In this document: one piece after another, positions 1 to 64,000 of the stretch
Layout: each line of letters starts with the position of its first letter
Position numbering within the stretch: the first letter of the stretch is position 1
Source: Gammaproteobacteria bacterium
GTDB lineage: Bacteria > Pseudomonadota > Gammaproteobacteria > Steroidobacterales > Steroidobacteraceae
NCBI GenBank assembly: GCA_025358295.1
Contig: JANYJY010000041.1
Coordinates: 1 to 64,000 of the forward strand
Length of the DNA stretch: 64,000 nucleotides
Reading direction: 5' to 3'
Position numbers and translations under genes: made by a program
Notes under the pieces: model-generated
Told to the model about the DNA's origin: nothing
What the model saw: the letters and a program-made list of their open reading frames with translations, nothing else
The model's database searches: none

Positions 1-2
1 AG

Positions 3-686
3 TACTCCTTGACCTTTGACGATGGCCCCACCGACGGCATCACAACCGACCTTGCTCAGCTGTTGTATCGTGAAGGCGTTTCCGCCACATTTTTTGTGCT
101 CGGCGAACGCGCTAATCCGGCAGCACTTTCCGAAGTGGTGCAACTCGGCCATCGCCTCGGCAATCACACCTTCAGCCACCAGAACCTAGACCGTTTTAGG
201 GGCGATCACCGCGCCGAAATCGCCCGTCAAATAACTACCTGTCATGAGCAAATCGAACAGCTCGTTCCGCATCATAGGATACCGTTTCGGGCGCCGGGCG
301 GCGCGTGGTCGGACCCGCGATTTTCCGCGTTCGCCAATGATCTGCCGATATCGAAGCGCTACATCGGTCGCTACGGATGGGACATCGACGCCAACGATTG
401 GCGATTGCAGCGCCGGCATGGCCATGTCGAGAAAATTGGATTCGGCGACTTCTGCAGGCGCTTCGAACAGTCGCTCGAGGGGTTTCGGGGCGGAATTGTG
501 CTGTTGCACGACGGCTTTCCGAAAAACGAAGCGCATCTCGCCGATTCCAGGGAAAACATGGCGTTGGAGGTTGCGACGTTCGTACTGCAGACCATGCGCG
601 GCCGAGGCTTCCGTTGCGTGCCGCTGAAGGAGCCGCCGGCGTGGCGCGAGTACACGAACGCGTGGCTGCAATCCAGAGCTCTATGA
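3..686 (+). CDS. Polysaccharide deacetylase (NodB domain), 5' end outside window
   Basis: Metal-dependent deacetylase of the NodB/carbohydrate esterase 4 family, expected to remove N- or O-acetyl groups from a glycan. The reading frame is open to the window edge (Y-S-L before TFDDGP), so the TTG at 9 is not a real start and the N-terminus lies upstream. All NodB motifs are visible: TFDDGP near the left edge (metal and base aspartates), the zinc motif HTFSH, FRAPGG, the DANDW segment and a C-terminal LLHDG. The next gene begins inside this stop codon (ATGA), so the two are translationally coupled. The following glycosyltransferases suggest it trims an exported or lipid-linked polysaccharide. 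Confidence in the family is high; the substrate is unknown. Confidence 0.9.
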   Translation, partial: YSLTFDDGPTDGITTDLAQLLYREGVSATFFVLGERANPAALSEVVQLGHRLGNHTFSHQNLDRFRGDHRAEIARQITTCHEQIEQLVPHHRIPFRAPGGAWSDPRFSAFANDLPISKRYIGRYGWDIDANDWRLQRRHGHVEKIGFGDFCRRFEQSLEGFRGGIVLLHDGFPKNEAHLADSRENMALEVATFVLQTMRGRGFRCVPLKEPPAWREYTNAWLQSRAL

Positions 687-1609
687 ATGTCGTGCCAAAA
701 ATCTCGATACTCACGCCCTGTTTGAACGGCGAGCGTTATTTCAAGGAGTGCCTTGACAGCATTCATTCACAGGGCTACCCCGACCTGGAGCACATCGTCG
801 CCGATGGTGGCTCAAATGACGGCAGCTTGCGGCTCCTCAAAGGCTATCCGCAGGTAAAATTGATCAGCGCTCCCGATCGCGGGATATACGGGGCACTGAA
901 CAGGGGGCTGGCGCTTGCGGGCGGCGACATCATTGGGATTCTAAATTGCGATGATCGTTACGCCTCAGAGGTTTTCGCAGCCGTCGCCGATGCTTTTCGC
1001 GACGAGCAAGTCATGGCGGTTGTGGGCGAGGCGATCAGCTTTCGCGACGTGCAGTTGGATACCCCGATTGCCGAGAATCGTTATTCGCCCGCGGGAACAG
1101 ACCCACTGCACATGGCGACATTGGGAACACCCGCGATCAACGCGTGGTTTTTCCGCGCGGCGGTGTTCGCGCGATTGGGTACGTTCGATAGTGCTTTCAG
1201 AATCGCCGGTGATCGGGAGTTTTTGCTTCGATTTGCGTTGAGTGACTTGCGGTATCGGAAACTGCCACGCGTGACCTGCTGCTACCGTGTCAACCCGGAG
1301 TCCATGACTTTTGCGGGCAATGAGCGGATTTGGCATGCGGTGCTGCGGGAGCATCATCGGATGACGGCGGCGTATTTACGCAGAGCGAATTTGGATGGCC
1401 ACGCGCGCGAGCTGTTGAGACGCGCCCGTACGCGGGATGCGCTACACGGGGCACTGTATTCGGCGCGGCATGGCCAGGTGCGCGAATTGTTATTCCACGC
1501 GATCGCCGGATCGCGACATGACCTTATTTGGCCGATGCGATTTGTCATGCGTGCCGCGCGTATCTTGTTTGCATCGGTTCGATTCCGTAGCGCGGGTGCG
1601 TCAACTTGA
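683..1609 (+). CDS. Family 2 glycosyltransferase
   Basis: Predicted 308-residue GT-A glycosyltransferase using a nucleotide sugar. The ATG at 683 overlaps the deacetylase stop as ATGA and puts the first strand of the fold (ISILTPCLNG, residues 7-16) at the N-terminus; longer upstream starts would only add sequence read from the deacetylase gene. DGGSNDGS (41-48) is the nucleotide-binding loop and NCDD (88-91) sits where the metal-binding DxD is expected. A later GDREFLLR segment matches the acceptor/base region. No membrane segment is obvious, so it is probably cytoplasmic or peripheral. The sugar transferred cannot be read from the sequence. Its stop is overlapped by the next gene. Confidence 0.88.
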   Translation: MNVVPKISILTPCLNGERYFKECLDSIHSQGYPDLEHIVADGGSNDGSLRLLKGYPQVKLISAPDRGIYGALNRGLALAGGDIIGILNCDDRYASEVFAAVADAFRDEQVMAVVGEAISFRDVQLDTPIAENRYSPAGTDPLHMATLGTPAINAWFFRAAVFARLGTFDSAFRIAGDREFLLRFALSDLRYRKLPRVTCCYRVNPESMTFAGNERIWHAVLREHHRMTAAYLRRANLDGHARELLRRARTRDALHGALYSARHGQVRELLFHAIAGSRHDLIWPMRFVMRAARILFASVRFRSAGAST

Positions 1610-3702
1610 GTGCCTCGGCGATCACACGGCTTCGCGTCTTGGTGGTGGGCGCTGGACCGGCCGCCGTCTCGATGCATCTTCCGGTGCTCGCGGCGCTTCG
1701 CGACGGGGGCAAGATCGTGCTCGTCCTGATCTGCGACCTCGACCACGCGCGGGCGGCAGACGCGCAGGCTCGTTTCGGCTTTTTGGAGAATTCCGGGGAC
1801 GCAACGGCGGCTCTGGACCGACACGACATCGACCTCGTGTATATTTTTGGCAGTGCCCATCTACACTATTCTCTCGGGTTGGCGGCACTGCAGCGCGGCA
1901 AGCACTTGTTCGTCGAGAAGCCGATCGCGCCGTCGTTCACCCAGGCTTGCGAATTAGCCGATGCCGCCCGCCAACATGGCCGAGTTGCCGTTGGGGGTCA
2001 CAATCGGCGCTTCTATCGGGCATTCGAACTGTTACGCGAGCGCAGCGGTGCGCTGGGGTGGCGGTGCGCCGAGGCTGTATTCCACAAACCGGAATCAGCA
2101 ACTCCGGCGCCGTTCGGCGCACGCACGTGGTTAGGCGCCAATGGCATACACGCGCTGGATGCTTTGGTGTTCATGATGGGAGGACTGCCGGACCAATTAT
2201 ACGCAGTGGCCGGAGAGCCCGGCGGGGTTCAACCGAGTTGCTTTTCCGCAATCATGCGTTGGCGCGATGGCAGCCAGGGTGTATTCCTTTGCAACAACAA
2301 TGCGGGTGCGCGTCGCGAGGAATATGTGTTCCACAGAATCGGCGAGACCTACAGAATCACGGACACCGAGGTGCGACTCGAAAAGGCTGGTAAGACAGAA
2401 TTGCATGCCGTGTCGTCTTTGGGTGACGGTATCGCCGCCGAACACCAGGCGTTTCTTGACGCAGTGGTCCTCAAGAGCCTGCCGCCGCACAGCATTGCCG
2501 CGATCGCCCCATCGCTGTTCTTGGCCGAGTTGGTCGAAAACGGATTTAACGGCAGCGTCTTATTGGCGCCGCCGGCAGCAGCGGCGACACACGCCTCGGC
2601 ACTGGGTGAACGGAGTATTCTCATATCGCAGGCGGCACCCCTGCTGCCCTCGATCGCGCGCATGCTGCCCAACTACCGGTTGGTCGCCCTCGAAGAGGTC
2701 GACAATTCGCCGTGCGAGCGGCCGGATATTGTAGCCGCGATGCTCGGCAAAGGGTCAATCGCACTGACGGCGTCGACACTCGCGAAGCTGCCGCGGCTCT
2801 CCATTGTCGGCGTGATGGGTCTGTCGCTGGCCCGCCATTCGCCCGCGGCGCTGCTGTCTCGAGGCGTCACCGTGGTCAATGCCAGTTCCGCGTATGCAGA
2901 CAGCGTGGCGGAATTCACGCTAGCGCTTGCGATTCTGGCGCGTCGCCGTGCGTTTACGTCGCATGAGCTCATGCGAACCGGCGGCTGGGGGACGGCGGCG
3001 CGCCCCAGGGGACTGAAGGCAGAGTTATTTCGAGTCGCGCGGCGCCTTCGTCCGATGGCCAGGGCCGCGGGCCTGGAACAACGCTTGTTGCGATGGAGGC
3101 GAGTGGCTCAACCTTGGATGGGTTCAATGGCGCTTCACCGAGCAGAGCCGGGTGATCTGAGCGCTGCCAGCGTGGCGCTCATCGGCTGGGGCTCGATTTC
3201 GCAACGTCTCGCGCATCGGCTTGTAGAGATGAATGTTCGTGTGCGCGTCTGGAGCGAGCATGGGTCGGCGCACGAAATTCGGGCCGCTGGCGCAACTCCT
3301 GTCTCGCTCTGCGAGGCACTGGCGTGCGACATCGTGTCGTTGCACCGCGGTCTGACGCCGCAGACACGGCATTGTATTGGCACACCGGAGCTGTCCCAAC
3401 TGCGGCCCGGTGCGATATTGATCAATGTGGCACGCGGCGCGCTGGTCGAACCGGCAGCATTGCTCGCGCGCCTGCGGCTGGGGGACGTCTTTGCCTGTCT
3501 CGATACTTACGAAGATGAACCACTTCCCACGGAGGATCGGTTGCGCAGATTGCACAATGTGTTCCTGACATCCCATATCGCCGGTGGTTCGCAGGACATG
3601 CACACGGCCGCCGCGGAAGAAGTGGCTGGCAAGGTGGCGTTGCATTTGCGGGGCGGCAACGTGGCAGGGGCTTCGCTCGCCCGCCTGAGCACCATGACAT
3701 GA
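1606..3702 (+). CDS. Fusion: Gfo/Idh/MocA oxidoreductase + D-2-hydroxyacid dehydrogenase
   Basis: A 698-residue protein with two different NAD(P)-dependent dehydrogenases in one frame. Residues 1 to about 335 form a Gfo/Idh/MocA unit: a Rossmann motif VVGAGPAA near residue 14, EKP at 104-106 carrying the catalytic lysine, and an HALD segment. Residues about 340-698 form a D-isomer-specific 2-hydroxyacid dehydrogenase: GWGSISQRLA near 525, NVARGAL near 605 with the substrate arginine, DTYEDEPL with the acid, and SHIAGG near 655 with the catalytic histidine. Key residues of both halves are kept, so both may be active. The start is TTG at 1606, overlapping the previous stop as TTGA; no ATG fits. 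In this operon it probably oxidises or epimerises a sugar or installs an acidic substituent. The domain pairing is unusual. Confidence 0.85.
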   Translation: MSASAITRLRVLVVGAGPAAVSMHLPVLAALRDGGKIVLVLICDLDHARAADAQARFGFLENSGDATAALDRHDIDLVYIFGSAHLHYSLGLAALQRGKHLFVEKPIAPSFTQACELADAARQHGRVAVGGHNRRFYRAFELLRERSGALGWRCAEAVFHKPESATPAPFGARTWLGANGIHALDALVFMMGGLPDQLYAVAGEPGGVQPSCFSAIMRWRDGSQGVFLCNNNAGARREEYVFHRIGETYRITDTEVRLEKAGKTELHAVSSLGDGIAAEHQAFLDAVVLKSLPPHSIAAIAPSLFLAELVENGFNGSVLLAPPAAAATHASALGERSILISQAAPLLPSIARMLPNYRLVALEEVDNSPCERPDIVAAMLGKGSIALTASTLAKLPRLSIVGVMGLSLARHSPAALLSRGVTVVNASSAYADSVAEFTLALAILARRRAFTSHELMRTGGWGTAARPRGLKAELFRVARRLRPMARAAGLEQRLLRWRRVAQPWMGSMALHRAEPGDLSAASVALIGWGSISQRLAHRLVEMNVRVRVWSEHGSAHEIRAAGATPVSLCEALACDIVSLHRGLTPQTRHCIGTPELSQLRPGAILINVARGALVEPAALLARLRLGDVFACLDTYEDEPLPTEDRLRRLHNVFLTSHIAGGSQDMHTAAAEEVAGKVALHLRGGNVAGASLARLSTMT

Positions 3703-4442
3703 GATCGCTGTCGTCGAGGTTCATGAGACGTGTGTCGCGCGCCGGACGCGATGTGACGCGCATGTTCACGACTCCACAGCCTGCAGTCGAATTGGCGCCA
3801 GCGGGGCGATTTCAGCCGTACGACCACACGTTGCCCAATCGCTATCCATGGCTGTTCGAATTTGCGGCCGCGAACCTGGCGAACGCCGACGCGCCCAAAC
3901 TGCTGTCGTTCGGCTGTTCCCGCGGGGACGAAGTGTTTGCCCTGCGCGAGTGCTTTCCGGCCGCCGACATCAAGGGGATCGATATCGCACCGCGGAATAT
4001 TGCGATTTGTCGGGCGCGCGCACTCGAAAGCCACGTCGCCGGGGTAAGCTTCGCCGTCGCCTCAAATACCAGCGCCGAGCCGACCGAGTACTACGATGCC
4101 ATCTTCTGCTTGGCAGTGCTGTGTCACGGCGATCTTTCGACTTACGGCGCGCGGCGTTGCGATCATTTAATTCGCTTTGAAGAGTTTGCGCGCGTGGTCG
4201 GTGACTTTGGACGCTGTCTCAAGCCGGGGGGGCTGCTGTTGCTGCTCACCACTAATTTTCGTTTTTGCGATACCGAGGCGTCCCGCAATTTCGATGCGGT
4301 ACTTGAGGCAGAGCCCGAGCAGCTGGCCCCCGATGTGCTGTTCGATCGCGACAATCGGGTGCTACCGGGCGAGAAATGTCCTGCCATCGCGTTCCGCAAG
4401 CGGTACGTGAATCGCCACCAGCGCGATTCCATGGACATCTAG
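3699..4442 (+). CDS. Class I SAM-dependent methyltransferase
   Basis: Predicted 247-residue methyltransferase with a Rossmann-like fold. The glycine-rich SAM loop is LLSFGCSRGDE around residue 65, followed by the acidic GIDIAPRN segment that would bind the ribose of SAM and a later LKPGG turn typical of the class. The ATG at 3699 overlaps the preceding stop (ATGA). Its place among glycosyltransferases suggests methylation of a sugar or a lipid-linked intermediate, but the acceptor is not evident. The N-terminal 35 residues are basic and lack a signal sequence, so it should act in the cytoplasm. Confidence 0.8.
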   Translation: MRSLSSRFMRRVSRAGRDVTRMFTTPQPAVELAPAGRFQPYDHTLPNRYPWLFEFAAANLANADAPKLLSFGCSRGDEVFALRECFPAADIKGIDIAPRNIAICRARALESHVAGVSFAVASNTSAEPTEYYDAIFCLAVLCHGDLSTYGARRCDHLIRFEEFARVVGDFGRCLKPGGLLLLLTTNFRFCDTEASRNFDAVLEAEPEQLAPDVLFDRDNRVLPGEKCPAIAFRKRYVNRHQRDSMDI

Positions 4443-4445
4443 CCA

Positions 4446-5951
4446 GTGGGCCTGGCTTTCCATGGTCGATTTTTAGCGCTCGTCGAGGAGCTGGAACGGA
4501 AGTTCCCGGTGTCGCAATGGAAATGCGGTGATGTTGAGGTATGGCCGCTGGCGCGGATGGACCTCTACGTTGACATGTATTGGTCGGAGTCGCGAATCGC
4601 GCCGCCGGTGCTGCGGTCGTTGCCACTGCGTGCGCTGGCGCGTCTTGCGACGCCTCTGAATAACCTTTGGAAGAGTCGTCATGACCTGAACAATTGGATG
4701 CTGCGCCCGCGACCCGCACACGCCATATTCCTCGGCGACGGCGTATCCTTGGACTTCATCGACAATGCCTGGCACGATCGATTTTGTGAGCCGTTGATTG
4801 TGGAACTCGAACGCTGTGGGCTTCGGACATTTCTTATGCAGGGCGGCGAACTGGCGCGACTGCCTTGGCATCGACCGACGTTTTCGGCAAACATGCTGGC
4901 TGCATGGGGAGCGCTGGCAGCCAATGTCGTGGCGCCGCGGACTGAATTGCCGCAATACGACGATGTGATGCGCGTGCTTGCTGAGCAGGAAGTTACGGCG
5001 CCGTCGCTGACGCTTGGCACACTCGAGCGACGGGCTCGAGTGGTTCATGCCACCGCGAGCGCCTTTGAGCAGGTATTGCGGACAGTGAAGCCGACACTTG
5101 CCTTCGTGGTGACGTTTTATGCCGGATTGGGGGCGGCCTTTCTTGTGGCCTGTCGCAGGCAACGCGTGCTGTCGATCGATTTGCAACATTGCCCCCAGGA
5201 AGGTGCACACAAGGCTTATGGATGGTCGCAGGTGCCGCCATCGGGATATACAACCCTACCGTCCGTTTTCTGGACCTGGACCGAGCATGATGCGGCGTAT
5301 ATTCGTGGCTGGTCCGAGCGGCTCGACAATCCCTGGCATCGCAGCGTTCACGGCGGCCACACGCAGCTTGCGGGCTTTCTCGACGAGCGTTCCGGCAGCG
5401 CCGACAGATGGGATGGAAGGTTCGTATCTCAGGATGAGGGCCTCGGTTTCGAGCGCGAGATCCTGATCGCCCTGCAGCCAATTGGCGGGCAGCGCATGCT
5501 GTGGCGGAAATTGCGCGAGCAGATTGAAAAGGCACCCAAACGCTGGCGCTGGTGGATCCGTAGGCATCCTGCATCGACCCATGAGCAGGATCGGGAATAC
5601 GCAGAGTTGTTGTCGCTCAAGACACCCAATGTCGTGGTCGACGGGGCATCTGCGCTGCCCTTGCCGGCGCTGCTGAGACGCATGCACGCCATCGTATCGT
5701 TGGCATCGGGCGCCTCGGCGGAAGCCGCTGCCTTTGGCGTGCCTGCCTATTTCTTGAGCGAGGAGGCGCGTGTCCCGTTCGAGGCTCTGATTCGGCGCGG
5801 ACAGGCGAGCATTATCGAGGTGCAGCATCTGAACGCCGACCTCGAACGACTGCCCCCGGTATCCTTGCGGCCGGCGCTTTGGCGTGCCGCGCCCTTGGCC
5901 GATACGCTGCGGCGCTTGACGGAGATGGCGCATGGCTATGCCCAGTGGTAG
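4446..5951 (+). CDS. Unrecognised protein, possibly GT-B-like polysaccharide biosynthesis factor
   Basis: A 501-residue cytoplasmic protein I do not recognise. The GTG start at 4446 follows the methyltransferase stop by three bases. The N-terminal third is rich in tryptophan and arginine. The C-terminal part has short alternating strands and helices, and a stretch around SLASGASAEAAAFGVPAYFLSE (residues about 418-439) resembles the donor-binding glycine/alanine-rich loop of GT-B glycosyltransferases or capsule-type polymer transferases. That similarity is from reading only. Its position between a methyltransferase and a glycosyltransferase, with a 20-base overlap into the latter, supports a job in the same glycan pathway. 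Confidence 0.55.
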   Translation: MGLAFHGRFLALVEELERKFPVSQWKCGDVEVWPLARMDLYVDMYWSESRIAPPVLRSLPLRALARLATPLNNLWKSRHDLNNWMLRPRPAHAIFLGDGVSLDFIDNAWHDRFCEPLIVELERCGLRTFLMQGGELARLPWHRPTFSANMLAAWGALAANVVAPRTELPQYDDVMRVLAEQEVTAPSLTLGTLERRARVVHATASAFEQVLRTVKPTLAFVVTFYAGLGAAFLVACRRQRVLSIDLQHCPQEGAHKAYGWSQVPPSGYTTLPSVFWTWTEHDAAYIRGWSERLDNPWHRSVHGGHTQLAGFLDERSGSADRWDGRFVSQDEGLGFEREILIALQPIGGQRMLWRKLREQIEKAPKRWRWWIRRHPASTHEQDREYAELLSLKTPNVVVDGASALPLPALLRRMHAIVSLASGASAEAAAFGVPAYFLSEEARVPFEALIRRGQASIIEVQHLNADLERLPPVSLRPALWRAAPLADTLRRLTEMAHGYAQW

Positions 5952-6888
5952 CGCGACAAGAACGCCCACCGTTTCGGTAGTTCTTCCGACCTACAATCGA
6001 ATCAGATTTCTGGTGCCGGCGGTCGAGTCCGTATTCAATCAGAGCTTTAAGAATTGGGAATTGATTATCGCCGACGACGGATCGGCGGAGGAAACGCAGC
6101 GCTACCTTCGGGGCATTGCCGGGGACCGTGTAACGATAGTTTCACTTCTTCATTCGGGAAATCCCTCGCAAGTCCGCAATGCCGCCATCCGTGCCGCCGT
6201 CGGACGGTATGTCGCGTTCCTCGATTCTGACGATGTCTGGACACCCAACAAGCTGGCAATGCAAGTGTCCGCCTTGCAAAACAAGGGAGACGCCCGTTGG
6301 TGCTATTCAGCCTGCGAGCACATCGATGCCAGCGGCGCCAGGCTGCCGAAGAAAAATTCGCGACCAATCATGCGCCCGCAAGGGTGGATTTTCGAGCAGC
6401 TGCTGACGCTGCAAATCGGCATCGCCATGCCCACCGTGATCGCAGAAAGAACCTTGCTCGAGGAGGCCGGCTGTTTCGATGAGCAGCAGCGCTTCGGCGA
6501 ATTTCATGATCTGTGTCTGCGGCTTGCACTGAAAGGGGCTGTGATTGCGCTGGATGAGCCTTTGTGCTGGATTCGTAGCCACGACGAGCACTATAGCAGC
6601 GACAAGATCGGCGACCATGCCGGGTGGATGCGGCTTTACGAAAAAATGTCGCACTTCGCCACGACGCCACGCCTGATTCGATACTGCGCCAAAATGCGCG
6701 CGGCGACTTCCTTGAACCTTGCGCGCCAGCAAGCCTCCGCCCGGGAGTTGCGTTGCGCCGGTGCGACCTTGCTGGCAGCGACGAAGTTTTCCTGGCGTTT
6801 CCCCAGCTGGTGGTGGGGCGCGCTCAAGGGGGCAGTGCGATTGGCAGTGCCCCGGTCGGTGGCTTCCCGATTGCGCCGCGTGAACTAG
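5932..6888 (+). CDS. Family 2 glycosyltransferase
   Basis: Predicted 318-residue GT-A transferase. VSVVLPTYNR opens the fold, ADDGS forms the nucleotide-binding loop and FLDSDDVW carries the DxD metal motif; all sit in the first 110 residues, as is usual. The ATG at 5932 lies 20 bases inside the previous gene; a second ATG at 5938 is possible. The C-terminal 60 residues are basic and tryptophan-rich (FSWRFPSWWWGALKG) and may touch the membrane. It is the last gene of the plus-strand operon, and its stop overlaps the stop of the convergent ABC transporter gene by four bases. Confidence 0.88.
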   Translation: MAMPSGSATRTPTVSVVLPTYNRIRFLVPAVESVFNQSFKNWELIIADDGSAEETQRYLRGIAGDRVTIVSLLHSGNPSQVRNAAIRAAVGRYVAFLDSDDVWTPNKLAMQVSALQNKGDARWCYSACEHIDASGARLPKKNSRPIMRPQGWIFEQLLTLQIGIAMPTVIAERTLLEEAGCFDEQQRFGEFHDLCLRLALKGAVIALDEPLCWIRSHDEHYSSDKIGDHAGWMRLYEKMSHFATTPRLIRYCAKMRAATSLNLARQQASARELRCAGATLLAATKFSWRFPSWWWGALKGAVRLAVPRSVASRLRRVN

Positions 6889-8681
6889 TGAACACCGGCC
6901 AATCTGCGGAACGTCGTTGAAGCCTCGAGCAGCTCACTGTACGTGCCGCTCGCAACGATCGCGCCGCCGGCGAATTCGAAGATCGTGTCGCAGGCGCGCG
7001 CAGAGCTTAGACGATGCGCAATTAAGATAATCGTGTAACGACCGCGCAGCTGCAACAGTGTCGACATCAGCTCCTGTTCGCTGAAGCCGTCCTGGGCACT
7101 CGTGGCTTCATCCATGATCAGCACCGATGCGTTGCGATACAGCGCGCGCGCGATGCCGATTCTTTGACGCTGCCCCCCGCTCAGCCGAATGCCTCGATCG
7201 CCCACTACATGCCGATAGCCGCCCGGCAGCGTCTCGAGCATTTTATCGAGTTGGGCAAGACGTGCAGCCTCGACGAGCCGCTCGCGATCGATGTCCTCGA
7301 CCGAATGTCCCAGCGCGATGTTTTCTTCGATCGTCGTGTCCAAGAGACACACCGTTTGCGGAACATACGCGATGCACGACTGCCAGCGGGCGCGATTGGT
7401 ATCGTCGATGATGATTCCGTCGACGGCGATATGGCCGCAGGCGGGCACAAGTAGCCCGGCGAGGAGATCCACCATGGTGGTTTTGCCGGAGCCGTTTGCG
7501 CCGACGATGCCGACGGCGGTGCGCGTCTCGATGCGCATCGTCACTTGGCGCACAACGTCGCCGCGGGCTGGATCGTAACAAAATGACACCCGCTCGAGCC
7601 GAATTTCTCGGCTGGGACGATGCTGCCAGGTGCGATCCGCCGCTGCATCGCTGCGATCTTGCCGTGCCCGCGCCTGCCGTAGATCCGGCACTATCGCCTC
7701 AAAGGCCGGCTGGCCGCTACGAATTTTGACCAGCGAGGCGAATGCCTGTTGCAGAGTGGGCAGGAGTCGATAGGCCGCAAAACCCAAAAATGTGAGTTCT
7801 CCGAGCCACGATCCGACGCCGCCATCACGGCCCGCTGCCAGAAGTGCCGTCAGTACCAGGCCGAACACAGCGAGGCACTCCATGACATGCCGTGGACTCT
7901 TGGCGATAAGCTCGATTCGTGCGCCGGAGCGGGCTAGCTCCCGGCTGTGCCGTTCGAAATTGGTACGGAAGAAATCCTGAACGTGCAGCACCAGGATCTC
8001 CTTTATTGCCGCGAAGGTTTCGTCTATGACCTTGGACTGTGCGGCGAAGAGGAAGGACTGAGATTCGCCGGCGTCGTGCAGGCGCCGGCGCACCGCCAAG
8101 TAAATCGCCAGATAACCTCCGGCTAACAACAGGATTAACGACCCGGCTACACGGGGATTCAGCACCACGACCGAGGCGATGATCAGACCGCCCGTGGCAA
8201 GGTTGCTGATCAAGGCAAGTATGTTCTGCAGCACCTCGTTGGTCGAACGGGCAGTCTCGTGAATGACGTTGTTTGCCAGTAGGGTGCGATGCGTTCCGGA
8301 ATAAAAAATATAGGGTCGGGCGAGATATTCTCGCAGCAGCGCGGATTGTAGATCCGCACCAATCCAAAGCGCCAGCTTGCTCAGCGCGAAGGAACCGACG
8401 ATGTTGATGAGATTGGCGATGAACACCAAACCCACGAACGCAACGCCGAGCGCCACTTCGAAGTTGCGGGCAGACGAAAACCGTAGTCCGTCGTAGATCC
8501 AATGCAGGGCGGCGCTTTGATCAATTAGCCGTGGATTGCCCAATACCGAAAAGAAAGGCGCGATGGAGGCAATGCCCGCCACGGTCGACGCCGCCATGAC
8601 AATCGACAGGATTTGGGCGATGACTACTCGCCGCCGTTGCAGTGGTGACAGCACGCTCCAGATGTCGGATGGCAGGCTCAT
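6885..8681 (-). CDS. PglK-like ABC transporter (fused permease and ATPase)
   Basis: A 598-residue half-transporter with an N-terminal six-helix membrane domain (about 1-330) and a C-terminal ATPase. The ATPase has Walker A GANGSGKTT near residue 395, signature LSGGQRQRIGIARAL and Walker B VLIMDEATSA. The membrane domain resembles PglK-type lipid-linked oligosaccharide flippases, including the AYRLLPTLQQA segment before the linker; that is recalled family likeness, not a search result. The ATG at 8681 overlaps the upstream stop (ATGA); a start at 8741 would overlap the neighbour by 60 bases and is unlikely. It probably flips a lipid-linked glycan or exports the product of this operon. It acts as a homodimer in the inner membrane. 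Confidence 0.85.
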   Translation of the reverse strand: MSLPSDIWSVLSPLQRRRVVIAQILSIVMAASTVAGIASIAPFFSVLGNPRLIDQSAALHWIYDGLRFSSARNFEVALGVAFVGLVFIANLINIVGSFALSKLALWIGADLQSALLREYLARPYIFYSGTHRTLLANNVIHETARSTNEVLQNILALISNLATGGLIIASVVVLNPRVAGSLILLLAGGYLAIYLAVRRRLHDAGESQSFLFAAQSKVIDETFAAIKEILVLHVQDFFRTNFERHSRELARSGARIELIAKSPRHVMECLAVFGLVLTALLAAGRDGGVGSWLGELTFLGFAAYRLLPTLQQAFASLVKIRSGQPAFEAIVPDLRQARARQDRSDAAADRTWQHRPSREIRLERVSFCYDPARGDVVRQVTMRIETRTAVGIVGANGSGKTTMVDLLAGLLVPACGHIAVDGIIIDDTNRARWQSCIAYVPQTVCLLDTTIEENIALGHSVEDIDRERLVEAARLAQLDKMLETLPGGYRHVVGDRGIRLSGGQRQRIGIARALYRNASVLIMDEATSAQDGFSEQELMSTLLQLRGRYTIILIAHRLSSARACDTIFEFAGGAIVASGTYSELLEASTTFRRLAGVH

Positions 8682-10192
8682 AGGCCCGAAACGCGCGGGT
8701 CCCAAAGGCGTATGAATTTTTTCGAGAAGTCGAGTTCCCACGGCCGCTCATAGCGCTGGAGTCGATAGCGCCACGCCGCCATCGCGCTCAGCGTGGCCTT
8801 TCCCCATGAAGGCGAGCGGATATCCGTAACGGTGGGAAATCGGCATCCGAGCACAGTGGTAAAATCGCGGATTCGGCTGCGCAGGCGCGGAGAAAGCCAC
8901 GGCGCGTCAGTATGGCACCAGTATGCAAGCCATTCATCTTCCGCCCATTCGTCCGCTGTGGTCGGAAACACGAGGGGCGCGCCGGTGCAGTCACGCAAAT
9001 TGCCGACGGCACGCTCAACCGGCAAATTCTTGCTGCCGGGGGCCGGCGGCAGGGGCGCATAGACGTATAGCATGATTTCGGTCTTGGGGTGAATCCGTTT
9101 GATGTGGCGGATAAACTCGAATGTTCTCTCCGTCTCGCCCTCGGGGTCCTGCGGCGGAGCCAACATAAACGACAGCTCGGGAGTCACGCCATGGCTGCGG
9201 CACAATTCGACCGCTGCCAGTGTCTGATCGGTGCTGGTCCCTTTTCGAACATCGTGCAGCAACCAATCGCTGGGAGACTCGGCGCCGATGTAGGCCATGC
9301 GCAGTTGACTCTTTTTGACCAGAGCCCAGGAACGCTCTGAAAGATTCAACAGAGCGTCGGAGCGTGCGAAGCACCACCACGGTAACTGGAATTTCGCCAA
9401 TACCTCAAGCAGCGGCGCCGTGTCGACTTCGCGGTCAAAAAAGTTATGATCGAAAAATTGGATCGCGTCCACCCCGAACTGCGTAGTCAGGAACTGCAGA
9501 TCGCGGTCCAGCCGATCGGGATCCGGCAGCGCGGTCTTGCCTCGGAACATCGCCGCCACGCCGCAGAATGTGCAGCGGAATCGACAGCCCAAGGCTGCCT
9601 GATAACCGGTGGTGTGCCTGCCGAGATAGGTTTTAGCGATGTATTGTCTTGGATTGCCCAGGCGCTCGTAAGGCAAAATTCTCCCAAGGCCTGCCGGCGA
9701 AAATCCACGATTGGGGTTATGCACAATCTGATCCCCTGCGCGCCAAGAGAGGCCGGCAATCGTACTGAGTTCATCGGTGTCCCCTGAAAAGAGCGTATCG
9801 AGCAGTTTGCCAAGTGTTTCTTCTCCCTGACCTCTGATGGCGTAATCGGCGTACGGTGAATTGAGGCTTGGTCCCGCACAGATGGTCGGAAAATGTCCAC
9901 CCCAGATGATCGGTGTTGCGGGAAACCGCTCGCGTATCGCACGCGAGACGAAAATCGCCGTTCGGAGTTGCGGGCCGCCCATGACGCTGATGCCCACTGC
10001 GTCGATCCGACCGGTCTGGAGTGCGCGCAACGTAGTCGACACGAAATCCGTATCGACATTGCCGTCGATGATGCTGGACGTATACCTGCCGTCGAGCGAT
10101 GCGGACAGGTTCAACACCGCGAGAGGAAATCGGGCGCTGCGGCGTTTTGTAATCGTCGGATTGATCAGTAACACGTGTCGTTGAGGAATCAT
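8678..10192 (-). CDS. B12-binding-domain radical SAM protein
   Basis: A 504-residue protein with an N-terminal cobalamin-binding Rossmann domain (LLINPTI, then GGHFPTI and GQGEET, residues 1 to about 150) and a radical SAM barrel. The [4Fe-4S] motif is CRFRCTFC (CxxxCxxC). The DxHxxG cobalamin signature is absent, as in BchE-like members. Family members typically methylate unreactive carbons or do other radical chemistry. The ATG at 10192 overlaps the upstream stop (ATGA); an upstream start at 10246 would overlap the neighbouring gene more and lacks support. It is a distant paralogue of the next gene upstream. The substrate is unknown; the operon suggests a glycan or lipid-linked product. Confidence 0.88.
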   Translation of the reverse strand: MIPQRHVLLINPTITKRRSARFPLAVLNLSASLDGRYTSSIIDGNVDTDFVSTTLRALQTGRIDAVGISVMGGPQLRTAIFVSRAIRERFPATPIIWGGHFPTICAGPSLNSPYADYAIRGQGEETLGKLLDTLFSGDTDELSTIAGLSWRAGDQIVHNPNRGFSPAGLGRILPYERLGNPRQYIAKTYLGRHTTGYQAALGCRFRCTFCGVAAMFRGKTALPDPDRLDRDLQFLTTQFGVDAIQFFDHNFFDREVDTAPLLEVLAKFQLPWWCFARSDALLNLSERSWALVKKSQLRMAYIGAESPSDWLLHDVRKGTSTDQTLAAVELCRSHGVTPELSFMLAPPQDPEGETERTFEFIRHIKRIHPKTEIMLYVYAPLPPAPGSKNLPVERAVGNLRDCTGAPLVFPTTADEWAEDEWLAYWCHTDAPWLSPRLRSRIRDFTTVLGCRFPTVTDIRSPSWGKATLSAMAAWRYRLQRYERPWELDFSKKFIRLWDPRVSGL

Positions 10193-11655
10193 GACAGTCT
10201 TTGTGCAGGTACGAGCCAGCGCGTAAACAGCATCTCCACCGGCCAACGATAGTTATCCTTATCGCATCGATATCGCGCCAGTTGTTGCAGCAGTCGCTTG
10301 CTCCGCGTCACCCTCTTCCACGCCAATTCATGGAAGAACTTGAAGCGCTCGATGAGTTCGAATTTTTCGGGCGACACCCAGGGACCGGGTTCTCCCGCGA
10401 CGTAGTCGAACCCGGCCCAGGCTTCCAGGGTTTCCGGAAGGCGGAAACCACGTGCCACGGCTTCAATGACCAGCGCACTGCCGGGATAGGGTTTGAAATA
10501 GTAAATCGGCGTTAGGAAGTCCACGCTCATCGAGCGCAAGCGCTTGGCGCAATCGAGACTCGCTTGAATGTGGGCATCGGTCTCGTCCGGGAAACCGACG
10601 ATGAAAGGAAAATGGCCGGCGATGCCGAACCTCAGCATTTTCTCGGCGGTCTCGAACACTTGTTCGATCTTGATGTCCTTGCGAATGCGCTTGAGCACCT
10701 CATTGGAGCCGGATTCAACGCCAACGAGAAGCCGCCGCAAGCCCGACTGCTTGCATCGCACCCAGACTTCGTCCGGTAGGCGGATACCCTGGTCGGCGCG
10801 CATGGTGGCTGCCCATGTGATTTTCATTCCGGATTCGACGATCTGGTCAGCCAGCGCATGCACGCGGCTGGCTTTGGTGAAGAAGGTCTCGTCCTGGAAA
10901 TTCACATCGTCGAACCTGTAGCGATCCCACAACTCCTTCAGTCGCAGCGCCATCCGGACCGGCTCGAGGCCGACCCATTGGCGTCCGTAGACAAATGGAT
11001 CGGAACAAAATGCGCAGCGAAAATTACATCCTTGAGATGAGATGAAGTCCAGCTGTCGCTTGCCCTTCAGTTGGAAATAGCGTTCCACAGGGATCAATCC
11101 ATAATCGTGGGCGCGAAACCCGTCGACCTGCGCCAATTGTCGCGCCGGGTTCTCCTGAATCGTACCGTCCTCGAGTCTCACGGTGCATCCGGCGCAGCCC
11201 GCCAACGAACGGCCAGCCGCAAGCCGCTGGACTATTTCAGCAAACGTTTCTTCCCCTTGGCCGCTGACCGTGACGTCGACCGACTTTTCGAACAGACATT
11301 CACGCGCGAACATCGAGGGATGCCAACCACCCCAAACGACGGGCAGCGTCGGACGAGCCCGTTTGGCGGCGCGTGAAATACGCAGCGCGTCGGAAATCGG
11401 CGCGCCTGTCAGCACGGTAACGCCGAGGCACAACGCATCGTCGATGTGAGATAACACAGTGTTTTCGGCGTCCGGGTCCAGCCGGGCGTCGATGATTACG
11501 ACTTCGTAGAGATCCGGATCTAGCTCGGAACCAATGGCGAGCAACGCCAACGGCATGGTGAAGAATACTGCTTGAGGATTGTAGAGCACGACCTTGAGTC
11601 GGCTCGCGCGAGGTTTCATGAGAGGGGGGGTGGCTCCGTTTGCGGAAGTTGTCAC
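10189..11655 (-). CDS. B12-binding-domain radical SAM protein (second copy)
   Basis: A 488-residue protein with the same layout as its downstream neighbour: cobalamin-binding domain (VVLYNPQ, VVWGGWHPS, GQGEETF), then radical SAM CNFRCAFC with a following SDPF segment, then a helical C-terminal region. The GTG start at 11655 overlaps the amidohydrolase stop as GTGA and fits the pattern of the operon. An ATG at 11619 would give a protein 12 residues shorter, starting just before the lysine-rich first strand. A run of seven G lies between the two starts (11624-11630). Two B12 radical SAM enzymes in series suggest two separate carbon methylations or rearrangements on one product. Confidence 0.88.
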   Translation of the reverse strand: MTTSANGATPPLMKPRASRLKVVLYNPQAVFFTMPLALLAIGSELDPDLYEVVIIDARLDPDAENTVLSHIDDALCLGVTVLTGAPISDALRISRAAKRARPTLPVVWGGWHPSMFARECLFEKSVDVTVSGQGEETFAEIVQRLAAGRSLAGCAGCTVRLEDGTIQENPARQLAQVDGFRAHDYGLIPVERYFQLKGKRQLDFISSQGCNFRCAFCSDPFVYGRQWVGLEPVRMALRLKELWDRYRFDDVNFQDETFFTKASRVHALADQIVESGMKITWAATMRADQGIRLPDEVWVRCKQSGLRRLLVGVESGSNEVLKRIRKDIKIEQVFETAEKMLRFGIAGHFPFIVGFPDETDAHIQASLDCAKRLRSMSVDFLTPIYYFKPYPGSALVIEAVARGFRLPETLEAWAGFDYVAGEPGPWVSPEKFELIERFKFFHELAWKRVTRSKRLLQQLARYRCDKDNYRWPVEMLFTRWLVPAQRLS

Positions 11656-12845
11656 GCCGCCCTCCCGGTCAAATGCGGCAGCTCCAGCCCAATCTCGCGT
11701 GTTCGCGCATGCGCTACCAGGTCGGCAATCCGACTGTCCAGGATCTTCGCTTTGCCGTCGACCCGAATGTCCGTCCATTGCACGTCCGGCGCGACGGGCA
11801 GTGCGTAGTCCCTGTCCCCATATCGTGCGATTCCGTCAATTAGGACGAGTCGGACATCTGTGCGTCGCGCCTCTGCCAGGCGTGTTCGTGCGGGGAGAAG
11901 CAGAATGTCCGCGCGCGCACCCACTCGCAGCGTGCCACGATCGTACAATCTGAGCAGTCGGGCGCCGTCGGTCGTGACCAGCGATTCCAAGGAAAATTCA
12001 TCGATCACGCCCAGCTCGTTGGCGAGGCGCAACTCATCGAGCAGGTCGCCCGCGCCGCTTAGGCGGGAATCGGTGCCCAGCGCGACTCGGCCGAGTCCTA
12101 CCAGCTGCGCCACGTCCGCGGTCCTGCCGAACAAGTGTAGGTTCGAGGAGGGACACCAAATGAGGCCCGCAGCCGCGAGATCGAGCCGCACCCGTTGCGC
12201 GTGGTCGAGTGCGATGCCGTGCACCAGCAAAGTATTTGAGCCGAGACAGCCGAGCGCATCGAGTCGCTCAAACTCCTGACCCGCTTCCTCGTCAAGGCCC
12301 TCGGCGGCGTGAATGATCCACGGCCAATCGCTTGGAGTTGCACGATAGGATCTGCCTACTTCCTGCTCGCCGTCCACGTAGAGGGAGTGCGCCCATCCGT
12401 AGTCATGGACAACGCTGGTAGGAAAACAAGCGTTCGACAAAAAAGGATAAAAAGGATCGTGATGAGCGACCGTTGTAACTCCGCTCAGGAGATTTTTCAC
12501 GCCACCGATCAATAGGCGCTCGTCGCGGGCGACAGCGACGCCCGCTTTGAACTCGGGATCTGATCTCCGGTACGCATCGACATCTGAAATCCATTCACGC
12601 GCATGACAATAGGACTTGTCAAAGTCGGGGCGCGAAAGGCTATTAAGTTGCAAATGGTCGTGGGCATTGATGAGACCCGGCAGTACGCGGTCACCTTGGA
12701 GGTCGACGATCACATCGCCACGGTGGGGATCGGCGCCCAATGCGTCAATTCGTGGGCCCGCAATACGAATGCTGGTGAATCCACCATCGCTCAACTGGGC
12801 ATTGATCAATGTAAAGTTTGGTCTGGCGGGCGGCAGCTTCTTCAT
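11652..12845 (-). CDS. Amidohydrolase (TRZ/ATZ-like metal-dependent hydrolase)
   Basis: A 397-residue TIM-barrel hydrolase. The metal motif is HDH in NAHDHLQL near residue 65; later ligands are seen as a histidine in LLVHGIALDH, the SSNLHLF segment and an aspartate in LGTDSRLSG. This arrangement is usual for cytosine deaminase/chlorohydrolase-like enzymes, which remove amino or other groups from C=N carbons. The ATG at 12845 overlaps the methyltransferase stop (ATGA); the longer open frame upstream is sequence of that gene. An enzyme of this type in an operon with radical SAM proteins and a flippase is unexpected and hints at a nitrogen-containing product. Confidence 0.85.
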   Translation of the reverse strand: MKKLPPARPNFTLINAQLSDGGFTSIRIAGPRIDALGADPHRGDVIVDLQGDRVLPGLINAHDHLQLNSLSRPDFDKSYCHAREWISDVDAYRRSDPEFKAGVAVARDERLLIGGVKNLLSGVTTVAHHDPFYPFLSNACFPTSVVHDYGWAHSLYVDGEQEVGRSYRATPSDWPWIIHAAEGLDEEAGQEFERLDALGCLGSNTLLVHGIALDHAQRVRLDLAAAGLIWCPSSNLHLFGRTADVAQLVGLGRVALGTDSRLSGAGDLLDELRLANELGVIDEFSLESLVTTDGARLLRLYDRGTLRVGARADILLLPARTRLAEARRTDVRLVLIDGIARYGDRDYALPVAPDVQWTDIRVDGKAKILDSRIADLVAHARTREIGLELPHLTGRAA

Positions 12846-13513
12846 TTTCGAGCTCGCACGACCAACGCGATGGCCAGGCCATGCCATCGTCGATAGAACT
12901 CTTCGGATTTCGGGAAGGGTTCGCGCAGTTCCATTCCCACCCGCACTTCGTGGACCACCTCGATAGTAAGATTGGCCGCGGCGGCAGCTTCCCGTTGCGA
13001 GTCGAGTTCGTAGCAGCGGTGCGGCACTGTGCAATAGTCGTTCTTACGATCTTTGAACGATCGAGTGAGACCCGCCCGCGCGGCGTCGGGATGAAAGTCG
13101 GAATACAAAAAGACCCCGCCGACATTGAGCACTCTGGCGACTTCAGCCATCCAAGCATTGACGTTCGTGGCGTGACCAAGAGCGAGACCGGATATCACGA
13201 CATCGAACACCCGATCCGCAAATGGCAGCTGCATCATGTTGCCGCATACTCGAGCAGCGCCTGACACTTGACGAAGCATCGGTACACAAAAATCCAAGGC
13301 GACAACCTGCGCGGCTTTATCCGCCGCCAGCAAGCGCGAATAGCGTCCGCTACCGCCGGCGAGGTCCAGGGCGCGCCTGCCGGACACTGGCGGCCAAAGG
13401 TCGGCCATTGCCTGCTGCTCGGCTCGCATCAAAGGATTGTGAGCAGTCGAGGGATAGAGAGGTGCCCAACGTTTATAGGCCGCAAGCGTTTCCGCGGTGA
13501 GATTTGCGGTCAC
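12842..13513 (-). CDS. Class I SAM-dependent methyltransferase (UbiE/BioC-like)
   Basis: A 223-residue methyltransferase. ALDLAGGSGRYS is the SAM-binding loop, LDFCVPML follows it, and LPFADRVFDVV and LNVGGVFLYSD complete the class I pattern. The GTG at 13513 overlaps the upstream radical SAM stop as GTGA; the 30 extra residues possible upstream belong to that gene. The acceptor is unknown. Together with two B12 radical SAM proteins, the operon has up to three potential methyl-transfer steps. Confidence 0.82.
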   Translation of the reverse strand: MTANLTAETLAAYKRWAPLYPSTAHNPLMRAEQQAMADLWPPVSGRRALDLAGGSGRYSRLLAADKAAQVVALDFCVPMLRQVSGAARVCGNMMQLPFADRVFDVVISGLALGHATNVNAWMAEVARVLNVGGVFLYSDFHPDAARAGLTRSFKDRKNDYCTVPHRCYELDSQREAAAAANLTIEVVHEVRVGMELREPFPKSEEFYRRWHGLAIALVVRARK

Positions 13514-14589
13514 AGTGGCGCTGCCGAGCCAGCACCCAAGAACCTGGTGGCGCCCTGAATGTCTTGGGAATCTCGCCATAACGAGCAGACGCAGGTTCTG
13601 CATTCGGTGCGCAGCCCGGCGCGGATCGAACGGCGCAGTGCCGTCATGCCCCTGCTGTTCAATACGCTGACCAAATCGGTACCTGCGGCGAGACCGCCGC
13701 TCGGCGCGTTGCCGCTCGATATTCGTGCCTCAGAGGGTCCTGGAATAAAGAAGCATGGTTGTACATGGCCGGTTGCACCGATGACTGCGGAAAACTCCGG
13801 TGCGTTGCAACGCACCCGCGGGTACGGGCCCTGTCCGTGGATGGCGGCGAAATATTGGTGAATGCGTCGCAGCTTTTGCGGACTCTCCGCAATAAAGCCG
13901 GATCGAAAATCCTCTAAATGGCTGCGTTCGACGGCATTCAAGAGTTGTTCGAGTACCGGTAAGTCTTCCGGCCGCAATGCCAGATCGGAGACGAAGTCAT
14001 CCTTGCGCCCGAACGCGTGGGGGTTGGCGACGTCCACGGCTAGAAACGACACCTGGCGGGCGCCAAGTTGCTTGCATAGACCGACGAAAGTCTGCAGCTG
14101 CAGGAAGTTCGCGCGTTGCAAAGTGACCCGGATGCCTGGCGGTGCGCCATGATCCGCCGCTGCGCAAATCCCTTCGCACACCTTATCGAATGCATCCAAG
14201 CCGCGGATCGCGGCGTAAGTCCGCGCATCCGTTCCATCCAGAGATATGGTGATATTGTCGAACAGTTCGGCGGCAAGCCGGGCGTGTTTGGCCAGCGCCA
14301 GCCCCGAGGTGAGCAGCCACACCTTCATGCCGTTCGCTCGGAGCAGCCGGGCGATCGGTGCCCAATCCGGATTGAGCAAGGGTTCGCCACCCGATAGGAG
14401 CACCCACTGAGTGTGCAAACGCCGCAAGCTGGGCAGGAGCTCCGCCACGGCTGCGGCAGTCATGTCGGCTCGGCCGTGCTTCCAGTAATCGCAGGTCACG
14501 CAACGAGAATTGCAGCGCTCTGTTATATAAAGCGTAGCCAGGGGAAGCCGGTTTAGGGAGGTCTTGACGGGTAAGGCTGCTGTGGGCAA
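13510..14589 (-). CDS. Radical SAM/SPASM protein
   Basis: A 359-residue radical SAM enzyme. The cluster motif is CNSRCVTC near residue 26, followed by LLSGGEPLLNP for SAM binding. The C-terminal part has further cysteines (RCNAPEF, QPCFF and CRTCVC) in the pattern of SPASM/twitch auxiliary clusters, as in enzymes maturing peptides or modifying sugars and cofactors. No ATG or GTG is available before the in-frame TAA at 14638-14640; TTG at 14589 is the best start, with a weak ribosome binding site. It is the first gene of the minus-strand operon, so the promoter should lie in 14590-14791. Confidence 0.85.
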   Translation of the reverse strand: MPTAALPVKTSLNRLPLATLYITERCNSRCVTCDYWKHGRADMTAAAVAELLPSLRRLHTQWVLLSGGEPLLNPDWAPIARLLRANGMKVWLLTSGLALAKHARLAAELFDNITISLDGTDARTYAAIRGLDAFDKVCEGICAAADHGAPPGIRVTLQRANFLQLQTFVGLCKQLGARQVSFLAVDVANPHAFGRKDDFVSDLALRPEDLPVLEQLLNAVERSHLEDFRSGFIAESPQKLRRIHQYFAAIHGQGPYPRVRCNAPEFSAVIGATGHVQPCFFIPGPSEARISSGNAPSGGLAAGTDLVSVLNSRGMTALRRSIRAGLRTECRTCVCSLWRDSQDIQGATRFLGAGSAAPL

Positions 14590-14791
14590 TGGGCGGATCT
14601 CAACGGCCGATGGCGAGCGGACACCCGAATAGGTGGGTTATTCCTAGGGTGAGTACCGAGATCCTCGCTTAGGGTTTAGGCACTGTCCCCAGAAGGCGGC
14701 AAGCCGGCCCCGCGGAATTCCGCCATTAAATCCGCCGGTTGAGCGTGAAAAGGTAGCCTCAACTCTTTGATTTAGTTAAGCTCGCGGCCTC
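14590..14791. promoter_or_regulatory. Divergent intergenic region between the radical SAM operon and ccmA
   Basis: This 202-base gap must hold promoters for both directions. I see no convincing -35/-10 pair. It contains the 12-base perfect palindrome GCGGAATTCCGC (14712-14723) flanked by two GGCGGA-type repeats on the minus strand, and a 16-codon ORF on the minus strand (14676-14726) that I do not regard as a gene. Confidence 0.4.
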
Positions 14792-15424
14792 ATGAATACC
14801 GCAGCTGACGGTCTTAGCGTCGAAAGGGTCCACGTCTGGCGCGGCGATCGTCACGTACTGAAGGATGTCAGCTTGGCGTTGCGCTCCGGTGAGTTGCTGC
14901 ATGTCGCGGGGCCGAACGGAACCGGCAAGACGACTCTGCTGCGCGTAGTGTGCGGACTATTGCGGCCGGAACAGGGTCAGGTGACTTGGCTGGGGCAGTC
15001 CATCGCGGCGATTCGTGCTGAATACCAGGGGATTCTGGCCTATGCGTCGCATGAGCCGGCGCTGAAGGCAGATCTGACCGCCCTGGAAAACCTGCGCTTC
15101 GCCGTCGGCCTCAAACGTCGTGTCGCTCGGGACGAATTGCGCGACAGCTTGCGCCGGACCGGGGTCGAGGCCTGCGCCGATTTGCCGGCGCGCGTGCTGT
15201 CGGCAGGTCAACGGCGCCGTGTCGCCATGGCTCGGGTTATCGCGATGCAGGCCTCCCTCTGGCTGCTCGATGAGCCCTTTACCAATCTCGATGCTGCGGG
15301 CGCCGATATGATGACCTCTCTGCTGCAATCGCATGTGCAGGCGGGCGGGTCGGCATTGGTGGTGGCGCATCATGATCTGATGGTGGGCACAGCCCCGATG
15401 CGCCGCCTGGAGCTCGGACCGTGA
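14792..15424 (+). CDS. ccmA: Cytochrome c maturation ATPase CcmA
   Basis: A 210-residue ABC ATPase that works with CcmB and CcmC to release haem-loaded CcmE. Walker A is GPNGTGKTTLL near residue 36, the signature is LSAGQRRRVAMAR and Walker B is LWLLDEPF. Length and the short C-terminus fit CcmA. The ATG at 14792 has only a weak ribosome binding site. It opens a complete ccmABCDEFGHI operon, and ccmB starts inside its stop codon (GTGA). Confidence 0.95.
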   Translation: MNTAADGLSVERVHVWRGDRHVLKDVSLALRSGELLHVAGPNGTGKTTLLRVVCGLLRPEQGQVTWLGQSIAAIRAEYQGILAYASHEPALKADLTALENLRFAVGLKRRVARDELRDSLRRTGVEACADLPARVLSAGQRRRVAMARVIAMQASLWLLDEPFTNLDAAGADMMTSLLQSHVQAGGSALVVAHHDLMVGTAPMRRLELGP

Positions 15425-16101
15425 ACGTCGGCGTGTTCGAGGCCTTCACCTTGGTGGTGCGTCGTGAATTGTGTCTCAGTTTCCGGCGCCCGGAACAATT
15501 GCTGCAGCCGTTGGTATTCTTTTTAATCGTTACTACGCTGTTTCCATTGGGTTTAAGCCTCCAGTTGTCGCTGCTGCGAGACATGTCGCCCGGTGTGCTT
15601 TGGGTGGCTGCGCTGCTATCGTCCCTGCTGTCCTTAGATGCGCTGTTCAAGGGCGATGCAGATGACGGCACTTTGGAACAGCTGGCGCTCAGTGGACAGG
15701 GCTTGATGGTGATCGTCGTCGCCAAGACCTGTGCCCACTGGTTGGTAACCGGGGCGGCGTTGGTGCTGGTTTCACCCGTGGTAGGAACAGCGCTGGGTAT
15801 ACCGGTAGCCGCATTTGCCACGATGATGCTGAGCTTGGGCGTAGGAACCTTGACCTTGAGCTGGCTGGGCGCCATCGGCGCGGGCCTCACGGTGGGCCTG
15901 AAGCGAGGGAATGTGCTGTTGTCGCTGATCGTGCTGCCGCTGGCCATGCCCCTGTTGATATTCGGAGCCGGCGCAACCGACCGGGCGATTTCGGGCACGA
16001 ATGCCGCGGGGGCCTTGTATTTTCTGGCGGCACTTTGCGTGTTCACGTGCACGCTGGCGCCGTTCGCCGCAACGGCGGCATTGCGCATCACGCTGGAATA
16101 G
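15421..16101 (+). CDS. ccmB: Haem exporter permease CcmB
   Basis: A 226-residue inner-membrane protein with about six hydrophobic segments, the permease partner of CcmA. The N-terminal FRRPEQLLQPLVFFLIV and the internal DALFKGDADDGTLEQL motifs are typical of CcmB. The GTG at 15421 overlaps the ccmA stop. The gene ends 15 bases before ccmC. Confidence 0.95.
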   Translation: MNVGVFEAFTLVVRRELCLSFRRPEQLLQPLVFFLIVTTLFPLGLSLQLSLLRDMSPGVLWVAALLSSLLSLDALFKGDADDGTLEQLALSGQGLMVIVVAKTCAHWLVTGAALVLVSPVVGTALGIPVAAFATMMLSLGVGTLTLSWLGAIGAGLTVGLKRGNVLLSLIVLPLAMPLLIFGAGATDRAISGTNAAGALYFLAALCVFTCTLAPFAATAALRITLE

Positions 16102-16116
16102 AGGATTTAACGCCGA

Positions 16117-16851
16117 ATGTGGACCTGGTTTTACAAGCTCGCGTCGCCGCCGTCGGTCTATGCCGCCGCTGGGGCTTTGGCGCCGTGGTTCCTCGCCACG
16201 GCCGCCGTCGCCATCGTTTACGGCCTGGTGGATGGATTGGTGTTTGCGCCTCCCGACTATCAGCAAGGCGATGCGTTTCGAATCGTGTATGTGCACGCAC
16301 CGAGTGCCTGGATGTCCCTGTTTTCCTATACCAGTATGGCGCTCGCGGGGGCCATTGCGCTCGTCTGGCGAATCAAGATCGGCCATGCGGTGGCCGCGGC
16401 ATCGGCACCCATCGGCGCGTCGTTTACCCTGCTGGCATTGGTCACTGGGTCGCTCTGGGGTAAGCCGATGTGGGGCACTTACTGGGCATGGGACCCGCGG
16501 CTGACGTCCGAACTCATTTTGTTATTCCTCTACTTCGGCGTGATGTCGCTGCGATCGGCCTTCGAGGACCCTGCCCGGGGGGACCGCGCAGCGGCGCTGT
16601 TGGGCATAGTCGGGCTGGTGAACGTACCCATCATTCATTTTTCTGTTACGTGGTGGAACTCGCTCCATCAGGGCGCGACGGTTGCTAAAATAGGCAAACC
16701 GGCCATGTCCCTCAGCATGTTGTGGCCCCTATTGGCGATGCTGCTGGGTTTCATGTTGTTCTATGGTGCGGTGCTATGCATGCGCCTGCAGGGCGAAGTG
16801 CTCAATCGCGAGCGCCAGGCCAAGTGGGTGCGGGAGGCAATTAAATCGTGA
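16117..16851 (+). CDS. ccmC: Haem handling protein CcmC
   Basis: A 244-residue, six-helix member of the haem handling protein family that attaches haem to CcmE in the periplasm. The tryptophan-rich signature is [14 protein letters not shown], and the conserved histidines occur in VHAPSAW and [11 protein letters not shown]. The ATG at 16117 follows ccmB by 15 bases, and ccmD starts within its stop (GTGA). Confidence 0.95.
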
Positions 16852-17018
16852 GCGCGGCTTTCTGGTCCATGGGTGGGTATGCGCGCTATGTGTGGCCGTG
16901 CATGGCGCTGGCCGGCGTCGTGCTCGCCTGGAATCTTTGGTCGGCTCGCGCCTATCGCGATGCGGCCCGACAGAGAGCGCGGCGCGCACTTGCCATGTCG
17001 CCGGGCGAGACAGCATGA
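16848..17018 (+). CDS. ccmD: Haem exporter subunit CcmD
   Basis: A short 56-residue gene. The GTG at 16848 overlaps the ccmC stop (GTGA) and its own TGA at 17016-17018 overlaps the ccmE start (ATGA). The product has one membrane helix (about residues 14-30) after a GGYARYVWP segment and an arginine-rich cytoplasmic tail, exactly the CcmD layout. It helps release holo-CcmE from the CcmABC complex. Confidence 0.92.
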
Positions 17019-17500
17019 CGCCGCGGCGCAAGCGCCTGCTGGTGGTGCTCGGAATTCTGGGCGGCGTTGCCGCGTCAGTTTCTTTGGCGGTCATGGCGTC
17101 GCGGGAAAACATCATGTTTTACTACGACCCGAGCCAAGTCGCTCAGGGCAAGGCACCGCTTGCCAAGCGCTTCCGCATCGGCGGCATGGTGGTCAAGGGC
17201 AGCGTCGCACGCAATCCCGGGGATTTGCAGGTTCGTTTCGTGCTGACTGATTTCGCGCACCAGGTTCCGGTGGAATACACCGGCGTGTTGCCGGATCTGT
17301 TTCGCGAAGGGCAGGGCATCATCGCGCACGGTACGATGAATGCGCAGGGTGCTTTCGTCGCCGACGAAGTACTCGCCAAGCATGACGAGAAATACATGCC
17401 TCCCGAGGTTGCAGCGTCGCTGAAGAACAAGGCGGCACAGAGTCCGGCGGGCAATGGCGCCGCCGTCAATGGCGCGGCTCCGGCCGGGCCGATCGGTTAG
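17015..17500 (+). CDS. ccmE: Haem chaperone CcmE
   Basis: A 161-residue periplasmic protein with an N-terminal membrane anchor (about 7-29) and an OB-fold. It binds haem covalently on its way to apocytochromes. The motif HDEKYMPPE gives the haem-binding histidine at residue 123 and the conserved tyrosine at 127. The ATG at 17015 overlaps the ccmD stop. The tail after residue 135 is a low-complexity alanine/glycine/proline stretch, common in this family. Confidence 0.95.
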
Positions 17501-17512
17501 GCGGAGAGCGCA

Positions 17513-19486
17513 ATGGCACCTGAACTCGGTATTTTTTCCCTCATTCTGGCATTCGTGCTCAGTCTCTCGCAGGCTTTATTCGGCCTGTGCGGCGCGTGGC
17601 GCGCCAAGCCTGTGTGGATGGCCGTCGCGCGTCCTGCGGTGACGGGGCAATTTGTATTCGTCGTCATGGCATTCGCCTGCCTGGTCTATTCCTTCGTCAA
17701 CAATGATTTCTCGGTGCTGTATGTGGCGCGCAATTCGAACTCGCAATTGCCGCTGTTCTACAAAGTGGCGGCGCTGTGGGGCGCGCATGAAGGGTCGCTG
17801 CTGCTGTGGATTTTGATCCTGGCCATTTGGAGCGTGGCGGTTGCCGCCTTCAGCCGCCAGCTGCCGTTGAGTTTTTCGAGCCGCGTGCTCGGCGTCATGG
17901 GGCTCGTCAGCGCAGGTTTCATGTTGTTTACTCTATGGACGTCGAATCCGTTTCAGCGTCTGATGCCGGCGGCCGCGGACGGCGCAGATCTCAATCCGGT
18001 CCTGCAAGATTTTGCGCTCGCCATCCACCCACCCATGCTCTACACCGGGTATGTGGGATTCTCCGTGGCGTTCGCCTTCGCGGTGGCCGCGATGTTGGAA
18101 GGACGTCTGGATCAAACCTGGGCCAAATGGACCCGCCCATGGACTATTTTTGCCTGGCTGTTTCAAACCATCGGCATCGCGCTCGGCAGTTGGTGGGCCT
18201 ATTACGAATTGGGTTGGGGCGGCTGGTGGTTCTGGGATCCGGTTGAGAACGCATCGTTCATGCCCTGGTTGGTCGGCACCGCGTTGATTCACTCGCTCAG
18301 CGTCACCGAGAAGCGCGGGATCTTCAAGAGCTGGACCTTGCTGCTCGCGATATTTGCCTTCTCCTTAAGCCTGGTCGGAACCTTCTTGGTGCGCTCCGGG
18401 GTGTTGGTGTCGGTGCATTCGTTCGCCACCGATCCGACCCGTGGCCTCTATATTCTCGCCTTCCTGGTGGTGTCCATCGGCGGCTCGCTGACCCTGTATG
18501 CGTGGCGCGCGCCGAAGCTCTACGTGCCCGGTGGATTCGAACTCTTTTCGCGGGAGTTTTTCCTGCTGGTCAACAATGTGATTCTGGTGAGCGTCGCAGG
18601 ACTCGTACTGTGGGGAACTCTGTCGCCCCTCGTTTACGAAGTGCTGGGCATCGGCAAGATCTCGGTCGGGCCGCCGGTATTTGCGGTGATGTTCTTGGTG
18701 CCCGTATTGCCATTGATGGTGTTTTTGGCGATCGGCATGCATTCCACGTGGCGGCGCGGCAAGCTCACCGTGAGCGCGAATCCGCTGGGGTGGTTGCTGG
18801 GCGCGGCAATCGCGTTGGCGGTGGGCATTCAAGGCTTGGTGTTTCGTGAATTTCATCCGGTCGGACTCATCGGATTCAGCTTCGGCTTCTGGGTCATTTT
18901 TTCGGCCCTGCTTGAACCCGTACGCCGGCTGCGTCGTAAGCAGACCTTGACCGCTGCTCTGCTCGGCATGTGCATCGCGCATCTGGGCGTGGGGATGTTC
19001 GCGATCGGTGCCAGTGGCGTGGAGAGCTACAAGATCGAGAAGGATGTGGCATTGAAGCCCGGCGGGAGCTTTGCTATCGCCGGCTACGATTTCAAATTCG
19101 TCAACGCCCGAAGCGTACGCGGTCCGAACTACGACGCGATCGAAGCCTTGGTGCAGGTCACGCGCAGCGGTATGCCGGTGGCCACCCTGAAGCCGCAGAA
19201 GCGGCACTATTGGGTGCAACAGACCGACAACAGCCAGGCCGCCATTTCGGTGAGCTGGGCGCGAGATTTATTCGTTGCCATGGGCAACCCCCTCGGCGAA
19301 AGCGCCTGGAGCATGCGCATCCAGTACAAACCGCTGGTTCGCTACATATGGTTGGGCGCTGTAGTCATGGCCCTCGGCGGATTTATTGCTGCGACCGACC
19401 GTCGTTACCGGGTCAAAGTGCCGGTCGCCGCCGCCGATACGGTTGCCGCGCCGCCGGATGCGGAACCCAGGCCTGGTATTGCCTGA
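17513..19486 (+). CDS. ccmF: Haem lyase subunit CcmF
   Basis: A 657-residue polytopic membrane protein that, with CcmH, ligates haem to the cytochrome CXXCH motif. The WWD signature is GWGGWWFWDPVENASF around residue 235. The ATG at 17513 is preceded by a good GGAGAG site. Length and hydrophobicity fit CcmF. Confidence 0.96.
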   Translation: MAPELGIFSLILAFVLSLSQALFGLCGAWRAKPVWMAVARPAVTGQFVFVVMAFACLVYSFVNNDFSVLYVARNSNSQLPLFYKVAALWGAHEGSLLLWILILAIWSVAVAAFSRQLPLSFSSRVLGVMGLVSAGFMLFTLWTSNPFQRLMPAAADGADLNPVLQDFALAIHPPMLYTGYVGFSVAFAFAVAAMLEGRLDQTWAKWTRPWTIFAWLFQTIGIALGSWWAYYELGWGGWWFWDPVENASFMPWLVGTALIHSLSVTEKRGIFKSWTLLLAIFAFSLSLVGTFLVRSGVLVSVHSFATDPTRGLYILAFLVVSIGGSLTLYAWRAPKLYVPGGFELFSREFFLLVNNVILVSVAGLVLWGTLSPLVYEVLGIGKISVGPPVFAVMFLVPVLPLMVFLAIGMHSTWRRGKLTVSANPLGWLLGAAIALAVGIQGLVFREFHPVGLIGFSFGFWVIFSALLEPVRRLRRKQTLTAALLGMCIAHLGVGMFAIGASGVESYKIEKDVALKPGGSFAIAGYDFKFVNARSVRGPNYDAIEALVQVTRSGMPVATLKPQKRHYWVQQTDNSQAAISVSWARDLFVAMGNPLGESAWSMRIQYKPLVRYIWLGAVVMALGGFIAATDRRYRVKVPVAAADTVAAPPDAEPRPGIA

Positions 19487-20025
19487 TGTGGAAATTTTTG
19501 TTGCCGTTTACGGTGTTCGTTGCGCTCGCCGTTCTATTCGCATTGGGTTTGAACCCGAGCCGCGACATACACGCTTTGCCTTCGCCGCTGATCGGCAAGT
19601 CGGCGCCGACATTCACTCTAACCGATGTACTCGATCCGGCGCGCGCGGTCAGCAATGCGACACTGCAGGGGCAGGTGTACATTCTGAATGTGTGGGGCAC
19701 CTGGTGCCAGGCGTGCCGTGAGGAACACGAGGCGCTGCTCGCCATCGCTCAACAGCAGGTCGTTCCCATCATTGGGCTCGTCTACATGGACGATCGCAGC
19801 AAGGCGAAACAGTGGCTGGAGCAACTGGGCAATCCCTACCAGGCAGTGGCCTTCGATACGGATGGGCGCACCGCCATCGATTGGGGCGTATATGGCGCGC
19901 CTGAGACCTTCCTGGTGGATACGCACGGCCGCGTGATCTACAAGTTCATCTCGCCCATGACCCCGCAAGTGTGGGAGCGCGAATTCCTACCGCGCATTGC
20001 AGCCGCGCGCCGGGGCGGCGCATGA
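19486..20025 (+). CDS. ccmG: Thiol:disulfide interchange protein CcmG (DsbE)
   Basis: A 179-residue membrane-anchored thioredoxin-like protein that reduces apocytochrome c cysteines. An N-terminal helix (about 3-20) is followed by a thioredoxin fold with active site WCQAC, cysteines 74 and 77, and a later YGAPETFLVD segment with the cis-proline loop. The ATG at 19486 shares its first base with the ccmF stop (TGATG). The longer open frame upstream is the out-of-frame reading of ccmF. Confidence 0.95.
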   Translation: MWKFLLPFTVFVALAVLFALGLNPSRDIHALPSPLIGKSAPTFTLTDVLDPARAVSNATLQGQVYILNVWGTWCQACREEHEALLAIAQQQVVPIIGLVYMDDRSKAKQWLEQLGNPYQAVAFDTDGRTAIDWGVYGAPETFLVDTHGRVIYKFISPMTPQVWEREFLPRIAAARRGGA

Positions 20026-20501
20026 GGCTCTGCGCGCGACGCGTAGGTTTCGGTGCCGGGGGCATGGCGCTGCTACTCCTTGGCATGGCGGCATGGGCCG
20101 AGGTCCCGGCCTCCGGCAGCGAAACGCCCCAGGCGGTGGACGTCAACGGCCAACTCGAGAATCGCGTTCTGCAGGGACGTTTCGAACACATTGCCGCGCA
20201 GCTTCGCTGTCTCGTCTGTCAGAACGAGTCCATTGCCGATTCGAATGTCGAGCTTGCCAGCGACCTACGGCGTCAAGTGCGCGAGATGCTGCTCGCCGGC
20301 AAAAGCGATGATGCGATTTTCGATTTCATGACCGACCGTTATGGCGAGTTTGTGCGATTCAGTCCGCCGTTGGAGGCCAAGACCTTGGCCATTTGGGGCG
20401 CTCCCTTCGTCATGTTGCTCGCGGGCGCCGTCATCATCTATCGTGTCGCGCGCCAACGGTCGCGCCTGCCGGTCGATGACGAGCCTGCAGCGGGACCCTA
20501 G
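20022..20501 (+). CDS. ccmH: Cytochrome c maturation protein CcmH
   Basis: A 159-residue protein with an N-terminal signal segment, a periplasmic helical domain with the motif LRCLVCQN (cysteines 63 and 66), and a C-terminal membrane helix (about 122-142). It reduces the apocytochrome and partners CcmF. The ATG at 20022 overlaps the ccmG stop (ATGA). This is the short CcmH; the TPR part is the separate next gene. Confidence 0.94.
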   Translation: MRLCARRVGFGAGGMALLLLGMAAWAEVPASGSETPQAVDVNGQLENRVLQGRFEHIAAQLRCLVCQNESIADSNVELASDLRRQVREMLLAGKSDDAIFDFMTDRYGEFVRFSPPLEAKTLAIWGAPFVMLLAGAVIIYRVARQRSRLPVDDEPAAGP

Positions 20502-20517
20502 GAAACTTCAAACAACA

Positions 20518-21582
20518 ATGAATACATTTCTCGTTGTCGCCGCCGTCATGGCCGCGATTGCCGCTGCTGCGGTCGCCCTGCCGTTGTTACGTGATCGATC
20601 AAATCGCGTGCTCGGCGCGCTGATGGCGGTGGCCGTCATGGGGGCCTCGGCCGGTTTGTACGCGCTTTGGTCGAGCTGGAATTGGCACGCGCCGCTGCAA
20701 TCCCAAGACGCAGCGGGTCCGGACGTCGCTGCGATGGTGGCGAAGCTCGCAGCGCGGCTGCGCGAGCAACCGAATGATGTGACCGGTTGGGTGATGCTGG
20801 GTCGTTCGTACCTAGCCATGAGTCGATTGGATGATGCCGTCGCAGCTTATGGCCGTGCGCATCAATTGGACGGCAAGAGCACGGAAGCCACCCTGGGGTT
20901 GGGGGAGGCCTTGAGTCTGCAGGCGGGAGGGCAAATTACCCCTCAGGCAGGCCAGCTGTTCGAACAGGCGTTGCTGCTGGCCCCCGGCAATCCCAAGGCA
21001 CTGTTGTACGGCGGTTTCGCGGCCGCGGCGCGCGGCGATCGAGACTCCGCCCGGTCGCGCTGGCAGGCTCTGAAGGATTTGCAGCCGCCGCCGCAAGTCG
21101 TGCAAATGCTCGACGAACGCATCGCAGCTCTCGGACCGTTCGCGGCGGATCCTGCCGCCGGCGGTGCAGTCAACCCGCTCGCGGCTGGGACGAATGCGTC
21201 GTCCGCAGGGACGAGCCCGTCATTGGGGGGCTTAAGCCCGCCCGAGGTCACTGTCAGTATCAGTATCGCACCCGCGTTGAAATCACGGCTTGTTTCGGAG
21301 GTTCCCTTGTTCGTCTTTGCACGTGAGCCCGGCAGCCAGGGAGCCCCGCTCGCGGCCAAGCGCCTGACCAGCGCGGCAGTCGGCACTCAAGTGCATCTGT
21401 CGCCGGCCGATTCCATGTTGCCGGGGCGTGTTCTGGTGAGCGGCCAGAAGGTCTCCGTCACCGCTCGAGTGTCCTTCAGCGGACAGCCGGTGCCCTCGGC
21501 GGGCGATTTGTACGGCGAACTCACCTACGATGTCGGTCACGATGCCGTACGCAGTCTCGTGATAGATAGGGTTGCCGAGTAG
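20518..21582 (+). CDS. ccmI: Cytochrome c biogenesis factor CcmI (TPR protein)
   Basis: A 354-residue apocytochrome chaperone. Two N-terminal membrane helices are followed by TPR repeats (WVMLGRSYLAMSRLDDAVAAYGRAHQLD is a typical unit) and a beta-rich C-terminal domain with a PEVTVSISIAP start. The ATG at 20518 lies 16 bases after ccmH; longer frames upstream read into ccmH. It closes the ccm operon. Confidence 0.9.
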   Translation: MNTFLVVAAVMAAIAAAAVALPLLRDRSNRVLGALMAVAVMGASAGLYALWSSWNWHAPLQSQDAAGPDVAAMVAKLAARLREQPNDVTGWVMLGRSYLAMSRLDDAVAAYGRAHQLDGKSTEATLGLGEALSLQAGGQITPQAGQLFEQALLLAPGNPKALLYGGFAAAARGDRDSARSRWQALKDLQPPPQVVQMLDERIAALGPFAADPAAGGAVNPLAAGTNASSAGTSPSLGGLSPPEVTVSISIAPALKSRLVSEVPLFVFAREPGSQGAPLAAKRLTSAAVGTQVHLSPADSMLPGRVLVSGQKVSVTARVSFSGQPVPSAGDLYGELTYDVGHDAVRSLVIDRVAE

Positions 21583-21591
21583 GGATTAGAA

Positions 21592-23310
21592 ATGACTGTT
21601 GCGAAGAATCTGATGGCCGGAAGGATCATGGAAGATCAGATCTTCCCCTATCCGAATTTGCGCGATAAGGACCGCGAGGTTCTTGGCATGATGGTCGATG
21701 CCGTCGATCAGTTTTTGGGTCCCAAGCACCAAGACTTTAAACGCTGGGACCGCGAGGGCATGCAGCCGGCGGAATTCATTCAGGGCCTGCGCGATCTGGG
21801 ACTGTTCGGCCTCATCATTCCGGAGGAATACGGCGGCATCGGGCTGTCCAACGCCGGATATGCGCGCGTCTTGAGTCAGAGCAGTACTCACGATAGTTCC
21901 GTGTCGCTGACCATCGGTGCGCACAGTTCCATCGGCATGAAGGGCATTCTGCTGTTCGGCACCCCCGACCAAAAGGCGCGCTATCTGCCGAAGCTGGCCA
22001 GCGGAGAAATGATTGCCGCCTTTTGCCTGACCGAGTCCGGCGCCGGATCGGATGCGGCATCAGTTCGCACCAAGGCGGTCAAGAATGCCGATGGCGATTG
22101 GATCCTGAACGGCGAGAAGATTTGGATCACGAACGGCGGCATCGCCGATCTGTACACGGTGTTTGCACGAACTTCATCGCCTGACGGCAAGATCACGGCA
22201 TTCGTGGTCGAAGCGGCGTGGCCGGGCGTCAGTCACGGTCCGCATGAGGATAAGATGGGTATTCGCGCCTCCTCGACCACCACCGTGAGCTTCGTGGATG
22301 TGCGGGTTCCCGCCGGCAATGTGCTCGACACCGAGGGCAGGGGATTCAAGGTCGCCATGGCAATATTGAATAACGGCCGCACAGGCCTTGGTGGCGGTGC
22401 GGTTGGGGGCATGAAGGCGCTCATCGCTCTTGCAACGCAGCAGGCCAAGACCCGCAAGCAATTCGATACGCCCATCGCAGAATTCGGCTTGGTGCGCGAA
22501 AAGATCGCGCAAATGACCATCGATTGCTTTGCCGCAGAAAGCGTCGTTTGGATGGTGGCGCATTACATAGACTCGGGAGTTGAGGATTATTCGGTGGAAG
22601 CGGCGATGAGCAAGGTGTTTGCCAGCGAAGCCTTGCAGCGCAGCGCCTACGAGGCTCTGCAGATAGCCGCCGGCAGCGGTTTCATGCGTGAATACCCTTA
22701 TGAGCAAATAACGCGCGACTCGCGAATATTGACGATATTCGAGGGAACCAACGAGGTGCTCAGGTTGTATATCGCTCTATCCGGCCTAAAAGATGTGGCA
22801 CGGTCGCTGGGCGAAATGAAAGCCGCGGTGGATGATATTTTCAATAATTTCATCAAGGGTTTCGGCGTCTTGACGGGGTACGCTGAAAAGCGCCTGACCC
22901 AGACGACCGGCGTGGGACGCGACAAGATACTGACCAAATTGCCGCCGCCGTTGCGTGAGGCGGCCGAGATCTATGAGCGATATACTAACGAATTCGCCAA
23001 GGCATCCGAATATCTATTGCGCAAGCACGGCAAGTCGATCGCGGATCGCCAGCACGATTTGAAGCGCATTGCCGACATCGGCGTCGATTTGTTCGTCGGA
23101 CTGTGCGTATTGTCGCGTGCTGCGAGCTTGGGCAATGCACCCGGTCAGGAAGGTGTGCAGGCGATCGGGATAGCCCGCGTTTTCGCTCTACAAGCGAAGC
23201 GGCGTATGGCAAACATCGTACGGCGAATCACGCGCAATGAGGATCATGACATGGATCAGTTGGCAGGGTTTATTTTGAATCAAGGAAGTTATCCCTGGGA
23301 CGTGACGTAA
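21592..23310 (+). CDS. Acyl-CoA dehydrogenase (long form)
   Basis: A 572-residue FAD-dependent acyl-CoA dehydrogenase. CLTESGAGSDA is the FAD/substrate segment, and the catalytic glutamate is in IFEGTNEV (residue 384). The roughly 180 residues after the catalytic core place it with the longer FadE/very-long-chain types. The ATG at 21592 follows ccmI by nine bases with a GGATTAGA spacer. The following RND adaptor gene begins at its stop (TAATG), so it is co-transcribed with an efflux pump, a combination I cannot explain functionally. Confidence 0.9.
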   Translation: MTVAKNLMAGRIMEDQIFPYPNLRDKDREVLGMMVDAVDQFLGPKHQDFKRWDREGMQPAEFIQGLRDLGLFGLIIPEEYGGIGLSNAGYARVLSQSSTHDSSVSLTIGAHSSIGMKGILLFGTPDQKARYLPKLASGEMIAAFCLTESGAGSDAASVRTKAVKNADGDWILNGEKIWITNGGIADLYTVFARTSSPDGKITAFVVEAAWPGVSHGPHEDKMGIRASSTTTVSFVDVRVPAGNVLDTEGRGFKVAMAILNNGRTGLGGGAVGGMKALIALATQQAKTRKQFDTPIAEFGLVREKIAQMTIDCFAAESVVWMVAHYIDSGVEDYSVEAAMSKVFASEALQRSAYEALQIAAGSGFMREYPYEQITRDSRILTIFEGTNEVLRLYIALSGLKDVARSLGEMKAAVDDIFNNFIKGFGVLTGYAEKRLTQTTGVGRDKILTKLPPPLREAAEIYERYTNEFAKASEYLLRKHGKSIADRQHDLKRIADIGVDLFVGLCVLSRAASLGNAPGQEGVQAIGIARVFALQAKRRMANIVRRITRNEDHDMDQLAGFILNQGSYPWDVT

Positions 23311-24473
23311 TGACTGTAAACCCCAATGAACAATTGCCAATCGGCGTCATTGACGCCCAGGAAAAAAATTGGCTGTGGATCCGAGCCGCATTGATTGCCG
23401 CCGTGGTCGTGTTTGTCGCGGTTCTCGCCTGGCGGCTGACCCATGCCTTGGGCGTCAAGCAGGTCGCGCAGGTACCCGTGCCTACCGTGACGGTGACTCA
23501 AGTGGGGGTCAGTGCCGTGCCGACCACGGTGAGCATCATCGGTACCATTTCTGCGCGCTACGACACGCCCATCGGCGTGGAAGGCGATGCGGGCAGGGTG
23601 GCCGCGATCTACGTCGAGGCCGGCGATCAGGTGAAACGCGGTCAGCTACTCGCCCGGCTGAATGTCTCGGTGCTGCAGCCGCAGGTTGCCAATCTCGAGG
23701 CGGCCCTGGAGCAATCGCGCGCCGAGGCCGAACTCGCCGATGCCGAGTACCACCGAGCCGAAGCGGTGGGCGCATCGGGCGCGCTGTCGGCCGAGGAAAC
23801 GCAGCGCCGCAAGTCCGCTGGCGCCACCGCCGCCGCCAAAGTGAAAGTCGCGGCCGCGCAGCTGGCCGAGGCGCAGGCGCGTTTGGCGCGCGCCGATGTG
23901 CGCGCACCGGCGGACGGGCTCATATTGACCCGCAATGTCGAAGTGGGGCAGACCGCGACTCCCGGTGGGGATGCATTGTTTCGCCTCTCGGAAGGCAACG
24001 AGGTCGAGCTGCGAGGGCAAGTTGCCGAGCAGGATCTGCCGCTGTTGAAGGTCGGCCAGGTGGTCAGTGTGCGCCTCACCGGTACTTCTCAGGTCTACGA
24101 AGGCCATGTTCGGCTGCTGCCGGCGGTCATCGATCCGCAAACGCGATTGGGTATGGCGCGCGTGACGCTGACGCCGGATCGGAATCTGCGCCCGGGTGCT
24201 TTTGCGCGCGCGGAAGTGGTGGTCAGCAACGCCGAACGAGTCTTGCTGCCGCAGACGGCCATCATGAATGACGACAAAGGCAGCTATGTCCTCATCGTCA
24301 ATGGCCAGAACAAGGTGGAACGCCGCAGCGTGCGCGTTTCCGGGATGGCGCAGGATGGCGTGACCATCAGCGAGGGGGTCGGAGGCAAGGATCAGGTCGT
24401 CGCTACCGCCGGCGCTTTCCTGCAGGAAGGCGAACTCGTCAAGCCGGTGTTGAAGGAGTCGAGCCGCTCGTGA
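23310..24473 (+). CDS. RND efflux periplasmic adaptor (membrane fusion protein)
   Basis: A 387-residue HlyD/AcrA-type adaptor. It has one membrane anchor (about residues 25-47), then a barrel-sandwich domain split by an alanine-rich alpha-hairpin (about 115-200), then a beta-barrel domain. It links the inner-membrane pump to an outer-membrane channel. The ATG at 23310 overlaps the preceding TAA by one base. The pump gene follows with a GTGA overlap. No outer-membrane factor gene is present in the window. Confidence 0.9.
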   Translation: MTVNPNEQLPIGVIDAQEKNWLWIRAALIAAVVVFVAVLAWRLTHALGVKQVAQVPVPTVTVTQVGVSAVPTTVSIIGTISARYDTPIGVEGDAGRVAAIYVEAGDQVKRGQLLARLNVSVLQPQVANLEAALEQSRAEAELADAEYHRAEAVGASGALSAEETQRRKSAGATAAAKVKVAAAQLAEAQARLARADVRAPADGLILTRNVEVGQTATPGGDALFRLSEGNEVELRGQVAEQDLPLLKVGQVVSVRLTGTSQVYEGHVRLLPAVIDPQTRLGMARVTLTPDRNLRPGAFARAEVVVSNAERVLLPQTAIMNDDKGSYVLIVNGQNKVERRSVRVSGMAQDGVTISEGVGGKDQVVATAGAFLQEGELVKPVLKESSRS

Positions 24474-27400
24474 GAAATATCTCTGCCTGGGCGATCCGCC
24501 ATCCGGTCATTCCGATCGTGCTATTCGTCGTGCTGGTCTTTTTGGGAATCGTGGCGTTCGTCCGCCTGCAGATCAACGACAATCCGGATATTTCGTTTCC
24601 CTTGGTCAGCGTCAACATCAGTCAGCCGGGCGCCGCACCCTCGGAGATGGAAACGCAGATTGCGCAAAAGGTGGAAGGCTCGATCTCGAGCATCGGCAAT
24701 GTGCGCAATATCACCACCTTCATCGTCGAAGGCCAGGTCAATATGTTCCTGGAATTCGAGATTGGCACACCGATCGATCGGGCCGTTTCGGATGTGCGCG
24801 ATGCGGTGACCAAGGTCCGCAATGACCTGCCGCAGGGTATTTTCGAGCCCCTGGTCACGCGGCAGAACGTCGATGGCGGCGCGTTCGCCTATTACGCGGT
24901 GACCACCACCAATCTCACTCCTACCGAGTTGAGTTGGTTCATCGACAATACGGTGACCAAGCGGCTGCTCGGGGTTGCCGGCGTCGCGCAGGTGTCGCGC
25001 AGCGGCGGTGTGGATCGCGAAATCCGCGTGGAGCTCATTCCAAGCCGCATGCAGGCGCTGGGTCTGACGGCGGTTGAAGTCAATGAACAATTGCGTGCGC
25101 TCAATCTGGATGCAGCGGGCGGACGAGCGCAAGTTGGCGGCGGCGAGCAGGCCATCCGTGTTTTAGGCGGCGCCAAGACTGCCGAAGGTCTTGCAGACAC
25201 CCAGATCATCATTCCGGGCGGCAAATCAGTGCGGTTGAGCGAAATCGCCGAGGTGCGCGACGGCATCGCCGAAATACGCACTCTGGCACGCTTGAACGGC
25301 CGCCCGGCGACCACGTTCGGCGTGTTCAAGGCCAAGGGTTCATCCGACGTTACCGTTGCGGGGGACGTGTCGACCGAACTGGAGAAGATTCTGGCCGAAA
25401 ATCCGGCCGTGCACATGATCCCGGTCTATACCAGCGTGGATCACACGCTGCGAACCTATCATTCCGCGCTCAGCGCATTGATCGAAGGATCCGTGCTTGC
25501 CGTTGCCGTGGTGTGGTTTTTCCTGCGCAATTTCCGTGCGACCTTCATCTCCGCGCTGGCGATTCCGCTGTCGGCGATCCCGACCTTCGCTTGCATGCAA
25601 TGGATGGGCTTCACCCTCAATGGCATTACCTTGCTGGCGCTGTCCTTGGTGGCGGGCGTACTCGTGGACGATGCCATCGTGGAGATCGAGAACATCGTCC
25701 GGCACATGCGCATGGGCAAGACTTGCTATCAGGCTGCAATTGATGCGGCCGACGAAATCGGCCTGGCGGTGGTGGCGACCTCCTTTACCATCATCGCAGT
25801 ATTTCTACCGGTGAGCTTCATGGGGGGCGTCAGCGGCCAGTTCTTCAAACAGTTCGGCCTGACCGTTGCGTCGGCCGTGTTCATCTCCCTCATGGTTGCC
25901 CGGCTGATCACGCCGGTTCTCGCCGCCTACGCGTTGGGCGGCGATGCCATGCCGGTGCACCAGGCAGACGGCCCCATCATGAGGCGCTATCTGGCCTTGC
26001 TCAAATGGTGCGTCGCGAACCGCTGGAAGACCATTGCCGCCGGCACCGTGTTTTTCATTTTGTCGCTGGCTAGTCTTGGCGTCGTTCCCACCACGTTCAT
26101 TCCGAACGAGGATTTCGCGCAAGCAGAACTGCAAATCGAGTTGCCGCCCGGGGGCACCTTGGAAAATACGGCGCACGTGTCGGCGGCAGCCGCCGCCATC
26201 TTGCGCAAGTCCCCTGAAGTGACCGACATCGTTGAATTCGTGGGCGACGATCAGGGCGAGATCCGCAATGCCTCTCTTTACGTCAATCTCGTGCCTCGTT
26301 CGCAGCGCAAGATGTCCCAGAAGGAATGGGAGCAAGGCATTATGCCGATTCTCGCCACGGTGCCGGACGGGCACCTTAATTTTTCGAGCAACGGCGGCGG
26401 GGGGCGCGATATTGCACTGTACTTGACCGGCGATGACCCGCAGTTCGTGGAGCGTGTCGGCCGCCAGGTGTTGGCCGAAGTTCGCAACTTGCCGGAGGTT
26501 CGCGACGCCCGCATCAAGGGAGATCTGCCGCGGCCGGAAATCGTAGTTCATCCGCGCCTGGATGTCGCGGCCCAGCTCGGCGTGAGCGTGCAAAACATCA
26601 GCCAGACCATCCGCATCGCCACCCTCGGGGATCTGCCGCAGAACGGCGCGAAGTTTTCTTTGAGCGACCGGCAGATTCCGATTCGCGTGAGTCTGGTGGA
26701 AAACGCGCGGCGTGACCTGACCACCTTGGAGAATTTGCCGGTGCCGACGGCCTCTGGCGGCAGCGTGCCTCTGAAGTCAGTGGCGGATTTAGGCTTCGGC
26801 CAGGGGCCCTCCGCGGTGCGCCGCTACAACCAGAGCCGCCGCGTGTTTCTCGAAGCCGATTTGAGCCCCGGAGTCGAGCTGGGAACCGCCACCAAGAAAA
26901 TATACGCGCTGCCCACGCTGAAGCATTTGCCGCAGGGCGTTCACCTGATCGAAACCGGCAACGCCCAATTTCAGAGCGAGCTCTACCAGAATTTTTTGCT
27001 TGCCGTCGTGGCGGGCGTGCTCATGGTATTCGCCGTGTTGGTGCTTCTGTTCGTCCGGGTTCTACAGCCCATCACCATTTTGTCGGCGTTGCCGCTATCA
27101 CTGGGCGGCGCAGTGCTCGCGCTGCTGATGACGGGACTGCCGTTCTCGTTGCCGGTGGTGATCGGAATCCTCATGCTCATGGGCATCGTTGGCAAGAACT
27201 CAATCTTGCTGGTCGACTTTGCCATTGAGGAAATGCGCGCCGGAAAGCCACGTCTCGAGGCCATTCTCGAGGCGGGCCACAAGCGCGCCCGACCGATCGT
27301 GATGACTACCGTTGCCATGGTGGCCGGCATGCTGCCGGTGGCGATCGGTTGGGGCGGCGACAGCGATTTTCGCGGACCCATGGCGGTTGCCGTGATCGGC

Positions 27401-27547
27401 GGACTGATCACCTCGACCTCGCTAACCCTGGTGATCGTGCCCGCGGTATTCACCGTGCTTGACGATATCGAGCGCTGGATTGCGCCGAAGGCCGGCAGAT
27501 TGCTGGCCGATTCTCCGGCTCCAACCGCGCCCGAACCTGCCCGTTGA
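24470..27547 (+). CDS. RND efflux pump, inner-membrane transporter
   Basis: A 1025-residue HAE1-like RND transporter with twelve membrane helices and two large periplasmic loops. The proton-relay aspartates are in GVLVDDAIVEIEN (fourth helix), and the second-half counterpart is GIVGKNSILLVDF. The GTG at 24470 overlaps the adaptor stop. It pumps drugs, solvents or metabolites outward; the substrate is not evident. The CAP-domain gene follows through a TTGA overlap. Confidence 0.94.
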   Translation: MRNISAWAIRHPVIPIVLFVVLVFLGIVAFVRLQINDNPDISFPLVSVNISQPGAAPSEMETQIAQKVEGSISSIGNVRNITTFIVEGQVNMFLEFEIGTPIDRAVSDVRDAVTKVRNDLPQGIFEPLVTRQNVDGGAFAYYAVTTTNLTPTELSWFIDNTVTKRLLGVAGVAQVSRSGGVDREIRVELIPSRMQALGLTAVEVNEQLRALNLDAAGGRAQVGGGEQAIRVLGGAKTAEGLADTQIIIPGGKSVRLSEIAEVRDGIAEIRTLARLNGRPATTFGVFKAKGSSDVTVAGDVSTELEKILAENPAVHMIPVYTSVDHTLRTYHSALSALIEGSVLAVAVVWFFLRNFRATFISALAIPLSAIPTFACMQWMGFTLNGITLLALSLVAGVLVDDAIVEIENIVRHMRMGKTCYQAAIDAADEIGLAVVATSFTIIAVFLPVSFMGGVSGQFFKQFGLTVASAVFISLMVARLITPVLAAYALGGDAMPVHQADGPIMRRYLALLKWCVANRWKTIAAGTVFFILSLASLGVVPTTFIPNEDFAQAELQIELPPGGTLENTAHVSAAAAAILRKSPEVTDIVEFVGDDQGEIRNASLYVNLVPRSQRKMSQKEWEQGIMPILATVPDGHLNFSSNGGGGRDIALYLTGDDPQFVERVGRQVLAEVRNLPEVRDARIKGDLPRPEIVVHPRLDVAAQLGVSVQNISQTIRIATLGDLPQNGAKFSLSDRQIPIRVSLVENARRDLTTLENLPVPTASGGSVPLKSVADLGFGQGPSAVRRYNQSRRVFLEADLSPGVELGTATKKIYALPTLKHLPQGVHLIETGNAQFQSELYQNFLLAVVAGVLMVFAVLVLLFVRVLQPITILSALPLSLGGAVLALLMTGLPFSLPVVIGILMLMGIVGKNSILLVDFAIEEMRAGKPRLEAILEAGHKRARPIVMTTVAMVAGMLPVAIGWGGDSDFRGPMAVAVIGGLITSTSLTLVIVPAVFTVLDDIERWIAPKAGRLLADSPAPTAPEPAR

Positions 27548-28377
27548 GGCTGTCGCTGCTTTTGGCGGCCCTTGCCGTGGCCGCCGGGGCGGTACAGTCG
27601 GCGAAGGCCGATGCGCTGGCTGCCGTGAATTGGGCGCGCCTTCGAGGCTGCAATTCCCAGTCGTCTGCACCATCCCTGCGGAGCAATTCGACCCTGCAAA
27701 GGGCTGCCGTCCGGCTGGCCTCCGGCGCCGGCCTGCATGAGGCATTGGCGGCCGTCGGATATCTGACCGCGCAATCCTCTGCACTGCATATGTCGGGCGT
27801 GCTGAGCGATGCGCAAGTCTCGGACGCCTTGACCGCCAATTACTGCCGCACCTTGATCGATCCGACGCTGCGAGACATGGGCGTGGAGCGTCGCGGGCGC
27901 GAATTGTGGATCGTGCTGGCTGCGCCGTCGGCCATGCCCGCTGCGGCCGATCCCGCCTCCGTCGGCAAGCAGGTGCTGGAATTCGTGAACAGGGCGCGCG
28001 CGGCCGGCCGCCGCTGCGGCGGGAAATATTTTCCGTCGGTCGCGCCCTTGGCGCTGAATGTCAATTTGGCCGGCGCGGCGCGCGCGCACTCATCGGAAAT
28101 GGCTCGCTACGCCGAATTCAGCCACCGCGGGCACGACGGCAGCACGCCGGCGCAGCGCGTGGAGCGCGCCGGCTATGGGGCGCACCGGATTGTGGGTGAA
28201 AACATAGCGGCCGGTGCAATGACGCCGCTCGAAGTAACCGACGGCTGGCTGTCGAGTCCGGCGCATTGCGAGAACATCATGGATGGCCGTTTCACGGAAA
28301 TTGGCATTGGCTATGCGGTCAACGCCGGCACGGCTGCCGGCATGTATTGGACCCAGGATTTCGCCGCGCGTCGTTAG
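27544..28377 (+). CDS. Secreted CAP-domain (SCP-like) protein
   Basis: A 277-residue exported protein. Residues 1-22 form a signal peptide ending near AKA. The C-terminal CAP domain (about 135-277) has HSSEMARYAEFSH and GENIAAG followed by HCENIMDGRF and MYWTQDF, matching the conserved CAP histidines and glutamates. The N-terminal half has a pair of cysteines and no family I recognise. The TTG start at 27544 overlaps the RND stop. The role is unknown. Confidence 0.82.
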   Translation: MRLSLLLAALAVAAGAVQSAKADALAAVNWARLRGCNSQSSAPSLRSNSTLQRAAVRLASGAGLHEALAAVGYLTAQSSALHMSGVLSDAQVSDALTANYCRTLIDPTLRDMGVERRGRELWIVLAAPSAMPAAADPASVGKQVLEFVNRARAAGRRCGGKYFPSVAPLALNVNLAGAARAHSSEMARYAEFSHRGHDGSTPAQRVERAGYGAHRIVGENIAAGAMTPLEVTDGWLSSPAHCENIMDGRFTEIGIGYAVNAGTAAGMYWTQDFAARR

Positions 28378-28406
28378 TGCCCGGCGCTCGATGGTCCATC
28401 GGCCCA

Positions 28407-29939
28407 TCAATCCATCACGGCTTGTGCGTCGGGCTCGGCACCGCTGCGCCGTTCGGATGGCCTGATGAGTACGAGCAGGGGAAGGACGGCGAGGGTAAGG
28501 ACCAACATCAGCCAGAAATCATCGATGTAGCCAATCATGGCGGCTTGTTGAGTGACGGTGCTGTCGAGCAATGCGGCACCGGCCAAGCTGCTCAGGTCAT
28601 AGGCCTTGGCAATGGCTGGATTGTTCCAAGCCGGATTGGCTATGGTGACGCGCTCCACCAAGTGGGCGTGGGCGATCACCGTATTGCGGACCAGCATGGT
28701 CTGCACCAGGGAAATACCGATGCTGCTGCCGATGTTGCGCACCAAACTGTATAGAGCAGTGCCCTGTGCGCGCATCTCGGGACTCAACGTGGCAAAGGTT
28801 GCCGCGCTCAAAGGCACAAAGACCAGCCCCATGCCGATGCCCTGCAGCACGCCTGGCCAGACGATGTCGCTTGGTGACAGATCGAGTGAGTAGTGGGCCA
28901 TCTGCCACAAGGACAGGGCGTTGATCGAGAAGCCGGCGAACAACATGAGGCGCACATCGACCTTGCCGATGAGGCGACCGACGACCAGCATAATGAGCAT
29001 GGTGCCCAGACCCGCAGGCGCCGTTACCAAACCGGTGGTGGCCACCGGGTAGTCCAACAGCGTCTCTAACATGGTCGGAACCAGGGCGCGGGTCGCGTAC
29101 AGCACCAGGCCCAAAATGAATATGAACAGAACCCCGCCGACATAGTTCTGATTCTTGAACAAGCGAAAATCCACGAACGATTTGTCGGCGGGCGTCATCA
29201 TGGAATGCGCCACGAAATACGTGATCGCGACGATCAGGGCGACCATCTCTATCCAAGTCTCGGTCGAGGAGAACCAATCGTTTTGCTGCCCGCGATCGAG
29301 CAGCAGCTGCAGTGCGCCGATGGCCATGCTCAATGTGGCGAAGCCGAATACGTCGAAGCGCTGGCGTCTCGGGCCGGGCACCGCTCGGATGAATCTCCCG
29401 ACACCGTAGGCAGCGAGCAAACCGATGGGAACGTTGATGAAAAACACCCAGCGCCAGTTATAACTATCGGTAAGCCAGCCGCCGAGCGTGGGTCCCAGTA
29501 TGGGCCCCACCATGACCCCCACACCCCAGATCGCCATGGCCGAACCTTGTTTCTCCTTGGTGTTGATATCCATCAACACCACCTGCGACAGGGGCACCAG
29601 GGCGGCGCCGAACACCCCTTGCAGCAATCGAGAGGCAACGATTTCTGCCAGCGAATTCGATACGCCGCAGAGTACCGACGCGGCAGTGAAGCCGGCGATG
29701 GAGGCCAAGAAAACGTGCTTCTGTCCGAATCGGTCGACCAGCCAACCCGTCAGCGGCGTCGCGATGGCCGCTGCCACTATGTAAGCCGTAAGCACCCAGG
29801 CGATTTGGTCCTGGGAGGCGGACAAGGAACCTTGCATATGCGGCAGGGCGACATTGGCAATGGTGCTATCGAGCGTCTGCATGATCGTTGCCAGCATGAT
29901 GGACAACGTGATCAGGGGACGATTGAGCGGTCGGTTCAT
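28407..29939 (-). CDS. DHA2-family MFS efflux transporter (EmrB/QacA type)
   Basis: A 510-residue drug:proton antiporter with about fourteen membrane helices. The motif C region is VGPILGPTLGGWLTD, motif A appears as GWLVDRFGQKHVF, and the N-terminal LDSTIANVALPHM is typical of the DHA2 group. The ATG at 29939 overlaps the stop of the MarR regulator gene upstream (ATGA), so both are on one transcript. No EmrA adaptor accompanies it. Confidence 0.92.
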   Translation of the reverse strand: MNRPLNRPLITLSIMLATIMQTLDSTIANVALPHMQGSLSASQDQIAWVLTAYIVAAAIATPLTGWLVDRFGQKHVFLASIAGFTAASVLCGVSNSLAEIVASRLLQGVFGAALVPLSQVVLMDINTKEKQGSAMAIWGVGVMVGPILGPTLGGWLTDSYNWRWVFFINVPIGLLAAYGVGRFIRAVPGPRRQRFDVFGFATLSMAIGALQLLLDRGQQNDWFSSTETWIEMVALIVAITYFVAHSMMTPADKSFVDFRLFKNQNYVGGVLFIFILGLVLYATRALVPTMLETLLDYPVATTGLVTAPAGLGTMLIMLVVGRLIGKVDVRLMLFAGFSINALSLWQMAHYSLDLSPSDIVWPGVLQGIGMGLVFVPLSAATFATLSPEMRAQGTALYSLVRNIGSSIGISLVQTMLVRNTVIAHAHLVERVTIANPAWNNPAIAKAYDLSSLAGAALLDSTVTQQAAMIGYIDDFWLMLVLTLAVLPLLVLIRPSERRSGAEPDAQAVMD

Positions 29940-30370
29940 GGCTCAGCGGTGATGAGGCCTTGCAAACGTTCGAGGAGTTCGGTCGCGACCCGCAAGTGCT
30001 GCGGATCTACGTTGGCCAGGAGTTCTGTTCGAAACGCGCCAGCCTCGGCCCGCACCTTGTCGTACAGCAGATTGCCGGCCTCTGTCAGCACGACGCGCTT
30101 GACTCGGCGATCGGTGGTGGACGGCTCGCGTACTACCAGGCCGGCTTTGACCAAGCGGTCCACCATGGCCACCATGGTCGCGCCTTCGACGCCCAGACGG
30201 TCAGCGAGCTCAGACTGCGACAGCGGCCCTATGGCCTTGGCTGCGACCGCTATGGTCATCCAACTAGCCTGGCTGACGCCGAGGTGCTTCAGCCGCCGAT
30301 CCAAGGCTTGGCGCCAGGCTCGTGACGTATTGTGCAAGGCACCACTAAAGCGCTCGTTCAGTTCGCTCAT
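29936..30370 (-). CDS. MarR-family transcriptional regulator
   Basis: A 144-residue winged-helix repressor. The recognition region is LSQSELADRLGVEGATMVAMVDRLVKAGL with the wing following at REPSTTDRRVKRVVLT. I prefer the ATG at 30370, about ten bases after AGGG; a TTG at 30376 would add two residues. It is co-transcribed with the MFS pump and probably represses it, with release by a drug or metabolite. A dyad just upstream fits autoregulation. Confidence 0.9.
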   Translation of the reverse strand: MSELNERFSGALHNTSRAWRQALDRRLKHLGVSQASWMTIAVAAKAIGPLSQSELADRLGVEGATMVAMVDRLVKAGLVVREPSTTDRRVKRVVLTEAGNLLYDKVRAEAGAFRTELLANVDPQHLRVATELLERLQGLITAEP

Positions 30371-30388
30371 TTGCAAAGAGCCCTAATC

Positions 30389-30433
30389 GTTAGGTATCTA
30401 ACCAATATATCATAGACGATAGGAAATCTAAAC
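30389..30433. promoter_or_regulatory. Candidate MarR operators upstream of the marR-MFS operon
   Basis: GTTAGGTATCTAAC at 30389-30402 is an inverted repeat matching at 12 of 14 positions, 19 bases upstream of the ATG. A related sequence, TAGGAAATCTAAAC, lies at 30420-30433, about 30 bases (three helical turns) away. On the minus strand a -10-like TATGAT lies between them (30414 to 30409), so the first site would cover the transcription start. The size and symmetry are usual for MarR sites; binding is inferred. Confidence 0.55.
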
Positions 30434-30541
30434 CTGAAGTCTCGTAGACAGGAACTCATCACTGCGTAAGCATTCCAACCTGCATAGGCAATTCGTCGCC
30501 CCTCTGCCCGGGACCCGCTAACCACGTCGAGGTCTGCCGCT

Positions 30542-31087
30542 ATGAACAGCGCGTTGTTGGTGCTGACCTCAAATCTCAGTGATGCGGTACTGCCGCGTCG
30601 CTCGGTCTCTGACGGGCAGTTTCTAAATGCCGGTGATCCGGCAATTCATGCGATTACCGATTTCACCAGCGAATATCCCGTGACCGTCGAGGAAGAGCGC
30701 CAGATCGACGATGCCTTACGTGACATGATTCATCTCGGTGTGCGCGCGATGTTGGTCATGCACGATCAGCGGATCGTCGGATTGGTCACCTCCTATGACA
30801 TTCAAGGAGAACGGCCGCTGCAATTTCTACAGACATCCAATTACAGCCGTCATCAAGACATTCGTGTCGGCCACATCATGACGCCATGTGACCAACTGCA
30901 CACGCTGGACTGGAACGATTTGCAAAATGCGCGCGCCGGCGAACTACTGCACGTGCTGGAGGATACGGGCCTGACGCATTTGTTGGTGATAGAGCGCGGC
31001 AGGAAAAATTCTCCGCCCACGGTGCGCGCCTTGGTATCGCGCGCACGGCTTGCGCGACAGCTGCAGGGACTGCGGCGCGCCGGCTAG
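30542..31087 (+). CDS. CBS-domain protein
   Basis: A 181-residue protein with a CBS pair. The first half has [20 protein letters not shown] and [13 protein letters not shown]; the second has [16 protein letters not shown] and [18 protein letters not shown]. Such stand-alone pairs bind adenosine nucleotides and regulate partners, which are not evident here. The ATG at 30542 lies 171 bases from the divergent marR gene. Its stop overlaps the stop of the convergent crcB gene (31084-31087). Confidence 0.78.
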
Positions 31088-31464
31088 GCTTTGAGCCACA
31101 TGACGGTGGCGATGCCGGCAAATGTCATCAACAGGGAACCGACGAGATGGGCCGCCACGGCAGCCAATGCCCAGATGGTGCGCCCGGATTGCAATAAGAC
31201 CACTACCTCGGCGGAAAAAGTCGAGAACGTGGTCAACCCGCCGCAGAATCCGGTCGTGATGAACAGCCGCCATTCCGGAGCGAAGTGCGGGTAGGCGGTG
31301 AAGATTGCGATTGCCAGTCCAATGATGTAGCAGCCGATCAGATTTGCCGCCAACGTGCCCGGCGGAATCGTCGGCATGTAGCGATTCAAAAGGATGGCGA
31401 GACACCAGCGCAGCAGGCAACCGAGCATGCCGCCGACCGCTACCGCAATCAAGGATCTCCACAT
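31084..31464 (-). CDS. crcB: Fluoride ion channel CrcB/FluC
   Basis: A 126-residue dual-topology membrane protein with four helices that exports fluoride. [20 protein letters not shown] and [14 protein letters not shown] (the sodium- and fluoride-binding signature) are all present. The ATG at 31464 has a weak upstream site. I looked for a fluoride riboswitch in the 99 bases upstream and did not see one. Confidence 0.95.
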
Positions 31465-31563
31465 CAGATCTGTCTCAATCTACGTTTTGGGAGGTGTTGA
31501 CAGATCGCATCCGGCAGATCGTAATCGCTTTGTCGACACGAATCAAAAATTGCGGAGACTCCA

Positions 31564-32874
31564 TTGATTGCGGAAAGCTCAAGTGTGATGCATAGCTGGT
31601 GCATTCAGGCGGATTGGAACGCGCCGACCATCGTCGGCGGCGAGGGTGCCAGGTTCTGGGACGAATCGGGACACACTTATATTGATATGAGCAGTTTGGC
31701 CGAATGCATGAACTTGGGCCATCAGCATCCGCGGCTGATACGCGCCATACAAGAACAAGCGCAGTCTCTGTGCTTTGTCAACTCCAGCTGGGGTGCGGCG
31801 CCGCGCGCGGCTCTGGCTGAGCAGCTTCTGGCGGTTGCGGGCTTCGCCGGCGGCCGTGTCTTTTTCACGTTGGGCGGTGCTGATGCGAATGAACACGCGG
31901 TGAAATTCGCGCGCCAGGCGAGCGCGCGGCCGCTCGGCAAGATCATTGCGCGCGACCGCTCGTATCATGGCGCGAGCTACGCCACCATGGCCCTGTCCGG
32001 AGACAGCCGCACGCGCAACCAAAACGAAGAGGCCTTCGGCGTGCTGCGCGTGCCGCCTCCCTACGCCTACCGCTGTCCCTTCGGAAGCGCCAGCGATGCC
32101 GAGTGCGCGGAGCGCAATGTGGCGCATATCGGTTCGGTCATCGAGCAGGCAGGCGCGCGCAACGTTGCCGCCGTGCTGATGGAACCGAACGCCGGCACGA
32201 ACGGCATCATTGCTCCCGATGGCTTCTGGCCGGCCTTGCGAGAGCAATGTCACCAGCATGATGTGTACTTGATCGCGGACGAGGTGATGAGCGGCTTCGG
32301 CCGCTGCGGTGAATGGTTCGCCTGGCAAGAGCATGGCGATGCCGGGCGGCCGGATCTGATGACGCTGGCGAAGGGGCTGACGGGCGCGCACATTCCGCTG
32401 GGAGCGGTGGTGTTGGCCAAGCATGTGGCCGACAAGCTTGAACATCAGATGCTCAATACTGGGTTGACCTATTGCGGGCACCCGCTGGCCTGTGCCGCCG
32501 GCGTCGCGGCGATTGCAACCTATCGAGACGAGAATCTGATTGAGCGTTCCCGACAATTGGGCGCGCGCATGCTGCAGCGCCTGCGCGTCATGCAAGAACA
32601 TCATGCGGTTATCGGCGACGTGCGCGCCGCGAAGGGGCTATTCGCCATCGTCGAACTGGTCAAGGATCGCAACACTCGGGAGCCCTTGGCGCCCTGGCCG
32701 ACGGCTCATCCGTCCATGGCCAGATTTGTAACCATGGGGCGCGAGCGTGGGGTATCGTTCGCGGTCCGCGGCAATTTGATTATTCTCGCTCCGCCCCTCG
32801 TGATCGGCGAGAATGAGTTCGAGCGAGCGCTCGATACAATGAATGCCTTACTGCGGGAGCTGGACTGGACATGA
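31564..32874 (+). CDS. Class III (PLP) aminotransferase
   Basis: A 436-residue fold-type I enzyme of the omega-aminotransferase group. LMTLAKGLTG holds the PLP lysine (residue 270) and LIADEVMSGFGR the cofactor aspartate. TTG at 31564 is favoured because GGAG lies six bases before it; an ATG at 31588 is the alternative. The next gene, a second class III aminotransferase, overlaps its stop (ATGA). The pair suggests transamination of terminal amines such as diamines or 4-aminobutyrate. Confidence 0.88.
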   Translation: MIAESSSVMHSWCIQADWNAPTIVGGEGARFWDESGHTYIDMSSLAECMNLGHQHPRLIRAIQEQAQSLCFVNSSWGAAPRAALAEQLLAVAGFAGGRVFFTLGGADANEHAVKFARQASARPLGKIIARDRSYHGASYATMALSGDSRTRNQNEEAFGVLRVPPPYAYRCPFGSASDAECAERNVAHIGSVIEQAGARNVAAVLMEPNAGTNGIIAPDGFWPALREQCHQHDVYLIADEVMSGFGRCGEWFAWQEHGDAGRPDLMTLAKGLTGAHIPLGAVVLAKHVADKLEHQMLNTGLTYCGHPLACAAGVAAIATYRDENLIERSRQLGARMLQRLRVMQEHHAVIGDVRAAKGLFAIVELVKDRNTREPLAPWPTAHPSMARFVTMGRERGVSFAVRGNLIILAPPLVIGENEFERALDTMNALLRELDWT

Positions 32875-34205
32875 AAAAGCCGAATATCAAGACCGATTTG
32901 CCGGGCCCCAAGGCTCGAGAACTGCTGGCGCGCGACGCGCTCGTGGTCTCGCCCTCCTATCCGCGCGATTACCCCTTTGTGATGTCGCACGGCAAGGGGG
33001 CGGAGATTTGGGATGTCGATGGCAATCGCTTCCTGGATTTCGCCGCCGGCATCGCCGTGTGCAGCACCGGTCACAGTCATCCGGCGGTGGTTCAGGCCAT
33101 CAAGGATGCCGCAGATAAATTCTTGCACATCTCGTCCGACTATTGGCACGAGGGGCAGGTCAAACTGGCGGAGCGCTTGAACTCATTGTCGCCGATGAAG
33201 GAGCCGGTCATGAGCTTCTTCGCGCAATCCGGCACCGAAAGCGTGGAGGCCGCATTGAAATTGGCGCGTTACACGACTGGGCGCGGCCGTTTCATTGGAT
33301 TTCTGGGCGGCTTTCATGGTCGGACCATGGGATCTCTGTCCTTCACTTCCAGCAAGTACACCCAGCAGAAGGGCTTCTTTCCCAGCATGCCGGGTGTGAC
33401 CCATGTGCCGTACCCAAATAATTACCGGCCGCTGTTCGCCGGCGCCGATCAGGGGCAAGCGGTGCTGCGCTATATCGAGGACGTCTTGTTCGTGCACAAC
33501 GTGCCGGCGAGCGAGGTGGCGGCCATTATGATCGAGCCGATTCAAGGCGAGGGCGGCTATTTGGTACCGCCGGACGGCTTCCTGCAGGGCCTGCGAGAAT
33601 TGTGCGATCGACATGGGATTCTGTTGATATTCGATGAGGTCCAATCCGGCGTCGGGCGCACCGGCAAAATGTTCGCCGCGCAGCATTGGGATGTTGCTCC
33701 GGACATCATGACGCTGGCCAAGGGCTTGGGTTCGGGCATGCCGATCGGCATGGTGGTCGCCAAGCGCAGCATCATGCAAAAGTGGACGCGTGGCGCGCAC
33801 GGCAACACCTACGGTGGAAATCCATTGTGTTGCGCGGCGGCGCTTGCCACCATCGATCTGATCGAACGCGAGTACTGCGCCAATGCGGCCAAGGTCGGCG
33901 AATATTTCATACGCAAGCTGCAGGCGTTTGCGGATAAGTTTCCGGTGGTCGGCGAAGTGCGCGGCAAGGGCTTGATGATCGGCGTCGAATTGGTCAAGGA
34001 CCGGGCAGGCAAGGAGCCTGCGAAGAAGCTCTGCGACGCATTGATCACCCGGGCCTATCACAATGGACTCATTCTGCTGGCCTGCGGGCAGAGCACGGTG
34101 CGGTTTATGCCGCCACTGGTCATTGACGAAGGCGATGTCGATGAAGCGATTGCTCTATTGGATCGGAGTTTGACCGAGGTCTTAGCGAGCGATCATCTCC
34201 ACTGA
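32871..34205 (+). CDS. 4-aminobutyrate-type aminotransferase (class III)
   Basis: A 444-residue PLP enzyme close to GabT and related omega-aminotransferases. HGNTYGGNPLCCAAALATI, LIFDEVQSGVGR (cofactor aspartate) and TLAKGLGSG with the PLP lysine at residue 284 are all in place. It would move the terminal amino group of 4-aminobutyrate or a similar amino acid to 2-oxoglutarate. The ATG at 32871 overlaps the previous stop. Its 3' end overlaps the convergent metallopeptidase gene by 24 bases. Confidence 0.9.
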   Translation: MKKPNIKTDLPGPKARELLARDALVVSPSYPRDYPFVMSHGKGAEIWDVDGNRFLDFAAGIAVCSTGHSHPAVVQAIKDAADKFLHISSDYWHEGQVKLAERLNSLSPMKEPVMSFFAQSGTESVEAALKLARYTTGRGRFIGFLGGFHGRTMGSLSFTSSKYTQQKGFFPSMPGVTHVPYPNNYRPLFAGADQGQAVLRYIEDVLFVHNVPASEVAAIMIEPIQGEGGYLVPPDGFLQGLRELCDRHGILLIFDEVQSGVGRTGKMFAAQHWDVAPDIMTLAKGLGSGMPIGMVVAKRSIMQKWTRGAHGNTYGGNPLCCAAALATIDLIEREYCANAAKVGEYFIRKLQAFADKFPVVGEVRGKGLMIGVELVKDRAGKEPAKKLCDALITRAYHNGLILLACGQSTVRFMPPLVIDEGDVDEAIALLDRSLTEVLASDHLH

Positions 34206-35864
34206 CCCGACGCGCTGCAACTGCGCGAGGATGGCGTCCGGCGAGACGGGCCTGCCCAAGAAGCGGCGCAGCAGCTCAGCCGTCTCAACGGATGAGCCAT
34301 AGCGCAGCAGATTATCGGATATCCATGGGTACCAGCCTGGATTGCCCGTGTCGAATTCGCCGCTGCCGCGGCGGATACGTTGGCGAATATCCGCCGTCAC
34401 CACCGCGCCCAGTCCATAGTTGATCATGTAGCCCGGCCATCGAACCAGCTGCACTCGCAGCGCCCACCACGACAGTTCCGGATGCGGAACAATATTCAAG
34501 TACCGCGAGGTAATCTCGGTCCAGACCCGATTGGGATCCCGTGCCGGTTCTGCAAGCATGCGCAATTCGAACAGGCCCCAGGCCACATCCAGAATAACGT
34601 TCGAGAACAATTCGCGCAGCGCCTCGCCGTCCGCGGCGTGCTGCCCGAGATATTTCTGCTGCCATGCGGGTTCCGACGTGCTCCAAGCCGGGACGTCGGC
34701 AAATGCCTCGAAGTACAGATCGTCGCCCAGCGAGAAAAATGCGGGCCGGGTGCGAATCGCGGCAAAGTGCACGGCATGCCCGTCCTCGTGAATGAGCTCA
34801 TTGAGAATGAACAAGCCACCTTGTTCGTAATTGCCGGAAACGCGTGCTTGCATGGGCCGCCAGGCGTTGCCGATGCGGCGGCCGATTCGAATTTGGTCCG
34901 TGTAGGCCAGCGGCGCCTTCCCGGCACGCACGTCGAGATCATGCTGGACACCGAGGCGGTCCAAGTCTGCACCTAGATCCCGGTAGAAGCGCTTCGCCGT
35001 GGAGAGCACCGAGTCGCGGGGTATGGCGGAGGTCAATCGGCGGCTCGCGCCTGCGGAGGCATACCAATAATCCCAGGGCTCGAGCGCCGCTCCTCGAGAC
35101 TTCGCGCTCCACGCCTCCAGAACTTGCAGCAACCATGATTCGACCTGCGACGGCGTGACGCCGACGGTGGCGGCCGCAGCGTCGATGGGCGAGCGGCCGA
35201 GGTTGCGCTTTTCGGCGCGGTTCAGCACCATCATGCGTCGATAGGGACTGTCCGTGCCGTTGGTGCCATTGATCGCGGTCCAAAGGGGCGAGAAGGCCAG
35301 GAACAAGCGTTTGCGCCGCTCGCTACCCTCGATCTGCTGCAGGGTTTGCAGGGCCGTAGTTCGCACAATCGGCTTCCCCTCGAAATCGATGCGGCTGCCG
35401 ATGGCCTCGAAACAGGCATACAGGGCGTCCTGCAAAGCCGTGGCGTCGTCCGCGGGCCGCACGGCGTTGGCGCAACGCACCGCGGGATTTTGCGGTTCGG
35501 AAGCGGGTGCTTCCGGTGTGTAGTCGCTGATGCCCTTGCGGATTGCCTTGAGCGCAAGTCCGTCTTCCGGATCGAGTCTTGCGGCATCGACCTCGGTCAG
35601 AGCGGCGTCGAGCCGGGCCGTCAAATCCCGCAGTCGAGCCTGCCATGCGCCGCGCCCGCGGCCCGCGACTTTGCCTGCCAGGCCGGAGTCGATCGTGCTG
35701 ACGGCGCCGACTGCGTCCAGCCAATCGGCATACAAGGGCTCGACCTGGGCCAGGTTCGTCGATGCCGAAACGGCTGCCTGCGCCGCGCCGATCAGCAATG
35801 CCATGCCGAAGATGAGCACCGCGGCAACGTTAACGAGGGCATTCGGCCCGCGCGTCATGGTCAT
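34182..35864 (-). CDS. Exported zinc metallopeptidase (gluzincin, M3-like)
   Basis: A 560-residue protein with an N-terminal signal peptide (about 1-30, ending AQA). The zinc motif is LIHEDGHAVHF near residue 359, an HExxH site in the HExGH form used by M2/M3 peptidases. A glutamate in YFEAFADVP downstream is the likely third ligand. I cannot name the family with certainty. The ATG at 35864 lies three bases after the stop of the P1 peptidase gene upstream, so two extracytoplasmic peptidases share a transcript. Confidence 0.75.
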   Translation of the reverse strand: MTMTRGPNALVNVAAVLIFGMALLIGAAQAAVSASTNLAQVEPLYADWLDAVGAVSTIDSGLAGKVAGRGRGAWQARLRDLTARLDAALTEVDAARLDPEDGLALKAIRKGISDYTPEAPASEPQNPAVRCANAVRPADDATALQDALYACFEAIGSRIDFEGKPIVRTTALQTLQQIEGSERRKRLFLAFSPLWTAINGTNGTDSPYRRMMVLNRAEKRNLGRSPIDAAAATVGVTPSQVESWLLQVLEAWSAKSRGAALEPWDYWYASAGASRRLTSAIPRDSVLSTAKRFYRDLGADLDRLGVQHDLDVRAGKAPLAYTDQIRIGRRIGNAWRPMQARVSGNYEQGGLFILNELIHEDGHAVHFAAIRTRPAFFSLGDDLYFEAFADVPAWSTSEPAWQQKYLGQHAADGEALRELFSNVILDVAWGLFELRMLAEPARDPNRVWTEITSRYLNIVPHPELSWWALRVQLVRWPGYMINYGLGAVVTADIRQRIRRGSGEFDTGNPGWYPWISDNLLRYGSSVETAELLRRFLGRPVSPDAILAQLQRVGSVEMIAR

Positions 35865-35867
35865 GAA

Positions 35868-37070
35868 TCAACGCGTCAGACGATTGTATTTTTTCAACAC
35901 TGCGCGCAACGCCGCATGCGGTAGGGCGATGACGTGATGGTCGTCGATACCGGACATGTCCTGCGCAGCGAGCATGGCGTTCACCACGGCTTCTTCGGAA
36001 GCTTCCACTGTCGCGCGGAATACCGGATCCAATGAATCGTTCGGCAGCATCTTCAAGTCGACCACGTGATCGGCAGAAGCCGCCCCGGAATTGGCGGTGG
36101 AGAACGCAATGAAGATGTCCCCGGAGCCGTTGCCGGAGATGCTGCCGTTGCGCCCGAGCCCAAGAGTTACCCGATGCGCCAATCGTTTCAGCTGATGCGA
36201 GAGCAGGGGCGCGTCGGTCGCCACGATGACAATGATGGACCCCAGCTCGGCGATGTCGGAGGGTATGAAGGCGTACGGCTCCGGCGCGGGGATTTCGCGC
36301 CCGACGTTGATGCCGGCGATCCTGAGATTGTCCCGGGTGCCGTAATTGCATTGCACCAGCACGCCCACGGTATAGCCGCCGTCTTTCACGTCCAGACGCC
36401 GCGACGAGGTGCCGATACCGCCCTTATAGCCATTGCAGATCATACCGGTGCCCCCGCCGACACTGCCTTCATCGACGGCGCCTGCATGCGCGGTGTCGAG
36501 AGCGTGCAGGGCATGTTCCGTCTTGACATGAAAACCATTGATGTCGTTCAACCAGCCGTCCCAGGTTTCACCGACCACGGGCAGCGACCAGAAGTAGCCG
36601 GTCGAGTCCGCGCCGGCCTGCGCCACGCGCCACCGAATCACGGCGTCACGCACCACCCCGACGCTGTGGGTGTTGGTGATCATCACGGGGCCTTCGAGAA
36701 ATCCGGATTCCTCCACCCAGGTGGTCCCCGTCATCTCGCCGTTGCCATTTTGCGCAAACCACGCGGCGAATACCGGATTGGACAGGGAGTCCTTGCCGCG
36801 GGGCAGGACGGCCGTCACGCCGGTGCGCACGGGACCGTGTCCGACCTGCAATTTGCCCGACCCCGATATGATCGTGGTATGCCCGACGAGCACACCGGTC
36901 ACATCCGTGATGGCATTAAACGGCCCGGGTGTGCCGTCGAATGGGATTCCCAGGTCGCGTGCACGCTCCTTTTGCGGAGTCGTGCCTGGGATGGCGATTG
37001 CCGATGCGGCCAGGGGCAGAAGGAACGCGAGGGTCAGAAAGGCGATGTGAAGCCGGCTAAACTCTGGCAA
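35868..37070 (-). CDS. P1-family (DmpA/BapA-like) aminopeptidase
   Basis: A 400-residue Ntn-fold peptidase that self-cleaves into two subunits. GGGTGMICNGYKGGIGTSSR near 205-224 is the family signature, and the likely autoprocessing bond is Gly277-Ser278 in ELGSIIVIVATDAPL, which would free the catalytic serine. TTG at 37070 is chosen because GGAG lies eight bases upstream and it begins a signal peptide (about 1-26); the open frame continues upstream to 37556 but that part reads across the potF gene. Relatives release N-terminal D-, beta- or L-amino acids. It is divergent from potF, 78 bases apart. Confidence 0.85.
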   Translation of the reverse strand: MPEFSRLHIAFLTLAFLLPLAASAIAIPGTTPQKERARDLGIPFDGTPGPFNAITDVTGVLVGHTTIISGSGKLQVGHGPVRTGVTAVLPRGKDSLSNPVFAAWFAQNGNGEMTGTTWVEESGFLEGPVMITNTHSVGVVRDAVIRWRVAQAGADSTGYFWSLPVVGETWDGWLNDINGFHVKTEHALHALDTAHAGAVDEGSVGGGTGMICNGYKGGIGTSSRRLDVKDGGYTVGVLVQCNYGTRDNLRIAGINVGREIPAPEPYAFIPSDIAELGSIIVIVATDAPLLSHQLKRLAHRVTLGLGRNGSISGNGSGDIFIAFSTANSGAASADHVVDLKMLPNDSLDPVFRATVEASEEAVVNAMLAAQDMSGIDDHHVIALPHAALRAVLKKYNRLTR

Positions 37071-37148
37071 TTTATATTCTCCGTAATAAATATCCACACC
37101 CCAGCCACCGACTGCCGCGAGGTAATGCCGTGATGGTAAACTAACTCG

Positions 37149-38258
37149 ATGAGATGCAGTCGATTTCAAGCTGTCTTGGCGCTGCTGCTGTTGATCGGCC
37201 TGGCGGTGGGCTGCGAGACGGGAGCCGCCGCCGAAGATAAGCGCCTTTTCATCTACAATTGGACGGACTTCATCGGCCGCAACACCATCGCGGAATTCGA
37301 GAAAGAGACCGGGATCAAGGTGATCTACGATGTCTACGACTCCGAGGAGACCATGGATGCGCGGCTCCTGGCGGGCAGTTCCGGCTACGACATCGTGATC
37401 GCCTCCACGGAGTACTTTGGGCGCGAGATCAAGGCGGGCGTGTATATCCCGCTGGATAAGACCCAATTGTCCAATTGGAAGAATGTCGACCCGCGAATTC
37501 TTGCCATCCAGGCGGTCCACGATCCCGGAAATCTGCATTCCGTGCCTTATATGCATGCCATCAACGGGTTTGCTTACAACGTGGAAATGGTCAAGGCACG
37601 GATGCCGAACGCGCCGATCGACAGTCTCGACATGATTTTCAAACCCGAGATCGTGTCCAAGTTCGCCGACTGTGGAGTGACCTGGCTCGACTCCGCAGCG
37701 GACACCTTGTTGTTGGCCATGAAATATCTGGGCCTGGATCCAAATTCTACCAGGCCTGAGGACTACAAGGCCGCCGAGCAGCTGCTCTTAAAGGTGCGCC
37801 CGTACATTCGTTCCTTCGATTCCTCCGAGTACCTGAATGGGCTCGCGAACAAGGAAATTTGTGTCGCGATGTCCTGGTCCAGCGACTATGCGCTGTCCAG
37901 GGCGCGGGCACGGGCTGTAGGCGTCGATGTCAATCTCGCCTTTACGGTGCCCAAGGAAGGTGCCAATCAGAATTTCACGTCGCTGCTGATTCCCGAGGGA
38001 GCGCCGCATTTGCAGGCTGCCTATGCATTCATCAACTTTATATTACGACCGGATGTGATTGCCGGAATCACCAATGACATCTTCTACGGCAACGACAACC
38101 TCGCCTCGCGCTCGTTGGTCGATCCCAGTATCCTTCGCGATGTGACGCTGTATCCGACGCCAGAAATCGAGGCGCGACTGTTCAGGGCGGACGAGGCCTC
38201 GGCCGCCACAGAACGCATACGGACACGTACTTGGACTCGGGTGAAGACCGCCAAATGA
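37149..38258 (+). CDS. Polyamine-type ABC transporter substrate-binding protein (PotF/PotD-like)
   Basis: A 369-residue periplasmic binding protein. The signal peptide spans about residues 1-28; AAA before EDKR is a plausible cleavage site, and a cysteine at GLAVGC makes a lipoprotein possible but weak. LFIYNWTDFIG, TGIKVIYDVYDSEE and AGSSGYDIVIAS are typical of spermidine/putrescine binders. Its permeases are 38897-40676 on the other strand, and a matching ATPase lies at 51110. The HD-domain gene overlaps its stop (ATGA). Related proteins also bind modified or quaternary amines, so the ligand is open. Confidence 0.9.
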   Translation: MRCSRFQAVLALLLLIGLAVGCETGAAAEDKRLFIYNWTDFIGRNTIAEFEKETGIKVIYDVYDSEETMDARLLAGSSGYDIVIASTEYFGREIKAGVYIPLDKTQLSNWKNVDPRILAIQAVHDPGNLHSVPYMHAINGFAYNVEMVKARMPNAPIDSLDMIFKPEIVSKFADCGVTWLDSAADTLLLAMKYLGLDPNSTRPEDYKAAEQLLLKVRPYIRSFDSSEYLNGLANKEICVAMSWSSDYALSRARARAVGVDVNLAFTVPKEGANQNFTSLLIPEGAPHLQAAYAFINFILRPDVIAGITNDIFYGNDNLASRSLVDPSILRDVTLYPTPEIEARLFRADEASAATERIRTRTWTRVKTAK

Positions 38259-38878
38259 CCGTCAAATTAACTGAAGATCCGAATTCCGATATCGGCGTCG
38301 TCAGCTTTCGGCGCATGCAGGACGGCACGCGCGAGGATTACGAATTGCTGGAGCGAGCGGAGCGCGGGTTCGTGCGTACGCTGCCGGATCGCCTGCTCGT
38401 CGCACTGAAGAAACTGGAGGACGGCTTGCAGGGATATGCAGTGACACGGCTGGAGCATTCGTTGCAGGCCGCGACGCGCGCTCTGAAGGACGGCGCCGAC
38501 GATGAGCTCATCGTCGCCGCCCTTATTCACGATATCGGTGACGATTTCGCGCCCTACAATCATTCGGAGGTGGCCGCTGGGATCATTCGTCCCTATGTGC
38601 GTCCCGAGGTGACGTGGATCGTCGAACAGCACGGCGTGTTTCAGACGTACTATTACGCGCATCATTACGGGCGTAACCGGAATGGACGCGAGAAGTTTCG
38701 CGATCACCCCTCGTACCAAGCCTGCAAGGACTTCTGTGCCAACTGGGACCAATGCTCGTTCGATCCCGACTATGTATCCGAGCCGTTGAGTACTTTTGAG
38801 CCGAAGGTGCGCGAGATTTTCAGCCGCACGGCTCATGATCCACGCTACGTGGGCATGCCGCAGTCGGGCAGGCCCTAG
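38255..38878 (+). CDS. HD-domain protein, candidate diiron oxygenase (PhnZ/MIOX-like)
   Basis: A 207-residue cytoplasmic protein. His68 in RLEHSLQ, His92-Asp93 in IHDIGDD, His103, His126 in EQHGVF and an aspartate at 170 or 172 follow the H...HD...H...H...D order used by HD-domain mixed-valence diiron oxygenases; the 24-residue gap from the first His to HD matches what I recall for PhnZ. Such enzymes cleave hydroxylated aminophosphonates, including a trimethylammonio compound in TmpB. A plain phosphohydrolase is the alternative. The ATG at 38255 overlaps the potF stop, so its substrate is probably what PotF imports. Confidence 0.75.
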   Translation: MTVKLTEDPNSDIGVVSFRRMQDGTREDYELLERAERGFVRTLPDRLLVALKKLEDGLQGYAVTRLEHSLQAATRALKDGADDELIVAALIHDIGDDFAPYNHSEVAAGIIRPYVRPEVTWIVEQHGVFQTYYYAHHYGRNRNGREKFRDHPSYQACKDFCANWDQCSFDPDYVSEPLSTFEPKVREIFSRTAHDPRYVGMPQSGRP

Positions 38879-38896
38879 CGGGGCGGGCGGGGCGCC

Positions 38897-39727
38897 TCAG
38901 CGCTCGGCCATCTGCGCGTCCATCACGCGCTGACGCTCGGCACGACGCATCAAGTAACCGGCGAATAGTACGCAGACTCCAACCAAGCAGATCATCACGC
39001 TGGCGAGCGCATTGACATCGGGGCTGACGCCGAGCTTCACCTTCGAGAAAATCACCATAGGCAGAGTGCTCGCGCCGGGACCCGAGACGAAGCTGGATAT
39101 CACGAGATCATCGAGCGAGAGTGTGAAACTGAGCAGCCAGCTCGAGGCCAGCGCCGGCACGAGGCTCGGCAGAGTGGTATCGATGAAGGCACGGACCGGG
39201 CCGCTGCCCAAGTCCATGGCGGCCTCTTCCAATGAGCGGTCGGCGCTCGCCAGCCGGGATTGCACGGTGACCGTGACATAGGCGCTGCAGAACGCGATGT
39301 GCGCGATGACAATGGTCGTGAATCCGCGATGCGGCCAGCCCAACAGATGCAACATGGAGACGAACAGCAGCAATTGCGTGATGCCGGTGATGATTTCCGG
39401 CATCACCAGCGGCGCGTTGACCATGCCGGTGAGCAGCAGCCGGCCGCGAAATATCTTGAATCGCACCAGGGCAATCGCGGCCAGCGTACCGAGGATGACC
39501 GCGCCGGTCGACACCACCACGCCGATTTTCAACGACAACCATGCTGCGTCGAGAATCTGGTCGTTGTGCATCAGCTTGCCGTACCAGCTGGTCGAGAATC
39601 CTCCCCAGACACTCACCAGCGCGGAGGCGTTGAAGCTGTAGCCGATTAAGACCAGGATCGGAATGTAGAGAATCGCGATACCGATGCAGAGCATCGACAT
39701 CAAGAAGGGCGAAATACGGTTTTCCAC
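38897..39727 (-). CDS. potC: Polyamine-type ABC transporter permease PotC
   Basis: A 276-residue inner-membrane permease with six helices. The EAA loop that docks on the ATPase is RSLEEAAMDLGSGPVRAF. The GTG at 39727, six bases after GAGG and two bases from the potB stop, is preferred over the longer frame starting at 39793, which reads into potB. It forms a heterodimer with the upstream permease. Its gene is convergent with the HD-domain gene, with 18 bases between stops. Confidence 0.92.
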   Translation of the reverse strand: MENRISPFLMSMLCIGIAILYIPILVLIGYSFNASALVSVWGGFSTSWYGKLMHNDQILDAAWLSLKIGVVVSTGAVILGTLAAIALVRFKIFRGRLLLTGMVNAPLVMPEIITGITQLLLFVSMLHLLGWPHRGFTTIVIAHIAFCSAYVTVTVQSRLASADRSLEEAAMDLGSGPVRAFIDTTLPSLVPALASSWLLSFTLSLDDLVISSFVSGPGASTLPMVIFSKVKLGVSPDVNALASVMICLVGVCVLFAGYLMRRAERQRVMDAQMAER

Positions 39728-39728
39728 C

Positions 39729-40676
39729 TTAAGCCTCGAGCTGCTTGGTGCTGTAGTGTTGGTACAGGGCGATGGGACCGACCAGCAGCACAAGGAACGC
39801 GATCGCCACTGCGGAGGCCACCGGCCAGTCGCGATTGCCGAAGAACTCGTCCCAGAGCACGCGTCCTATCATCAGATTGTCCGGCCCTCCGAGCAGGGTC
39901 GGGATGACGAACTCACCGATCGCTGGAATGAACACCAGCATCGAGCCGGCAATGATTCCGGGCATGGACAGGGGCAGTGTCACCTCGATGAAGGCGCGCC
40001 AGGGCGGACTGCCGAGATCGGCAGCCGCTTCCAACAAGGAATGATCCAGTTTCTCCAGAGTGGCGAACAACGGCAGTACCATGAAGGGAAGATAGGAGTA
40101 GATGATTCCCAGGTACACGGCAAACGTCGTGCGCATGATCTGCAGAGGATGGTCGATGACGCCCAGCCACAGCAGCGCGGTATTCAGCAAGCCGGTCTCA
40201 CGAATGATTCCCTCGAGTGCGTAAACACGCAGCAGGAACGAGGTCCAGAACGGCAGAATGATAATAAGCAGCAGGATGCTCTGTGTGCTCTTGGACGTTC
40301 GGGCGATGGCGTATGCCATGGGATAGCCCAAACCCAAGCAAATGACGGTCGAGAAGAATGCGGTCTTTAGGGAATAAAGGTAGGAAAGGCCATAGACTTC
40401 GTCGCTGAACAAGTACTTGAAGTTACCGAGATTCAGCGTCAGATGGATGTGCCAGTCGGGGCTGACGGATAGAATGTCCGTGAAGGGGGGCACGCGCACC
40501 GCGGTGTCCGCGAAGCTGATAACCAGGGCAAACCCGAACGGAATGAGAAAAAACACCAGCAGAAAGAGCATGGGCGGCAAGATAATGAGCCATTTCCCCT
40601 GGCGCTTGAGCCAATCCCCGCGCGGCGGGCGCGGCAGCGCGTTCGCGGTTGCCTCATCGTAAATCGCTGGTGTCAT
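39729..40676 (-). CDS. potB: Polyamine-type ABC transporter permease PotB
   Basis: A 315-residue permease with six helices after a basic cytoplasmic N-terminus of about 30 residues. The EAA loop is HSLLEAAADLGSPPWRAF. The ATG at 40676 follows an AGG site. The divergent TetR-Rieske fusion gene starts only 18 bases away, so the promoters must overlap each other or the coding regions. The transporter parts are split: potF on the plus strand at 37149, potBC here, ATPase at 51110. Confidence 0.92.
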   Translation of the reverse strand: MTPAIYDEATANALPRPPRGDWLKRQGKWLIILPPMLFLLVFFLIPFGFALVISFADTAVRVPPFTDILSVSPDWHIHLTLNLGNFKYLFSDEVYGLSYLYSLKTAFFSTVICLGLGYPMAYAIARTSKSTQSILLLIIILPFWTSFLLRVYALEGIIRETGLLNTALLWLGVIDHPLQIMRTTFAVYLGIIYSYLPFMVLPLFATLEKLDHSLLEAAADLGSPPWRAFIEVTLPLSMPGIIAGSMLVFIPAIGEFVIPTLLGGPDNLMIGRVLWDEFFGNRDWPVASAVAIAFLVLLVGPIALYQHYSTKQLEA

Positions 40677-40694
40677 AAGAACCTAAGCCGAAGC

Positions 40695-42341
40695 ATGCGT
40701 AAACCTTCGAAAAAATCCCCTAAACCCAAGCCAATCCCGCGGGCACGCAATGCCCACAGCCGGCAACGGCAGCGCTTGATCGACGCGTGCATTTCCGCCC
40801 TGCACCTCTACGGGCCGTCGCGAACGACGGTGGAAAAAGTAACGGCCTTCGCAAAAATGTCTCCCGGCATCGTGCGATTCTATTTCGCCTCCAAGGCGGC
40901 CATGCTGGTGGCCACTTTGCAATTCCTGTCCACCGAGTTTGAGGAACAATTATTGGTTCCTGTTTCCCGGCTCAAATCCCGGCCGGTAGCGGCATTGGAA
41001 TTGATGGTCGATTTATATCTCGACCCGGAAATCGCCAGTCCCCGCAAAGTTTCGGTTTGGTATGCGTTCTGGGGCGAGGCGAGTTCACGCCAGGAATACT
41101 ACGATATTTGCGGGCAGAAGGACGAGAGCTTTGCCGCGCTGGTGCGCGAACTCATTGAAAGACTGATCGTTGAAACCTCCCAGCAACAATTGGACCCGGA
41201 CGGCATCGCGCTGGGGCTCATCGGGGTCTTGGAAATACTGTGGCAGGACCTCGCCTTCCGCTCGGAGGCCGATATCGACCGTGCCGCCGTCAAGCGTCGA
41301 GCAATGGCTTATTTGCGGTCCGTTTTCCCGGGTCAATTCACTGCTCCAGAGAACGATGACGGGGCGTCGGCAGCCGACAAACGGCTGCCTGGCTGGGCCT
41401 ATGCCAACTCCCGCTTATTCGCGATCGAACGGGAGACCTTGTTCCAGGATACTTGGCTGCTGGCCGCTCATCAGGCGCAGATTCCGCAGCGTGGCGATTT
41501 CCTCGGCGTCGACCTCGGCATCGAGCGCGTTTTGGTGGTTCGCGATGCTGCCGGAGAGGTGCGCGCGTTTCGCAACAGCTGCAGCGAGGCGCCGCATATC
41601 CTAATGCCCGCCGCTGCCGGGAATGTCGACAGCATTCGTTGCGCCGTGCATGGCCTGCAATTCGAACTCGACGGTCGGCGTCGCGGTGCCCGGGGCACAG
41701 CTGACCTGACAGCCCTGGAATTGCGCATGGCCGGCGATCTGATTCTGGTGCGTTCCGCGCAACGGCGGCGGCCGGAGGCGGGCGCTCCGGATGTGTGGAA
41801 TGATTTCTCGCCGCCCGCGGGCTCGCGGCTGCTTAGGGCGCCAGTGGAGACGATGATTGCGGCAGATTGGAAGCTCGTAATCGAACAATGGCTGGATTCG
41901 GCGGTCATCGGCGGATTGCGCCGGCCGGAACAGGCCGAGTGGAGCGTTCGCGCCTACCGGCACCTGATGGGCCAAGAGACGGATTTTCAATGGCAGCGGC
42001 GCTTCATGGCGCCGGTTCACCTCATCGAGCTGCGTCCCGACGGATTTCGCGTTCTGCAGGTGCTACCGACGGCCGCTGGCCGCAGCTTAGTGCGTGAGCA
42101 TAATTATACGCTGTGCGGCGCAGACCGGACCGCGCGCGCCGCGTGTTACGTGGCAGCGCGGCTCAATCCCTATGTACGGCCGTCGACGATTGCAATCGCG
42201 GAATCGACCCAGCAGGGCATCGTTACTTTCGGCCACACCGCGGCGAATGGAGCCCCGGGTGGGGCCGCGTCGGTGTTCCGTCGTGAATTGGCGGCGCTCA
42301 TGCCGTTGCTGTGGCTCGCCCGGGCACCGAACGACCTTTGA
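40695..42341 (+). CDS. Fusion regulator: BetI-like TetR + degenerate Rieske oxygenase domain
   Basis: One uninterrupted 548-residue frame. Residues about 22-215 are a TetR repressor: helix-turn-helix TTVEKVTAFAKMSPGIVRFYF, then a BetI-like ligand domain with RKVSVWYAFWGEA. Residues about 230-548 align along their length with the Rieske oxygenase at 43933-45099 (shared: LP.W.Y.NS, VRDA.GE.R.F.N). The Rieske CxH is C296-S-E298, so one [2Fe-2S] histidine is gone while C316 and H319 remain. The two iron-binding histidines of the enzyme (H207, H212) correspond to V404 and R409. Catalysis should be lost with the fold kept. I infer a DNA-binding sensor that reads the oxygenase substrate or product. 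The ATG at 40695 has a weak binding site; no other start fits. Confidence 0.85.
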   Translation: MRKPSKKSPKPKPIPRARNAHSRQRQRLIDACISALHLYGPSRTTVEKVTAFAKMSPGIVRFYFASKAAMLVATLQFLSTEFEEQLLVPVSRLKSRPVAALELMVDLYLDPEIASPRKVSVWYAFWGEASSRQEYYDICGQKDESFAALVRELIERLIVETSQQQLDPDGIALGLIGVLEILWQDLAFRSEADIDRAAVKRRAMAYLRSVFPGQFTAPENDDGASAADKRLPGWAYANSRLFAIERETLFQDTWLLAAHQAQIPQRGDFLGVDLGIERVLVVRDAAGEVRAFRNSCSEAPHILMPAAAGNVDSIRCAVHGLQFELDGRRRGARGTADLTALELRMAGDLILVRSAQRRRPEAGAPDVWNDFSPPAGSRLLRAPVETMIAADWKLVIEQWLDSAVIGGLRRPEQAEWSVRAYRHLMGQETDFQWQRRFMAPVHLIELRPDGFRVLQVLPTAAGRSLVREHNYTLCGADRTARAACYVAARLNPYVRPSTIAIAESTQQGIVTFGHTAANGAPGGAASVFRRELAALMPLLWLARAPNDL

Positions 42342-42396
42342 GAAATTTGACTATACTGATTGCATCATTCGCGAATTTTATCGGGAGTATCAGCAA

Positions 42397-43896
42397 ATGA
42401 ATTTGACGTCATTGACTACGAAAGATTGGCATGCGCGCGCCGCTGCCCTGCGCTACGAGACACGACACTTCATCGACGGTCAATACGTGGATTCGATCGC
42501 CGGCGGGCGCTTCACGGTGGTAAATCCCGCCACGGGAAAGCCCTTATGCGAGGTGAGCGCCGGAACCGCCGCCGACATCGACGTCGCGGTTGCGGCGGCA
42601 AAACGCAGCTTCGCCTCGCGGGTCTGGAGCCGCATGGCGCCGCGCGATCGCATGGCAATCATGCAAACCTACAGCCGGCTGTTGGAAGCAAACAATGAGA
42701 AATTCTCGTTGCTCGACACGCTGTGCATGGGAAAACCGATCACTGACATGGTCACCATCGATGTGCCGGCGGCGGCGCGCAATTTCGCCTATTTCGGCGA
42801 GTTGATCGACAAGATCGACGGCACTGTCACCGCCACGGCTCAGGACGCGTTCCATTACATTTTGCGCGAGCCGCTGGGTGTGGTCGGCTGCATCGTGCCC
42901 TGGAATTATCCCCTGTTGATGGCGGCCTGGAAAGTCGCGCCGGCTCTCGCCGCCGGAAACTCGGTCGTGCTGAAACCCGCGGAACAGTCGCCGTTGTCGG
43001 GGTTGCTGATGGCGCAATTATTCGTGGAGGCGGGCGGTCCGCCGGGCGTGTTCAATGTGGTCAACGGCATGGGCGAAACCGCCGGCGCCGCGCTGGCGCT
43101 GCACAATGACGTCGCTAAAATCGCATTCACGGGCTCGACCGAGATCGGTAAGCAAATGCTGATTTATGCAGGCCAGTCGAATATGAAACGAGTGGCACTG
43201 GAATGCGGCGGCAAAACTCCGCAGATATTCCTGGCCGACCTGCCGGATCTCGATACGGCGGTGACCTACGCGATCAACGGTATCTACGGCAATATGGGCG
43301 AGGTCTGCAATGCAGGCTCGCGCTTGTTGCTCGATCGTCCCATTGCCAAGGAATTTCTGGCGCGATTCATCGAGCGCGGCAAGGATATGTATCGAGCCGG
43401 TGACCCGTTCGATCCCACGACCAATCTGGGCCCGTTGGTAACCGCTTCGCATCGTTCGCGCGTCATGAGCTACATCACGCGCGGCAAGGCGGAGGGCGCC
43501 CGGCTGGAATTCGGCGGCAACACGCCGGATTTGCCCGGAGCCTATGTCAATCCGACCCTGTTCAGCGGCGTGAACAATCGCATGGCCATTGCCCAAGAAG
43601 AGATTTTTGGGCCGGTTGCGGCCGCCATTGAAGTCGACGGATTGGCCGAGGCGCTTACGGTGGCCAACGATTCGATCTACGGATTGGCCGCGGCGGTATG
43701 GACCCGTGACCTGAATGTCGCGCATAAGACCGTCCGCGACCTCGAGGCAGGTGTCATTTGGGTCAACTGCTTCGACCACGGTGACATGACGCAGCCCTTC
43801 GGCGGCTACAAGCAGTCGGGCCAGGGCCGCGACAAGTGCGTGGAAAGTCTGCTCTCGTACACCCAGACGAAATCGGCCTGGATCAACCTGGGCTAG
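42397..43896 (+). CDS. Aldehyde dehydrogenase (betaine-aldehyde type)
   Basis: A 499-residue NAD(P)-dependent aldehyde dehydrogenase. Catalytic Cys304 is in GEVCNAGSR, general base Glu269 in LECGGKTPQ, and the cofactor segment is FTGSTEIGK. Overall it resembles betaine-aldehyde and gamma-glutamyl-aminobutyraldehyde dehydrogenases. The ATG at 42397 has GGGAG nine bases upstream; the open frame continues back into the fusion regulator gene but is out of frame with it. It lies 55 bases after that gene and is probably controlled by it. Substrate inferred: an amino- or ammonio-aldehyde from the oxygenase or aminotransferase steps. Confidence 0.92.
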   Translation: MNLTSLTTKDWHARAAALRYETRHFIDGQYVDSIAGGRFTVVNPATGKPLCEVSAGTAADIDVAVAAAKRSFASRVWSRMAPRDRMAIMQTYSRLLEANNEKFSLLDTLCMGKPITDMVTIDVPAAARNFAYFGELIDKIDGTVTATAQDAFHYILREPLGVVGCIVPWNYPLLMAAWKVAPALAAGNSVVLKPAEQSPLSGLLMAQLFVEAGGPPGVFNVVNGMGETAGAALALHNDVAKIAFTGSTEIGKQMLIYAGQSNMKRVALECGGKTPQIFLADLPDLDTAVTYAINGIYGNMGEVCNAGSRLLLDRPIAKEFLARFIERGKDMYRAGDPFDPTTNLGPLVTASHRSRVMSYITRGKAEGARLEFGGNTPDLPGAYVNPTLFSGVNNRMAIAQEEIFGPVAAAIEVDGLAEALTVANDSIYGLAAAVWTRDLNVAHKTVRDLEAGVIWVNCFDHGDMTQPFGGYKQSGQGRDKCVESLLSYTQTKSAWINLG

Positions 43897-43905
43897 GTGC
43901 AGCAA

Positions 43906-43931
43906 GGTCGGGCGCGGCTGCGCGCCCGACC
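43906..43931. terminator. Bidirectional hairpin between convergent ALDH and Rieske genes
   Basis: An 11-base perfect stem (GGTCGGGCGCG with its complement) closes on the loop GCTG. It sits exactly between the ALDH stop (43896) and the Rieske stop (43933), where a shared terminator is expected. There is no T-run on either side, so it may stabilise 3' ends rather than terminate alone. Confidence 0.6.
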
Positions 43932-43932
43932 G

Positions 43933-45099
43933 TCAGGCGAATTGCTGGGGCGCGTTAGCCAGGGCGAATTCGGGAATTCGCTCCCGCAGCAAGTTGTGGA
44001 ATTCGAGCATCCAGCGCTCCAGCTGCGACAAGGGTCCCGGCCTATAACTGCCGGATTGCAGTCCGCGCTGCACTCGGCCGCACAGCCACTTATCTTCGTT
44101 GTTGACCTGAGTGTTGATGCGCGAGCTCAAATAGCGCACGGCGCGCATCTCGCGCCGCTCGTCGGGCAATCCAAACACGCCGCCGCGCACCATGCACTTT
44201 CCGGGTCCCGCGGGCAGCAGCTGAAAGAAATCCATCTGGTCCGGAAATATATCGATCCCAAGATTCGGTAACGCGCTGTAGAAGCGCCAGCAGCGGCGCT
44301 GTGCCTCCGGCAGATGCGTCGCCACGCTGCCGATCATGCGTTGATACAGGCCTTCGGCCCAACGGGGCGATGACTGCTCACGCAGCCAACTGACGCCGCG
44401 GGCGACGCCGGGTACCGACGCTTGGTCTTCGTAGTCCGGCGTAAACATGCGGTACAGGCCGGGGTGGCCGATGGGCACGTGGTACGACTCGAGATAATTG
44501 TCCATCGCAATCTTCCAATCGACGTTCCATATCTCCTGGCTGATGGGGCCGAGCGGCATCATCTCCTCGAAACGATACGGCGCAAATTCCTCTGCGAGTT
44601 TTCCCCATAGCTTCGCCACGGGCGGCGGGTCGCCCGCCAGGCAGACGAACACGAAGCCGAAGGCAATATCGGTGCGCACGGGTCGCAGACCGTGGTCGGC
44701 ACGATCGAGCCCTGGAAAGCTTTCGCGCACCGGCATGCCGATCAATCCGCCGTCATGACGGTAGGTCCAGCCGTGATAGGGGCAGGTGATGGTCGCGGGA
44801 CAATTCCCCGAGCCATCCAACAAGCGCGCGCCGCGATGCCGGCAGACATTGTGGAAGCCGCGTATCGAGCCGTCGCGGTCGCGCAATACCATGACGCTTT
44901 CCGGCCCCAAATCGAAGGTTTCGTAGTCGCCTGCATTGGGAATGGAATTGATGTGGCACACGATCTGCCAACTCGGCATGAGGATGCGTTCGAGTTCGAG
45001 CCGATGCAGTTCGCTGTTGTTGTAAACCCAGGCGGGCAGTGCGCGTGGCAAGGCTTTCGGGGCCTCGTCGAAGCGCTTCGCGACGGATAGGTTGGTCAT
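43933..45099 (-). CDS. Rieske non-haem iron oxygenase, alpha subunit (quaternary-amine type)
   Basis: A 388-residue oxygenase. The [2Fe-2S] ligands are Cys86, His88, Cys106 and His109 (CRHRG and CPYHGW). The mononuclear iron site has His207 and His212 in NYLESYHVPIGH, with the acid probably in the DQMDFFQLLP stretch. The C-terminal EDKWLCGRVQRGLQS resembles glycine-betaine and carnitine-type N-demethylases/monooxygenases more than aromatic dioxygenases. The ATG at 45099 follows GGGGAAA. No reductase gene is nearby, so electrons must come from elsewhere. It is divergent from the aminotransferase operon across a region with two dyads, and is the intact relative of the fusion regulator. Confidence 0.9.
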   Translation of the reverse strand: MTNLSVAKRFDEAPKALPRALPAWVYNNSELHRLELERILMPSWQIVCHINSIPNAGDYETFDLGPESVMVLRDRDGSIRGFHNVCRHRGARLLDGSGNCPATITCPYHGWTYRHDGGLIGMPVRESFPGLDRADHGLRPVRTDIAFGFVFVCLAGDPPPVAKLWGKLAEEFAPYRFEEMMPLGPISQEIWNVDWKIAMDNYLESYHVPIGHPGLYRMFTPDYEDQASVPGVARGVSWLREQSSPRWAEGLYQRMIGSVATHLPEAQRRCWRFYSALPNLGIDIFPDQMDFFQLLPAGPGKCMVRGGVFGLPDERREMRAVRYLSSRINTQVNNEDKWLCGRVQRGLQSGSYRPGPLSQLERWMLEFHNLLRERIPEFALANAPQQFA

Positions 45100-45116
45100 G
45101 GCTTTCCCCGACGACG

Positions 45117-45134
45117 ATTATATGGTCATTTAAT
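45117..45134. promoter_or_regulatory. Candidate operator 1, Rieske promoter
   Basis: ATTATATGGTCATTTAAT is an 18-base dyad of two 7-base arms around four bases, with one mismatch. It lies 18 bases before the Rieske ATG. Its left arm read on the minus strand gives TATAAT at 45122 to 45117, a perfect -10 box for the Rieske gene, with no good -35. A regulator bound here would block or remodel that promoter. Confidence 0.6.
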
Positions 45135-45270
45135 GTACGCCGTCGGATGCGGTGTTGGCAAGTCAGCGCAATGCAGCACGACAATTCACGCTCAAATCAG
45201 CAATTCGAAGCTACGATTGCTCGAGTTTTTTTGCGACGAACCACCTTGAATGGCGGACGCGGGAGTTGAA

Positions 45271-45288
45271 ATTATATAACCATATAAT
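45271..45288. promoter_or_regulatory. Candidate operator 2, aminotransferase operon promoter
   Basis: ATTATATAACCATATAAT is a perfect dyad (7-4-7) and matches operator 1 in inverted orientation, including the GGT/ACC centre. Its right arm contains TATAAT at 45283-45288, a perfect -10 for the plus-strand operon starting at 45369. No -35 is evident. The two sites are centred 154 bases apart. Confidence 0.62.
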
Positions 45289-45368
45289 AACCCTGGACGG
45301 GGCCTGCGGCGAGTGCTACGGTCGCATAAAATCGTATCGATTCGCGACTCAATCGTAAGGGGGATGTC

Positions 45369-46697
45369 ATGGCCAGAAAACTGACCAAGAGCAATGCGCA
45401 TTTCAAACGCGCCGTCAAACGTCTGCCGCTCGGTGTGGCATCCAATTTCCGTTACTGGGGCGATGACCGCACCATCTATGTGAAAAGCGGCATGGGCGCC
45501 CGCATCACCGATCTCGACGACAATAATTACGTCGACTATCGCATGGGCTACGGCCCGGCGATTCTCGGCTATGCGCATCCTGAGGTCGATCAAGCCGCGC
45601 GCGAAGGCATGGCTGTCGGCGGCGTGTTCGCACTGTCGACCGAACGCGAACTGACGGTGGCCGATCGGATCTCAAAAATGGTACCGGCCGCGGAACTCGT
45701 GCGCTTCTCCAACTCAGGCACCGAAGCGGTCATGGCCGGATTGCGCCTGGCGCGCGCCTACACCGGAAAAGACGACTACGTGATTCTCGAGGGCAGCTAT
45801 CACGGTTTGTTCGATGCGGCCATGTGGTTCACGCCGATGGACAAGTGGTCGCAGGTCGGCGATCCGGAAGTCAAGCCATACAGCGAAGGCGTGCCGATCA
45901 GCACGCGCAGTTTCGCGCACTTCGTGCAGGCCAATGACGCGAATCAGCTGGAGGACGTCTTCAAGCGGCATTCGAGCCGAATCGCCTGCATGCTGATCGA
46001 GCCCATCATGGGCAATTGCCTGGGCATTGCGGCGGAGCCTGAATATCTGCGCGCGGCGCGTGAGTTGTGCGACAAGCATGGCGTGGTGCTGCTCATCGAC
46101 GAAGTAAAAACCGGTTTTCGCGTCGCCCGCGGCGGCGTGCAGGAGCTCTATGGGGTCAACGCCGATCTTTGCACTTTCGCCAAGGCAGTTGCCAACGGCT
46201 ATCCGATTTCCGTGCTGGCGGGACGCGAGGAGATCATGCGCAAGATCGGCAAGGGCGTCGCGCATGGCGGCACCTACACCGCGCATTCGATCTCGCTCGC
46301 CGCCGCCGAGAAATGCCTGCAAATTCTCGACGAAACGGATGCATTGGAGCGCATCGCCGATTACGGCACGCGTCTGCGCAACGGCATGCGCACCGTGCTG
46401 GGCGCACGCGGCATCGCGCACAGCTTTGTCGGCCACCCGTCCATGAGCGGCCTGTATTTCGCCCACGAGCCGCCGCGCAATTATCGCGATTGGAAGGGCA
46501 GCGACTATTCGTTCTACGACGCCATGGCGCAGGTGCTGCATGACGAGGGCGTTCTGTGCGAGCCGGATTCGCGTGAGCCGTGGTTCGTTTCGGCGGCGCA
46601 TGATGCCTCGTGTCTCACCGATACATTGAAGGCCTTCGAAATCGCGGTCGACGCGACGTTGAAGGCGAGCGGCGCCTCGCACAAAGTAACCGCTTGA
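45369..46697 (+). CDS. Class III aminotransferase (glutamate-1-semialdehyde aminomutase-like)
   Basis: A 442-residue PLP enzyme. The lysine is residue 272 in TFAKAVANGYP; LLIDEVKTGFR carries the cofactor aspartate. The sequence sits nearer the HemL-like branch than the two aminotransferases at 31.6-34.2 kb, but it lies in a catabolic operon, so a haem role is unlikely. The ATG at 45369 follows an AAGGGGG site. The next gene starts at or just after its stop. Substrate inferred to be an amino compound handled by the flavoproteins and GcvT protein downstream. Confidence 0.88.
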   Translation: MARKLTKSNAHFKRAVKRLPLGVASNFRYWGDDRTIYVKSGMGARITDLDDNNYVDYRMGYGPAILGYAHPEVDQAAREGMAVGGVFALSTERELTVADRISKMVPAAELVRFSNSGTEAVMAGLRLARAYTGKDDYVILEGSYHGLFDAAMWFTPMDKWSQVGDPEVKPYSEGVPISTRSFAHFVQANDANQLEDVFKRHSSRIACMLIEPIMGNCLGIAAEPEYLRAARELCDKHGVVLLIDEVKTGFRVARGGVQELYGVNADLCTFAKAVANGYPISVLAGREEIMRKIGKGVAHGGTYTAHSISLAAAEKCLQILDETDALERIADYGTRLRNGMRTVLGARGIAHSFVGHPSMSGLYFAHEPPRNYRDWKGSDYSFYDAMAQVLHDEGVLCEPDSREPWFVSAAHDASCLTDTLKAFEIAVDATLKASGASHKVTA

Positions 46698-46708
46698 GCG
46701 GCAGCGGC

Positions 46709-48307
46709 GTGAAAACTCCGGCGGGCCTGGACGCCGTCATCGTCGGGGCCGGCCACAACGGCTTGGTTGCCGCCTGTTATCTGGCGCGCTCGGGACTCAA
46801 GGTGTTGGTCCTCGAGCGCCAGCCCTATATCGGCGGGGCGGCCGTCAGCCGCCGGCTGTACGAGGACTTCACCTACTCGAATTGCTCCTACGTATGCAGC
46901 CTGCTGCGCCCGGAAATCATCCGCACGCTTGAGCTGCCGAAATATGGCTTGCAGGTGATTCCTTACGAAGGCGGCTGCACCATGATGCAGGGCGGGGGAC
47001 ATCTGGCCCTGTACGACAACCACGATGCGCTGCGGCGCGAGATCTCCCGGCATTCGAAGCGCGATGCGGAGGCCTACGACCGTTACTCGCGCGACGTGAT
47101 GCGTCAATGCAAATTCATCAAGCCGCTGCTGATGCACGAGCCGCCCGACCCGACGTCGTTCAAGCCTCGCGATCTCATGGAGTTGCTGTATTTGGGCAAG
47201 CGCTTTCATAACCTGGGCGAAAAGCGCATGTACGACACCTTGCGCTTCTGGACCATGAGCGCAGCGGATTTTCTCGACGAGTATTTCGAGAGCGAAATCG
47301 TCAAGGCGCATTTTGCAGGCAGTTCCATCATCGGCACCGCATTGGGGCCGCGCTCGCCCGGTACGGCTTACGTGCTGCTGCATCACTACATGGGTGACAT
47401 CGACGATACGGTCGGCGCCTGGGGGTTCGCGCGCGGCGGCATGGGCGCGATCTCCAACGCGCTCGGTGCGTCCTTCGAAGCCAGCGGCGGCACCATCCGC
47501 AGCGGTGCGCCGGTCGCAAAAATTCTAGTGCGTAACGGCCGCGCGTCCGGCGTCGCGCTGGCCGACGGCGAGGAAATTCGCGCGCCGTTGGTGATTTCGA
47601 ATCTCGACGTGCGCCGCACCTTTCTCGAGACCATGGACGCCAAGGATTTGCCGGAAGAGTTCCTGGGCCAGGTGAAGAATTTCAAGATTCGCGGTTCATC
47701 GGGAAAGCTCAACATCGCCCTGGATGGTCTGCCGCAATTTCCGGCCATTCCACCGGGCTCGCCCTGTACGCGCGGCGATATGCATGTGACCGACACCATC
47801 GAAATGATGGAGCGCGCCTATGACGATTGGAAGGACGGCCGCTGGTCGCGGGCGCCTTACATCGACATGCTCATTCCCTCGCAGATCGATCCGACCATGG
47901 TTCCCGCTGGCAAGCACTATATGTCGGTATTCGTTCAGTACTGCCCGTACGAACTGGCCGACGGCCCATGGGATGCCGCCAAGCGCCAGGCTTTCGGTGA
48001 TACCGTCATCAACACCATTGCGCAGCACAGTCCGAATTTCAAGAATCTGATTCTGCACGCCGAGATACGTACACCCTGGGATATCGAGAACGAAGTGGGC
48101 CTTACGGAAGGCAATATTTTTCAAGGTGAATTGACCATGGATCAGCTGCTGTTCAACCGGCCTGTGCCGGGCTACGCGCAGTATCGGTCGCCGGTGCGGG
48201 GCGTCTATATGTGCGGTTCCAGCACGCATCCGGGCGGCGGCGTCATGGGCGCGCCCGGCGCCAACGCGGCGCGCGCCGTGCTGCGCGATCTCGGCAGGGC
48301 GCCGTGA
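46709..48307 (+). CDS. CrtI-like FAD-dependent oxidoreductase (first of tandem pair)
   Basis: A 532-residue flavoprotein of the phytoene dehydrogenase-like group. VIVGAGHNGLVAACYL is the FAD Rossmann motif, LERQPYIGGAA follows, and the C-terminal GVYMCGSSTHPGGGVMGA is the second FAD segment. GTG at 46709 is used; a TTG at 46694 overlapping the previous stop would add five residues. Nothing suggests carotenoid synthesis nearby, so I infer oxidation of an amine or its derivative. The next gene is a clear paralogue overlapping its stop (GTGA). Confidence 0.86.
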   Translation: MKTPAGLDAVIVGAGHNGLVAACYLARSGLKVLVLERQPYIGGAAVSRRLYEDFTYSNCSYVCSLLRPEIIRTLELPKYGLQVIPYEGGCTMMQGGGHLALYDNHDALRREISRHSKRDAEAYDRYSRDVMRQCKFIKPLLMHEPPDPTSFKPRDLMELLYLGKRFHNLGEKRMYDTLRFWTMSAADFLDEYFESEIVKAHFAGSSIIGTALGPRSPGTAYVLLHHYMGDIDDTVGAWGFARGGMGAISNALGASFEASGGTIRSGAPVAKILVRNGRASGVALADGEEIRAPLVISNLDVRRTFLETMDAKDLPEEFLGQVKNFKIRGSSGKLNIALDGLPQFPAIPPGSPCTRGDMHVTDTIEMMERAYDDWKDGRWSRAPYIDMLIPSQIDPTMVPAGKHYMSVFVQYCPYELADGPWDAAKRQAFGDTVINTIAQHSPNFKNLILHAEIRTPWDIENEVGLTEGNIFQGELTMDQLLFNRPVPGYAQYRSPVRGVYMCGSSTHPGGGVMGAPGANAARAVLRDLGRAP

Positions 48308-49905
48308 GCGTGGCGGCACCGGCTGCACCATCGCGCTACGACTGCGTCGTCATCGGCGGTGGTCACAATGGACTGGTCTGCGCCGCCACGCTGGCTCGCG
48401 GCGGCCGCTCGGTTCTGCTGCTCGAGGCTGCGGCTCAAGTGGGCGGAGCGGCGCTGACGCGCGAGTTTGCGCCTGGGTTTCGCGTGTCGGCCGGCGCGCA
48501 TTTGCTGCATCTGATGCCCGCGGATCTGTTGCGCGACTTACGGGTGGAATCGCATGGGCTCGAATGGGCGGCGCGGGGGATGAGCACCACCGCGTTGTTG
48601 CCCGGCGGCGCGCGGCTGGTGGTGGGGGAACTCGAACTTGGCGATGGCGCGTTGCAAGGCCTGTCGACCAAGGACGCGCAGGCTTATTCGGCGTACGCAG
48701 CGCGCATGCGGCGGTTTGCCGCGGCTCTGGTACCGATGTTCTCGCGCGTGCCGCCGCGTCTGGGCACCACGGATTGGTCGGATCGCCTGGCCATGCTCAA
48801 GCTTGGCTGGCAGATCCGCCGGTTGGGCAAGCGCGACATGCGCGAACTGCTGCGTATCGGCGGAATGAATGTCTACGACCTGCTCGAAGAGAATTTCGAT
48901 TCTGCCGCGCTCAAGGGAGCCTTGGGCTTCGACGCCGTGCTCGGCGCCAATTTCGGGCCACGCTCTCCCGGCACGGTGCTGACGCTGCTGTATCGACTGG
49001 CCGCGGAATCTGCCGCAGGCGCCGCGGGTTTGTCTCAGCCGAAGGGTGGCATGGGTGCGCTATGCAACGCGCTGGCCAAGGCCGCGAGCGCTGCCGGGGC
49101 CGTCATTCGCACTGCTGCACCGGTGGCGCGCATTTCGGTGGAAGGCGATCGCATCGCGGGTGTCGTGCTCGAGTCCGGCGAAAGCATCGCCGCGCACACT
49201 GTGATTTCCAGTGCCGATCCCAAGACGACTTTTCTGAGGTTGCTGGGCGCGCGCTACCTCGACACGGGCTTCGTGCGTCGAGTCGACCATATCCGCTCGC
49301 GGGGACTCGCAGCCAAGCTGCACTTGGCGTTGAATCGCCTGCCGGCGTTTGCCGGCGTGGGCGAGGCGAATTTGCGCGGACGATTGCTTATCGCGCCGTC
49401 GTTGCAGCACATTGAGCATGCGTACAACCATGCCAAGTACGGAGAATTTTCCGCCGCGCCGGTCATGGAGATCACGGTTCCTACCGTGAATGACGCCACG
49501 CTGGCGCCCGCCGGCGGGCACGTGCTGTCGGCGATCGTTCAATATGCCCCCTATACCCTCAAAGCGGGTTGGCAGGCAGGCAAGCAAGCGTTCATGGATG
49601 CCGCGTTGGATACCTTGGAACAATTCTCACACGGACTTCGCGGCAGTATCGTTGGTGCGGAGTTGCTGACTCCTGACGATATGGAGCGGGAATTCCGCAT
49701 GAGCGGCGGTCATTGGCATCACGGGGATCTGGCCTTCGACCAATTCCTGATGGTTCGCCCGGTGCCCGGCGCGGCTCAGTATCGAACACCTGTGGACGGG
49801 CTGTTCCTGTGCGGAGCCGGCTGCCACCCCGGCGGCGGAGTCATGGGCGTTGCCGGCCGCAATGCCGCGCAGCAAGTACTCACAATGGGCATGAAATCAC
49901 CATGA
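48304..49905 (+). CDS. CrtI-like FAD-dependent oxidoreductase (second of tandem pair)
   Basis: A 533-residue paralogue of the preceding protein, with VVIGGGHNGLVCAATL for FAD binding, LEAAAQVGGAA and a C-terminal GLFLCGAGCHPGGGVMGV. Both copies share KGALGFDAVLGANFGPRSPGT-like central segments. The GTG at 48304 overlaps the previous stop. The pair may form a heterodimer or act on successive intermediates. A GcvT-family gene follows through an ATGA overlap, which would suit a flavoprotein dehydrogenase passing one-carbon units to folate. Confidence 0.86.
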   Translation: MSVAAPAAPSRYDCVVIGGGHNGLVCAATLARGGRSVLLLEAAAQVGGAALTREFAPGFRVSAGAHLLHLMPADLLRDLRVESHGLEWAARGMSTTALLPGGARLVVGELELGDGALQGLSTKDAQAYSAYAARMRRFAAALVPMFSRVPPRLGTTDWSDRLAMLKLGWQIRRLGKRDMRELLRIGGMNVYDLLEENFDSAALKGALGFDAVLGANFGPRSPGTVLTLLYRLAAESAAGAAGLSQPKGGMGALCNALAKAASAAGAVIRTAAPVARISVEGDRIAGVVLESGESIAAHTVISSADPKTTFLRLLGARYLDTGFVRRVDHIRSRGLAAKLHLALNRLPAFAGVGEANLRGRLLIAPSLQHIEHAYNHAKYGEFSAAPVMEITVPTVNDATLAPAGGHVLSAIVQYAPYTLKAGWQAGKQAFMDAALDTLEQFSHGLRGSIVGAELLTPDDMEREFRMSGGHWHHGDLAFDQFLMVRPVPGAAQYRTPVDGLFLCGAGCHPGGGVMGVAGRNAAQQVLTMGMKSP

Positions 49906-51104
49906 CTGATTCCCCGGCACCGCATTACAAACAGCCGCTGCTGAAGACCCCGTTCCATGAGCGTGCGCGGGCCTTGAGCCAAATCGACAGCTTCATTCCA
50001 TGGGCCGGATACACCACCGTCGATGTATTCACCACGATGGAGCAGGAATATTTCGCGGTTAGAAATGCCACCACGCTGTATGACTTGACGCCGATGGTGA
50101 AGTACCGCGTATCGGGTCCCGATGCGGTGCCCTACCTGAACCGCCTGGTCACGCGAGATGTTGCGAAGCTCAAGCCGGATCGCGTCGCCTATGTCGTGTG
50201 GTGCAACGATGCGGGTCATCTCATCGATGACGGCACGATATTCCGCTTGGGTGCGGGCGAGTACCGAATTTGCACCGCCGAACGCCAGATCGATTGGCTG
50301 CTGGACTCGGCGATCGGCTTCGACGTCCAGATCGGCGAAGTCACTGAGCAGATTGCGGCCCTTGCGGTCCAAGGTCCGACCTCCTGCGCCATGCTCAAGG
50401 CGGCGGGCCTGCGCGGCATTGAATTGCTCAAGCCGTTTGAAATCGGCTATTTCTCGCTCGGCGAACATCGGTTGACGCTGTCGCGCACGGGGTTTACCGG
50501 CGACTTGGGTTATGAGGTCTGGATGGATCCGGCTGCGGCCGAGACCATATGGGACATTTTGATGGCGGCGGGCCGCTCGCGCGGCATTCGTGCCATCGGC
50601 TCACAGGCGTTGAATATGGCGCGCATCGAAGCCGGATTTATCATGCCGAACGTCGATTTCGTGTCCGCCGAGCACACGATTCGCACCGGCCGCGACCGCT
50701 CGCCTCTGGAACTGGGCTTGGGCTGGCTGGTCGATTTCAACAAGGGTCACTTCACTGGCCGCCGGGCTTTGCTCACGGAGAAGAAACAGGGGTCGCGCCG
50801 GCAACTCGTCGGCCTGGACATCGCCGGCAACAAGCCGGCCCACAACGCCCTGATTTACACCGATGACGGCGGCAAGCGTGAAATCGGCAGCGTCACCTCG
50901 GCAATGTGGTCACCGACTTGCAAGCGCAACATCGCCCTTGCTATCGTCGATGCACCACATTTCCAAGTCGGATCGACGGTTTGGGCGGAAATCTATTTGA
51001 ATCGTGAACTCGTATGGGAGCGTCGAATGTCGCGAGCGCAGGTCGTGGAGCGACCCTTTTTCGTGCCTGAACGGCGCCGCGCGACCCCGCCAGCGGAGTT
51101 CTAG
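49902..51104 (+). CDS. GcvT-family aminomethyltransferase-like protein
   Basis: A 400-residue folate-binding protein of the glycine cleavage T-protein/dimethylglycine oxidase C-terminal family. YDLTPMVKYRVSGPDAVPYLNRL opens the fold; SRTGFTGDLGYEVW and FNKGHFTGRRAL are family segments. It would accept a methylene group from an N-methyl amine onto tetrahydrofolate. The ATG at 49902 overlaps the flavoprotein stop; the open frame upstream reads across that gene. With the Rieske oxygenase and flavoproteins it supports demethylation of a methylated amine. Confidence 0.86.
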   Translation: MTDSPAPHYKQPLLKTPFHERARALSQIDSFIPWAGYTTVDVFTTMEQEYFAVRNATTLYDLTPMVKYRVSGPDAVPYLNRLVTRDVAKLKPDRVAYVVWCNDAGHLIDDGTIFRLGAGEYRICTAERQIDWLLDSAIGFDVQIGEVTEQIAALAVQGPTSCAMLKAAGLRGIELLKPFEIGYFSLGEHRLTLSRTGFTGDLGYEVWMDPAAAETIWDILMAAGRSRGIRAIGSQALNMARIEAGFIMPNVDFVSAEHTIRTGRDRSPLELGLGWLVDFNKGHFTGRRALLTEKKQGSRRQLVGLDIAGNKPAHNALIYTDDGGKREIGSVTSAMWSPTCKRNIALAIVDAPHFQVGSTVWAEIYLNRELVWERRMSRAQVVERPFFVPERRRATPPAEF

Positions 51105-51109
51105 GACGC

Positions 51110-52252
51110 GTGGTCGCTACGCCGAAATCCATCGCTGACCGGCCCTGGCTCGATCCGGACGCGAAACCGCAAATCGTCATCGAGAGCATCAACAAGAGCT
51201 TCGGCGCATTCACCGCGGTGGACAGCGTGAACCTGCGCATCTACAAGGGCGAAATGTTCGCGCTGGTCGGCGCCTCCGGTTGCGGTAAGACGACGCTATT
51301 GCGCATGCTGGCCGGCTTCGCCAGCCCGAGTGCCGGACGCATCCTGATCGAAGATGCGGACATGACCAAGGTGCCGCCGCACGAGCGTCCGGTCAACATG
51401 ATGTTCCAGTCGTATGCCCTGTTTCCCCACATGACGGTGGAGGAAAACGTGGGGTACGGACTGCGCCGCATGAGCCTGGACAAGCCGGTCAAGCAGAAGA
51501 GAATTCAGGAAGCGTTGGACATGGTGCAGTTGGCGGCCTTGGCCAAGCGCAAGCCGCATCAACTGTCGGGCGGGCAGCGGCAGCGCGTCGCCCTGGCGCG
51601 GTCGCTCATTCGCAGGCCGAAAGTATTGCTGCTCGATGAGCCGCTGAGCGCCCTCGACAAGAAATTGCGCGAGCAGACGCAATTCGAGCTGATGAACATA
51701 CAGTCCCAGGTGGGCATCACCTTCGTATTCGTCACCCACGATCAAGACGAGGCCATGGCGCTGTCGACGCGAATAGCGGTCATGAACCGCGGCCAGGTGG
51801 TGCAGGTGGGCACGCCGTCCGAGATCTATGAGTTTCCGCAAAATCGCTTCGTGGCCGACTTCATCGGGACTACGAATTTATTCGAAGGCACCGTCAGCGG
51901 CAGCGAGCCGGGCCACCTCATCATCCGCAGCGCCGAAGCGGGCTGTGATCTGATTGTGGATGAATTAGGACGCTTCGGCAGCGGCCAGCGTGTTTGGGTG
52001 GCGTTGCGGCCGGAGAAAATCCGCTTGAGCAAGGAGCCGGTTGCCGGCAATCGCTTCAATCAGATCAAGGGCATGGTTTGGGAGCTGGGCTATCTCGGCA
52101 ATCGGTCGACCTATCGGATCAAGACCGAGACCGGCAAGCTCGTGACCGTGTTCGCCCAGAACGATCGGCGCACCTCGGAGTGGTCCATTGACTGGAGCGA
52201 CGAAGTGTATTTGAGCTGGACCGCCAATTGTGCGGTGGTTTTGCAGCAGTGA
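51110..52252 (+). CDS. potA: Polyamine-type ABC transporter ATPase PotA
   Basis: A 380-residue ATPase. Walker A GASGCGKTTLL, signature LSGGQRQRVALARSL, Walker B LLLDEPLSALD, and a C-terminal regulatory TOBE-type domain (about 285-380) fit PotA. The GTG at 51110 follows the GcvT stop by five bases with GGA upstream. It most likely energises the PotB/PotC permeases encoded at 38.9-40.7 kb, which lack their own ATPase. Its place at the end of the flavoprotein operon ties transport to this catabolism. Confidence 0.93.
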   Translation: MVATPKSIADRPWLDPDAKPQIVIESINKSFGAFTAVDSVNLRIYKGEMFALVGASGCGKTTLLRMLAGFASPSAGRILIEDADMTKVPPHERPVNMMFQSYALFPHMTVEENVGYGLRRMSLDKPVKQKRIQEALDMVQLAALAKRKPHQLSGGQRQRVALARSLIRRPKVLLLDEPLSALDKKLREQTQFELMNIQSQVGITFVFVTHDQDEAMALSTRIAVMNRGQVVQVGTPSEIYEFPQNRFVADFIGTTNLFEGTVSGSEPGHLIIRSAEAGCDLIVDELGRFGSGQRVWVALRPEKIRLSKEPVAGNRFNQIKGMVWELGYLGNRSTYRIKTETGKLVTVFAQNDRRTSEWSIDWSDEVYLSWTANCAVVLQQ

Positions 52253-52299
52253 TGAGATACTTCGGCGCCGGCAACTGACAACTCGGCCAAAGGCTACAC

Positions 52300-53421
52300 A
52301 TGCAAACTCGATTCGGCACTTTCATCGCCGCGTGCTGCGCCGGCGTGCTCTTCCTAGCGGGCACGGCGCCTGCGCTCGCGGGCAAGACTCAAAACGTCGT
52401 ACTCATCGTCAGCGATGGATTGCGCTGGCAGGAAGTGTTCACGGGCGCCGACAACGCGCTGCTGAACGATAAGGCAGGCGGCAATTGGCTGGCGGAGCCG
52501 GAACTGCGCAAGCGTTACTGGCGCGAGGATCCTGTCGCCCGTCGCGCATTGCTGTTTCCATTCCTCTGGAAAACGGTGGCCAAACAGGGCCAGATCCTCG
52601 GCAATCAATTGAAGGGCAGCGTGGCGCACGTCACGAACGGCAAGGCCTTCTCGTATCCCGGGTACAACGAAATGTCCACGGGCTATCCGAACGATGCCAT
52701 CACCAGCAACGAATTTGGGCCGAACCCGAATGCGACGGTGTTCGAGTGGCTGAATAAATTCGATGAATTTCGCGGCAAGGTTGCCGTTTATGGCACATGG
52801 GATGTGTACAAGAACATCTTCAACGTTAGCCGCAGCGGTCTTACCATACAGACCGGCTGGTCGCTGCCGCATAAGGCACATGAGACGCCGCGCGACGCTC
52901 TGTTGCATGAGCTCTATGAGACGACGACTCATTTCGACGAAGAAGACGTCGATAACTCGCTGTTGCAGATTCCCCTGTTGGACTACGTCAAGTCGTCACA
53001 TCCGCGCGTTCTATTCGTCGGGTACGGCGAGACCGACAATTGGGCGCACCAGGGCCGTTACGACCTGGTTCTGGACAGCGCGCATCGCATGGATCATTTC
53101 GTGCAGCAGTTGTGGGAGACCATGCAGGCCATGCCTCAGTACCATGGCAATACGACTTTCATCATCACGACCGATCATGGCCGTGGCAGCGGCTTGACCG
53201 AGTGGAAAGAGCACGGCGTGGAGGAGAAGGGCTCCGAAAATATCTGGATCGCAATCATGGGGCCGGACACGACGCCTTTGGGCGAGCGCACCCATATCGG
53301 TCCCGTGGCGCAGGCCCAAATCGCGGCGACGCTGGCGGCCCTTGTCGGCAAGGACTATCACCACGACGTGCCCAAGGCCGCATTGCCACTGACCGAGGTC
53401 CTGAACTCCGGTCAGAAGTAG
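52300..53421 (+). CDS. Exported alkaline-phosphatase-superfamily hydrolase
   Basis: A 373-residue periplasmic or secreted metalloenzyme with a signal peptide (about 1-28, ending ALA). Metal ligands are visible as Asp39 (SDGLRW), Asp246 and His250 (GETDNWAHQ), Asp292-His293 (TTDHG) and His305. The nucleophile segment is SYPGYNEMSTG (118-128); which residue attacks is not clear, and an asparagine stands where I would look first for serine or threonine. It probably removes phosphate or a phosphodiester. It lies 47 bases after potA on the same strand, so it may free an importable amine from a phosphorylated precursor. Confidence 0.78.
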   Translation: MQTRFGTFIAACCAGVLFLAGTAPALAGKTQNVVLIVSDGLRWQEVFTGADNALLNDKAGGNWLAEPELRKRYWREDPVARRALLFPFLWKTVAKQGQILGNQLKGSVAHVTNGKAFSYPGYNEMSTGYPNDAITSNEFGPNPNATVFEWLNKFDEFRGKVAVYGTWDVYKNIFNVSRSGLTIQTGWSLPHKAHETPRDALLHELYETTTHFDEEDVDNSLLQIPLLDYVKSSHPRVLFVGYGETDNWAHQGRYDLVLDSAHRMDHFVQQLWETMQAMPQYHGNTTFIITTDHGRGSGLTEWKEHGVEEKGSENIWIAIMGPDTTPLGERTHIGPVAQAQIAATLAALVGKDYHHDVPKAALPLTEVLNSGQK

Positions 53422-53428
53422 TCGACTT

Positions 53429-53452
53429 AAGCGGCGGCGTTCATCGCCGCTT
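53429..53452. terminator. Hairpin between the convergent phosphatase-like and ridA genes
   Basis: AAGCGGCG and CGCCGCTT form an 8-base stem around an 8-base loop. The hairpin begins eight bases after the phosphatase-like stop and overlaps the last codons of the convergent RidA gene. There is no T-run; it is a plausible shared 3'-end signal. Confidence 0.45.
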
Positions 53453-53962
53453 GGCTGCGATGACTTCAACTTCCAGCAGCGCACCTGGAAGGACCAGCGC
53501 CGCAACTTGCACCGCGCTGCGCGCCGGTTTGTTTGGCTGCTCCTTGGTGCCGAAGAATTGACTGTAGCCGGCCATCAATGCCGGAAAATTGAGCTTATTG
53601 TCATTAGCCGGATCGGCGACCATGAATACCGTCATTTTCACCACGTCGCCCATGCCCAGGCCGAGCTTCGCCAGCGTGCCTTTGATGGAATTGAGCACGC
53701 TGACGGTCTGAGTTTGCATGTCGCCGAAAACCGGCGCGGTGCCCTTGGGCGCGTCCTTGTTGACGGCGGCTGGTAGTGCGCCGCTGACGTACACGGTATC
53801 GACACCGGCGGCCACCGTGACCGCGGCAGAAATAGGGAAGGGATTACCGTCGGGCAGCGGGGTGCGCACCACGTCTTCTGCAGCGAGGGCTGCGCCGGAG
53901 GCAGTGGTAGCCAGAATCGCCAAGCTGAGCAGCAGTGGCCATCGACGGTCGAATTTTTGCAT
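53441..53962 (-). CDS. Exported RidA/YjgF-family protein
   Basis: A 173-residue protein. The C-terminal 125 residues are a RidA domain with the catalytic arginine in ARSAVQVAAL and the closing LLEVEVIA. RidA hydrolyses reactive imines and enamines made by amine or amino-acid oxidases. Unlike the usual cytoplasmic form, this one has a signal peptide (about 1-27, ending ALA). The ATG at 53962 has a strong GGGGAGA site; longer frames upstream have none. It lies 71 bases after the cytochrome c gene on the same strand, downstream of an exported amine oxidase. Confidence 0.85.
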   Translation of the reverse strand: MQKFDRRWPLLLSLAILATTASGAALAAEDVVRTPLPDGNPFPISAAVTVAAGVDTVYVSGALPAAVNKDAPKGTAPVFGDMQTQTVSVLNSIKGTLAKLGLGMGDVVKMTVFMVADPANDNKLNFPALMAGYSQFFGTKEQPNKPARSAVQVAALVLPGALLEVEVIAAKRR

Positions 53963-54033
53963 TCCAATCTCCCCAGATTTTGTCGAGGTTAATAGCTTAA
54001 TCGCATGAATAATAAAATTAATATGCCAAACAT

Positions 54034-54483
54034 TTAAGGCGGATGGGGCAGCGATGCCACCTGTGCGGCGGTGACATTGCCCTTCCATCGATTGCCGAAA
54101 TGGTTGCGCAAGTAGTTGACCACATCGGCAATGCGCGAGTCGCTCAGACGAACCGCGCCGAACTCCGTCGCCTGAGACACCGGTTGGCCGAACGCCGGCA
54201 TGCCGTTTCTGCCGTTGAGTATGGTCAATGCCACGTATTCCCAGGATACCAGTGCCGGGTCGCCGGCAAGTTTCGGATAATGCCCCGCACCGACGGCACC
54301 TTGAGCGTCGGGCATGTGGCAGCCCTGGCAGATATGTTGATAGACCTGGGCGCCGGTGACCGCAGTGATGCCCGCTGCCGCATTGAAGGCGGGATCATCC
54401 GCACGGGCGGCCGCCGCGTAGCTCAAGGCCGTCACAAGGGCCGCGATGCGCAGCATCTTGAGTCGGTTGCCGGTGGCGGTCAC
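54034..54483 (-). CDS. Monohaem c-type cytochrome
   Basis: A 149-residue exported class I cytochrome c. The haem site is CQGCH (Cys52, Cys55, His56), and a methionine in MPAFGQP is the likely sixth ligand. A signal peptide (about 10-28) ends AARA. The GTG at 54483 overlaps the amine oxidase stop (GTGA); an ATG at 54456 just before the signal peptide is the alternative. The tight coupling suggests it takes electrons from the amine oxidase, instead of oxygen, and depends on the ccm system encoded in this window. Confidence 0.88.
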   Translation of the reverse strand: MTATGNRLKMLRIAALVTALSYAAAARADDPAFNAAAGITAVTGAQVYQHICQGCHMPDAQGAVGAGHYPKLAGDPALVSWEYVALTILNGRNGMPAFGQPVSQATEFGAVRLSDSRIADVVNYLRNHFGNRWKGNVTAAQVASLPHPP

Positions 54484-56090
54484 GCCCTTTCTCCCTGCGC
54501 GACGGCGCGGCGATGCAGTCTCGCGACCGCATCGAGCGCCGACGTCACGGCGCCTTCCTGCCAGCCGCCGATGAACGAGGCGTGTTCGCCCGCCAGAGCA
54601 ATGCGTTCGTCGACCGCACACAAATCGTCGTAGTGCTTGGCGCGGGCATCCTCGGTCCACAGCCCGAAGCAGCCCATGCTGAACGGGGCGCGATGCCAGG
54701 CAACCGCGACGCCGTTGTCGAACTCGCCGTGATATTGAGGGTGTATCTGGCTGCCGTATTCCAGGGCCTTGCGCACGCGTTCATCCGGCGTCATGGCGGT
54801 GAAGTCCATGGCGTTGATGCCGAAAATGTACGCACCCAGCAGGACTCCCTTCCCGGCGCCGTGAAATCCGGTGCTGGGATATGAGATGACGGTAATGGGT
54901 AAGTCGGTGTAACTGACGCCGCCATAGATATGATCGTCCTCTTCCCAGAATCTGCGTTTGAACTGCAGGCCTACCTTGACCGAGGAAACGTATGGAACCG
55001 CGGAAATCGCCGCCGCCATAGTCGGTCCGACATTCATGGGAATCTGCGCCAGAATGGGCAGCGGAATGGTGCACAAACACCAATCTGCTCGGGCCTGCAG
55101 CGAGGTTCCTGGCTTGCTCATGTCCTCATAGGTCACGTTGACGTTCCGATCGTCCTGACGGATCTCCGTGACCTTGGCGTTGTAGCGAATCAGCGGACCC
55201 AATTCGCGACCGAACGCTTCGCCGATCCTACCCATGCCCCCCACCGGCTGGAACAAGGTAGGCTGCATATCGAATCTGTCGCCGGCGGATATACCCGACC
55301 AAAGCTTGGAATCCAACATATCGGTCAGGCCGATGGGCACTGAGGCGATAGGTCGGCCGTTCAAGCCGCCGCCGGGTTCCTTCTGAAAGCCGCGCCGATC
55401 GCTGCCCGCACGATTCGCGACATAGGCATTGGACTTGTCCAATGCCCCCCACTCGCGCAGGGATTCGTATAATTTTTCCTGATCTTCCTTGCTCACCGAC
55501 GCATCGAGGGCGCTTTGCCGCGTGGCCTTGGACAGCAACTCGGCCACATGACCTTGATAGTCCGCCTTGATCTCGCGATAGCGCTGGGGTTTGCCGCCGA
55601 ATGCTCGGCTGCTATGCAGGTAGGCGTTGTAGTTCACCTGCACGAATGGTTCGAGCGGTACGCCGAGACGCTTGCAATAATGCAGCATGGCGCGGTGATG
55701 ATAAGGAATGCGCCACGGTCCGGGGTTCAGGTACAAGTCTTTGTCGAAACGGCACTCCTGCGTGAGTCCACCGAGCTCCGTGATACGGTCGCCGCCGCGC
55801 ACCGTCCAGTTGCGTCCCCCCGCGCGGCCGTTGAATTCCAAGATCTGCACCCGATACCCGGCATTGCGCAATTCGTAGGCCGCGCACATGCCGGCCAAAC
55901 CCGCACCGAGAATCAACACGGACGCACCCTTGGGCGCACTTTGCAGGTCGACCGGTCCTAGGTACGGGGACTCGGCCGCAAGCCCCAAGCTGCTCATGGC
56001 CTGGTACATGGCAGATCCGCCGGCGGTGATGCCGATCATCCGCAGCAATTCGCGCCGCGTGGGCGAGGGCGCTTCGAAATCTTCCTGCAT
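54480..56090 (-). CDS. Flavin amine oxidase with Tat-like leader
   Basis: A 536-residue FAD enzyme of the monoamine/L-amino-acid oxidase family. The N-terminus has TRRELLRMIGITAGG (about 10-26), a twin-arginine-type leader. VLILGAGLAGMCAAYEL binds FAD, and FNGRAGGRNWTVR and the C-terminal LAGEHASFIGGWQEGAV complete the family pattern. The ATG at 56090 has GAGGTGG upstream; the longer open frame to 56264 lacks a site. It would oxidise a primary or secondary amine to an imine in the periplasm, with the cytochrome next door as acceptor and RidA hydrolysing the imine. The amine is unknown. Confidence 0.87.
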   Translation of the reverse strand: MQEDFEAPSPTRRELLRMIGITAGGSAMYQAMSSLGLAAESPYLGPVDLQSAPKGASVLILGAGLAGMCAAYELRNAGYRVQILEFNGRAGGRNWTVRGGDRITELGGLTQECRFDKDLYLNPGPWRIPYHHRAMLHYCKRLGVPLEPFVQVNYNAYLHSSRAFGGKPQRYREIKADYQGHVAELLSKATRQSALDASVSKEDQEKLYESLREWGALDKSNAYVANRAGSDRRGFQKEPGGGLNGRPIASVPIGLTDMLDSKLWSGISAGDRFDMQPTLFQPVGGMGRIGEAFGRELGPLIRYNAKVTEIRQDDRNVNVTYEDMSKPGTSLQARADWCLCTIPLPILAQIPMNVGPTMAAAISAVPYVSSVKVGLQFKRRFWEEDDHIYGGVSYTDLPITVISYPSTGFHGAGKGVLLGAYIFGINAMDFTAMTPDERVRKALEYGSQIHPQYHGEFDNGVAVAWHRAPFSMGCFGLWTEDARAKHYDDLCAVDERIALAGEHASFIGGWQEGAVTSALDAVARLHRRAVAQGERA

Positions 56091-56111
56091 GGCCACCTCA
56101 ATAACGAAGAA

Positions 56112-56150
56112 GGGCCCGCGATCGGGCCCCGTCCGTGCGCGATACGCACG
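56112..56150. promoter_or_regulatory. Tandem hairpins in the leader of the amine oxidase operon
   Basis: Two adjacent inverted repeats: GGGCCC-GCGATC-GGGCCC (56112-56129) and CGTGCG-CGATA-CGCACG (56134-56150). Read on the minus strand they lie 20-60 bases before the amine oxidase ATG, and the GC-rich one is followed by a pyrimidine-rich TTCTTCGTTATT. They could act as an attenuator or mRNA stabiliser. Confidence 0.45.
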
Positions 56151-56264
56151 CGAGTCCTCTCTTATCACACGAAGCAGGGCTGCAGGCAAGGCGGCGGCGC
56201 TGCTACCGCGCACGGCGGCCGAGGGGGGGCGGCAGGCACATGCGCAAGAGCAAATCTGCCGCAA

Positions 56265-56300
56265 TTTTGCTTTTTATATTATACTCGTAACATTACAAAG
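56265..56300. promoter_or_regulatory. AT-rich divergent promoter region
   Basis: A short AT-rich patch in GC-rich DNA between the divergent amine oxidase and carnitine dehydrogenase genes. It has TATACT at 56280-56285 for the plus strand and TATAAT at 56283 to 56278 for the minus strand, plus a small dyad GTAACATTAC (56287-56296). No clear -35 was found for either. Confidence 0.4.
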
Positions 56301-56327
56301 ATCACGGCGTTTGCGAGGGTGACAATC

Positions 56328-57812
56328 ATGCGGAAAGTGACGACTCTAGGGCTGCTTGGAACGGGCGTGATCGGCGGCGGATGGGCTGCGCGGGCGCTGC
56401 ATTTCGGCATCGATGTCATCGCGGCGGACGTCAAGCCGGAAATGGAAGAATGGATACGCGGCGCCGTGGCCAACGCCGAGCCTGCGTTGTCGCGTTTGAC
56501 TTCTGCGCCTCTGCCGCCCAAGGGCAAACTCTCGTTCACCACCGACCTGCGGGAAATGGCGCAGCGCGCCGATTTCATCCAGGAGAATATTCCCGAACAA
56601 CTGCCGCTGAAGCAGCGCATGCTCGCGGAAGTCAGCCGGCATGCCGCGGCCGATGTCATCATTGCGTCCAGCACCTCGGGGCTCACGCCGACCGACCTGC
56701 AGCGCGATATGGTTGCCCCCGAGCGCTTCTGTGTCGCGCATCCATTCAATCCCGTCTACCTGCTGCCATTGGTTGAATTGGTGGGGGGGGAGAAGACTGC
56801 GCAGAGCACCATCGATGCGTCGGCGAAGTTCTTTAAGTACATCGGCATGCATCCTCTGCATGTGCGGCGTGAGGTGCCGGGGCATTTGACCGATCGCCTG
56901 CAGGAAGCGCTGTGGCGCGAAATTCTTCATTTGGTCAACGACGGCGTGGCGACCACCGGCGAATTGGATGAATCCATCATTTACGGACCCGGGCTGCGTT
57001 GGGCGGCGATGGGCACGAACCTCATCTATCACCTGGCGGGCGGCGAGAGCGGAATGCGGCATATGCTGGCGCAATTCGGTCCCTGCCTTAAGTGGCCGTG
57101 GACCAAGCTCGAAGCACCCGAACTGACGGACGCCCTGATCGATCGCATGGTCGAAGGCACCCAGGCGCAGGCCGCGGGCCGGTCGATTCGAGAACTCGAA
57201 CGCCTGCGCGACGATTACTTGGTGGCGATCCAGCAGGTGCTGCGACAGTACAACATTGGCGCCGGGTCAACTCTGCGCGCACTGGAAGAGCGGCTTCACC
57301 AGGATGCGACCCGCACCCAGGCCGCGCAGCCCGCTACGGGAGGCAAGCCGTTGCGGCTCATGGACACGGTGGTGCGGTCCGAATGGGTGGACTACAACCG
57401 CCACATGTCCGATTTCCGCTATGGACAGGTTTTTGGCGACGCGATAGATGCCATCTTTCGCCAGGCGGGAGTCGACGAAACCTATCGTGCGAGCGGGCGC
57501 ATGTACTACACCGTCGAGAACCACATTCGGCACCTCGGTGAGGCGAAGGCAGGTGAGTCGCTGTACGTCACGGCGCAGGTGCTTGCGGTCGATGACAAGC
57601 GCCTGCATGTGTTTCAGAGCATGCATCGCGGCCGCGACGACAAACAAATCGCGACCGCGGAGCAAATGTATCTGCACGTGGACAGCGCCGCAGCCAAGGC
57701 GACGACCGTCGATCCGCAGGTTCGCGCCAAGTTCGACGCAATATTGAGCGCTCAAGCCGGTCTGCCGAAACCGCCCGAGGCAGGTCGGGCGGTCGGGCGC
57801 GCGCAGCAGTAG
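56328..57812 (+). CDS. L-carnitine dehydrogenase-thioesterase fusion
   Basis: A 494-residue two-domain protein. Residues 1 to about 320 are a 3-hydroxyacyl-CoA-dehydrogenase-like enzyme: NAD motif GLLGTGVIGGGW (8-19) and the catalytic histidine in AHPFNPVYLLPLVE. Residues about 345-480 are a hot-dog thioesterase (EWVDYNRHMSDFRYGQVF). This pairing is known for L-carnitine 3-dehydrogenases, which oxidise carnitine to 3-dehydrocarnitine; the second domain is thought to act on betainyl-CoA. The ATG at 56328 is nine bases from GAGG; GTG at 56319 is less likely. A run of eight G (56783-56790) lies in the conserved LVGG codons and the frame is intact. A BetI-like regulator follows. Confidence 0.88.
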   Translation: MRKVTTLGLLGTGVIGGGWAARALHFGIDVIAADVKPEMEEWIRGAVANAEPALSRLTSAPLPPKGKLSFTTDLREMAQRADFIQENIPEQLPLKQRMLAEVSRHAAADVIIASSTSGLTPTDLQRDMVAPERFCVAHPFNPVYLLPLVELVGGEKTAQSTIDASAKFFKYIGMHPLHVRREVPGHLTDRLQEALWREILHLVNDGVATTGELDESIIYGPGLRWAAMGTNLIYHLAGGESGMRHMLAQFGPCLKWPWTKLEAPELTDALIDRMVEGTQAQAAGRSIRELERLRDDYLVAIQQVLRQYNIGAGSTLRALEERLHQDATRTQAAQPATGGKPLRLMDTVVRSEWVDYNRHMSDFRYGQVFGDAIDAIFRQAGVDETYRASGRMYYTVENHIRHLGEAKAGESLYVTAQVLAVDDKRLHVFQSMHRGRDDKQIATAEQMYLHVDSAAAKATTVDPQVRAKFDAILSAQAGLPKPPEAGRAVGRAQQ

Positions 57813-57837
57813 CGCTCTCACCGGTACTCATCACGCC

Positions 57838-58452
57838 ATGCCGAAGATCGTCGACCACGCCGCGCGCCGCGATGAAATCGCCCAGGTGGCCTGCCGGGTG
57901 GTGGCGAATTACGGCTTCGAGCAGGCTACGGTGGCGCGCATTGCGCGGGCGGCCGGCTATACCACCGGCATGGTTGCGCACTATTACGAGTCGAAGCAGG
58001 AAATAATCCTGGCTGCGCTGCGCTTGATGTTGTTGCGTATAGAAGAGCGGCTCACGCGCGAACGCGAGCGCGATGAGGCGAATCTGTTGGAGGCGCTGTC
58101 CGAGGCGCTGGCCATCGACTCGCAGCGATTTACCGAATGCGCTTTTTGGATGGCCTTCTGGGGGCAGGTATCAGCGGACAAGAAACTCAAGCGGCTCAAT
58201 GCCTGGGTGCACCGTGAATACATGCGCCTATTCGAGCGTTGTTTTTCCGAGTACTGGTCCGAATGGTCGGCTTGGCCGCAAGCGACTCGGGACCAAGTAC
58301 TGAGATCAGTGGTGACCTTCATGAACGGCTTGACGGCAAGCGCCGTCACCAGTCCGCGCGACTGGCCCGCGGACATGCAAGTGGAGCAACTGCGGCTGCA
58401 GTTGGATCTCTTGCGTCAATGGGCCGGCAAGCGCGCGACGAAGTCTAGATGA
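57838..58452 (+). CDS. TetR-family regulator, BetI-like
   Basis: A 204-residue repressor. The helix-turn-helix is ATVARIARAAGYTTGMVAHYYESK, and the ligand domain has ECAFWMAFWGQ as in BetI. BetI senses choline; here the neighbours suggest carnitine or a related betaine. The ATG at 57838 lies 25 bases after the carnitine dehydrogenase gene, on the same strand. It is the same TetR type as the N-terminal half of the fusion regulator at 40695 but has no extra domain. Confidence 0.88.
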   Translation: MPKIVDHAARRDEIAQVACRVVANYGFEQATVARIARAAGYTTGMVAHYYESKQEIILAALRLMLLRIEERLTRERERDEANLLEALSEALAIDSQRFTECAFWMAFWGQVSADKKLKRLNAWVHREYMRLFERCFSEYWSEWSAWPQATRDQVLRSVVTFMNGLTASAVTSPRDWPADMQVEQLRLQLDLLRQWAGKRATKSR

Positions 58453-58485
58453 ACCGGAAATTGGCTGCGGAATAGGGGACCGATC

Positions 58486-59649
58486 ATGGATTTTTCGCTC
58501 AATGATGAACAACATATGGTCGTCAAGACGACCCGGGATTTCGTGATCAATGAGCTCTATCCGCATGAGCAAGAGGTCGAAGAGACCGGCGTGCTGCGCG
58601 AGGATCTGCATCGGGAGCTGAAGGCGAAGGCGATCGACGCCGGCCTCTACGCTGCCAACATGCCGGTGGACGTGGGCGGCGCAGGCCTGGATACGGTTAC
58701 CTGGGTGCTGTACGAGAAGGAGTTGGGCCGCACCAGCTACGCGCTGCACTATTCCTGTGTCGGCCGCCCGTCGAATATTTTGCTGGCTTGCGAGGGCGAG
58801 CAAAGAGAGCGGTACCTGCTGCCGACAGTGCGGGGCGATCGAGTGGAATGCCTGGCCATGACCGAGCCGGGAGCCGGTTCGGACCTTCGCGGCATGAAGA
58901 CCACGGCGGTGGCGAACGGCGGCGATTTCGTCATCAACGGTACCAAACATTTCATCAGCCACGCCGACCATTCTGACTACGTCATTTTGTTTGCGGCGAC
59001 GGGCGAGGAAACGACTTCGCACGGTACCCGCAAAAAGATGACGGCATTTCTGATCGACATGGGGCATGCGGGCTTCGAAGTGCGGAGCGGCTACAAGAAC
59101 GTGTCGCATCGCGGCTATACCAACAGCATTCTCGAATTTAACAATTGTCGCGTACCGAAGTCCGCGATTCTCGGTGAGCTGCACCGAGGCTTCGATGTGG
59201 CGAATACCTGGCTGGGCGCCACGCGATTGCAGGTGGCTGCCACTTGCCTGGGGCGTGCCGAGCGGGCGCTCGAGTTGTCCAAGCAGTGGGCGGTGGATCG
59301 GGTGCAATTCGGCCAGCAAATCGGCAAATTTCAAGGCGTGAGTTTCAAGCTGGCCGACATGGCGGTGGAGTTGCGCGCCGCGGAATTGCTGACGCTGGAA
59401 GCTGCCTGGAAGCGCGATCAAAAAATCGACACCGACATGGATATGGCCATGGCGAAGGTCAAGTCCAGCGAAATGCTGGCGATGGTCGCGGATGAAGCCT
59501 TGCAAATTCACGGTGGCATGGGACTCATGAGCGACCTGCCGCTGGAGCGAATTTGGCGCGATGCGCGCATCGAACGCATCTGGGACGGCACCAGCGAAGT
59601 TCAGCGCCATATTATTTCACGCAGCCTATTGAGACCGCTAGGCGGCTAA
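58486..59649 (+). CDS. Acyl-CoA dehydrogenase with Asp at the usual catalytic Glu
   Basis: A 387-residue FAD enzyme. AMTEPGAGSDLRG and the C-terminal IERIWDGTSEVQRHII are family segments. In most relatives the latter reads YEGT with a glutamate base; here it is Asp367. I also see no glutamate at the alternative helix G position (LGATRLQVA). The W-D-G-T form may mark a subfamily rather than a dead enzyme. The ATG at 58486 follows AGGGG. It lies 33 bases after the BetI-like gene and may oxidise a betainyl- or other acyl-CoA. Confidence 0.88.
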   Translation: MDFSLNDEQHMVVKTTRDFVINELYPHEQEVEETGVLREDLHRELKAKAIDAGLYAANMPVDVGGAGLDTVTWVLYEKELGRTSYALHYSCVGRPSNILLACEGEQRERYLLPTVRGDRVECLAMTEPGAGSDLRGMKTTAVANGGDFVINGTKHFISHADHSDYVILFAATGEETTSHGTRKKMTAFLIDMGHAGFEVRSGYKNVSHRGYTNSILEFNNCRVPKSAILGELHRGFDVANTWLGATRLQVAATCLGRAERALELSKQWAVDRVQFGQQIGKFQGVSFKLADMAVELRAAELLTLEAAWKRDQKIDTDMDMAMAKVKSSEMLAMVADEALQIHGGMGLMSDLPLERIWRDARIERIWDGTSEVQRHIISRSLLRPLGG

Positions 59650-59844
59650 TCCGGCGATAAAACCTCGTAAGCCACGCATCATTTAACATCATGCAGGATA
59701 AGCCGACATATGCGCGCGAATCTTCAGCGGCGTCCTACATACTCCCCGGGACCGCGGCTTGATAATGGCGCTATAGCCCCGCTGTACACCCATCTGATGG
59801 ATGTGCGTTAGGACTTGGGGGATAAAACAAAGGTGGGTTGACAC

Positions 59845-60381
59845 ATGATCGACACCGAAGTGGTTCGATTGCGACGATTGCGTAATGTGGTGCTGAGAAC
59901 TCGTGCGATTGCGGTGGCTTTGGATTCCGATCCGTCGCAGCGCAATTCGGTGTTCTCGCGCAGCGCCGTGAGCTGCTGGAGGATCGCTTGCACGATCTCC
60001 GGCCGGCTCCGTGCCCATCCCTATCTCGCGTATCAGCGCGGACCCAGCAATGTGCGCGGTGCGTGCGATCGAGTGGTCGCGAGTCTAACGAGCGACTTTG
60101 CGAAATATCGCGGCCATGGCACGCAGTTGTTGTTCGCCGAATTGCAGCGTGTGGCCCATGAGTTGGAAGATGCTCGCTCGCTGACTTGGTCCGTGGACTT
60201 TAGCGCGACTTTGGGTCGAGCGCAGACGCGCTTGCAGCGACTGATGCGGGAAGTGGATGACGGCGCGCATCATGAAACCGGATCTCGCGTGTGGACTTCT
60301 CGACGAGCGGCGGGCGGGCCGGTCGCCGCACGTGCCGAGGCAGAGGGCGTTCGCACGGATTGGCCTTTTCTGGCGTTTTGA
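59845..60381 (+). CDS. Hypothetical arginine-rich protein
   Basis: A 178-residue open frame that I do not recognise. The ATG at 59845 has GGTGGG about nine bases upstream. The product is basic (many arginines), has no signal peptide or membrane helix, and a central helical part (about 75-140) with ELQRVAHELEDARSL and RAQTRLQRLMREV could be a coiled coil. Codon use is less typical than that of the neighbours, so it may be a spurious frame. The 195 bases before it hold nothing I can identify. Confidence 0.4.
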   Translation: MIDTEVVRLRRLRNVVLRTRAIAVALDSDPSQRNSVFSRSAVSCWRIACTISGRLRAHPYLAYQRGPSNVRGACDRVVASLTSDFAKYRGHGTQLLFAELQRVAHELEDARSLTWSVDFSATLGRAQTRLQRLMREVDDGAHHETGSRVWTSRRAAGGPVAARAEAEGVRTDWPFLAF

Positions 60382-60710
60382 TGCATCGCGGCAAGCGGCC
60401 GCGCTGATGCGCGGCGTCTGATTTCTCCTACAGCAAGCGCCAACGATCGCTGATCGCCAGAACCGGAATAGGGCGGGATACTCCATGACACGTTAAGTCA
60501 AGTGATGAAGGATGCCCCGATGCGCACTGAAACCGTTCCCACGCCTTCGAATCCCGAGAGGCCACCGTTGGCGCCCTACGATCCGCCTGAACCTGCACCG
60601 CAGGCCAAGGCATGGCACAGGGCTCTTAAGGTTATAGCTTGCGTTCCACCGCCCCCCCGTGGCCAAATAAGCCTGCGCAACGCGCGCAGAGTCAAATGGT
60701 GGTAGCTGCC
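60382..60710. other. 329-base stretch without a confident gene
   Basis: Contains one short plus-strand frame (60502-60705, 67 codons) whose product is proline-rich and unlike any family I know; I do not call it. No clear promoter, terminator or repeat was seen. It may hold the promoter of the small gene at 60711. Confidence 0.4.
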
Positions 60711-61040
60711 ATGGACAAAAAGCGAGAGATAGCCATCGGTATCGCTCTTCAAACCCGGGTGCTGAAGACCTGCCCGATTCACGATCATTGGTTTTGCGAG
60801 AACGATGAACTTATCGACGATGAGGATATATCGCGCGCGTACTCGGTGGCCGTCGAACTGGTTCGCCAGCACGAGATGTATGCGGAAGAATTTCACCACG
60901 ATCCGCACGCATTGACGGAGCTGCTGACGCAAATCATCTCGACGGCGCCCGACCACTGCCCCGACTGCAGATCGACGAGGACCCCGTCCGCGCCGGGCCG
61001 CGGCCGTTACCCTGAGCGCCGCGCGGTGCCTAGAACTTGA
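60711..61040 (+). CDS. Small conserved-looking hypothetical with Cys/His pairs
   Basis: A 109-residue protein. Near the N-terminus is CPIHDHWFC and near residue 84 CPDC, giving a CxxH...CxxC set that could bind zinc. The middle is acidic and helical (DEDISRAYSVAVELV, ALTELLTQIISTAP). It resembles small uncharacterised proteobacterial proteins with a CPxH start and CPxC end, from memory only. The ATG at 60711 is chosen; the frame is open 72 bases further upstream. The last 25 residues are basic and disordered. It is convergent with the crotonase gene. Confidence 0.55.
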   Translation: MDKKREIAIGIALQTRVLKTCPIHDHWFCENDELIDDEDISRAYSVAVELVRQHEMYAEEFHHDPHALTELLTQIISTAPDHCPDCRSTRTPSAPGRGRYPERRAVPRT

Positions 61041-61046
61041 TCAGCC

Positions 61047-61823
61047 TTAACGGCCGGTCCAATTCGGTTTGCGCTTTTCGCTGAAAGCGCGAGTGCCTTC
61101 CTTCAGATCCTCGGAGCGAATGACTTTCTGCACGGCGTCGAGTGAATCGTGCAGTTCAAATGCCTCGTGCTCAGGCACCATTTCCGTGTGCCGCAGCAGT
61201 TGCTTGATTGCAGGGAAGAGCAGCGGCGGTCCGGCGACCAGCTGCTGAGCAATCTCCCGCGCCTTCTTCATGCCTTCCCCCTTGGGCACGACATGATTCG
61301 CCAGGCCCCAATGCTTGGCTTCGGCGGCGTCCATCCAACGCCCGGTTAGCAAGAACTCCACGGCAACATGGTAGGGGATTCGCCGCCGCAGCTTGATGGT
61401 GCCAGCGTCCGCCAGCACACCGACGTTGATTTCGGGCAGCGCAAACTTCGCGTGCTCCTCCATCACAATGATGTCGGTGCCCAGCACGACCTCGAAGCCG
61501 CCGCCGCAGGCGATGCCGTTGACGGCTGCAATAATGGGCTTGTTGAGATTTCGCGGATAATTAAATCCGGCAAAGCCGCCCACGCCCCAGTCAGAATCGG
61601 ATTCTTCGCCGGCCGCGGCGCCCTTGAGGTCCCAGCCGGGAGAGAAAAAGCGCTCGCCCGCGCCGGTGATGATGGCGACTCGCAGGCTCAGGTCGTCGCG
61701 AAACGACGTAACGATCTGATTCAGCCTGCGGCTGGCGGTCAGATCAATGGCGTTCGCCTTGGGACGATCGATGGTTATCTCGAGAACGGCACCGTCTTTG
61801 ACGGTTTTGACTCCATCCGACAT
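61047..61823 (-). CDS. Crotonase-family hydratase, CaiD-like (carnitinyl-CoA dehydratase type)
   Basis: A 258-residue enoyl-CoA hydratase. From memory it is close to carnitinyl-CoA dehydratase CaiD: DRPKANAID, LRVAIITGAGE.FFS.GWDLK, AAVNG...GGGFE, FALPE and a final EKR.P.W.GR. The two catalytic glutamates are Glu111 and Glu131. It would interconvert carnitinyl-CoA and crotonobetainyl-CoA, or act on a related betainyl thioester. The ATG at 61823 is the natural start. The acyl-CoA synthetase gene ends 12 bases upstream on the same strand. Confidence 0.88.
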   Translation of the reverse strand: MSDGVKTVKDGAVLEITIDRPKANAIDLTASRRLNQIVTSFRDDLSLRVAIITGAGERFFSPGWDLKGAAAGEESDSDWGVGGFAGFNYPRNLNKPIIAAVNGIACGGGFEVVLGTDIIVMEEHAKFALPEINVGVLADAGTIKLRRRIPYHVAVEFLLTGRWMDAAEAKHWGLANHVVPKGEGMKKAREIAQQLVAGPPLLFPAIKQLLRHTEMVPEHEAFELHDSLDAVQKVIRSEDLKEGTRAFSEKRKPNWTGR

Positions 61824-61835
61824 ATCAGCACTCCT

Positions 61836-63905
61836 TCACGAGAATCTCTTCAGGCGAATCATAGTATCTACCGCAACCGCACCCTTGCCGACGGGACGAA
61901 CGATCACGGGGTTCACGTCCAATTCAACCAGGGTGGCCAGATTGGTTTCTGCATAACGCGCCACGCCCACGACGGTGTCGATCAATGCGTCCACGTCGCC
62001 CACGGGCTTGCCGCGATAGCCCTTAAGCAGCGTGCCGACACTCAGGCGCTGCAGCGCGGAGCCGATGGATTCCCGCGTCCAGGGCGGCAACAAACTATCG
62101 CTGTCCGACATTAACTCGGCCAATACGCCGCCACCGCCCAATACCAATACCTGGCCGAATTGCGGATCGACGATGACGCCGATGAGGATTTCCACGACCC
62201 CATCGTTGAGCATTTCTTCGACGAGCACCGTGTCCGACAACTGGGACATGCGATCGGCCGCAGCTTGCGCCTCGGCGAGGGTGCGGATATTCAGCGCGAC
62301 ACCGCCCACTTCGGTTTTGTGTTCCAGGTGCGCGCCGGATGCTTTGATGACGACCGGAAATCCCAACGCCTGTGCTGCCGCCGCGGCGTCGCGCGCCGGC
62401 ACCAATTTTCCACGCGGGGTGCGCACGCCGAATTCGGCCAGCGCGCTCTTGCCCTCATGTTCGCCGAGTGAGCGGATCTGCGAAGCACTCTGCGTATTCG
62501 GCGGCAATTGCAGTTGAACCGGCGCATTGCTGCGCCAGGCAATGCCGATGCCGCCGGCCAGCGACAGGGCCTCCAGGGCTTCACGCTGACCCTGCAGCGG
62601 AACGACGCCGCCGTCGAAGCAGCGCTGACGTACCGCAGGGCTGATGGTTTCGGGCAAGGAAGCGATCAAGGCCGCACGGGTCGGCGCGCCGCGCGCCGCT
62701 TCGATGAACACGTCGATGACCGCGTCATACGCTGCAGAATCTGCCTTGCCCTCCGGAGGGCTATCCAGCATAAACCCCACGGCGTCGTAGCCTGAGTGCA
62801 GCACTTCGCTGAATACGCGCTTGAGCGCCGGCGGGTCGAACCATAAATACGTGTGAATATCGAACGGATTGGCAATGGTTACGCGATCGGTCAGCACTTC
62901 TTGCAGGGATGCCGCGCGTGCCGGTTCAAGAGGTGCAAAATCCAATTCCATATCGCGCGACACATCGGCCGTCATGGCCATGTCGCCGCCCGACGCTCCC
63001 ATGACCAGAACCTTGCGGCCGGCGAGCGGGCCACCGGTGTGGAACAGTTTTAGAGTCTCGCACAGGGTGCCCAGTGTGTCGCAGCGCGCGATTCCGGCCT
63101 GGCGGCAGAATGCGTCGAATACCTCGTCGGCGCCCGCCAAGGCGCCGGTATGACTGTGCGCGGTGCGGGCCGCCGCAGCTGTGCGTCCGGACTTGATGAC
63201 GGCAATGGGTTTGCCGGCGGCGCGCGCCAGTTCGGCGGCGCGGGCGAATCGCTCCGGATCCTTGATACCCTCGAGATACAAGCCGAATGCCGTCACCCGC
63301 GCATCCTTGCAGAGAATCTCGATGAGATCTTCCACCGCCAAGCGGGATTGGTTGCCGACGGTAAACAGGCAGCCGATGGGCAGTGAGCGGTGATTGAACA
63401 TGAGAGTGAGCGCAATGGTGCCGCTCTGGCAGATCACCGCGACGCCGCGATCGATGGGTGATCCCACGATCTGATCGGGCATCATTGCCACTTGATCGAA
63501 GAAATTGACGAAGCCGTAGCAATTCGGGCCAAAAAACGCTAGCGCGCCGGCACTGCCGATCAGATCTTCGGTGAGCCGATGTCCCGCCTCGGTGCCGGTT
63601 TCCGAGAACCCGGCAGTGAAACACACGAAGCCGCCAGCGCCCTTGGCCGCCAGGGCGGCGGCGACTCCCGGCGCTTCCTGTTTCGGCACGGCGACAAAGG
63701 CCGCATCCGGTATGCCCGGAAGATCGGCAATCGAACGATAGTAGGTGGTGGTGGCGGTGGACGCGCGAGTCGGGTGTACCCGCCACAGGGTGCCGGAGTA
63801 GCCGATGGCGGCGTTCCCGACGGCGACGGCATCGGTCCAGGCGCCGGCGCCGATCAACGCAATGCTGCGCGGCGCAATAAGTCGTTGTATATCGACCGGC
63901 GGCAT
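61836..63905 (-). CDS. ADP-forming acyl-CoA synthetase (acetate-CoA ligase family, fused)
   Basis: A 689-residue fusion: CoA-binding Rossmann domain (IALIGAGAWTDAVAVGN, 1-130), ligase domains with the phospho-histidine expected in HSHTGALAGADEVF, and a C-terminal ATP-grasp domain (about 470-689: VVIKASGAHLEHKTEVGGV, ELDVNPVIV). Such proteins make acyl-CoA from an acid, CoA and ATP with release of ADP. Next to a CaiD-like hydratase it may activate carnitine, crotonobetaine or another betaine in place of a CaiC-type ligase. The ATG at 63905 lies three bases after the stop of the gene upstream. Confidence 0.88.
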   Translation of the reverse strand: MPPVDIQRLIAPRSIALIGAGAWTDAVAVGNAAIGYSGTLWRVHPTRASTATTTYYRSIADLPGIPDAAFVAVPKQEAPGVAAALAAKGAGGFVCFTAGFSETGTEAGHRLTEDLIGSAGALAFFGPNCYGFVNFFDQVAMMPDQIVGSPIDRGVAVICQSGTIALTLMFNHRSLPIGCLFTVGNQSRLAVEDLIEILCKDARVTAFGLYLEGIKDPERFARAAELARAAGKPIAVIKSGRTAAAARTAHSHTGALAGADEVFDAFCRQAGIARCDTLGTLCETLKLFHTGGPLAGRKVLVMGASGGDMAMTADVSRDMELDFAPLEPARAASLQEVLTDRVTIANPFDIHTYLWFDPPALKRVFSEVLHSGYDAVGFMLDSPPEGKADSAAYDAVIDVFIEAARGAPTRAALIASLPETISPAVRQRCFDGGVVPLQGQREALEALSLAGGIGIAWRSNAPVQLQLPPNTQSASQIRSLGEHEGKSALAEFGVRTPRGKLVPARDAAAAAQALGFPVVIKASGAHLEHKTEVGGVALNIRTLAEAQAAADRMSQLSDTVLVEEMLNDGVVEILIGVIVDPQFGQVLVLGGGGVLAELMSDSDSLLPPWTRESIGSALQRLSVGTLLKGYRGKPVGDVDALIDTVVGVARYAETNLATLVELDVNPVIVRPVGKGAVAVDTMIRLKRFS

Positions 63906-63908
63906 CGC

Positions 63909-64000
63909 TCAGCGACGCTTCAATTCGATCTTGCGCGAGATCGGTCCAAAGGCCTCGCGGGCCTCGGGCCCCAGCTTGAGCGCTTCGAGCGTCTGTAATA
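63909..64000 (-). CDS. 3' end of an unidentified gene
   Basis: An open minus-strand frame enters from the right edge and stops at 63909-63911. The last residues visible are PISRKIELKRR, after an AREAFG segment. It is three bases from the synthetase gene, so it belongs to the same operon. Too little is visible to name it. Confidence 0.5.
   Translation of the reverse strand, partial: LQTLEALKLGPEAREAFGPISRKIELKRR

Follow-up and report, generated by a model that had tools for sequence, protein, structure and literature searches.

Why would a transcriptional repressor carry an oxygenase that appears unable to oxygenate? The question is raised by one open frame in the window (the whole 64,000-nucleotide stretch of Steroidobacteraceae DNA analyzed here), which encodes a BetI-type TetR half followed by a Rieske-oxygenase-like half. 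The first-pass annotation proposed that a duplicate of the neighboring oxygenase lost catalysis, kept its substrate pocket, and became the input domain controlling the pathway of the live enzyme. Part of this account stands, namely, the real fusion, the dead iron site, the live neighbor, and a control region in which we find a palindrome; the preserved pocket and the input role are not supported. What remains resembles an intermediate stage in the conversion of an enzyme into a spare component of a gene switch.

A TetR repressor fused to a degenerate Rieske oxygenase

The fusion gene is composed as follows:

40695-42341, plus strand: TetR-Rieske fusion gene, ATG to stop, 548 amino acids, no internal stop
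40758-40904, plus strand: TetR helix-turn-helix (HTH) region, residues 22 to 70 (TetR_N)
40983-41327, plus strand: BetI-type ligand/dimerization domain, residues 97 to 211 (TetR_C_6 in Pfam)
41382-41729, plus strand: Rieske-like domain, residues 230 to 345 (Rieske in Pfam; PDB sequence matches to Rieske oxygenases)
41580-41597, plus strand: first cluster loop, C296-x-E298-x-P300-H301, with the His ligand lost at position 298
41640-41651, plus strand: second cluster loop, C316-x2-H319, kept in the alignment
41730-42338, plus strand: remnant of the oxygenase catalytic domain, residues 346 to 548, with V404, R409, and T498 in the iron-ligand places and 35 residues missing

Pfam assigned residues 97 to 211 to TetR_C_6 (PF13977; E = 2e-13, 51 bits against a cutoff of 27) and residues 253 to 337 to Rieske (PF00355; E = 4.2e-11, 43.1 bits against 20.3). 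Residues 28 to 73 match TetR_N just below its cutoff (E = 1.2e-4, 22.2 bits against 24), and residues 416 to 509 match Ring_hydroxyl_A (PF00848) under its cutoff (E = 0.007, 16.7 bits against 24.9). In a set of 21 degenerate and 8 intact fusions, defined below by their ligand residues, all 29 members match TetR_C_6 and all 29 match Rieske, the fold being assigned by sequence only; TetR_N matches 28 of them at E ≤ 0.01. The BetI equivalog model TIGR03384 matches residues 22 to 135 with a score of 69.2, far under its cutoff of 201.3; the fusion is therefore not BetI itself. A single frame joining a BetI-type TetR to a Rieske-oxygenase-like half, as annotated, is thus borne out by both the ORF and the Pfam matches.

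The surrounding genes are the following:

37149-38258, plus strand: PotF-like polyamine-type ABC binding protein, a conserved upstream neighbor (family search)
38231-38878, plus strand: HD-domain protein (PhnZ/TmpB-like), a conserved upstream neighbor (weak matches, below cutoffs)
38897-40676, minus strand: two ABC-transporter permease-like genes (ORFs and gene order), which we take to be PotI/PotH
42397-43896, plus strand: aldehyde dehydrogenase (PuuC/betaine-aldehyde-dehydrogenase-like), 55 bases past the fusion (family search)
43933-45099, minus strand: stand-alone Rieske oxygenase with intact ligands, CntA/GbcA-like (family search, alignment)
45369-46697, plus strand: pyridoxal phosphate (PLP) aminotransferase/aminomutase-like protein (GntE/HemL-like), first gene of the divergent operon (family search)
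46610-48307, plus strand: first CrtO-like FAD oxidoreductase (mechanical ORF start)
48211-49905, plus strand: second CrtO-like FAD oxidoreductase (mechanical ORF start)
49713-51104, plus strand: GcvT-like aminomethyltransferase/demethylase (mechanical ORF start)

This set of an ABC importer, an HD-domain protein, a Rieske oxygenase, an aldehyde dehydrogenase, a PLP enzyme, and a GcvT-like protein suggests the oxidation of a methylated amine or a polyamine.

The neighboring oxygenase on the minus strand has a full ligand set (C86, H88, C106, H109, H207, H212, and D336). Alignment places C296-x-E298, V404, and R409 of the fusion opposite C86-x-H88, H207, and H212, exactly as annotated, and T498 opposite Asp336 as a third lost ligand. 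Accordingly, the fusion reads CXE...CX2H where cluster binding calls for CXH...CX2H, and it has V404, R409, and T498 instead of a 2-His-1-carboxylate iron site. C296, C316, and H319 are still present, as is H301, five residues past C296 and replaced by Ala in the neighbor; the Rieske site is therefore altered rather than erased. Judged by these residues, this half cannot oxygenate, its iron site and part of its pocket being gone.

The same pattern extends across the clade of degenerate fusions to which the window belongs. C296, P300, H301, and C316 each occur in 32 of 32 aligned rows, and H319 occurs in 30, with Asp in the other two. The lost-His position is variable (E in 7, R in 6, and H in 5 of the 32), and a conserved CxE among orthologs does not hold up. 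Among the 28 rows that span the iron site, the V404 position is His in one (L093) and the R409 position in none, with a gap in six; the third ligand position is Asp in 7. Loss of both iron histidines is thus a property of the clade, whose mononuclear iron site appears dead beside a live oxygenase, in agreement with the annotated loss of catalysis. For the first alignment, pieces under 380 amino acids and duplicates were excluded; the 32-row alignment also omits L009, L039, L054, L065, L067, L068, L076, and L108, in which the Rieske half is absent or unrecognizable, and 4 of its rows (L022, L030, L031, and L102) end before the catalytic domain does. The remnant in L039, as aligned, has neither cluster cysteine.

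Fused relatives and a predicted operator

The domain order is not peculiar to this genome, and the fused frame is common to dozens of relatives. A genome-contig scan returned at least 79 related loci among its best 80 matches. Sixty relatives, some of them the same genomes as contigs in that scan, gave matches in 50, with a long fusion in 17 genomes by their open frames. Both a TetR and a Rieske match were found in 51 open frames, a count that includes duplicates and contig-cut frames. Outside its own lineage the architecture looks rare at E ≤ 1e-30, since long fusions occur in 4 of 369 genomes of the class (its own, G178, G271, and G398), 6 of which have a match at that threshold. None of the plasmid records searched covers 80% of the degenerate fusion or of an intact one.

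CXH...CX2H, HX4H, and Asp are intact in all 12 aligned long fusions that fall outside the TetR clade of the window; these rows were classed by their motifs, and L041 to L044 are near-copies. Three loci from the class search (L124 to L126) also have intact Rieske and HX4H motifs by pattern. Orthologs with an intact metal site, which the annotation had named as grounds for abandoning its reading, are therefore present among related fusions outside the clade and absent inside it, a result that changes the history of the domain and does not remove the finding. The intact fusions come from Inquilinus limosus, Pseudoxanthobacter, Kiloniellaceae, and other alphaproteobacterial records, from one gammaproteobacterial and one marine record (L045 and L052), and from the window's own family (L109 and L110). 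The two that were tested, L042 and L046, pass all four Pfam cutoffs, and their oxygenase halves are presumably active.

Neighborhoods of the fusions elsewhere vary. ABC-importer homologs lie near the intact fusions L041 to L044, L051, L052, L077, and L135; HD, GcvT, and CrtO homologs occur in L132, GcvT in L037, and aldehyde dehydrogenase in L133 and L134, in both of which the fusion directly adjoins a separate oxygenase gene. No homolog of the ABC importer, HD/GcvT/CrtO, or aldehyde dehydrogenase genes was found in the neighborhoods of L045, L046, and L131. Sugar-type enzymes are among the neighbors of L042.

Other relatives have lost the Rieske half in part or altogether. The L033, L034, and L035 versions of the gene, which also adjoin the corresponding permease genes, stop at the end of the TetR half, and in the TetR tree these loci nest inside the degenerate clade (support of 100/97 and 99/83). 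The tail is short or unrecognizable past the TetR half in L106, L107, L032/L108, L038, and L039; an in-frame stop interrupts L022 and a frameshift L040, either of which could be an assembly error. The Rieske half is thus optional, being truncated or absent in several orthologs.

What would such a regulator bind? The annotation had pointed to 45100-45368 as a candidate control region, and a conserved palindrome lies exactly there. Two copies of a TTATATGNNCATATAA-like predicted operator were found by motif scan:

45117-45134, no strand: predicted operator 1, with a single mismatch, immediately upstream of the start of the oxygenase gene
45271-45288, no strand: predicted operator 2, a perfect ATTATAT-N4-ATATAAT palindrome located upstream of the aminotransferase gene

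At up to 3 mismatches these are the only two sites in the window (45117 and 45271), against 0.26 expected, and two sites per window were reached in 3 of 100 shuffles. The window's own genome has two further matches elsewhere, each with 2 mismatches, and a reversed-pattern control gives an equal number (4 each at ≤2 mismatches). Orthologous divergent regions contain one or two copies each, with 26 distinct sites at ≤3 mismatches in 14 of 17 regions and no site at that threshold outside the divergent regions of the same loci; at ≤4 mismatches, 38 of 47 sites fall inside them (the window's region counted twice). Using a leave-locus-out matrix and a score of ≥15, we found a site within 400 bases upstream of the aminotransferase gene in 16 of 16 loci with a TetR of the window's clade and in none of the 6 loci with a TetR of another clade, a comparison that ignores shared kinship. 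The 16 include L033 and L035, both without a Rieske half.

Within the genus, the aminotransferase gene has a match at E ≤ 1e-100 in 15 of 23 genomes, and 14 of these 15 (the window's own included, G019 being the exception) have a site with ≤1 mismatch within 300 bases. G001 and G016, whose tails are truncated, also have the site upstream of this gene. Only that position is informative, because genome-wide counts of the palindrome do not discriminate: some match occurs in 20 of 23 genomes (controls, 0 to 6), including G006 and G022, which lack a window-type fusion. The palindrome is predicted to be tied to the TetR half. Another TetR is encoded in the window at 57856-58182, and it could bind the palindromes instead.

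The window scan placed no site with up to 3 mismatches at the start of the fusion gene itself; nothing therefore shows autoregulation of this gene. Four intact fusions (L045, L046, L051, and L135) have sites scoring ≥12 within about 100 bases before the start of the match; most intact loci have no such start-proximal site, and scattered hits of 11 to 14 occur elsewhere. A simple sigma-70 scan gave one weak match on the minus strand, from 45161 to 45132, which touches operator 1.

Constraint on the Rieske half

The reading toward which we lean, with modest confidence, is that the window encodes a TetR repressor of an amine-oxidation operon with a noncatalytic Rieske module, descended from a repressor-oxygenase fusion. 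The BetI-type TetR half would sit on the palindromes at 45117-45134 and 45271-45288 between the divergent operons and repress both the oxygenase and the aminotransferase/CrtO/GcvT genes, until the BetI-type pocket of this half is occupied by an amine or aldehyde of the pathway and the repressor leaves the DNA. The C-terminal half would derive from a functional fusion of repressor and oxygenase. The lineage to which the window belongs has lost the catalytic iron site, together with part of the pocket, and hence the capacity to oxygenate; the Rieske half most likely persists as a folded accessory that holds a metal or a cluster and tunes the repressor. Several lineages have dropped this half and retained the operator.

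How strongly is the Rieske half constrained? Compared with its degenerate-clade relatives, the TetR half is 56 to 87% identical, and the Rieske halves are 27 to 64% identical. We estimated dN/dS by counting in 13 degenerate pairs; the values are rough because synonymous changes are near saturation in several of them. They range from 0 to 0.13 for the HTH (residues 22 to 70, 11 scorable pairs), from 0.02 to 0.15 for the TetR ligand domain (residues 71 to 215), from 0.09 to 0.54 for the Rieske domain, and from 0.19 to 0.62 for the catalytic remnant, which is the fastest part in 11 of the 13. Between the window and L012, the Rieske domain scores 0.093, the catalytic remnant 0.299, and the neighboring oxygenase 0.058. 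Four intact pairs were compared, one of them unscorable beyond the HTH; the other three give 0.08 to 0.25 (Rieske), 0.21 to 0.27 (catalytic domain), and 0.21 to 0.35 (TetR ligand domain). One intact pair (L109/L110) reaches 0.25 and 0.27, values that those of the degenerate Rieske halves overlap, and the rate contrast consequently rests mainly on the comparison within each protein. At the low end, intact and degenerate fusions thus differ in the ratio within the protein, not in absolute level.

A Rieske half that changes several times faster than the TetR half is what one would expect of a useless, weakly constrained domain, and this speaks against the accessory role. It is possible, if on the unlikely side, that the Rieske half is a roleless leftover of a bifunctional enzyme that is wearing away and that the TetR half alone regulates. 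The distance between the invariant residues W392 and P458 fits such decay, having fallen from 99 to 102 residues in all 12 intact fusions to 38 to 93 across 28 rows of the degenerate clade (66 in the window and 101 in the neighbor). So do the truncations, the stop in L022, the frameshift in L040, the clean absence in L033 to L035, and the operator kept in L033 and L035 despite that absence. On the other hand, dN/dS is below 1 in every one of the 13 degenerate pairs, and the frame is open in all 29 degenerate rows of the Rieske tree, although rows were selected for this. The four cluster-loop residues are also among the least changed columns. Over 283 columns scored on the tree of these 29 halves, the median is 11 changes; 12 columns have none (C296, P300, H301, C316, G327, L338, A390, W392, P440, P458, S504, and F528), and H319 has 2, against 13 at the lost-His position, 14 at that of V404, and 10 at that of T498. 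By these measures the Rieske half is not simply junk.

The retained loop residues suggest that a cluster, some other metal site, or a pair of cysteines is still important. C296, C316, and H319 are canonical ligands; H301 was singled out post hoc, and it is no new replacement, since both histidines occur together in 9 of 12 intact fusions and CntA has its equivalent too. A cluster or metal may survive with a shifted histidine, as CX4H...CX2H (C296/H301/C316/H319).

Could the dead oxygenase instead be the sensor, its old substrate pocket kept so as to control the pathway of the live enzyme? The fusion, the lost catalysis, the pathway context, and the operator are all as this proposal of the annotation requires, yet we regard it as decidedly improbable. 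The annotated full-length alignment with the neighbor breaks down at 35 catalytic-domain residues missing from the fusion. In the window these fall just after the iron-binding segment, which argues against preservation of the pocket; the pocket region is, moreover, variable in length across the clade and the fastest-evolving part of the protein. Nor does an input role for the oxygenase half agree with the TetR half, which has a complete and strongly conserved BetI-type ligand domain of its own, or with the orthologs that have no Rieske half and still have the operator.

Origin of the Rieske half and comparison with known systems

In a TetR tree of 103 rows, degenerate fusions, intact fusions, and a few unfused TetRs form one clade (support of 100/99); two of the unfused TetRs, L055 and L056, adjoin an oxygenase gene. 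In the Rieske tree, the degenerate halves form a single clade (100/99, 29 rows) on long branches. The Rieske halves of intact fusions are not one group: three of the twelve (L045, L051, and L052) fall among stand-alone oxygenases (100/100). The fusion therefore arose more than once or came apart, and a single simple descent is weakened.

From where, then, did the degenerate half come? Placing it in one clade with the other nine intact-fusion halves, which were picked after viewing the Rieske tree, raises lnL by 0.80 and is accepted by the AU test (p-AU = 0.584). Columns diagnostic between the candidate parents favor these same nine by 15 to 6. Given the tree, the AU tests, and the diagnostic columns, the likely order is fusion first and loss of catalysis later, with some doubt left by the long branches. 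The annotated alternative, a duplicate of the adjacent oxygenase that was fused independently of the intact fusions, is disfavored, and we consider it very unlikely. Forcing the degenerate halves together with 22 neighbor oxygenases lowers lnL by 26, and these 22, all of which match the Rieske and HX4H motifs, form a clade (100/98) without the degenerate halves; the diagnostic columns and the shared TetR clade of degenerate and intact fusions likewise point away from it. In its favor are the adjacency of the oxygenase gene, a p-AU of 0.0605, which is no rejection at the 5% level, and the scattered Rieske halves of the intact fusions, which make a single fusion event improbable. Weaker still, a sequencing or assembly error that joined two genes in frame is practically inconceivable: we found no support for it, and it is excluded by orthologs from numerous separate assemblies that have the fused frame, records of named Inquilinus limosus strains (intact type) among them.

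Among known regulators, the fusion resembles BetI, the choline-responsive TetR repressor, in its TetR_C_6 match and in the amine and aldehyde dehydrogenase context of its locus; to our knowledge, BetI has no C-terminal oxygenase half. For that half, the closest solved relative of the intact fusion L042 by sequence is the carnitine monooxygenase CntA (6y8j; E = 1.3e-35). The window protein matches biphenyl dioxygenase best (1uli; E = 4e-14) and CntA at 1.4e-10, and it shares with CntA a His at +5 from the first cysteine. Unlike the CntA/GbcA quaternary-amine Rieske monooxygenases, it lacks the first Rieske His, the iron histidines, the carboxylate, and 35 catalytic-domain residues, and it scores 73 against 670 on the CntA/GbcA model NF058607. 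PutA and MocR/GabR also combine, in one polypeptide, a regulator with a catabolic enzyme or a domain resembling one, with DNA-binding and enzyme folds that differ from those of the fusion. By its sequence, the fusion belongs with the one-polypeptide regulators of the BzdR kind, which have an enzyme-derived domain. No TetR-Rieske fusion is described in the titles and abstract openings among the matches listed from mostly open-access literature (for one query, 25 of 434 papers).

A further possibility, which we advance only tentatively and do not expect to prove right, is that the degenerate half holds a re-ligated Rieske-type cluster and acts as a gauge of electron flow, the redox state of the cluster modulating the fused TetR. 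That state would be set by the pathway reductase, and repression of the operon would be lifted only while substrate is available to the live oxygenase. If so, a dead oxygenase would have given rise to a TetR that senses redox state through an Fe-S cluster, and the Rieske fold would have a new ligand pattern; should the retained Cys and His residues hold a cluster at all, the protein would represent a naturally occurring variation on Rieske ligation and might be a redox-sensing TetR. In the ThnA3 study (PMC3771892), a Rieske-type ferredoxin reports to the regulation of a dioxygenase pathway through its redox state, which is proposed to indicate the presence or absence of substrate for the dioxygenase. 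As described there, ThnA3 is a separate ferredoxin that acts via ThnY on the LysR-type activator ThnR, whereas the Rieske-like module of the fusion is, unlike ThnA3/ThnY, part of the TetR protein itself (PMC3771892).

Arguments for the evolution of enzymes into regulators usually start from a single end product. In this set of related genes, the steps coexist: some regulators lie beside an enzyme, some are joined to one that appears competent, some to one that is dead, and some have lost the enzyme altogether. A candidate operator is also available for testing the series. The BzdR paper (PMC3602430) describes an HTH joined to a shikimate-kinase-like domain that lost its activity en route to becoming a regulator. 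Like BzdR as presented there, the fusion would combine a DNA-binding domain and an enzyme-derived, noncatalytic domain in the regulator of a catabolic pathway (PMC3602430). It differs in that the shikimate-kinase-like domain of BzdR is, by that account, the effector-binding one, whereas the fusion already has a complete TetR ligand domain, and in that its enzyme half is a Rieske oxygenase, optional, with intact and lost versions still extant (PMC3602430).

Start region and operator spacing

Only 18 bases (window 40676-40695) separate the start codons of the TetR-Rieske fusion and of the divergent permease-like gene; therefore, either the promoters lie within coding sequence or the true starts are located elsewhere. 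The reading frame of the fusion remains open for 74 codons upstream of its ATG. The predicted operator palindromes (ATTATAT-N4-ATATAAT) lie between the divergent oxygenase and aminotransferase genes. At five of the related loci (L015, L018, L021, L033, and L035), their starts are exactly 31 bases apart, or about three helical turns; in the window and the remaining two-site loci, the spacing is 97 to 176 bases.

Related TetR proteins and a doubtful record

No recognizable Rieske remnant was found at three loci encoding 302-aa TetR proteins (L049, L050, and L127), with 79 residues in L049 and 76 in L050 extending beyond the TetR match. Our tree places the L049 and L050 proteins with L051, a fusion that retains its Rieske and iron ligands, and these two may perhaps have lost the Rieske half independently. 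Another such intact fusion, L043, comes from a record titled Mycobacterium sp. KBS0706. Since it is nearly identical to the fusion of Inquilinus limosus, this record is probably mislabeled or mixed.

BetI-type TetRs and catabolic enzymes in the same genome

The genome that carries the window encodes a second BetI-type TetR joined to a catabolic enzyme, namely, an aldehyde dehydrogenase:

L009:4726-6843 (contig C12, ~68.7-70.8 kb), ~5 kb past the window: TetR-aldehyde dehydrogenase fusion, 706-aa single frame

This frame comprises TetR_N, TetR_C_6, and aldehyde dehydrogenase (Aldedh, E value of 7.8e-180) domains and contains both the ELGGK and GQVC motifs. In several relatives, TetR matches fall within open frames of 705 to 724 aa. 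Elsewhere in the genome (L010, C72:28000-42000), a stand-alone BetI-type TetR of 246 aa has a Rieske oxygenase gene on either side; here, the two types of protein joined in the window fusion are encoded separately.
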